30,151 bases of DNA from a virus. Below, piece by piece: positions 1 to 30,151 of the stretch. The notes beneath the pieces are model-generated. The model made no database searches, was not told the origin of the DNA, and was given only the letters and a program-made list of their open reading frames with translations. Position numbers and translations under genes: made by a program. Each line of letters begins with the position of its first letter. The stretch's first letter is position 1. The DNA is taken from IMG/VR virus record IMGVR_UViG_3300035157_000226, positions 1-30,151 of that record; one strand, 5' to 3'.

Positions 1-1
1 C

Positions 2-154
2 CAAGAGGCACTTGAAAACTTTGACCAATTCTGTGATTACTTCGATGCAGCAGCAAGAACACCAAGACCAACTGAAAACAATACTGGAGGATCTGCAATA
101 CCAGATATTAGCCCTTCAGAAGCCACAATTAATGTACAAGCCTCCAGACAGTGA
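2..154 (+). CDS. C-terminal fragment of an unidentified (probably baseplate/hub region) protein, 5' truncated
   Basis: The frame starting at base 2 is open from the window edge to TGA at 152-154 and gives about 50 residues, including NFDQFCDYFDAAA near the start and a Pro/Thr/Ser-rich tail ending in NVQASRQ. I prefer this frame over the overlapping one starting at base 3 because its codons end mostly in A or T, as in the neighbouring genes, whereas the other frame gives a Gln-rich run with many G/C-ending codons. In T4 the gene before the PAAR gene region is gp5 (hub/lysozyme), so this could be the end of a hub-type protein, but nothing in the fragment proves it. It overlaps the next gene by 23 nt. 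Confidence 0.55.
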   Translation, partial: QEALENFDQFCDYFDAAARTPRPTENNTGGSAIPDISPSEATINVQASRQ

Positions 155-305
155 GGAATACGTTAAAGTAACAGATTATCTCGATAGTATTGAGATGCGT
201 CTAAGAGCACTTGAAAAAGATTCCCATAAAGCTCCTAGAACGAATCATGGGGAAAGACTTACCAAACTAGAACAGAAGATCAATGACTCCAGCACAAATA
301 TATAA
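132..305 (+). CDS. small helical protein, 57 aa, unknown function
   Basis: I chose ATG at 132 (protein start MYKPPDSEEYVKV) because the upstream part of this frame overlaps a better coding frame ending at 154. A longer version starting at TTG 12 would give 97 aa. Two short amphipathic segments are visible: YLDSIEMRLRALEKD at about residues 15-29 and GERLTKLEQKI at about 40-50, with leucine/isoleucine spacing suggestive of coiled coil. There is no signal peptide or membrane segment. It overlaps the preceding gene by 23 nt and the following PAAR gene by 23 nt, which suggests translational coupling within a structural operon. A small virion or assembly protein is a reasonable guess from position; no family is recognised. 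Confidence 0.5.
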   Translation: MYKPPDSEEYVKVTDYLDSIEMRLRALEKDSHKAPRTNHGERLTKLEQKINDSSTNI

Positions 306-621
306 CGGTGGTGTAGAAACAGGTGGAGTTTGCCCCTGTACAACTCCTCCAACACCTATCGACTGTGCTGCGAGTGCAAGTAGAACAGTTCGGGTAAATA
401 ATCTAGCACCTGTTGTGATGAATGATAGTATGTCTCCAGCATCGGGTGCTACTTGTACATCTCCTCCTAGTGGATGTGTTTCTACCAGAATGGTAATTGC
501 TACATCTACTAAGGTATTTGTACAAGGTCAACCAGTAGCAAAGATAGGTGATATATTGAACGGTGGTACAAATATCAGATTATCTGGTGCTACACAATCA
601 GCAAATGTAAATTTTGGATAA
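283..621 (+). CDS. PAAR-motif protein, spike tip (T4 gp5.4-like)
   Basis: 112 aa. PAAR proteins form the sharp conical tip that caps the central spike of contractile tails and type VI secretion systems. The second half shows the family layout: a beta-strand segment TVRVNNLAPVVMNDSMSP (about residues 35-52), a Cys-containing loop, then TKVFVQGQPVAKIGDILNGG (about 76-95), which matches the usual pattern of a strand, a 'GxPxAxxGD' turn and a following Gly-rich strand. Cysteines cluster near the N-terminus (VCPC, DC) and mid-protein, which could bind metal as in known PAAR tips. In T4 the PAAR gene 5.4 lies just before gene 6, which fits the gp25 and gp6 homologues downstream here. It overlaps the upstream small gene, and its stop lies 4 nt before the next ATG. 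Confidence 0.8.
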   Translation: MTPAQIYNGGVETGGVCPCTTPPTPIDCAASASRTVRVNNLAPVVMNDSMSPASGATCTSPPSGCVSTRMVIATSTKVFVQGQPVAKIGDILNGGTNIRLSGATQSANVNFG

Positions 622-625
622 TATT

Positions 626-928
626 ATGTTATTTTTATCAAAACCTTCTGTGTATACATTACCTGGTACATGGGAGAAACAACCAGATCTACTGATTCCT
701 CACCTACATCTTTCACCTGATCAAGGTTTTATTTTATTCCTTGGTCTTGTTACTTTGTCTTTGGTTGGTTATGGGATATATCTCACATTTGGATCAGGCA
801 AGAAGGATTTAAGAGACCAGATTGATGAACATGCTAAGTTGCATGAGTTAGGTATTGCTCATGGACATGGTGGTAATAAGGGTGCTTATGAAATAAGTGG
901 TAAGCTTGACCATAAGCACGATTCGTAG
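626..928 (+). CDS. PsbN-like single-span membrane protein
   Basis: 100 aa from ATG 626. A TTG at 614 in the same frame would add four residues but overlaps the PAAR stop. One hydrophobic span (about residues 34-55) ends in GYGIYLTFG and is followed by KKDLRDQIDEH. This matches the PsbN pattern of a single transmembrane helix ending 'G..IY..FGPP...L.D.F..HE' (family knowledge). PsbN is a roughly 43-aa photosystem II assembly/repair factor of cyanobacteria and plastids; this protein is longer, with an extra 30-residue soluble N-terminus and a His/Gly-rich C-terminal tail (H69, H73, H79, H81 and HKH near the end). The Pro-Pro after FG is replaced by Ser-Gly. It may act on host thylakoids, or it may simply be a phage membrane protein that resembles PsbN. 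Confidence 0.6.
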   Translation: MLFLSKPSVYTLPGTWEKQPDLLIPHLHLSPDQGFILFLGLVTLSLVGYGIYLTFGSGKKDLRDQIDEHAKLHELGIAHGHGGNKGAYEISGKLDHKHDS

Positions 929-934
929 TATACT
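906..934 (+). promoter_or_regulatory. sigma-70-type promoter (-35 TTGACC, -10 TATACT, 17-nt spacer)
   Basis: TTGACC at 906-911 and TATACT at 929-934 are separated by exactly 17 nt, and each hexamer matches the bacterial consensus at 5 of 6 positions. It overlaps the end of the PsbN-like gene, and transcription would start about 19 nt before the ATG at 960. Host-type promoters drive early genes in T4-like cyanophages, so the downstream block may be expressed earlier than the virion genes. Confidence 0.6.
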
Positions 935-959
935 ATTGAAGTAGTTTGATATCTTATCA

Positions 960-1109
960 ATGGCGATAAGGAGTAAAAGTCTAAGTGGTGGCGAATACGT
1001 AGAAGCAATACCCAAGAAGACCCGACAGGGAATGGGGAAACATACTAAATACAGTGCCAGCTCTCGTAATGGGGCTAAAAAACGCTATCGAGGTCAAGGG
1101 AGAAAATAA
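960..1109 (+). CDS. small basic protein, 49 aa, unknown function
   Basis: ATG 960 to TAA 1107-1109. The protein is strongly basic: it carries many Lys/Arg residues, including KKTRQGMGKHTKY (about residues 19-31) and a C-terminal stretch NGAKKRYRGQGRK, with almost no hydrophobic core. Such composition suggests nucleic acid or ribosome binding, but this is inference. My recollection is that small basic proteins with a 'GEYVEA.PKKTRQG' start recur in T4-like cyanophages; this could not be checked here. It begins about 19 nt after the predicted start of transcription from the 906-934 promoter. The A of its TAA is immediately followed by the ATG of the next gene. Its codons include CGA, GGG and CCC, which are rare in the neighbouring giants. 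Confidence 0.7.
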   Translation: MAIRSKSLSGGEYVEAIPKKTRQGMGKHTKYSASSRNGAKKRYRGQGRK

Positions 1110-1241
1110 ATGCCTAACACATTTGGATACACAGTCGGGAAACCGAGGAACCTTCAATATCGTTCCGATTGGGATGATGATAAGGACGGTAATATAGATA
1201 CTGAAGAAAGGGAGAAGTACAATCCAGAGGAATCTGAATAA
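1110..1241 (+). CDS. 43-aa acidic protein with one EF-hand-type calcium loop
   Basis: ATG 1110 directly abuts the previous stop; TAA is at 1239-1241. The centre contains DDDKDGNIDTEE (residues 22-33), which fills every canonical EF-hand loop position: Asp at 1, 3 and 5, Gly at 6, Ile at 8, Asp at 9 and Glu at 12. The flanks (NLQYRSDW before, REKYNPEE after) are too short for a full helix-loop-helix pair, so it may work as a single Ca2+-binding loop, or the loop may be a beta-type calcium site like those in dockerin or structural proteins. No homologue is recognised with certainty. It lies in the small-gene cluster behind the sigma-70-type promoter. Confidence 0.65.
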   Translation: MPNTFGYTVGKPRNLQYRSDWDDDKDGNIDTEEREKYNPEESE

Positions 1242-1258
1242 CGGCGAAGGCTCCGAAT

Positions 1259-1405
1259 ATGGATAATCAAAAGGATAAAGAAAAACAATTCATCTCCGAA
1301 TGCGATTCTGATTGGTACTTAAGTAAGTCCAAAAAGAGAGACGTAAGTAAGGTCAAAGACGATCTTATAGATTGGGATGAAGCAATAGACTATACACACT
1401 GTTAA
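1259..1405 (+). CDS. small charged protein, 48 aa, unknown function
   Basis: ATG 1259 to TAA 1403-1405, with the next ATG starting at 1406. The protein is highly charged: a Lys-rich N-terminus (MDNQKDKEKQF), an aromatic patch DSDWYLSKSKKRD near residues 16-28 and an acidic C-terminus with DDLIDWDEAIDY. It has two cysteines (C15 and the final residue C48). No signal, membrane span or known family is seen. The end-to-end arrangement with its neighbours and the A/T-ending codons support it as a real gene. It ends the trio of mini-genes that precede the oxygenase-like genes. Confidence 0.6.
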   Translation: MDNQKDKEKQFISECDSDWYLSKSKKRDVSKVKDDLIDWDEAIDYTHC

Positions 1406-1981
1406 ATGACTAAAAAAGGTGACGTGTGCTCAAACATCATGAGCCACATTTTTATTGTATCTAACTTTTTAACTGAAACAGAAGCAGACGCTATTTATGA
1501 TCAGGTACTTGTAAAAGAACCAGAATGGATGGCATTAGGTCCACACGACTATGCTGGTGTAAAGGGTGATAAACTCACTGGGCGTTTTAAATACTATAAT
1601 GGACTTGATGATGAAATCATCGGGTCTATTTTAGTGCCTAAGCTTAGAACCATGTTCGGACGCAATAGATGGGTTCAGTGCTGGTTCAATACCTTTAGAG
1701 AAGGTGACTGTATTACAAAGCATATACACAATGACCCCTCTAAACCCCATCATGCTCGACCAAAATCATTTACCTGTGGAAATCTATTTCTTGGTGGAGA
1801 TGAAGCAACTGGTACGATCTATGATGGTATAAACTATGAGAATAAAAAGGGTCGTCTTTTAATCTTTAGGGACGATATACCTCATTGGTCAAAACCTTAT
1901 ACTGGAAAGGACGTTCGTATTACTATGGCATGTGATATACATGACCATAAGTTGAACAATAACATGAGAAAGTTGAATTGA
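1406..1981 (+). CDS. 2-oxoglutarate/Fe(II) oxygenase-like protein (first of three)
   Basis: 191 aa from ATG 1406; ATG 1439 (protein start MSHIFIVSNF) is an equally plausible start and begins where the conserved fold seems to begin. It carries the double-stranded beta-helix signature of 2OG/Fe(II) enzymes: HIHND at 106-110 (HxD metal ligands H108 and D110), the strand NLFLGGD near 125-131, a distal metal-ligand candidate H160 in DDIPHWSKP and R171 in DVRITMACD as the likely 2-oxoglutarate carboxylate ligand. The third gene of this cluster is a clear paralog (same CGNLFLGGD/CTNLFLGGD and GxxYxxxxxxNKxGxLxxF layout). The substrate is unknown; phage relatives are often annotated only as oxygenases. 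Its TGA overlaps the next ATG. Confidence 0.75.
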   Translation: MTKKGDVCSNIMSHIFIVSNFLTETEADAIYDQVLVKEPEWMALGPHDYAGVKGDKLTGRFKYYNGLDDEIIGSILVPKLRTMFGRNRWVQCWFNTFREGDCITKHIHNDPSKPHHARPKSFTCGNLFLGGDEATGTIYDGINYENKKGRLLIFRDDIPHWSKPYTGKDVRITMACDIHDHKLNNNMRKLN

Positions 1982-2664
1982 TGTATCAGATCAATACCCG
2001 AAAACCTAAGAGAGTTGAATATGGTCTCATATTTGATGACTTTCTGAAATATCCAGATAAAGTCGCCGAGATGTTGTTCACATTAAACCCTATAGCTCAT
2101 AAGAAAGGGTGTGAAGCAAGAGAGTTACCATCTTATAATGGTAAACTGTTTAAAGACATGAGACATACCTTATATTCCAATAAGGTTGAAGCAATTTATA
2201 AGTTATTGGGTCGTTGGTCGAAACAAAATCCTTTAGGTGATCCAAGTGACGGTAACTTAGGGAAAAGAATCACCACTAATGTGTTTCGTATAAAGGATGA
2301 TCCCTTTCATACACCCGATACCCATTACTGGTGGCCACATTATGATATGGGATGGACTGCTATTCTTTATTTGAATGAAATTGATGATACTGGTACTAAT
2401 TTGTATCGTAGTTTAGATAAAGGAGAAGAGGAAGCAAAAGATATTACAGAAGAACATTATGAACCTTGGAGATCTAAAGATAAGTACGAACTTCTGTATA
2501 CATTTGAACCTAAGTTCAATCGTCTAGTATTTTTTAATGCTAAGGATATATGTCATGGGCAAAACATACATAGTGAAAGCGAACTCTTTCGCACAAACAA
2601 ATGTAGAATGAATCAGGTGTTCTTTTTTGATGGATATAGTAAAAATTCCCCAATTCATCACTGA
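1981..2664 (+). CDS. prolyl-hydroxylase-like / DUF6445-type 2OG-Fe(II) oxygenase (second of three)
   Basis: 227 aa from ATG 1981, which overlaps the upstream stop in a TTGATG junction. Core motifs are HYD at 120-122 within WWPHYDMGWTAILYLN (iron ligands H120 and D122), the following strand GTNLYRS, the distal H192 in KDICHGQNIH and R209 near the C-terminus in KCRMNQVFFF. This order (HxD, about 70 residues, H, about 17 residues, R) is typical of the non-heme iron 2OG oxygenase fold. It is only distantly similar to the flanking pair and resembles DUF6445-type proteins. The substrate cannot be read from sequence; protein, nucleotide or glycan hydroxylation are all possible. It overlaps the next gene by 35 nt, implying coupled translation. 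Confidence 0.7.
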   Translation: MYQINTRKPKRVEYGLIFDDFLKYPDKVAEMLFTLNPIAHKKGCEARELPSYNGKLFKDMRHTLYSNKVEAIYKLLGRWSKQNPLGDPSDGNLGKRITTNVFRIKDDPFHTPDTHYWWPHYDMGWTAILYLNEIDDTGTNLYRSLDKGEEEAKDITEEHYEPWRSKDKYELLYTFEPKFNRLVFFNAKDICHGQNIHSESELFRTNKCRMNQVFFFDGYSKNSPIHH

Positions 2665-3139
2665 AGATGAATGTGATGTGATAATAGAAGAACTTTCATC
2701 TCTAGCAGGTGATCGTAAAGCATTTTATGGTGTTGGATTATCATATGGAGAGAATCCACTTGATGTACCTCGTATAAAAGATATATTGTGGAGTAAACTA
2801 CAGTTATTATTTGGTAGAAGATCTTATGTGAACTGTTGGGGTAATATACTCTCATCAGGTATGCAGGTAGAACCACATAAGCATAGAGATAAAACAGATA
2901 GAAGGTCTAAGGGAGAAAAATATCCGTATCGCTGTACAAACCTGTTTCTAGGTGGAGATCCTTCAATAGGTACAGTATATGGTAAGGAAAAGCATATTAA
3001 TAAGAGAGGAGAACTTGTAGTCTTTAGTTCTGAACTGGTTCATAGTGTTCCAGTTATTACATCAAGTGGATATCGTTTTTCATTGATTATGGACTTCATG
3101 AGTACGAAAGTTGATGAGGACTGGATTAAACTGAATTAA
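2630..3139 (+). CDS. 2-oxoglutarate/Fe(II) oxygenase-like protein (third of three; paralog of the first)
   Basis: 169 aa from ATG 2630. Metal-binding candidates are HKHRD at 83-87 (H85 and D87), H138 in SSELVHSVPV and R149 in GYRFSLIMDF as the 2-oxoglutarate anchor. The spacing and surrounding strands (TNLFLGGDPSIGTVYG, NKRGELVVF) parallel the 1406 gene closely, so the two are probably products of an old duplication, with the unrelated-looking 1981 gene between them. The N-terminus (IVKIPQFITEDECDVIIEEL) likewise resembles that of the first. It overlaps the previous gene by 35 nt. A late-promoter-like motif starts 5 nt after its stop, marking the end of this islet. Confidence 0.72.
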   Translation: MDIVKIPQFITEDECDVIIEELSSLAGDRKAFYGVGLSYGENPLDVPRIKDILWSKLQLLFGRRSYVNCWGNILSSGMQVEPHKHRDKTDRRSKGEKYPYRCTNLFLGGDPSIGTVYGKEKHINKRGELVVFSSELVHSVPVITSSGYRFSLIMDFMSTKVDEDWIKLN

Positions 3140-3143
3140 AGTC

Positions 3144-3151
3144 GCTAAATA
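3144..3151 (+). promoter_or_regulatory. late-promoter-like motif GCTAAATA upstream of gp25
   Basis: GCTAAATA lies 25 nt before the gp25 ATG and just after the oxygenase stop. It differs by two bases from the T4 late consensus TATAAATA and recurs identically at 27194-27201. It probably opens late transcription of the gp25-gp6-giant block. Confidence 0.5.
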
Positions 3152-3176
3152 AAGTGATACTCTTATATCGCTTTGA

Positions 3177-3569
3177 ATGGCTTCATTCACTCCGTTTAAA
3201 GACATAGCAATTTCATTCACAAGAAATAAGATCACAGATGATATTCTTGTGAAGAAAGATGCAGCTGCGGTAAAGCAAGCAGTAATTAATATATTACTTA
3301 CAAATAAAGGTGAACGGCTGTTCGATTCAAGTTATGGATCGGATGTGCCGTCTTATTTGTTTAATCCGTTGGATTATGGTACTGCTGCACAGATAGAGAA
3401 TGCGATTCAAGCAGCATTGAGATATGAACCAAGAATTAGGATAATAGACTTAGGTGTTGAACCTGATTTCGATAGTAATGGATTTGAAGTTCTATTGAGC
3501 TTCAATATTATAGGTCGTAACGACTCTATTCCTTATGAAATTGAATTCTTCCTTGAAAGTACACGATAA
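3177..3569 (+). CDS. 25: baseplate wedge subunit, T4 gp25-like (GPW/gp25 family)
   Basis: 130 aa, nearly the same length as T4 gp25 (132 aa). gp25-family proteins sit in the baseplate wedge core beside gp6 and are thought to help nucleate sheath assembly. Visible family features are a short N-terminal beta stretch, a helix with AAVKQAVINILLTNKGER (about residues 29-46), the conserved FDSSYGSDVPSYLFNPLD segment (about 49-66) and a C-terminal strand region ending in IPYEIEFFLE. The 'L.T..GER.....YGS......F' pattern is diagnostic for the family. No clear Shine-Dalgarno precedes the ATG. The stop overlaps the gp6 start in TAATG, as expected for coupled wedge genes. Confidence 0.88.
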   Translation: MASFTPFKDIAISFTRNKITDDILVKKDAAAVKQAVINILLTNKGERLFDSSYGSDVPSYLFNPLDYGTAAQIENAIQAALRYEPRIRIIDLGVEPDFDSNGFEVLLSFNIIGRNDSIPYEIEFFLESTR

Positions 3570-5374
3570 TGCCTTACACACAAATAGCAAACTTAGATTT
3601 CGCTGATATCAAGACAGCTCTTAAAGATTATATGAGAGCACAGTCAGATTTTACTGACTATGACTTTGAAGGATCTGCAATTAGTCAGATTCTGGATGTA
3701 ATGGCGTACAATACCTATTACACTGCATTTAACACCAATATGGTGGTGAATGAGATGTTCTTGGACTCTGCTACACTCAGAGATAATGTAGTTTCACTTG
3801 CAAAACAGATTGGATACAAACCGAGGTCTGCTTCTGCACCAACTGCACATGTAAATCTAACTGCTACCTATAGTGGAGGTGGTGCAGCACCCGATACACT
3901 TGTTTTAAGGGAAGGAACTGGAGTAACTACTAATTTTGATGATGTTTTGTATCAATATGTAACAATTGATGACGAAGAGGTTCCAGTAGTCAATGGAATT
4001 GCTACTTGGACTGATTTAAAACTTTATGAAGGCACTTTACTCACTCAGAGTACCGTTGTTAACACTGCAAATCCAAATCAGAAGTTTATTCTCAATAATC
4101 AGAACATTGATACCTCTTCTATTCGCATTAAAGTGTATGAACAACGCAATTCTTCAAATTTTGTAACATATAAACCAGTAGAAAACATTCTAAACTTAGA
4201 TGGTACATCAGAAGTCTTTTTTGTAGAAGAAATTGAAGATGAAAACTACGAAATATTCTTTGGTGATGGAATCTTTGGTAAAAAGTTAGAGAATGGTAAC
4301 TTTGTAGAGATTAGTTATCTAACTACCACTGGTTCTAGTAGTAATGGTGCAAAATCATTTACTTTCTCTGGTATCATAACTGAGAAAAGTACTGGTAATG
4401 CAATTCCATACACAACTACACTAGCAACATCTAAAAAGTCTGAGGGTGGTGCTACTATTGAATCAGTCTCTTCCATTAAGAGCTCTGCATCAAAAGCATA
4501 TGCTGCACAAGACAGAGCAGTAACAGCTTCTGACTATCAAAGCATTATTAGAAAGATTTATCCTTCTGTATCGGATATTATAACATTTGGTGGAGAAGAA
4601 GATAACCCACCTGAGTTTGGTAAGGTTAAAGTTTCTGTTAAACCACAAAATGCTATTGCGTTATCATCTAGTGCTAAGGCAGATATAGCAAAGAAACTTA
4701 AAAACTATACAATAGCATCTATTACACCTGTTATTGTTGATCCTTCTATTCTATACATTGAGTTGGATTCTACAATCAGTTATAAGGGATCCTCTACTAC
4801 ATTAACTAAGGCAGAAATACAAACCAAGGCTACGACTGCAGTTGAGGAGTATATAGCACAGTCAACGACTGAGAAGTTTAATGGTAAGTTCCGTCATAGT
4901 AAGTTTGCATCTGTTATAGATGGTTCAGATCAATCTATCTCATCCAATATTACGAATGTAACACTCAGGAAGGACTTCTATCCTACACTCAATTCTACTT
5001 TCTATTATGAGTTGTGTTATTTGAATGAATTTAAAGATTCATGTGATGCTTCTGTATTAAAGTCAACTGGTTTTATAGTCAGTGAGTATCCTACATTTAC
5101 AGTGTACTTAGAGGATGATACAAAGGGGAAAATCGACCTATATAGACTGAACTCCCTAACTGGCGAAAAGATATACCTGGTAAAGGGTGTAGGCGATATT
5201 AATTATAAGCATGGTGAGATTAAATTATACAATCTAACAATAATTAAAGGTAGTTTCGCAGATAATAAAATCGAACTTAGAGTAGATCCTGCATCAAGGG
5301 ATGTAAATGCTGTTCGTGAAGTTTATCTTGACGTTGATATCTCCAAATCCAACTTTAATGCTCTTCCAGAATGA
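3569..5374 (+). CDS. 6: baseplate wedge subunit, T4 gp6-like (baseplate J family)
   Basis: 601 aa (T4 gp6 is about 660). gp6 forms the ring that joins the wedges and changes shape on contraction. The N-terminus has the typical helical segment with FEGSAISQILDVMAYNTYY (about residues 34-52) and FLDSATLRDNVVSLAKQIGY (about 65-84). Mid-protein shows FGDGIFGKKLENGN (about 230-243), and DRAVTASDYQSIIRKIYP (about 315-332) is the baseplate-J signature around an 'R.VT..DY' motif. The C-terminal 120 residues look like a separate beta-rich domain. It follows gp25 with a 1-nt overlap, and its TGA overlaps the giant's ATG (ATGA). Order and motifs together make this assignment strong. Confidence 0.87.
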   Translation: MPYTQIANLDFADIKTALKDYMRAQSDFTDYDFEGSAISQILDVMAYNTYYTAFNTNMVVNEMFLDSATLRDNVVSLAKQIGYKPRSASAPTAHVNLTATYSGGGAAPDTLVLREGTGVTTNFDDVLYQYVTIDDEEVPVVNGIATWTDLKLYEGTLLTQSTVVNTANPNQKFILNNQNIDTSSIRIKVYEQRNSSNFVTYKPVENILNLDGTSEVFFVEEIEDENYEIFFGDGIFGKKLENGNFVEISYLTTTGSSSNGAKSFTFSGIITEKSTGNAIPYTTTLATSKKSEGGATIESVSSIKSSASKAYAAQDRAVTASDYQSIIRKIYPSVSDIITFGGEEDNPPEFGKVKVSVKPQNAIALSSSAKADIAKKLKNYTIASITPVIVDPSILYIELDSTISYKGSSTTLTKAEIQTKATTAVEEYIAQSTTEKFNGKFRHSKFASVIDGSDQSISSNITNVTLRKDFYPTLNSTFYYELCYLNEFKDSCDASVLKSTGFIVSEYPTFTVYLEDDTKGKIDLYRLNSLTGEKIYLVKGVGDINYKHGEIKLYNLTIIKGSFADNKIELRVDPASRDVNAVREVYLDVDISKSNFNALPE

Positions 5375-8300
5375 ATGTTAAGTCGAGAAATATCTCATCA
5401 CTGATTGAGAGTCAACTTCCACAATTTGTTGTGGAGGAATATCCGTCATTCGTTAAGTTTATTGAGTCCTATTATGCTCAACAAGAACTTAGTGGAGGAG
5501 TATTGGATATTATATCCAACTTAACAAAATATCGTGATATTAATTTTTATAGTAAAGATATATTAAAAGAGTCCTCGAAAACCACTGCTATCACTGGGAT
5601 CTCAGACGTTACTATTTCAGTTGATAACACAAATGGATTTCCTGAAGAAGGACTTGCAAAAATTGGTAATGAAATCTTTTTCTATACTGGTAAGACAAAT
5701 ACAACATTCACAGGTATCTTAAGAGGAGTTAGTGGTAATACTTCCATAGGTGATCTTTACAGCACATCTAAGTTTGTTTCAACTACTGCTGCTATACATC
5801 CCAGTGGATCCAAGGTGCAGAACATTAGTAATCTGTTCCTGTATGCCCTTGTACAAAGCTTTGAGTCGGAATACCTTGCTGGTATACCTGAGAAGTACTT
5901 GCGTGGTGAGATCGATAAGAGAACCCTTATAAAGAACATCTCTTCTTTCTATAAAGCGAAAGGTACAAAGCGTTCTATTCAATTTATTTTCAATTCTTTG
6001 GTAGCATCAGATGAAACTGATGTTTATTATCCAAAAGATATTACAGTTAAGGCATCTGAGTCTGATTGGATTACAGACTATGCTCTTAAGGTTATTGCTA
6101 TTCAGGGAAACCCAGAAGATCTAGTTGGTAAAGTAATTACACAATCAACTGGAAATTATGCTTCTGCTGTAATTGATTCTGTAGAGAAAGAGACTGTTGT
6201 AGATGGTAAGCAAATATGGAAGTTAGTAGTTGCACCATCCAGCGTTAATAATACATTTTCAGTAAGTAATAAGACTAAGCTAACGAAAGCCATTGATAGT
6301 ACAACACAGTCTGGATCTAAAATTACAGTAGATTCCACATTTGGTTGGCCAAAAGAAGGTTCTATCTATATCGGTGGTGAAGTAATTGAATATTCCAGTA
6401 AGACGATTAAGCAATTTACTGTTAAGAGTAGGAAACTTACTTCGACTCATAATTCTGGTTCAACAATCTATGATAACCAAAGGCTTATAGGTAATAATGT
6501 AGAAGTCCTTGCCCTGGGAGTCGTTTATAACTTATCACCTAAGCAACTTGTACCATATGGTATAGAGGGTGAAAAAGTTGTAGTAGAAGATAGTGGTTTT
6601 GATACCATAGACTCTATCATTAAGAACCAGGCAGGTCAGGTGAGATGGGACATGAGTGACAGTTCTTCAACTGTTACATCAGGAGACCCTAGGACTCAAA
6701 GTGAGAATGCCGATACTATTTCAGGTGTACATCAAATTTTTAGTGACGAGAATAATTATTATTTCTGTGTGAGTGGATTCCCTAAGAGAACTACATTCTA
6801 TAATCAAACAATAGATGCTACTAAAACTCCTGTAGATCAGTCAATATTAAGAACGATACGTAAGAGACCTCTTACTACAACTGAGATCTATGCATCCTCA
6901 AGAAAGGATATTGGTATCATGGTTGATGGTACACTTGCTTATGGTGCTAAAGATAAGGGCAGTGTGTTCTCTGGTGGTATCACAAAGATTACTGTAAACA
7001 CACAAGGTAAAGGGTATAGTAGAGCACCTTTTGTTCTTGTTAATGGTTTACCATACAAAGCAACTGCAAAACTCTCTGGTAGTGTTGTTGAAACAATTGA
7101 TGTAGTTGATGCTGGATCATATTCATCTGCACCTATTGTTGAAGTAATATCTGGTAGAAATGCAGAATTAACACCTGTTATTACTGGTGGTAAAATTACA
7201 AGTTTAGTTATTGCTGATGCTGGTGAGTACTATTCTGCACCTCCTACTATTAGGATTGTGGATAGAGTTGGTAAAGGTAGATTTGCCGAGTTCACTTGTG
7301 CTGTATCTGCTGAAGGTAAGATTATATCTACAACACCAGTAAATACTGGTAGTTTCTATACAGCAGAGAATGTTCTAGTACAGATTTTACCAGATGGTTC
7401 TGGTGCTACTGCTACTGCATCCATCTATGAATGGATTAAGAACAGATATGAGATAACAACAGACAAGGATACAGAATATGGTTTCTCGCACCTTAATGAT
7501 CAAGGTTTCTATAATTATGGTGTTCTATCTTATTCACCTAGTCTCCAAACATCCTTAAGTGATACAGGAACCAATCATTCACCTATAATTGGATTTGCAT
7601 ATGATGGTAATCCAATATACGGTCCTTATGGATACACTGATCCAGTAGATTCAACTACTGCTATCATAAGGATGACTAGTGGATACGTTAAAAAGTCTAC
7701 TAGACCTAATGGACCTGCTATCAGTGAATATGCTTTAGGATCTTTCATACAAGATTACTACTATGCTGATAGAATATCTACACTTGATAGGAATAATGGG
7801 CGTTATTGTGTAACACCTGAGTTTCCTGAAGGTACATATGCATACTTTATTACTTTAGATAGTACAGATGTACCAGTATATCCTTATATCATAGGTGAGA
7901 ACTTCTATTCTCTACCTCTTGCTGCTAACTACGATCAGAATCAGACACAGAATGACTTACCACTAGATGCTCTTCGTATTAGAACTACAGATATACCTAA
8001 AAATGGATTGAAGACTAGAGCTGTTACTAAAGATGTTTCTCCTGGTAGCATATCTTCCTTCTCTGTATTCACATCATCAAATAATTTTAAAGTTGGATCT
8101 GAATTATTCTTAGATAATAGTGATACCAGTGGATCTAACGCATCTGGTACAGTTGATTCTATTAAAGGTAGGGATGTAATTGAAGTTAGAGCAACAGATG
8201 CTAGAAGAGTAGCAAAGGTTCAGATTACAGAGAACTGTTATGTATTCTCAGGAGACACCCTCTCACAACCCAGTAGCGGTGCTTATGGTATTGTGGTTGG

Positions 8301-11300
8301 CGATGTATTAGATTCTAAGGTTCTCGTCTTACAGGACGTTGTAGGCACGTTTGATGGTACTGGATTATTTGACTCCACTACATTGTCCATCAATGTTGTT
8401 TTGAATAGCAATGCTACTTTCACAAAGGGTGCAACCGTTGAATTAACAGATGGTACTAATGTTGCTGCTAAAGGGGAAGTAATAGAATCTACTGATAAGA
8501 GAAACTCAGTTAAGTTAAAGGTAGAGTCAGGTGCTTTCAATCAGCAATCAGGTTATTACTTAAGAAGTAACAATCTACTTAACACTATTGGTGCAGAGAT
8601 ACTATCAACTAAGAGTTTGAGTACTGGATTAGTTCCATTTCTAGTTAATACAAATATTGCATTAGTTAAAACTGATGGAGATCATCGATTAGGAGTAGGA
8701 GATACTATCTTCATTTCCATAGATCCTAATGATTCAATTACAACAACTACGAAGTATGTACAGTTAGGTGCTATACAAGAGATTGATGTCGAAGTACCTG
8801 AGTTTTCCACAAAGTTAAATGATGCTGGTATTGGAAGAATAGATCTTCTTAATAGTGGTGCAGATTATACATCTAACACATATGAGGATATAGCATTAAC
8901 TGGTGGTAACGGTACTGGTGCTAAAGCAACTGTACTTGTGGTTAATGGTGTAGTACAAACTGTAACAATTACTACAAAAGGATCTGGATATGAGAAAGGA
9001 GATGTTCTTTCTGTATTAGATGCAGATCTTAATCGTTCTGGTGCTTCCACTAACACAAATAGATTGAGAGTTCGTGTAGATCATATTGGTTTCGCTGCAG
9101 GTGAGACTACTATGAATATTGATACTATAGTTGGTCTTGCTAAGAATGATTTACTTAAGATTGGTGATGAAGTAGTTAAGGTAATTAATATAGGTGACAC
9201 TTCTGTAACTGTCACACGAGCACAAGAAGGTACTTCTGATATAGATCATTTTGATGATGAAGTTGTATCATTGTATGGTGGAGATTATAGGTTCACTGTA
9301 GGTAATACAGTTTCATTAACGGGAGTTGATGCATTAGATCCCGTTATCCTTTCATATTCCAATAAAAAATTAATAGTTGAGCATAATCAGAGCTTCTTCA
9401 ATTCAGGAGATTATACTCCTTATAAGGTAGGTGACCAGTCAACTTTCTTTGATGAGTCAAATCCTAAAAAAACTATTAAGATAACTACTGTTTCTGACTA
9501 CAAGATCGTAACAAAGATTGCAGATTCTGAAACTGGTCCCTATAGTATTTCTCCTAACATAGGAATTCAGGAATTCTACCAGTATAGATTTGATCTAAGT
9601 CATTTTACTAATGACGATTCTGAGTTTATTATATCACCAAGTAAGAATGATAATATCATTGCACCTGAAGTAGTTAATGTTGGTACTCCAGGTACACCTG
9701 GTTCATATGCATATGTTAAGTTTGGATATGGTCCTAGATTGGGTGCAGTTGATCTAACTGGTACACTCAATGATAGAGTTGCTAGGCAGTATCAGAGATA
9801 TTATTACAAATCTATTATCAGAACTAGAAGTAATGGAGATAATACTATTCGTATTGGTCCTTCTACTTCTATAGTAGACAGTGATAGTTACATGGAGATA
9901 GTTAATGATCCTCTACAAGGTAGACAGATTATTACTGATGCTCTTACTACTGGTGGTAGTGCTATATCACAGGGAGTTCAGGTATCATTTGTTACAGCAG
10001 ATAGATTTGTATACGAGATGAATCAGGAGCCAGAATGGTATGGTACTGGTACTATCAAGTATACATCTGAATCACGTTCTGCTGTTGGTGGTATTGATTC
10101 TATTAAAGTAGCTAATCTTGGATCTGGATATAAGAAGGTTCCTATTGTTGAGGGTTGTGAGCTACATTCTGCTTATGCTGCAACTGTAACTGCTCATTGG
10201 GATTCTGTTAATAAGAATATAACTGATGTAACAGTTAATACAGCAGGTTCTAATTATTCCAAACCAAAGGTAGTTGTATCAAATGGTGATGGTACAGAAG
10301 CAAGATTTGAAGTACTCAAAACATCTGATAATAAGATTGCTAGAGTCAATGTAATAAACAAAGGTAAGAACTACACATACAAACCAGATCTTAAAGTTAT
10401 TGAATCTGATATTAGAGCATATGCTTTAGGTGATAACATTGGTATCACTAAGAATGTTGAAATGGAATTCAATGGTTCTGGTATTTGGAATGATACGTCT
10501 ACTATTATGAGACATTCATGTAGTGATGTTCTTATTGTTGATTCCACAGATAATTTCTTAAATGGAGAACAAGTTAGGCAAGGTAATTCTATTGGTCGTG
10601 TCGTTCCTAATGGATGGAGACCTGGATCTAATCTTCTTAAGGTATCAGTAGAATCTGGAGAGTTTGTTAGTGGTACAAATGTACTAGGTGTAGCAAGTAA
10701 TGCTACTGGTAAGGTTCTTAAAGTATTAAAAACAGAATTTGCTGTTGATCTAAAATCATACTACGATAATCTAGGAACATTTACTTCAGATAAAGGTAAG
10801 GTTGGTGTAAGAACTCATAAGATAGCAGATAATGATTTCTATCAAGACTATTCTTATGTTGTTGAGTCTAACACTATCATTGATGATTGGAGAGATTTAA
10901 TTAAGGAGTCTGTACACCCTGCTGGATTCAAATTATTTGGTGAATTGAATGTAGAGTCTGCTGGTGCTGTAAAGATTAGTGATAACTCTAAAACATCACA
11001 AGTTTCTACTTTAAAGTTGTGGAATGAAGAGACAAACAAAGCAACTATACAAGGTACTAAGAGACATCATCAAACAATAATTAATTTATCTGAAAATATC
11101 AATGTTCTTGATGGTACTGGATCTGTAACAGAGCAAGCTGCTGATACATCTGGATTGATTGCTAGAGATATCAAGTTAACACCAGCATTTGATGGTGACT
11201 TTGATTCTAATGGTAATATTGCTGGTACTAGAGAGTTTACTATTATTGATAAATCTACAAATGCACCTATAACTCCATACAATGCTATGGCGTTGACCGT

Positions 11301-14300
11301 AACACTAGATGCTATATTACAGGAACCAGAAGTTGCATATACTGTTGATGGTAATAAAATAACATTTGCTTCTGCACCTTTAGGTCAGAGAATAGAGGGC
11401 AACAATACCATAGAATCCACTAAGTTCTTAGGAAGATTGTTCCAGTTTAAGGATCCGTCTCAAAATGCGACTTATTTGAAAAAGATAAGACAGATCTTCC
11501 AAAGAGAAGGAACATGGATTGACGCTGCTAACCAAATACGTTTTAACCGTAAATTTATCCAAGAAGAAGCGGTAGGATACGTCAAAGCTAAGTATCCATC
11601 ACTTACTTGGAATACATTAGAATCTAAGTGTATGCGTGATATTGGATTGGTTGTAGATGCATATGAGCATGATTTAAGATTTGGTGGTAACTCTGCTTCT
11701 TATGATGCTGCTCAGAAATACTTTGCTGATGGTTCTTTAGCATACATTAATGCTCAGTTAACAGAAAGTATAGAGGCATATGAGTATGCTATGAATCTAT
11801 GTGTTGCTGCAGCAAGAAACTGGGATATCTCATTAAAGAACTGCGTTGTAACACAAGGTGTTGATGTTATTGATGTACCATCAACATTAGGAATATGCAT
11901 TGGTATGCAGGTATCAACTGGTGGTCAATTTAATCCTGGTACTACTGTTACTGAAATTATAAGTCCTACTAGAATTAGGGTTTCTAGAGACGGTAATCTT
12001 TCATATGCTGCACAGACAATTACTACACTTGTTACTACTACTGGTCAGACTAATTATGGTCCTACAGTTGTTACAAATAGTGGTACTTTGAATGTTGCAC
12101 CTTCTGCTACAACTACAATATATTCATCTATTAATCAAATAGATGAGGTTACATTCTCATTCAGTAGAACTAATACTGGTAAGTTTATGGATGCTGCTAA
12201 GTTAATTCAGAAGAATAAGAATTATATTGTTGAAGAAGTTCTTGGATGGACAAAGGCATCATATCCATCACTTATGATTCCAAATGAAGATAAGTGTAAG
12301 AGAGATACTGGATATTTGGTAGATGCTGTTGTTTATCATTTAAGATATGGTGGTAACTCTAACATTGTAGATTTCGCAGAAAGATATTACAATGGATTTA
12401 AACTTGCTCACATTGTAGATCAAAAAGATGAAAGTATAGCAGCATATAACAGAGCAAAAGAGATTATGATTGTTGCTATGAGAAATTCTCTTACTGCTGG
12501 TACATATACAACTATTGCACCATATACAGATGCTATTCTTCCAGATCCTGTAACTGCTTATGGTGCATGTGCTGATGTAGAACAAACATTGAATACTTAC
12601 AATGATATTGTTGCGAATATTCTCACTAAGGGACCATACACAATAGAAAAGACTTCTGATAATAATCAGAGGATTGGTAACTGGTCTTCAACACCTACCT
12701 ATACAAATATTAATATACTTGCTAAGGAAGATATCTTCACAGAATGTTCTGATGTTGTTTCTGCGTTGAATTCCTTATATTTGAATGTTAAAACAATATT
12801 GAATTCTGGAACTGTGGAAAAATCATTACCAGATTACTTCAACGATGATAATAAAGAGTTTGAATTATACTATACTGATAACACACCTGTTAAAACATCT
12901 GTTGGTCATAACCTATTTGTTGGTGTTAATGGTATATTCCAAAATGCTAAGTATGACGATACTTTCCCAAGAAATAATTCATATTTTATAAAGAGATCTG
13001 CTGGTGCTACTGATCCTGATACTATCATATTCTCAGAAGCACCTAAGTGGAAACAAAATCTAAACACTTTGACTGTACAAGAACCTCTTGCTGTAGAGAA
13101 GTTCTTTGCACATAATGTTAGTGGTTATAGAAGACTCATTGTAGATGAAAATAATTTCAATGGTTCTGTTCTAGGTCCATTTACAATGAGAGATGAAGAA
13201 ACAAGAGATGTTGTTGTAGTAGATGATGATAGATTCTTATTTGTTTATGTTGATGGTATACTACAACAGAGATCTCGTTCATACACTGTTAATGAGTCTA
13301 GTGTAACATTCTCTCAAGCACTCACTAAAGGACAATCTGTTGATATGGTTCTTTTGACTGGTATTTCTGAGAATCAAATACTCAATGCTTATAATATAGA
13401 ATCTGAGTTGTTTATGAATGAGATAACAGTCAATGTTACTGGATTAGATTCCGCTTATTCTACATTCTCTGATGCTAAGGATGGACAGATAATATGGCAG
13501 TTCACTGATAACACATATCCTACTCCCGATGAATATCATACTGTTGGTATGGTTAGGGGTCATGGTTTGGTGTCAGGTGGATGGGAATTTGTTATGAGTG
13601 CTCAGAACCCTACTATAGATTTTAGCAAACCTTTAAGAATTGCTGCTAATACTGACTTTATAAATGCTCCTTATATTGAAGTTGATCTTTCAACTGCTAC
13701 TAATACTGTAACATATGCTACAGAAGATGGTAAGAGAGTTATGAAGAAGGACACTTCTGGTTGGTTGTATGATACTGTCCGTCCAGCAATGACCAATTTA
13801 GAACCTGGTGATAAGATCTTAATTGATGGAGAGAAAGAATACAGGACTGTTAAAAAGGTTCCTAGTAGAATTAATCCATTGAACTTTGTTCCTGATACTC
13901 AAGCATCTAGTGACAGTGTTGGAACTGTCACAGTTAGCAATTATAATGGTTTATCGAGAGGTGAAGGATTAGATGTGAAGGCAGTTCTGGATGGAGGAGT
14001 AGTTACTTCTCTAACTTGGAATAAGAGAGATCTTAGTAAGAACCCTGATGCATATCAATATGATACACCACCACAACTTACATTTGAAACATCTGATAAT
14101 GCAGGTGGTGGTGCAAAAGCACATGTTGTTGTAGATGGTGGTGAAGTCATTGATGTTATTCTTGATGCAGGTGGTAGTGGATATACTTCTGTACCAGTTG
14201 TTAATATCTCTCGTAATTACAAAGTGATTAAAAATCATAGAACATTTGATACTAAGTATATCAAACACCTACAGCAGACAATTACAGGTACGAATGCTTT

Positions 14301-15099
14301 AACTACATTCTCATCTGTTGGTGAAGCAACACAGTTAGCTTATGAGTTTACTCATAGTGTTGCTGCTGTTTCATCTCAAAATAATGTATTGGAAGTAACT
14401 CAGCAGTTACTTAGAAATGTATCTGCACCAACTATCACACAGGAGATTCTTCTTCAACCGAAGGAAAGCACTGTTAGCAATAATATTGTTTCTATATTAG
14501 CAACTCCTGGTAATACAGTTAAGCAAATACTTACAAAAGCAGCTGCAACTTCTAGTAGAGAAGTCGCTATTACACAGAATTCTATAGCACCTGCTATGAC
14601 TATAGCAAGTAGTGTAGATGTTAAGAAGGCAGATCTTCTTGATGTTGATTTATCGTGGGGTGATGCATATGTAATGGTTCCATCTACTACAGCGTTTGAT
14701 GCTACTGGTAATTTGCAAGTTGGAGAATACTACATAAATTATTCGTCTAAATTATCTGATCGTTTTGTGATTAAATATAATGGTGCGGTGTTAGATAATC
14801 TTTTGACTATTAATACTACTGGTACTGGTTATCCTAACTCAGGAACCGCTACATGTACAGGTGGTGACGGAACAGGTTTCCAAGTAAGTTACACAGCAGT
14901 AGGCGGTGCTCTAACAGCAGTCACAGTCTATACTGGTGGATTAGATTATAACTCAGGTAACGTGGTCACAGTTACAGGTGGTACTGTTAATGCTACCCTT
15001 AACATAGGTGATGTTATCACAAACAGCACGTCCGAAAGAGGTGTTGCTTCAGTTGCTCCAGCAACAATCTCCGCAGGAACGCTAGTTAGACAAGTATAA
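5371..15099 (+). CDS. giant modular virion protein in the gp7 position, 3242 aa
   Basis: Lies between gp6 and gp8, where T4 encodes wedge gp7 (about 1030 aa), but is three times as long. The N-terminus (residues 1-60, with LPQFVVEEYPSFVKFIESYY) is the common start of cyanophage gp6-adjacent structural proteins. Modules seen in order: 'IGxExIxY' units near residues 89, 325 and 1254; GxGY-P strand repeats near 545, 581, 616, 1161, 1203, 1583, 1625, 1664, 2935, 3151 and 3189; a YHYH-type domain at about 704-850; 'NGxxQxxxxY' units near 1980, 2512 and 2620; a duplicated helical module at about 2051-2155 and 2274-2373; and a 'GMxV' unit near 2165-2210. There is no frameshift or stop, so it appears intact. 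It probably forms the wedge arm plus projecting decoration. Homology to T4 gp7 itself is inferred from position only. Confidence 0.8.
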   Translation: MNVKSRNISSLIESQLPQFVVEEYPSFVKFIESYYAQQELSGGVLDIISNLTKYRDINFYSKDILKESSKTTAITGISDVTISVDNTNGFPEEGLAKIGNEIFFYTGKTNTTFTGILRGVSGNTSIGDLYSTSKFVSTTAAIHPSGSKVQNISNLFLYALVQSFESEYLAGIPEKYLRGEIDKRTLIKNISSFYKAKGTKRSIQFIFNSLVASDETDVYYPKDITVKASESDWITDYALKVIAIQGNPEDLVGKVITQSTGNYASAVIDSVEKETVVDGKQIWKLVVAPSSVNNTFSVSNKTKLTKAIDSTTQSGSKITVDSTFGWPKEGSIYIGGEVIEYSSKTIKQFTVKSRKLTSTHNSGSTIYDNQRLIGNNVEVLALGVVYNLSPKQLVPYGIEGEKVVVEDSGFDTIDSIIKNQAGQVRWDMSDSSSTVTSGDPRTQSENADTISGVHQIFSDENNYYFCVSGFPKRTTFYNQTIDATKTPVDQSILRTIRKRPLTTTEIYASSRKDIGIMVDGTLAYGAKDKGSVFSGGITKITVNTQGKGYSRAPFVLVNGLPYKATAKLSGSVVETIDVVDAGSYSSAPIVEVISGRNAELTPVITGGKITSLVIADAGEYYSAPPTIRIVDRVGKGRFAEFTCAVSAEGKIISTTPVNTGSFYTAENVLVQILPDGSGATATASIYEWIKNRYEITTDKDTEYGFSHLNDQGFYNYGVLSYSPSLQTSLSDTGTNHSPIIGFAYDGNPIYGPYGYTDPVDSTTAIIRMTSGYVKKSTRPNGPAISEYALGSFIQDYYYADRISTLDRNNGRYCVTPEFPEGTYAYFITLDSTDVPVYPYIIGENFYSLPLAANYDQNQTQNDLPLDALRIRTTDIPKNGLKTRAVTKDVSPGSISSFSVFTSSNNFKVGSELFLDNSDTSGSNASGTVDSIKGRDVIEVRATDARRVAKVQITENCYVFSGDTLSQPSSGAYGIVVGDVLDSKVLVLQDVVGTFDGTGLFDSTTLSINVVLNSNATFTKGATVELTDGTNVAAKGEVIESTDKRNSVKLKVESGAFNQQSGYYLRSNNLLNTIGAEILSTKSLSTGLVPFLVNTNIALVKTDGDHRLGVGDTIFISIDPNDSITTTTKYVQLGAIQEIDVEVPEFSTKLNDAGIGRIDLLNSGADYTSNTYEDIALTGGNGTGAKATVLVVNGVVQTVTITTKGSGYEKGDVLSVLDADLNRSGASTNTNRLRVRVDHIGFAAGETTMNIDTIVGLAKNDLLKIGDEVVKVINIGDTSVTVTRAQEGTSDIDHFDDEVVSLYGGDYRFTVGNTVSLTGVDALDPVILSYSNKKLIVEHNQSFFNSGDYTPYKVGDQSTFFDESNPKKTIKITTVSDYKIVTKIADSETGPYSISPNIGIQEFYQYRFDLSHFTNDDSEFIISPSKNDNIIAPEVVNVGTPGTPGSYAYVKFGYGPRLGAVDLTGTLNDRVARQYQRYYYKSIIRTRSNGDNTIRIGPSTSIVDSDSYMEIVNDPLQGRQIITDALTTGGSAISQGVQVSFVTADRFVYEMNQEPEWYGTGTIKYTSESRSAVGGIDSIKVANLGSGYKKVPIVEGCELHSAYAATVTAHWDSVNKNITDVTVNTAGSNYSKPKVVVSNGDGTEARFEVLKTSDNKIARVNVINKGKNYTYKPDLKVIESDIRAYALGDNIGITKNVEMEFNGSGIWNDTSTIMRHSCSDVLIVDSTDNFLNGEQVRQGNSIGRVVPNGWRPGSNLLKVSVESGEFVSGTNVLGVASNATGKVLKVLKTEFAVDLKSYYDNLGTFTSDKGKVGVRTHKIADNDFYQDYSYVVESNTIIDDWRDLIKESVHPAGFKLFGELNVESAGAVKISDNSKTSQVSTLKLWNEETNKATIQGTKRHHQTIINLSENINVLDGTGSVTEQAADTSGLIARDIKLTPAFDGDFDSNGNIAGTREFTIIDKSTNAPITPYNAMALTVTLDAILQEPEVAYTVDGNKITFASAPLGQRIEGNNTIESTKFLGRLFQFKDPSQNATYLKKIRQIFQREGTWIDAANQIRFNRKFIQEEAVGYVKAKYPSLTWNTLESKCMRDIGLVVDAYEHDLRFGGNSASYDAAQKYFADGSLAYINAQLTESIEAYEYAMNLCVAAARNWDISLKNCVVTQGVDVIDVPSTLGICIGMQVSTGGQFNPGTTVTEIISPTRIRVSRDGNLSYAAQTITTLVTTTGQTNYGPTVVTNSGTLNVAPSATTTIYSSINQIDEVTFSFSRTNTGKFMDAAKLIQKNKNYIVEEVLGWTKASYPSLMIPNEDKCKRDTGYLVDAVVYHLRYGGNSNIVDFAERYYNGFKLAHIVDQKDESIAAYNRAKEIMIVAMRNSLTAGTYTTIAPYTDAILPDPVTAYGACADVEQTLNTYNDIVANILTKGPYTIEKTSDNNQRIGNWSSTPTYTNINILAKEDIFTECSDVVSALNSLYLNVKTILNSGTVEKSLPDYFNDDNKEFELYYTDNTPVKTSVGHNLFVGVNGIFQNAKYDDTFPRNNSYFIKRSAGATDPDTIIFSEAPKWKQNLNTLTVQEPLAVEKFFAHNVSGYRRLIVDENNFNGSVLGPFTMRDEETRDVVVVDDDRFLFVYVDGILQQRSRSYTVNESSVTFSQALTKGQSVDMVLLTGISENQILNAYNIESELFMNEITVNVTGLDSAYSTFSDAKDGQIIWQFTDNTYPTPDEYHTVGMVRGHGLVSGGWEFVMSAQNPTIDFSKPLRIAANTDFINAPYIEVDLSTATNTVTYATEDGKRVMKKDTSGWLYDTVRPAMTNLEPGDKILIDGEKEYRTVKKVPSRINPLNFVPDTQASSDSVGTVTVSNYNGLSRGEGLDVKAVLDGGVVTSLTWNKRDLSKNPDAYQYDTPPQLTFETSDNAGGGAKAHVVVDGGEVIDVILDAGGSGYTSVPVVNISRNYKVIKNHRTFDTKYIKHLQQTITGTNALTTFSSVGEATQLAYEFTHSVAAVSSQNNVLEVTQQLLRNVSAPTITQEILLQPKESTVSNNIVSILATPGNTVKQILTKAAATSSREVAITQNSIAPAMTIASSVDVKKADLLDVDLSWGDAYVMVPSTTAFDATGNLQVGEYYINYSSKLSDRFVIKYNGAVLDNLLTINTTGTGYPNSGTATCTGGDGTGFQVSYTAVGGALTAVTVYTGGLDYNSGNVVTVTGGTVNATLNIGDVITNSTSERGVASVAPATISAGTLVRQV
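7480..7920 (+). other. YHYH-type domain inside the giant gp7-position protein
   Basis: Residues about 704-850 carry the hallmarks of the YHYH domain family: HSPIIGFAYDGNPIYGPYGY, then LDRNNGRYCVTPEFPEGTYAYF about 60 residues later. The family is found in secreted and marine proteins of unknown function, and here it is an insert between beta-repeat regions. Confidence 0.7.
11521..11835 (+). repeat. helical module, copy 1 (giant residues about 2051-2155)
   Basis: Begins DAANQIRFNRKFIQEEAVGY and contains KYPSL, KCMRDIGLVVDA and LRFGGNS, followed by a helix with repeated Ala. Its pattern matches copy 2 at 12190-12490 closely at protein level but not at DNA level, indicating an old duplication. 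Confidence 0.75.
12190..12490 (+). repeat. helical module, copy 2 (giant residues about 2274-2373)
   Basis: Begins DAAKLIQKNKNYIVEEVLGW and contains SYPSL, KCKRDTGYLVDA and LRYGGNS, each aligned in order with copy 1. About 120 residues separate the copies, including a 'GMQV' beta unit. Confidence 0.75.
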
Positions 15100-15108
15100 A
15101 TATAAATA
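15095..15108 (+). promoter_or_regulatory. two overlapping T4-type late promoter boxes (TATAAATA twice)
   Basis: TATAAATA occurs at 15095-15102 and again at 15101-15108, sharing two bases. The first overlaps the stop codon of the giant. The ATG of gp8 is 41 nt downstream of the second box. Exact matches to the T4 late consensus make this a strong late promoter for gp8. Confidence 0.7.
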
Positions 15109-15149
15109 ACTCGGATATCCTGTAGTACAAAACTACCCAATTTTCAATT

Positions 15150-16976
15150 ATGTCGGCAATCATATCAGAAAAGTTTCGCATTTTTAATGCTCAACAGTTT
15201 CTAGAATCACTCACTGAAGGTGCTAATGACACCAGTGCAGATCGATCTCGTATGTACTTCTTCGTTGGTCGTTCAGATCAATGGGATTCGTATTTAGAGA
15301 TCTATAATCCCAATGCTACTGCATTTAATGTGGGAGATGAAGTGTATGACGCTGGTGCTTCGGGTGCTACGGCATATGGATCTACGACATGGAAGGCAAC
15401 TGTGCGTAAGGTCAATCCTGGTTCACTATTAGTTCATAGTCCAAGCCCTGCTGCTGGTACTCCGACTGCTGGTAATGTAATTAAAGGATATGCTAGTGCT
15501 GCCGACACTGGTGCTGAGGCTGTAGGTGGTGTGTATCGTATTGCCGATGAAACGAATGCACCAGCTCCACTGGACAACCAGACAGAGAAGTTCAAAATCT
15601 ATGAAGAACTGATTGCTGCGAAAAGGGTAGAGTCGTCTAATGTTGTTTCTGTAGTTACTCGTTATAACTGGAACACAGTTACCAACCCTAAGTTCGACAT
15701 GTACAAGCCTGACTACAGTGCTGCACCTGCTTCAGGTGGTACTGCTAAGTCTGCTGCTACAGGAGCAAGTACACTTAGTGCTGCTAAGTTCTATGTAATG
15801 AACAGCAACTATGAAGTATTTAAGTGTCTTTATAATAAAGAAGACGTAACTCCTGGTGGTGCTAATGCTGCTGATATGCCTACCACAGCAAATAACTATG
15901 TTACTGGAGTATACACAGGTCCTAACGATGGATATCGTTGGAAGTATCTCTATACAATGACTACACAACAGGTCATGGATTTCCTATCCAGTGACTTTAT
16001 GCCTATCGGTACATATGCTGGTACTGCTGCTGTAGATGGTGCTATTGATACAGTACTTATTTCAAGTGCTGGTAGTGCTCTACCTGCTAACAAGACAGGT
16101 GCTTCTTCACTTTATGCTCCTATTCTGGGAGATGGAACAGGCGGTATAGTTAAGATTGAGACAGATGGTACTGGTGCAATCACTTCTTCCATTATTCAAG
16201 CTGCTGGTACAGGATATACCTATGGTACAGTTGCATTGGTAACTGGTACAGGTACTGGTGCTGGTGGAGATGCTTATGGTTTATTCTCTGATAGTACATT
16301 AGGTACATCTGAGACTATTTCTGCTTCTGCTCGTGGATCTCTTGAAGTTATCATTCCCCCTGCAGGTGGACATGGTGCTGATTTAGCACAAGAGCTTAAT
16401 GGTAAGCGTGTTATGGTCAACGTCCGTTTGACCTATGCAGAAGGATCTGGAGACTTCCCAGTTGATAATGACTTCCGTAGAATCGGACTTATTAAGGATC
16501 CACTTCAGTATGGATCATCAAACTTTGCTACTGCAAACACACTTTCTGGTGTCTATGCTGTAAGAGTTACTGGAACTGGTCTTACTAGCTCCTCTTTCGG
16601 AAAAGATAATATAATTTCACAGACTGTAACTGGTGGAACTGCTAAAGGAACCGTTGTTTCATGGAAACTAGACGATTCAAGCACCACAACTGGTGTTCTT
16701 AAGTACTTCCAGTCACCAACAGCACATACAGATTCAGGTATTGTAAGAGCATTTGCTTCTGATGCATCTAACGCTATTACTGATGCTGGTACATCTGTAT
16801 CTGTTAATGTTAATACATCGTACTCTTCAACTCTTGAAGGTGTAACATTTGCAAGCGGTTTGGCGACACCTGAGATCAAATCTAACTCTGGAGAACTCGT
16901 ATACATAGAGAACAGGAGACTTATTACTAGAGCTGCTGACCAAATTGAGGACATCAAGCTAGTAATCGAATTCTAA
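15150..16976 (+). CDS. 8: baseplate wedge subunit, T4 gp8-like
   Basis: 608 aa; T4 gp8 is 334 aa, so this version carries insertions, including a Gly/Thr-rich region with a GTGYTYG repeat near residue 352. gp8 is a wedge protein binding gp6, gp7 and gp10. Recognisable features are the N-terminus SEKFRIFNAQQFLESL followed by RMYFFVGRSDQW, VVTRYNWNT near residue 167, DGYRWKYLYTM at about 260-270, a VRLTYAEGSGDFPVDNDFRR segment, and a C-terminus ENRRLITRAADQIEDIKLVI (about 587-606) typical of gp8-type proteins. The tandem TATAAATA boxes upstream give it its own late start. Frequent CGT arginine codons, unlike the flanking giants, suggest high expression. Confidence 0.78.
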   Translation: MSAIISEKFRIFNAQQFLESLTEGANDTSADRSRMYFFVGRSDQWDSYLEIYNPNATAFNVGDEVYDAGASGATAYGSTTWKATVRKVNPGSLLVHSPSPAAGTPTAGNVIKGYASAADTGAEAVGGVYRIADETNAPAPLDNQTEKFKIYEELIAAKRVESSNVVSVVTRYNWNTVTNPKFDMYKPDYSAAPASGGTAKSAATGASTLSAAKFYVMNSNYEVFKCLYNKEDVTPGGANAADMPTTANNYVTGVYTGPNDGYRWKYLYTMTTQQVMDFLSSDFMPIGTYAGTAAVDGAIDTVLISSAGSALPANKTGASSLYAPILGDGTGGIVKIETDGTGAITSSIIQAAGTGYTYGTVALVTGTGTGAGGDAYGLFSDSTLGTSETISASARGSLEVIIPPAGGHGADLAQELNGKRVMVNVRLTYAEGSGDFPVDNDFRRIGLIKDPLQYGSSNFATANTLSGVYAVRVTGTGLTSSSFGKDNIISQTVTGGTAKGTVVSWKLDDSSTTTGVLKYFQSPTAHTDSGIVRAFASDASNAITDAGTSVSVNVNTSYSSTLEGVTFASGLATPEIKSNSGELVYIENRRLITRAADQIEDIKLVIEF

Positions 16977-17002
16977 TTTTCCCATGATAGATTTGGTTTA
17001 CG

Positions 17003-20000
17003 ATGCCACAAAAGACGAACCTAAACGTATCACCATATTATGACGACTATGATGCGTCAAAGAATTTTTATCGAATTCTTTTTCGCCCTGGATACTCGAT
17101 ACAAGCCAGAGAGCTAACACAGTTACAATCTATTCTCCAGAATCAGATTGAATCTATAGGACGTAATAAATTCAAACAGGGTGATTTGGTCATTCCTGGT
17201 GAAGTTGGACTGAACAATAGATTAGACTATGTTAAACTATCATCTGTTACAGAAGTTGCTGTAACGGAGGGAGATAATGTTGTCTTCAAAAAATATGATA
17301 TAGCATTACTTAAAGGTCAGGTTTTAAAAGGCATCACATCTGGCGTTACTGGTACTGTTGTTGCAACTCGTTATGCTACTACTACATCATCTGATACTGT
17401 TTATGTAAACTATACAAGCAGTGGAAATGCAAGCAATGAAGCAACATTTCGTCAAGGGGAAACATTAGAGGTTGTAGACGGTGTTAACACACCCTTATTG
17501 GTCGTTGGAACGGACGGTAGCGTACTTCCAACTACTGTTACGTTAAAAGACCCAGATACTGCTGTAGAGACCTCTTATAACAGTCCAGCAATGGGATTTG
17601 CTTCTGCTGTACAAGTAGAAGAAGGTATTTACTTTATTAATGGACAATTTGTAAGGAATAACTCTGAACTTCTTATTCTAGAACCATTCATTGATATTCC
17701 ATCTGCTAAAGTAGGATTTAAGATCACAGAGTCTTTAGTCACACCTGAAGAAGACTCAACACTCTATGATCAAGCAAGAGGATTTGCAAACTTCTCAGCA
17801 CCTGGTGCTCATAGACTATCTGTAACATTAGGATTGATCAAATATGATCTTGATGCTTCTACAGATAGTAATTTTATTCAGCTTCTTACTGTTAAGAAAG
17901 GTTCTGTACAAAGAAAAGTTAAGGCAGCAGATTATAACATAATTGAAGAGACACTAGCAAGAAGAACATTTGATGAGTCTGGTGATTATGTTGTAGAAGA
18001 TTTTTCTACTGATGTAAGGGAGTATTATCAGAAGGCTGGTAATAAAGGGATATATGCTAAGAATGTATCTACTGGTTTAGTTAATGGAATATCAGAGGTT
18101 GATGCAACTCAGAAGATGGTTGCTACTCTTGGACCAGGTAAAGCATATGTTAAGGGATATGAGATTGTTAATAAGGAGAGTAGTTACGTAACTATTAACA
18201 AATCTAGAGAAACATTAGCAAGAGATAATATTACTCTCAAGCATACTGGATTGAGTAGTTTCTATCTAACTAACACATATAATTCTATTCCTCTAAATGC
18301 ATTTGGTGCAGATTTATCATCTTACCCAACACTTTATCTCAATGGCGTGTTTGGTGATGGATCATTAGGTCAGAATAACACAGAACCTACTACTGATGGT
18401 CTTGGAGCAAATGGTGAGATTGATTCTCATAAACAGACACGCTCTAGAAGAACTGAGGTATTCACTTCAGACCATGCAATCAAGACAATTATTATTAGTG
18501 TTGTAGACCAAACATCTGGTTATACATTTGCTGATGTTGTTAATTCTGATTGGGAATCTAAACTTGGTACTCTTGCTGTTAGAACTTCCAGTCAAACAAA
18601 TGATGCACAAGAATTAACTGTTCTATCATACTCTAAGTTTGATGGTTCATCCGCTAGTTTCCCCACATCTTTCTTAGGAACTGAGCAATGTATTGAATTA
18701 ACTATTGCTGGAAGAAGAGATGTTATTGATGCAATTAAAGAATATGATGATAATGATTCCACTGGACTCAATAATGTAAAGAAACTTACTAGATTATTCA
18801 GAGCAGATGGTAGTACTAGTGCAAAGATCAATGCAGAGAATAATACTAGTGGTGCAGTATGGGCTAAAGTAGTTTCTTATACTGATAGTATAATTCCTAC
18901 AATTGGTCTTGCTAAACCAAAGAATTTCTCATTACAAGAAAGAGGAATTGGATTTAATGAAGATGCAGATACTATTCTTTCAAAAGGTAGAATAGGAGCA
19001 ACATCTTCCTACAACACAACATTTAAGTTATCATACTTTAATCCAACTTTCTTAACTCAGATTAAGCTTGATAGTACTATACCAGATGGTTCATTTGAAT
19101 CTGGTAGGTATATCACTGGATCTAAGAGTAAAGCATATGCAGTAATTGAAGGATCTGCAGATGGAAGACTATCTAGTGGTGATAGAATTTTTGTTAAAGT
19201 TCTTTCTGGAACTTTCCAAGAAGGTGAAACTATCTTTGATGAAGATGGTAAAGCATTAAGAATTGCTAGAGAGAATACTATATCACACTTTGTTGTTGAT
19301 AAAAGGGGTGCTGGATATAGTGGTGGAATAACTACAGTTAATGTTGGTGGTATTACATACGATCCAGCAGTTATATCTCCAGCTTTAGATGGTGCAGCAG
19401 TATATAAAATTACTATCGCAGATAGAAATGCTGTTCAATCCACTTTTGCACAACCTCCAATTGTAACAATTGCTACAACTGCTTCTCCATCTAATGTTGC
19501 AGAGGCACATGCAGTTCTGTTTAAGAATGTTATTCAAACATTCACACCACAGAATGTTAAGTCTATGTGGGCTAGATTTGGTGTAGCACCTGTAGGAGGA
19601 CAACCACCTAACTTGTTTACCTCTGATATTGAATTATCAAGGGAATCATATGTAACAAGTACAAATGTTACAGACTTTACATTTAGTGGTAATGTAGGTA
19701 AAGGTTATATTGAGTGTACTGGATTTGGTGGAGATGCTTCTAAGGTATTAGTACAAGGTGATTTAATTCAATTCTCTGATACAAATAACAATCTTATTAA
19801 AGCAATTGTTCAGCAGGCTACAAAACCAGAAGGAACTAAGAAATCAAGGATTTATCTTGACTCTTTATTACCTGCTGATGTAAGTAGTACATCTGTACTA
19901 AGAGTAAGACCAAAGATTGAAAATGCTTCTAAGTCTTCATTGATATTCCCAACAGGATCTAAGCAAATTGCTTCTCTTGTTAAAGGAACAGATGATACTG

Positions 20001-23000
20001 CAATTAAATTCCATTCTAGAAGAGATTTTATACTTGATACCTCAACATCTGGTGGTAAGTTAACATTTAAAGCAAACCTAGAATATGGAACTCAAAAGTT
20101 TGTACCTTTTACAGAAAATAATTTTGTTATAACAGTTCACGATAAAGGTAATGCTACCAAGTGTGATACTGGTGATATTATTTACATACCTGCAGATACT
20201 GTTAAAGTTATTAGTTCTGTTGATGCTTCTACAGGTTTGACTGCTGGTAGTGTTAGTGTTACATTACCTGATAATTATTTTGGTTCTTTAAGTGGTGGTA
20301 CTGAGTATCCTAAACTTAAGTTATCTGCTACTCTAGAGTTAACTAAAGCAAGACCAAGATTAAAAACTATTATTAGGGATAAGAGAATTGTTATCAATCC
20401 TAATAAAGATAATGTTATTCCTTTGAGGGGTCAAGATCAACAGTCATCTGAAATTAAGACACTTTCTTATTCTGATGTATTGAAGGTTAATTACATCTAT
20501 GAAGGATCTACTACTGCACCACCAACAATTGATAGTGCTGGTAATTTAATCAGTGGTACTGATGTAACAAATAGGTTTACATTTGATAATGGTCAACGTG
20601 ATACTCTTTATGATATATCTCGTATTGTTATTAAACCTGGTTTTGATCTACCTACTGGTCAGATTCTAGTATCATTTGATTACTTTGATCATTCCCAAGG
20701 TGATTTCTGTACTGTAGATTCTTATCTACATGAAGCTGGTGTTGCTTCTACAGAGATTCCATCATTCAACTCTTCTGTGTTTGGTATAACCAACCTCAGA
20801 GATGTTATTGACTTTAGACCAAAGGTTGATAACAATGCAACGATAACAGGATTTAATAACCAGTCTATTTTCAAGAATTCAGCATTCAATGATTTTGATG
20901 GAGATGGCGGTGTTGTATCAAGTTGTCCAGCATCTGATATTAACCTAGGATATACTATTTCATTCTATCAGAATCAATACTTAGATAGAATTGATGGTAT
21001 CTTCTTGACTAAGAAGGGTGAATTTATAGTTAAGGAAGGTAATTCTTCACTAAACCCATCAAGACCTGAAGCAGTTGATGATGCTATAGCATTATCTTAT
21101 CTTTACATACCTGCTTATACAACAGATGCATCTGATGTAAGGGTTGTACCTGTTGATAATAAGCGTTACACAATGCGTGATATCGGCAAGCTAGAGAAAC
21201 GTGTTGAGAGGTTAGAATACTATACACTACTTAGTGTCCTTGAACAGCAAGCATTAAATATGCAGATTAAGGATGAAGTAGGACTAGAAAGATTTAAGAG
21301 TGGATTTGTTGTAGACAACTTTGAAACACATAAGATCGGTCACCTTAAATCTATTGATTATAATTGTTCTATCGATACAAAACAATCTGTATTGAGAGCA
21401 CAATCTAAAGAAGATTCATTTAGGTTGGAAGAAGTTAATACAAAAGAGGATGAGAGAGTAGTTTCTGGTTATAAGAAGTCTGGTGATCTCATAACTCTTC
21501 CATACAACGAATTGAAATTGATTGATAATCCATTTGCAACAAAGACTATCAATCCAAACCCATTTGTTGTTATTCAGTATGTTGGTGATGCATCACTTGA
21601 TACACCAGTAGATACATGGTATGAAAATACAGACGCACCTTTAGTAGCAGATAATAATACTTCATTGTATACTATTTTCCTTGCTAAGGATAATGTGCGT
21701 GAAGCATATTCTAGTTTGTATAATTCATATTCAGTTAACTGGATAGGATCAAATCAAAACTTCTTTAATATCGGACCTCTTTCTGATATTAATTCCGATC
21801 AAGTAGCATCTACTGTTACAATTGCTAATATAGGAAGTTCTTCTAATATCAGTCCACAAAATAATGAGACTGGTAAAGGTCTTCAGACTAAGGTAGTTGG
21901 TGAAACATCTGTTGCTACATCATTACAACAATTTGCTAAGTCAAGAGCAGTTAAATTTACTGTTCGTAGGATGAAACCTAATACTACAATCTATCCATTT
22001 ATGGAAGGTAGAGATATTAGTAGGTGGACTAATCCTGATCTTAGATTTACAGGACAACCTGCTAACTCATTATCCACATTTGGTTCATCTATTGTTACTG
22101 ATGCTAGTGGTAATGCAAGCGGTATTATCATTATTCCAAATGGCTATGCTCCAACACAAGGAAGTACTTGGAACCACTATCTCTATAACACAAGTTATGA
22201 TACCAGTTCTGAGCAACTACAATTCACAACTGGTGAAAAAACAATTAGATTTACTTCAAGTTCTACAGATAGTAATAAAGACAATGTAGAAACATATACA
22301 GAGGTTAAGTATTATCCTACAGGAATTCTACCTTCTAATCCTTCAAGTATTGTTTCAACATTACCTGCATATCTCAAGTCTAATGAAGGTAAGCAAATAG
22401 TATCCAACCAGAATGAGAAGAGACCTAATCCTCTTGCTCAGACATTCAAGGTCGAAAATCTTGAAGGTGGATGCTTTGTTACTGGATTAACTCTATTCTT
22501 TAACAAGAAAGCATCTGCTATACCTGTAAGAACATATCTAACAAATACTGTTAGTGGTAAACCAGGTAACTATGTTATTCCTGGTACAGAGAAGACTATC
22601 TCACCAGAGACATTCCTTAAAATATATGTGTCTCAAGAGACTACTATTGAGATTGGGGAAATAGCATCTGGTATACAGTCTGGTGCATCAGGTCCAGTAC
22701 AAAAAGTATTTGATAAGACTGGTATAGAAGTGTTACCTGGAAATGCTAATAGAATACCTCTTTCTGCTGATCAGGTATACACATTAGTTCTCTCTAATAA
22801 CAATGGAGTATCATTTACCCCATCAGAGACAATTAATCTTCCTTCTATAATTCTTGCTAATGCTACAAACAATACTAACATCAGTGTTACTATTGCTAAG
22901 GATTCTGGTAGAGTTATTGATCTAAAAGTTATTGGTGCTGGTACTGGATATGATACAGCATCCATGACTATTGAGAGTCCACAATTACCAGGTGGTACAA

Positions 23001-25255
23001 CTGCTACTGGATCTCTAGGTATATCTGGTGGTAAGTTATTTAACTCAGAAGTTTCTATATCTGGTTCTGGATATACAAGTGCTCCTTCTATTGTTATTTC
23101 TGGTACAGGAAATAGTAATTCTGGTGGTGCTGTACAAGCAATCGTCTCAACTGATACACCAGGTGTTAGAATGGGTGTAGCAACTAACTTAACAACTGAT
23201 GTTGCTGGTAGTGTTGGTACATACTTTGCATTCGATCATCCTGTTTATCTACAGAATGATAGTGAGTATGCATTTGTTGTTGAAACAGATTCAACTGAAT
23301 ATGAAGTCTGGGCATCTGAAGTTGGTGCAGCAGCAGGTTCTGGTACTGTAACAGCTCAACCTGGTTTAGGATCTGTTTATAGGTCTCAGAACGTAGATGA
23401 GTGGCATGAAGATCTTAGAGAAGATATTAAGTTTGAACTTAAGAGAGCAGAATTTGATGTTTCTAGATCTGGAAGTGTGATGTTAACTAATGAAAACATT
23501 GGTTATGAAACAATGTATCCTAATTCAGTTCGTACAAGTGCTGAGTCTAGCAGTAGTTCTACATTGAAGAGATTCAGAGGAAATAACAATTACATTGAGA
23601 TTACACATAGAGATCATGGATTTGAAGATGGTGGTAAATCATATGTCTTCTTTAAAGGATTGGAATCTACTGGTGGTATAAGTGCTGCTAATTTGAATAC
23701 AACTTTATTTGAAGTTGTTAATAGTGGTGTAGATACTTTCAATATTGTTTCTACTTCTCAAGCAAGTTCCAATATCATTGATGGTGGTTCTAATGGAATG
23801 ATTGCTATTAATAAGAAGTTTGAAAAATTATATGCTGATATCGGTTATCTTTCATTCCCACAGACAAAAATTGATTCTTCTGTTAAAACAACCAATATTA
23901 TCCCAGTAGATAATGGTCCTGTTAACTATGCTTCTTATTCTCAATCCGATTACGAGAAGACATTTATAGGTCAAGAACATTACTTCATCAATCAAAAGAT
24001 CATTGCATCTAGAATTAATGAATTGAAAAATGATATTTCACAATCTTTAGTCTATAAGTTAGATCTATCATCTACTGTATCTCACTTGAGTCCAGCAATT
24101 GATCTAAGAACTAGTACTGTAAAGACTATTTCAAATAGAATTGAGAATCCTACTGGATTTGAATCAAGATATGGAAGACAGAATCAGATTCTAGATCTTT
24201 ATAAGGTCTATACATTCCTTATTGAAGGAAACCTAGACAATTCTTCTAATAGAATTGAGATTACTGTGGGTCAAAATGTTGATACCACAACAAATACTAC
24301 TACATCAGAAGTTGCTGGATTGCAAGGTGGTAGTGGAGTTGTTTTAAATTACGATACAACTAACCATGCTCTTACAGTTAAACTTAAGAATACTGGACAG
24401 TTTAAAGCTGGAGAGGTGTTAACATTCCAATCTCAGTCTACTGGTTCTGGTAATTTGGTTGGTAAAACTGTTACAATTAGTTCCAATGGTGCTACTGAAG
24501 AAGTACCAAGTTTCCAATTGGGTAGTATAATAACTGGATATAATGTTAATGAAGAATCAGCAGTAGATAATGATGAATTGTATTCCGAAAAGATCAGTGG
24601 AACTATAATTGATTGGGATAATAATAGTAGAGAATTAGTTGTATTTAATAATAAGCAACCTATCAATGATGACTTTACTTCAGCAGTAACTGGAGGAAGT
24701 GCATTTAATAGAAGTGCAGATATTACAACTCAAACAGCAGATATCTTTAGATCAGGTGATTACTTACAATTTACTGGTCAACCAACAGGCACAGATAATT
24801 GGTGGGAGATCAATAAGATGTCTTATCAAACAGGTGTTGGTTATGTATCAGAAGATTCTTCCAAGAATACATCTGGTATTGCTAAGTACGTTACTAAAGA
24901 AATCTCTATAGAGAATCCTGGTACATCTATTGATGTTAAGGTCACTGCTAACATTAGAAATACTAGTGATATCAAGGTTCTTTATAAGTTTAAGGAAGAG
25001 TCTAGTGAGATTAACTTTGATGATCTTGAGTGGCAATTCTTTAATGTAGATGGTAAGTCTGATATAGATATCACCGCTACTGCAGAGAATGAAATATCTG
25101 GTCTATTCGAGAAGCAAGGTTCATATCAAGAGATTCCATTTAGTGTTAATAACCTACCTGAGTTTACTTCGTTTGCGGTTAAAGTTGTTATGAATTCAGA
25201 CAATCCAGCATACGTACCAAAATTACAAGATTTAAGAGCAGTAGCGTCATTCTAA
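17003..25255 (+). CDS. giant tail/baseplate-periphery protein with DUF4815-like N-terminus, 2750 aa
   Basis: Follows gp8, where T4 encodes gp9 and gp10. The N-terminus (NLNVSPYYDDYDASKNFYRI, then LFRPGYSIQARELTQLQSIL, residues about 6-46) is the DUF4815 signature of large phage structural proteins. Further marks are GxGY units near residues 769, 1978 and 2021, DFRPKVDN near 1271, a predicted coiled coil KLEKRVERLEYYTLLSVLEQ at about 1393-1412, RRMKPNTTIYPFMEGRDISR near 1655, NPLAQTFKVENLEGGCFVTG near 1810, and a C-terminal beta domain ending VPKLQDLRAVASF. The ORF is intact. It probably forms peripheral baseplate or fibre-attachment structure. Arginine is mostly AGA. Its TAA overlaps the next ATG by one base (TAATG). 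Exact correspondence to gp9 or gp10 is not established. Confidence 0.8.
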   Translation: MPQKTNLNVSPYYDDYDASKNFYRILFRPGYSIQARELTQLQSILQNQIESIGRNKFKQGDLVIPGEVGLNNRLDYVKLSSVTEVAVTEGDNVVFKKYDIALLKGQVLKGITSGVTGTVVATRYATTTSSDTVYVNYTSSGNASNEATFRQGETLEVVDGVNTPLLVVGTDGSVLPTTVTLKDPDTAVETSYNSPAMGFASAVQVEEGIYFINGQFVRNNSELLILEPFIDIPSAKVGFKITESLVTPEEDSTLYDQARGFANFSAPGAHRLSVTLGLIKYDLDASTDSNFIQLLTVKKGSVQRKVKAADYNIIEETLARRTFDESGDYVVEDFSTDVREYYQKAGNKGIYAKNVSTGLVNGISEVDATQKMVATLGPGKAYVKGYEIVNKESSYVTINKSRETLARDNITLKHTGLSSFYLTNTYNSIPLNAFGADLSSYPTLYLNGVFGDGSLGQNNTEPTTDGLGANGEIDSHKQTRSRRTEVFTSDHAIKTIIISVVDQTSGYTFADVVNSDWESKLGTLAVRTSSQTNDAQELTVLSYSKFDGSSASFPTSFLGTEQCIELTIAGRRDVIDAIKEYDDNDSTGLNNVKKLTRLFRADGSTSAKINAENNTSGAVWAKVVSYTDSIIPTIGLAKPKNFSLQERGIGFNEDADTILSKGRIGATSSYNTTFKLSYFNPTFLTQIKLDSTIPDGSFESGRYITGSKSKAYAVIEGSADGRLSSGDRIFVKVLSGTFQEGETIFDEDGKALRIARENTISHFVVDKRGAGYSGGITTVNVGGITYDPAVISPALDGAAVYKITIADRNAVQSTFAQPPIVTIATTASPSNVAEAHAVLFKNVIQTFTPQNVKSMWARFGVAPVGGQPPNLFTSDIELSRESYVTSTNVTDFTFSGNVGKGYIECTGFGGDASKVLVQGDLIQFSDTNNNLIKAIVQQATKPEGTKKSRIYLDSLLPADVSSTSVLRVRPKIENASKSSLIFPTGSKQIASLVKGTDDTAIKFHSRRDFILDTSTSGGKLTFKANLEYGTQKFVPFTENNFVITVHDKGNATKCDTGDIIYIPADTVKVISSVDASTGLTAGSVSVTLPDNYFGSLSGGTEYPKLKLSATLELTKARPRLKTIIRDKRIVINPNKDNVIPLRGQDQQSSEIKTLSYSDVLKVNYIYEGSTTAPPTIDSAGNLISGTDVTNRFTFDNGQRDTLYDISRIVIKPGFDLPTGQILVSFDYFDHSQGDFCTVDSYLHEAGVASTEIPSFNSSVFGITNLRDVIDFRPKVDNNATITGFNNQSIFKNSAFNDFDGDGGVVSSCPASDINLGYTISFYQNQYLDRIDGIFLTKKGEFIVKEGNSSLNPSRPEAVDDAIALSYLYIPAYTTDASDVRVVPVDNKRYTMRDIGKLEKRVERLEYYTLLSVLEQQALNMQIKDEVGLERFKSGFVVDNFETHKIGHLKSIDYNCSIDTKQSVLRAQSKEDSFRLEEVNTKEDERVVSGYKKSGDLITLPYNELKLIDNPFATKTINPNPFVVIQYVGDASLDTPVDTWYENTDAPLVADNNTSLYTIFLAKDNVREAYSSLYNSYSVNWIGSNQNFFNIGPLSDINSDQVASTVTIANIGSSSNISPQNNETGKGLQTKVVGETSVATSLQQFAKSRAVKFTVRRMKPNTTIYPFMEGRDISRWTNPDLRFTGQPANSLSTFGSSIVTDASGNASGIIIIPNGYAPTQGSTWNHYLYNTSYDTSSEQLQFTTGEKTIRFTSSSTDSNKDNVETYTEVKYYPTGILPSNPSSIVSTLPAYLKSNEGKQIVSNQNEKRPNPLAQTFKVENLEGGCFVTGLTLFFNKKASAIPVRTYLTNTVSGKPGNYVIPGTEKTISPETFLKIYVSQETTIEIGEIASGIQSGASGPVQKVFDKTGIEVLPGNANRIPLSADQVYTLVLSNNNGVSFTPSETINLPSIILANATNNTNISVTIAKDSGRVIDLKVIGAGTGYDTASMTIESPQLPGGTTATGSLGISGGKLFNSEVSISGSGYTSAPSIVISGTGNSNSGGAVQAIVSTDTPGVRMGVATNLTTDVAGSVGTYFAFDHPVYLQNDSEYAFVVETDSTEYEVWASEVGAAAGSGTVTAQPGLGSVYRSQNVDEWHEDLREDIKFELKRAEFDVSRSGSVMLTNENIGYETMYPNSVRTSAESSSSSTLKRFRGNNNYIEITHRDHGFEDGGKSYVFFKGLESTGGISAANLNTTLFEVVNSGVDTFNIVSTSQASSNIIDGGSNGMIAINKKFEKLYADIGYLSFPQTKIDSSVKTTNIIPVDNGPVNYASYSQSDYEKTFIGQEHYFINQKIIASRINELKNDISQSLVYKLDLSSTVSHLSPAIDLRTSTVKTISNRIENPTGFESRYGRQNQILDLYKVYTFLIEGNLDNSSNRIEITVGQNVDTTTNTTTSEVAGLQGGSGVVLNYDTTNHALTVKLKNTGQFKAGEVLTFQSQSTGSGNLVGKTVTISSNGATEEVPSFQLGSIITGYNVNEESAVDNDELYSEKISGTIIDWDNNSRELVVFNNKQPINDDFTSAVTGGSAFNRSADITTQTADIFRSGDYLQFTGQPTGTDNWWEINKMSYQTGVGYVSEDSSKNTSGIAKYVTKEISIENPGTSIDVKVTANIRNTSDIKVLYKFKEESSEINFDDLEWQFFNVDGKSDIDITATAENEISGLFEKQGSYQEIPFSVNNLPEFTSFAVKVVMNSDNPAYVPKLQDLRAVASF

Positions 25256-25446
25256 TGAATATACAAGTTGAAGGTGAGGATGGTCTTTATAGAGATTCAT
25301 CCACAGGTGCTATCATCAATAGTGATAGAAAGGCATTTGAAGCAGTGAGAGCTGCACGTAAATTATCTGATAGGAGAGATAGAGAAATAACTGAACTAAG
25401 AGCAGAGATAGAGGTGCTAAAATCTATGATTCGTGCTAATATGTAA
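25255..25446 (+). CDS. small coiled-coil protein, 63 aa
   Basis: ATG 25255 overlaps the stop of the giant (TAATG). The N-terminal half is polar with EGEDGLYRDSSTGAIINSD (about residues 6-24); the second half is a helix DREITELRAEIEVLKSMI (about 42-59) with heptad-spaced I/L/I/L, a good short coiled coil for oligomerisation. The 'GEDGLYRDS.T.AIIN' start followed by a coiled coil is a layout I associate with small structural proteins of T4-like cyanophages, from memory only. Coupling to the giant suggests it is made with it, perhaps as a virion accessory or chaperone. Function unknown. Confidence 0.7.
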   Translation: MNIQVEGEDGLYRDSSTGAIINSDRKAFEAVRAARKLSDRRDREITELRAEIEVLKSMIRANM

Positions 25447-25462
25447 TTAGAATAACTTTATT

Positions 25463-26905
25463 ATGAAACTGATTGGTTTGAGGTTGTGTGAACACGACTC
25501 TAATGTATCATATTATGATGGTAAGACTGTAAGATACTTTAAGTCTGAAAGAATCTATGATGTAAAGCATCATGGATATAGTAACTTACATTCTTGGAAG
25601 AAAGATTTTAAAGATATATTTGGTGATGATCCAGAGGAAGCAGATGAGATAGCAATAGTTATTGATCCTTGGGTTCATGATCTACCAGTTGATAACGAGG
25701 AGTTTTTCCCTGCTATCAAATATCCTACTGTATCAGATAACTGTTATAGGGTAAATCATCATTATGCACATGCTCTTAGCACATTTGAAAAGAATTGTTT
25801 GCATATAGTTATAGATGGGTTTGGTGATGAGAATAATAGTTGGTCTGTCTTTAGAAATGGAGAAGTAGTTGATAGAGGTTACTGTGATGAACATGGATCT
25901 ATTGGTTGTGAGATGATCAGAGTTGGTAAGCTTCTTAGTATTAAAGCAGGTTGTGATTTAGATGTTGCTGGTAAATTGATGGGATTGCAGTCTTATGGTA
26001 CTTACATGAATGAGTATGCTAGGATTTTACCAAAGACTATGCATAATATTAGAAGAATATTTGAAGATAGTAGATATAAAGCATTTGAGAGAGATATGTT
26101 TGGTACTCTTGGTATATCCAAATTAAACTGGATAAGGACTGTACACGAACATATTGGTGAAGTATTAGTTGATTTCTTTAGAGAGTATGCATACCATGAT
26201 AATGATGTTATTACATACACTGGTGGTGTAGCTCAGAATGTTATATGGAATACAAAATTAAAAAATGTATTTAAAAACTTAGTCATACCAGCACATTGTG
26301 CTGATGAAGGATTATCATTAGGTGCTTTAGAATTTTTAAGAAGAAAGAATAATATAGATCCTTTTGTGGTTGAGTACCATCAACAAGATATTGCTGCAGA
26401 GAAACCAGTTTCTGATATGACAGTTGCTAAAGTGGCACATGCATTAAAGGAAGGTAAGATAGTTGGATGGTATCAAGGATATGGAGAGATCGGACCTAGA
26501 GCATTGGGTAACAGATCAATTCTTATGAATCCATATATTGATAATGCTAAGAAGAAAATTAACTTTATTAAGAAGAGAGAAGGGTATAGACCATTTGGTG
26601 CATCTATATTAGAAGGGTATCAGAAACAGATATTTGATACGGATATCCAGAATCCACATATGCTTTATGTTGGAGAAACTGCTGCTCCAGGATTGGAATC
26701 AATAACTCATGTGGATGGTACATGTAGGTATCAAACGGTAACACAGAAGAATGAGAGTTACTATAAACTGTTGCAAGTACTGGAGTTTCCCATATTACTT
26801 AATACTAGTATGAATCTTGCTGGTAAACCAATCATGAGCAAACCAAAGAATTTCCCTAAAGGTTTGGACATGGTGGTTGTCGGAAATGAGATAAGTGTGC
26901 TATAA
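25463..26905 (+). CDS. carbamoyltransferase, NodU/CmcH/TobZ family
   Basis: 480 aa. The family transfers a carbamoyl group from carbamoyl phosphate, through carbamoyl-adenylate, to a hydroxyl of a sugar or antibiotic. The N-terminal Kae1-like domain has HHYAHA at 99-104 (the metal-binding H99 and H103 pattern), DGFGD at 118-122, an Asp/Gly nucleotide loop around DLDVAGKLMG, and TGGVAQN at 253-259. The C-terminal domain has IGPRALGNRSIL at 343-354, YRPFGAS at 375-381 and LNTSMNLAGKPI from about 446, all characteristic. Length is somewhat short for the family (often 540-600) but all key motifs are kept, so it is probably active. It sits among tail genes, suggesting modification of a surface sugar or glycosylated virion protein, although the target is unknown. 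Confidence 0.9.
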   Translation: MKLIGLRLCEHDSNVSYYDGKTVRYFKSERIYDVKHHGYSNLHSWKKDFKDIFGDDPEEADEIAIVIDPWVHDLPVDNEEFFPAIKYPTVSDNCYRVNHHYAHALSTFEKNCLHIVIDGFGDENNSWSVFRNGEVVDRGYCDEHGSIGCEMIRVGKLLSIKAGCDLDVAGKLMGLQSYGTYMNEYARILPKTMHNIRRIFEDSRYKAFERDMFGTLGISKLNWIRTVHEHIGEVLVDFFREYAYHDNDVITYTGGVAQNVIWNTKLKNVFKNLVIPAHCADEGLSLGALEFLRRKNNIDPFVVEYHQQDIAAEKPVSDMTVAKVAHALKEGKIVGWYQGYGEIGPRALGNRSILMNPYIDNAKKKINFIKKREGYRPFGASILEGYQKQIFDTDIQNPHMLYVGETAAPGLESITHVDGTCRYQTVTQKNESYYKLLQVLEFPILLNTSMNLAGKPIMSKPKNFPKGLDMVVVGNEISVL

Positions 26906-26906
26906 T
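26877..26906 (+). promoter_or_regulatory. sigma-70-like promoter with extended -10 (TTGTCG, TGcTATAAT)
   Basis: TATAAT at 26901-26906 is a perfect -10 preceded by TG one base upstream (extended -10). TTGTCG at 26877-26882 is a weak -35 at 18-nt spacing. It overlaps the carbamoyltransferase stop (26903-26905) and lies 28 nt before the next ATG. Confidence 0.5.
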
Positions 26907-26934
26907 ATATACTGTAGTAGATCGATCAACTATA

Positions 26935-27174
26935 ATGGCAATGGATCCAGCGAGTCTAAAAGACGAGTTCACAAAACAACTTGCTGATGCTAATGATAAA
27001 ATTTCAAAAGCAGAAGCAGAACTTATCCGTTTGAGAGAGTACCGTACTAAACTACAAGGTGGTTTAGAAACAATCGGTATTATAACTGGTGAAGAACCAG
27101 CTCCAGAGGGAACACCACCACCTACAGAAGGTGAAGATGCTCCAACAGAAGCACCTCCAACTGTAGAAGGTTAA
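26935..27174 (+). CDS. small coiled-coil protein with acidic Pro-rich tail, 79 aa
   Basis: ATG 26935 (a second in-frame ATG at 26941 is possible). Residues about 8-45 form one helix with repeated Ala/Leu/Glu spacing (FTKQLADANDKISKAEAELI, then LREYRTKLQGGLETI), a likely coiled coil. The rest is a low-complexity Glu/Pro/Thr tail (GEEPAPEGTPPPTEGEDAPT) that should be disordered. There is no cysteine and no membrane span. It is followed by a terminator hairpin and preceded by a sigma-70-like promoter, so it may be a single-gene transcript. Small proteins of this shape are common near cyanophage tail genes; their role is unknown to me. Confidence 0.7.
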   Translation: MAMDPASLKDEFTKQLADANDKISKAEAELIRLREYRTKLQGGLETIGIITGEEPAPEGTPPPTEGEDAPTEAPPTVEG

Positions 27175-27186
27175 TATAATAAACTT

Positions 27187-27219
27187 ACCCCTTGCTAAAT
27201 AGTGAGGGGTTCTTTATTT
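27187..27219 (+). terminator. intrinsic-terminator-like hairpin after the 79-aa gene
   Basis: A perfect 6-bp stem ACCCCT (27187-27192) / AGGGGT (27205-27210) encloses a 12-nt loop and is followed by the T-rich run TCTTTATTT. The stem is short but GC-rich. The loop contains a late-promoter-like motif. Confidence 0.55.
27194..27201 (+). promoter_or_regulatory. late-promoter-like motif GCTAAATA in the terminator loop
   Basis: Identical to the motif upstream of gp25, placed 23 nt before the ATG at 27225. This would stop upstream transcripts and start a late transcript of the next two genes at the same spot. Confidence 0.5.
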
Positions 27220-27224
27220 GTCAG

Positions 27225-27560
27225 ATGGCTGCTATACCAATAAATTTAATTTGTGAGAAGGGAACCGATTTTAGTGCGACCTTCAATATTCAAAATGAAG
27301 CAAACACCACCCCATTAAATTTAACTGGTTACACTGCTGTGGCCAAGATTAAGAAGAGTTATACTTCTAGTACATCTACTGACTTTGCAGTTGATTTTCC
27401 AGATAGATATAATGGACAACTTAAAGTTAGTTTAGACAATACTGCAACGACAGGTCTAACTGCTAGAAGATATGTTTATGATATTCTCCTGACCGCACCT
27501 TCGGGTACTAAGTCAAGAGTTATTGAAGGAATACTTGAAGTAACACCTGGAGTTTCCTGA
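27225..27560 (+). CDS. small beta-rich tail protein, 111 aa (BppU N-terminal-like)
   Basis: ATG 27225 was chosen because it follows the late motif and hairpin and begins a compact domain (MAAIPINLICEKGTDF); an upstream TTG extension would run back into the hairpin. The pattern 'F...F.I......PL.LTGYT..A.IKKSY' (about residues 17-45) followed by GQLKVSLDNTATTGL and RRYVYDILLT, then a final strand VIEGILEVTPGV, resembles the immunoglobulin-like domain at the N-terminus of phage upper baseplate proteins. This suggests an adaptor or base for fibres. Its TGA overlaps the next ATG (TGATG). Confidence 0.65.
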   Translation: MAAIPINLICEKGTDFSATFNIQNEANTTPLNLTGYTAVAKIKKSYTSSTSTDFAVDFPDRYNGQLKVSLDNTATTGLTARRYVYDILLTAPSGTKSRVIEGILEVTPGVS

Positions 27561-28264
27561 TGCCTACCTATAATGTATCAGTACAAAACCAGAACTATAG
27601 CGTAGTTTCTGAAGCTCAGAAAAAGTATGCTGTAGGGGTTACTTATGATATTCCAGCGAAGTATCTACAGCACAATAATGCTGTTTTAGATGCTATCAAT
27701 ACAGGGTTCAATGGAGTTGCTACTGTATTCAATTTAACGGAAAATGGAGTTGCTTACACTCCAACCAATGATGCACAGTTGATTGTATCAATCAATGGAG
27801 TGATACAACATCCAGGTATAGACTACTCAGTTAGTGGTAGTCAAATTACCTTTTCTACTGCACCCGACCTTGGAGATCCTGCATTCATTGTTGCGACCTC
27901 AACAACTGCTGACCTTACTAGAACAATTAATTTTGTTTACGGTAGTGGTTCTGTTGATATGAACAATGGACCGAAAGGAGAATTGGCGATTGATGTTACT
28001 GGAAAGATCCAGTCATGGACATTAACTGCCGATGCTGTTGGAATTCTTATATTAGATGTACAGAAATGTACGTTTAATGATTACCCTAACTTCCAAACTA
28101 TTTGTGGAAGTGATAAGCCACAAATCAGTGGTAACCTGAAAGCATTCAGTGATAATATGTCTGCATGGGACGTTGATATTATTGCTGGAGACATGCTCAG
28201 GTTCAGGGTTGACCAAGTAAATCAGATCCGTAGATTCATGTTATCACTGAAAGTTTTCCTTTGA
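27560..28264 (+). CDS. tail fibre/virion structural protein, 234 aa
   Basis: Starts at the TGATG junction with the preceding gene. Residues about 55-115 hold a beta unit with INGVIQHPGIDYSVSGSQIT and FSTAPDLGDPAFIVA, which also appears in the 3242-aa giant. The C-terminal part (about 150-234) has a Trp-containing strand IQSWTLTADAVGILILDV and ends GDMLRFRVDQVNQIRRFMLS followed by LKVFL, a pattern common at the C-termini of cyanophage fibre and structural proteins. No signal or membrane segment is seen. With the 111-aa protein it forms a two-gene late unit, probably small components of the distal baseplate or fibre. Confidence 0.72.
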   Translation: MPTYNVSVQNQNYSVVSEAQKKYAVGVTYDIPAKYLQHNNAVLDAINTGFNGVATVFNLTENGVAYTPTNDAQLIVSINGVIQHPGIDYSVSGSQITFSTAPDLGDPAFIVATSTTADLTRTINFVYGSGSVDMNNGPKGELAIDVTGKIQSWTLTADAVGILILDVQKCTFNDYPNFQTICGSDKPQISGNLKAFSDNMSAWDVDIIAGDMLRFRVDQVNQIRRFMLSLKVFL

Positions 28265-28296
28265 TAAATATCAGAGGGAGATTTATTTTATAAATA
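28263..28296 (+). promoter_or_regulatory. late promoter boxes GATAAATA (28263) and TATAAATA (28289)
   Basis: GATAAATA lies at 28263-28270, overlapping the upstream stop, and an exact T4 late consensus TATAAATA lies at 28289-28296, 43 nt before the ATG at 28340. Two boxes plus a good ribosome site point to strong late expression of the 341-aa gene. Confidence 0.7.
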
Positions 28297-28326
28297 AACG
28301 TAAGCAAGCAACACACAACGATTTTT

Positions 28327-28330
28327 GGAG
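28327..28330 (+). promoter_or_regulatory. Shine-Dalgarno GGAG for the 341-aa gene
   Basis: GGAG sits 9 nt before the ATG at 28340. It is the clearest ribosome binding site in the window; most other starts here have none and rely on overlaps. Confidence 0.65.
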
Positions 28331-28339
28331 ACAAATTAA

Positions 28340-29365
28340 ATGGCACTGCTAGTACCTAATATTGGTGAATTGGAGTCACTTCGTTATCTCGTCAACCAGA
28401 ACAATTTTGTTCTAGACCGTGAAGACAACGCACCAAGAGATCTTATTCTCAAACTTTACACAAGTGACACGACCCCTGCTGAAGCGGATGTGCCTAGTGC
28501 AACGGCTTACTATGAGCCATACCAGAATGGTAACACAAACCAGTACGGTAATACTGTAAACACAGGTTATCCTACATGCGTAAACAATCGTACAGAAGCA
28601 AGATACGATTATACAGACCAATATGGTATTCTCCTAAATGGCGGTCAGTGGAAGATCAACCAAGACTCTACTGCCAACGTTGTAACAACTGCTACTTACC
28701 CTGAACAAACATTCACATTCTCAGGTGCTGCTGGTAATGTTTATGGTTACTATATTGTAAGAGCAAATAACATGCCTCTTGCTGTTCAAGGTGTTGCTGA
28801 TGCTGCTTCAGGTGCTGCTGCTACGACTCTAACAAAGGGTGATAACTCTAACGTGTGTATTGGAGTTATTGGTAACGATTACATCACTCTCCCCAATGTT
28901 GCCTCCATCATGGACAACATCACCATCGGAATGGTTGTAGGAGGAAACACTGCTGTTCCTTCTAATACATTAGTTGGTGGTATTGATCGTGCTCAAAGAC
29001 GTATCTACCTTGTAGATGGTTCTAACGCTGCTGTTGCTCTAACTGATAACATTCAGGGTGCTACTGACCCAAGTATTACACTTGACTATACACTAGTAAC
29101 TGCTGGTTCTGCTCACCAGTTACAAGCTGGAGACGTTATCTATGTTGCACGTGGTACTTCAAACACAACTACTACTGAGCAAACATACACAGTATTCAGT
29201 ACACCTTCAACAACAACATTCACCACAACACCTGCAATGGATGGAACTGGTAACCTAACTCTTTATAGCAGCATAATGTTCGCTGAAAGATTTACAAACG
29301 GTCCATACCCAATTCAGAACAACGGTGACCAAATTAAGGTTACATTGAACATCAGCCTCGACTGA
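28340..29365 (+). CDS. probable abundant virion structural protein, 341 aa
   Basis: Start MALLVPNIGELESLRYLVNQ, preceded by GGAG and late boxes. The protein is rich in Thr, Asn, Gly and Ala with few charged runs, typical of beta-structured virion proteins. Residues about 180-235 (YITLPNVAS, then ITIGMVVGG, then RIYLVDGSNAA) match a 'GMxV' unit also present in the 3242-aa giant near 2165. The C-terminus ends FTNGPYPIQNNGDQIKVTLN. The gene has its own promoters and is closed by a strong terminator, so it forms a monocistronic late unit. Many codons end in C (AAC, GAC, TAC, ATC) and arginine is often CGT, unlike the giants, which supports high expression. I do not assign a T4 equivalent. Confidence 0.75.
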   Translation: MALLVPNIGELESLRYLVNQNNFVLDREDNAPRDLILKLYTSDTTPAEADVPSATAYYEPYQNGNTNQYGNTVNTGYPTCVNNRTEARYDYTDQYGILLNGGQWKINQDSTANVVTTATYPEQTFTFSGAAGNVYGYYIVRANNMPLAVQGVADAASGAAATTLTKGDNSNVCIGVIGNDYITLPNVASIMDNITIGMVVGGNTAVPSNTLVGGIDRAQRRIYLVDGSNAAVALTDNIQGATDPSITLDYTLVTAGSAHQLQAGDVIYVARGTSNTTTTEQTYTVFSTPSTTTFTTTPAMDGTGNLTLYSSIMFAERFTNGPYPIQNNGDQIKVTLNISLD

Positions 29366-29391
29366 TCACTAATACTATTAAGTATATTCAG

Positions 29392-29421
29392 AAGGGGGTT
29401 GGAGGTATTCAACCCCTTTTT
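29392..29421 (+). terminator. strong rho-independent terminator after the 341-aa gene
   Basis: The stem pairs 29392-29401 (AAGGGGGTTG) with 29410-29419 (CAACCCCTTT), including one G-T pair, around an 8-nt loop. The T-run TTTTT spans 29417-29421, so its first three bases pair with the stem's G/A end and the rest form the tail. Confidence 0.8.
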
Positions 29422-29435
29422 ATTGTTTGTATTAG

Positions 29436-30151
29436 ATGAACATCTACACTTACGACAATACAACTATCGTACTATACTCAACAGAAGATGAAGGACTTAT
29501 AGGTTCTTCCGAAACTGATGTTGACTATGGTTCGATTTCTGATGTTCCAACTAATTTACAAGCACAAAGTAATTTAAGTAATGATGATTATGGTGAGATC
29601 TCTGTTTCTGCAGATAACTACCCATTTGGTACTGTTACATTAACTGGTACTAAAGCAGAGGCATGGTGTCCTAAAGCATATAGAGCAACTGGTACAGCAA
29701 CATTAGCAAGTACTGCTTTACAAGGTATCAGAAAGATATGGGATGGTAATGGATCCCTATTTGAAATGGGTGGCGGTATGGAACGCAGTTCTGCGTTCTG
29801 GGTCGGTTCTGGTGGACGTACAATTTCTGGTGGATGTGTAGTAACTACTACATTAGACTGGAACGAAGATTTATTTGTAGAATACATTCAAGAGGACTTG
29901 GGGTACGTTTATGCACCTCCAAGTCCTTTGGATTTTGGAAATATAAGCGATGTCCTTACTGCTGGAGAATTAGACAGAGGATTCGTTTACAACATAGGTG
30001 ATGTAAGAGGAGCAACTTCATATCACAAATTCAGCAATGCACCTTGGGCTGAGTTTAATACTTACAGTTACCATAAAGATATTACAGGTAGTGGTGGTCT
30101 ATTCGCTGCAAGTGGTCTCTCAGAGACTAAGACCTCTACAGAATTTGGAGA
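29436..30151 (+). CDS. tail fibre protein with DYG repeats, N-terminal part (runs off the window)
   Basis: ATG 29436 opens a frame with no stop to the window end (238 codons plus two bases). The N-terminus has two DYG units: VDYGSISDVPTNLQ near residues 31-44 and DDYGEISVSA near 51-60. DYG repeats of this type ('DYGxI') are a hallmark of long cyanophage tail fibres. A Trp-containing domain follows (RKIWDGNGSLFEMGGGMERS). Near the end of the window TGSGGLFAASGLSETKT looks like the first unit of a 'GxLFxxSGxxExxT' fibre repeat. No late box lies between the terminator and the ATG, so expression may depend on read-through. It is probably a host-contacting fibre of considerable length. Confidence 0.75.
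   Translation, partial: MNIYTYDNTTIVLYSTEDEGLIGSSETDVDYGSISDVPTNLQAQSNLSNDDYGEISVSADNYPFGTVTLTGTKAEAWCPKAYRATGTATLASTALQGIRKIWDGNGSLFEMGGGMERSSAFWVGSGGRTISGGCVVTTTLDWNEDLFVEYIQEDLGYVYAPPSPLDFGNISDVLTAGELDRGFVYNIGDVRGATSYHKFSNAPWAEFNTYSYHKDITGSGGLFAASGLSETKTSTEFG

Follow-up and report, generated by a model that had tools for sequence, protein, structure and literature searches.

Between its PsbN-like gene and the baseplate gene gp25, the window (the whole 30,151-nt stretch of viral DNA analyzed here) carries a host-type promoter, three mini-genes and three oxygenase-like genes. This arrangement raises the question of whether promoter and genes entered the late virion block together, or whether the promoter is resident and the genes behind it are exchangeable. 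Our analysis favors the latter: the segment is probably a hotspot for accessory genes, placed within the baseplate block of a T4-like cyanophage (Kyanoviridae) and served by a host-type promoter that is resident there, and its present oxygenase cargo would be expressed early or in the middle of infection. Cyanophage accessory genes affect photosynthesis and nutrient use in the ocean, but it is rarely evident how a captured gene comes to be expressed at the right time. If the site of capture has a fixed promoter of host type, this would be a simple answer, which can be tested in the cultivated phages S-PM2, Syn1 and S-RSM4.

Layout of the segment

The features of the segment are listed in Table 1. 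The original prediction described a sigma-70-type promoter (TTGACC-17-TATACT) over the end of the PsbN-like gene, three mini-genes followed by three oxygenase-like genes, and a late-promoter-like motif ahead of the baseplate genes. The promoter and the ORFs were confirmed at their positions, and the late motif is conserved before gp25. The -35 element overlaps the 3' end of the PsbN-like ORF, and transcription is predicted to start near 941. The cargo is packed tightly, in an operon-like manner. Purifying selection acts on all six ORFs, with most dN/dS estimates between 0.01 and 0.3; one M516 pair, with few changes, gave 0.61. No tRNAs or Rfam RNAs were found in the window, and a DNA comparison with the nearest named phages returned only short matches to gp25 and gp6.

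Table 1. Features of the segment and its borders (positions in the window).
Feature	Position	Strand	Description
PsbN-like gene	626..928	+	100 aa; phrog_8051; Pfam PsbN 24.9 bits vs cut-off 25
Resident sigma-70 promoter	906..934	+	-35 TTGACC 906-911, 17-nt spacer, -10 TATACT 929-934
M516	960..1109	+	49 aa, very basic, pI 11.1; phrog_516 / T4-GC394; left hotspot border
M2	1110..1241	+	43-aa acidic mini-protein; EF-hand-type loop DDDKDGN[IV]DTEE
M3	1259..1405	+	48-aa acidic mini-protein; distant member of a phrog_12480-type family
OX1	1406..1981	+	2OG-Fe(II) oxygenase; predicted fold prolyl-4-hydroxylase-like
Hairpin and U-run across OX1 start	1424..1455	+	Candidate attenuator, weak evidence
OX2	1981..2664	+	DUF6445 / phrog_1644-type 2OG-Fe(II) oxygenase; 1-nt overlap with OX1 stop codon
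OX3	2630..3139	+	2OG-Fe(II) oxygenase, distant paralogue of OX1; 35-nt overlap with OX2
Late-promoter element CTAAATA 5' of gp25	3145..3151	+	TAAATA conserved in gp25 upstreams
gp25 baseplate wedge gene	3177..3569	+	Pfam GPW_gp25 1.6e-12; phrog_261 2.4e-45; right hotspot border

A resident promoter and core gene beside a variable interval

The hexamers of the window promoter match at 10 of 12 positions with a spacing of 17 nt (criterion: -35 and -10 elements at 16-18 nt). Taken alone, such a match is not above chance, as 15 sigma-70-like sites were found in 5 kb against 19.2 +/- 4.5 in shuffled sequences. The significance of the promoter therefore comes from comparison with relatives and not from the single-site match. 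Throughout one large Kyanoviridae group, a sigma-70 promoter with an extended -10 element lies upstream of the first mini-gene. Its strict form, TGNTATAAT, was present in 22 of the 89 distinct M516 upstreams (shuffles: mean 1.6, maximum 4) and clustered in the clade of the window, with 16/28 M516 upstreams there versus 3/54 elsewhere. In the control upstreams it occurred in 1/27 for gp25 and 0/26 for gp6. We also scored the window with a promoter profile derived from other phages, the training set of which left out the close relatives of the window. The resident site ranked first among 60,226 window positions, and the promoter was recovered in 9/9 held-out isolates, which are partly related to each other and to the training set. 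Two members of the clade, L139 and L175, are without the promoter.

The gene behind this promoter, M516, has matches in 447 phage records and is 75% identical across the family, versus about 39% for gp25. It sits just 5' of gp25 whether or not cargo is present, and the promoter is kept alongside quite different cargo and differing upstream genes. Judged from these sequences, phrog_516 is a core gene, and promoter and phrog_516 are resident whatever the cargo. No relative of M516 was found in the PDB or Pfam. As a basic protein of 48-49 aa that occurs in hundreds of cyanophages and is conserved well above the neighboring baseplate proteins, phrog_516 stands out in its own right.

What varies is the interval between phrog_516 and gp25. 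Over 96 loci, this gap ranged from 53 to 4061 bp (sd 823), compared with an sd of 7 bp for the gp25-gp6 junction; the flanks are fixed, the content is variable, and near-empty sites are included. The variation lies within this interval, on either side of an M3-type (phrog_12480-type) mini-gene that lies immediately 5' of gp25 in many relatives. Across lineages the cargo includes unrelated 2OG oxygenases, SET-domain, purM/purC and phrog_3704 genes, as well as PsbN-like genes (e.g. in L133/L136; L133:3024-3188), in clusters that vary by lineage. In the window itself, the cargo consists of M2 with its EF-hand-type loop, the acidic M3 and the three oxygenases OX1-OX3. The composition changes piecemeal, with a fourth oxygenase in L005-L007 and other genes in L008/L009/L082/L088. 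These comparisons identify the M516-gp25 interval as a genuine accessory-gene hotspot, which bears out an earlier suspicion that insertions recur here.

In T4, the interval from gene 5 to gene 6 contains segC and gene 5.4, accessory genes near PAAR and the baseplate wedge genes. Unlike that interval, the hotspot showed no homing endonuclease among the cargo proteins covered by a partial scan; likewise, no integrase, transposase or homing nuclease was noticed in the annotation or the scanned proteins. A closer parallel is the hyperplastic region g15-g18 of cyanomyoviruses, where variable accessory genes lie in the structural block of T4-like cyanophages (Millard 2009, as relayed in PMC2984593). 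As far as that secondary account goes, our site differs in its position from phrog_516 to gp25, in the conserved host-type promoter in front and in a cargo rich in 2OG oxygenases. We found no description of the phrog_516-gp25 site in the literature searched, the coverage of which excluded most subscription journals.

Oxygenases and mini-proteins of the cargo

All three OX proteins have oxygenase-type matches in Pfam or PHROG, two of them under the curated Pfam cut-off: OX2 passes DUF6445 (29.6 vs 24), while OX1 (24.3) and OX3 (21.4) are both below the cut-off of 27. The HxD/E...H iron triad and the distal Arg are conserved in the alignments of OX1, OX2 and OX3. Structure models, made for OX1 and OX2, match solved 2OG oxygenases with a double-stranded beta-helix fold; the folds of prolyl hydroxylases come closest, at modest TM-scores of about 0.6 (OX1) and 0.4 (OX2). 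Motif and modeled fold together mark OX2 as an oxygenase. Solved structures that rank among the best matches to the OX1 model include the Pseudomonas putida prolyl-4-hydroxylase (4j25; 4iw3 with EF-Tu) and PBCV-1 vCPH (5c5t), which have a catalytic motif layout in common with OX1. The identity is only 13-16% at a TM-score of about 0.6, they are not known to have a substrate in common with OX1, and the likeness of the OX models to prolyl 4-hydroxylases is best read as fold resemblance only. Searching the PDB sequences with the OX profiles gave nothing useful. OX2 matched only 37 phage records (best isolate match about 41% identical), and a search of GTDB genomes found no cellular relatives of it. 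Cyanophages are known to carry several 2OG-Fe(II) oxygenase genes per genome (T4-GC104/240/412/611; PMC3037559). OX1-OX3 belong to the same superfamily, but unlike those genes, three different oxygenases are contiguous here and four in L006/L007.

M2 was found in 18 contigs, as cargo limited to the lineage of the window and its sister lineage, and had no match in isolates. An alignment of 10 sequences contains 29 invariant columns. Its loop fits the 12-residue EF-hand pattern, with Gly at 6, Ile/Val at 8 and acidic residues at 1, 3, 5 and 12; L009 has Asn at position 3. M2 stays below the Pfam cut-off (EF-hand_STIM1, 17.0 bits vs 32.2), its profile retrieved nothing useful from the PDB sequences, and we describe it as EF-hand-like only.

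Expression timing and alternative readings

In S-PM2, the top genome-wide match of our profile was the psbA promoter, and other matches precede td, a helicase gene and ORF p131. Since the best match is the psbA promoter, early or middle expression of the module is likely. Early promoters and overlapping early/late promoters have been described in S-PM2 and RB49 (PMC2984593). The phrog_516 promoter resembles the early ones in being of the host sigma-70 type in a T4-like phage without motA/asiA, and the profile match places it in the same class as the S-PM2 psbA promoter. It is unlike the overlapping ones in having no overlapping late element, which the psbA and phrog_580 promoters do have. For the phrog_516 orthologue in S-PM2, the main text that we found gave no time of expression. 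The late -10 element, of the type TATAAATA/CTAAATA, is conserved ahead of gp25, where TAAATA occurs in 23/27 and 49/55 upstreams (72/82 across both clades). The motif is almost absent ahead of M516, with TAAATA in 1/28 upstreams. A CTAAATA also occurs at 1045 inside M516, where the codons for Thr-Lys-Tyr produce it; it is frequent in just one clade, and we considered it as a candidate cryptic late promoter.

We propose a fixed frame, with the sigma-70 promoter and phrog_516 at one end and the late promoter and gp25 at the other, between which lineages would gain, lose and duplicate cargo. Any gene inserted 3' of phrog_516 would come under the control of this promoter. The RNA polymerase of the host, still unmodified and carrying its main sigma factor, would initiate near 941, ahead of the phage late sigma gp55, so that the proteins would be made early or in the middle period, preceding those of the virion genes on either side. 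With O2 and 2-oxoglutarate, the oxygenases would hydroxylate protein targets, candidates being phage proteins or host proteins of translation or the stress response. A bolder and only tentative extension is that one large clade maintains, within the late block, a conserved host-type promoter followed by a site where foreign genes can dock, and that captured metabolic or protein-modifying genes would there at once become early or middle genes; the three to four protein hydroxylases and the calcium-binding mini-protein might then form a host-takeover unit.

The original prediction, in which promoter and six genes entered between PAAR and gp25 as one mobile islet, would explain the tight packing and why most genes are without isolate counterparts. 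Comparing the PAAR-gp25 interval across relatives upheld the variable cargo, located between phrog_516 and gp25, but not the rest of that proposal: phrog_516 precedes gp25 regardless of cargo, the promoter persists next to unrelated cargo, and the gene content shifts piece by piece. We therefore regard a single islet as very improbable. Another reading, which we consider unlikely, is that the promoter serves mainly phrog_516, and perhaps M2 and M3, while a conserved attenuator where OX1 begins would stop most early transcripts and leave the oxygenases to be made mostly late, through read-through. The far higher conservation of phrog_516 than of its neighbors would suit it, and the hairpin and U-run over the beginning of OX1, which recur among relatives with changed stems, could end many transcripts ahead of the oxygenases. 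However, folding z-scores outside L006 are weak, further terminator-like sites recur within coding sequence, and the OX genes overlap as in a coupled operon; we did not retain the hairpin as a terminator. Our terminator scan covered even hairpin lengths only, which is probably why L006 was missed.

Finally, all six could be virion or baseplate accessory genes expressed late, with the promoter-like element unused early. Their place among late virion genes and the annotation of phrog_1644, matched by OX2, as 'minor coat protein' point in this direction. So does the other large Kyanoviridae clade (Syn9, P-SSM7), in which phrog_516 adjoins gp25 without such a promoter and presumably relies on read-through; early expression is thus not universal. 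We judge this reading distinctly unlikely, given the strong conservation of a full sigma-70 promoter in the held-out tests, the near absence of TAAATA upstream of M516, and the oxygenase motif and fold of OX2. Nor is the segment at 906-3139 the sole unit of its kind in the window: a second, equally conserved extended -10 promoter lies at 26898, ahead of a mini-gene.

A variable interval between M516 and gp25

The window is a 30,151-base IMG/VR virus fragment of a T4-like cyanophage whose closest named relatives are Kyanoviridae. Its genes from PAAR to gp6 show an operon-like packing, in which most abut or overlap.

Features of the window, by position
Feature	Position	Remark
PAAR gene	283-621	first in 5' to 3' order
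PsbN-like gene	626-928	3' of PAAR
Promoter TTGACC-17-TATACT	906-934	before M516
M516 mini-gene	960-1109	
M2 mini-gene	1110-1241	
M3 mini-gene	1259-1405	
OX1 oxygenase-like gene	1406-1981	
OX2 oxygenase-like gene	1981-2664	
OX3 oxygenase-like gene	2630-3139	
CTAAATA late motif	3145	between OX3 and gp25
Possible stem AAAGTGAT/ATCGCTTT	3151-3175	between late motif and gp25; retained in close relatives
gp25	3177-3569	gp6 next
Nol-like carbamoyltransferase gene	25463-26905	
Second host-type promoter TGCTATAAT	26898-26906	region 26898-27174
Terminator-like hairpin ACCCCTTGCTAAATAGTGAGGGGT	27186-27220	T-rich tail

The first mini-gene, M516 (phrog_516, T4-GC394), was matched in 447 phage records and lay shortly upstream of gp25 in nearly all loci examined, one exception being S-B43, where no M516 copy was detected. 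Across 96 loci the M516-gp25 gap ranged from 53 to 4061 bp with a standard deviation of 823, compared with only 7 for the next junction, gp25-gp6. The genes in this gap (the cargo) varied by lineage and comprised at least five different 2OG-oxygenase groups, SET-domain proteins, a SAICAR synthetase adjoining a purM-like gene, a PsbN-like gene (loci L133 and L136), phrog_3704 ('ferredoxin') proteins and an M3-type mini-gene, whose usual place is directly before gp25. The window's lineage has its oxygenases between M3 and gp25; L011 and its relatives carry cargo on the opposite side of M3. A fourth oxygenase, a second gene of the OX2 type, is present in L006 and L007. SET-domain proteins of 97 aa (Pfam SET, 1.7e-11) occur shortly before gp25 in several cyanophages, at L091:7194-7487 and at ten other loci.

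The original prediction was of an inserted module with its own promoter. The variable cargo marks the interval as an accessory hotspot, but the promoter is a resident of that site. Since it is kept while both the cargo and the upstream neighbour genes change, the better reading, on comparison of these sequences, is a resident promoter behind which cargo has come to lie.

The promoter upstream of M516

Taken alone, the promoter was no better than chance: 15 sigma-70-like sites were observed in 5 kb, against 19.2 expected. Once relatives are compared, however, the upstream sequences indicate that it exceeds chance. Of the 89 distinct 80-nt stretches upstream of M516 orthologues, 22 contained the strict TGNTATAAT; 200 shuffles gave 1.6 on average and never more than 4. 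Strict sites were present in 16/28 loci of the window's clade (gp25 at least about 44% identical to that of the window) versus 3/54 of the remaining loci, and in 1/27 and 0/26 of the control upstreams of gp25 and gp6. Non-redundant sequences anchored on the -10 had in common TTGNC at 17-nt spacing, TGTG ahead of the -10 and GT at the expected transcription start. The window's variant also occurs in L002 and L003, and TTGACA-17-TACAAT in L133, L136 and L172.

Thirteen sequences, none of them from the window or its close relatives, were used to build a profile, and among 60,226 positions, counting both strands, it gave the window site the highest score (17.2 bits; runners-up 7.7 on the + strand and 15.9 on the - strand). 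The promoter was also present in 9/9 further isolates fetched later, ranking first or second within their own loci; these are partly related to one another or to the training set, and hence are not nine independent cases. In the Syn9/P-SSM7 clade M516 is present and a promoter of this kind is absent.

Expression timing

Across the whole S-PM2 genome, the best profile match was the psbA promoter (position 135237, 21.5 bits). Further matches preceded ORF p131, td, a helicase gene and p002, and the promoter of the phrog_516 orthologue itself scored 9.8 bits. Cyanomyoviruses are without motA/asiA; their early genes are thought to be transcribed by unmodified host polymerase, and overlapping early and late promoters to replace the T4 middle mode (PMC2984593). 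Unlike the psbA promoter and, in most relatives, the phrog_580 promoter, both of which overlap a late element, the phrog_516 promoter has no such overlap (TAAATA in 1/28). The likeness to psbA, the host-polymerase early mode and the missing late element together make early or middle expression the likelier reading.

The second host-type promoter fronts the phrog_580 mini-gene and overlaps the end of the Nol-like gene. A strict extended -10 was found in the phrog_580 upstreams of 20/20 distinct relatives, in most of which it overlaps the late-type element TATAATAAATA, the same arrangement as in S-PM2 psbA. The hairpin 3' of the phrog_580 gene holds a CTAAATA late motif within its loop. In the S-PM2 record (L180), a strong TTGACA-17-TATAAT promoter with a TG extension at position 118230 precedes a tRNA-start-like stretch, on a strand without an annotated gene there.

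Mini-proteins and oxygenases

All six genes from M516 to OX3 are under purifying selection. M516 is very basic (pI 11.1), has no relative in Pfam or PDB, and is far more conserved than the neighbouring baseplate proteins (median identity 75% versus about 39% for gp25). M2, found in 18 IMG/VR contigs and in no isolate, contains an EF-hand-type loop that is near-invariant in ten sequences and that Pfam does not accept as an EF hand.

OX1, OX2 and OX3 retain the HxD/E...H iron ligands and the distal arginine. The structure nearest to the OX1 model (pLDDT 86) was Pseudomonas putida prolyl-4-hydroxylase, also solved with EF-Tu, with PBCV-1 vCPH among the next-nearest; for the OX2 model (pLDDT 75) PHD2 and other prolyl hydroxylases were nearest, with lower scores than for OX1. 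The chemistry of the cargo oxygenases is most likely protein hydroxylation. The start of OX1 is covered by a hairpin and U-run, which recurs in relatives with altered stems (weak statistics) and is a possible brake on early oxygenase transcription.
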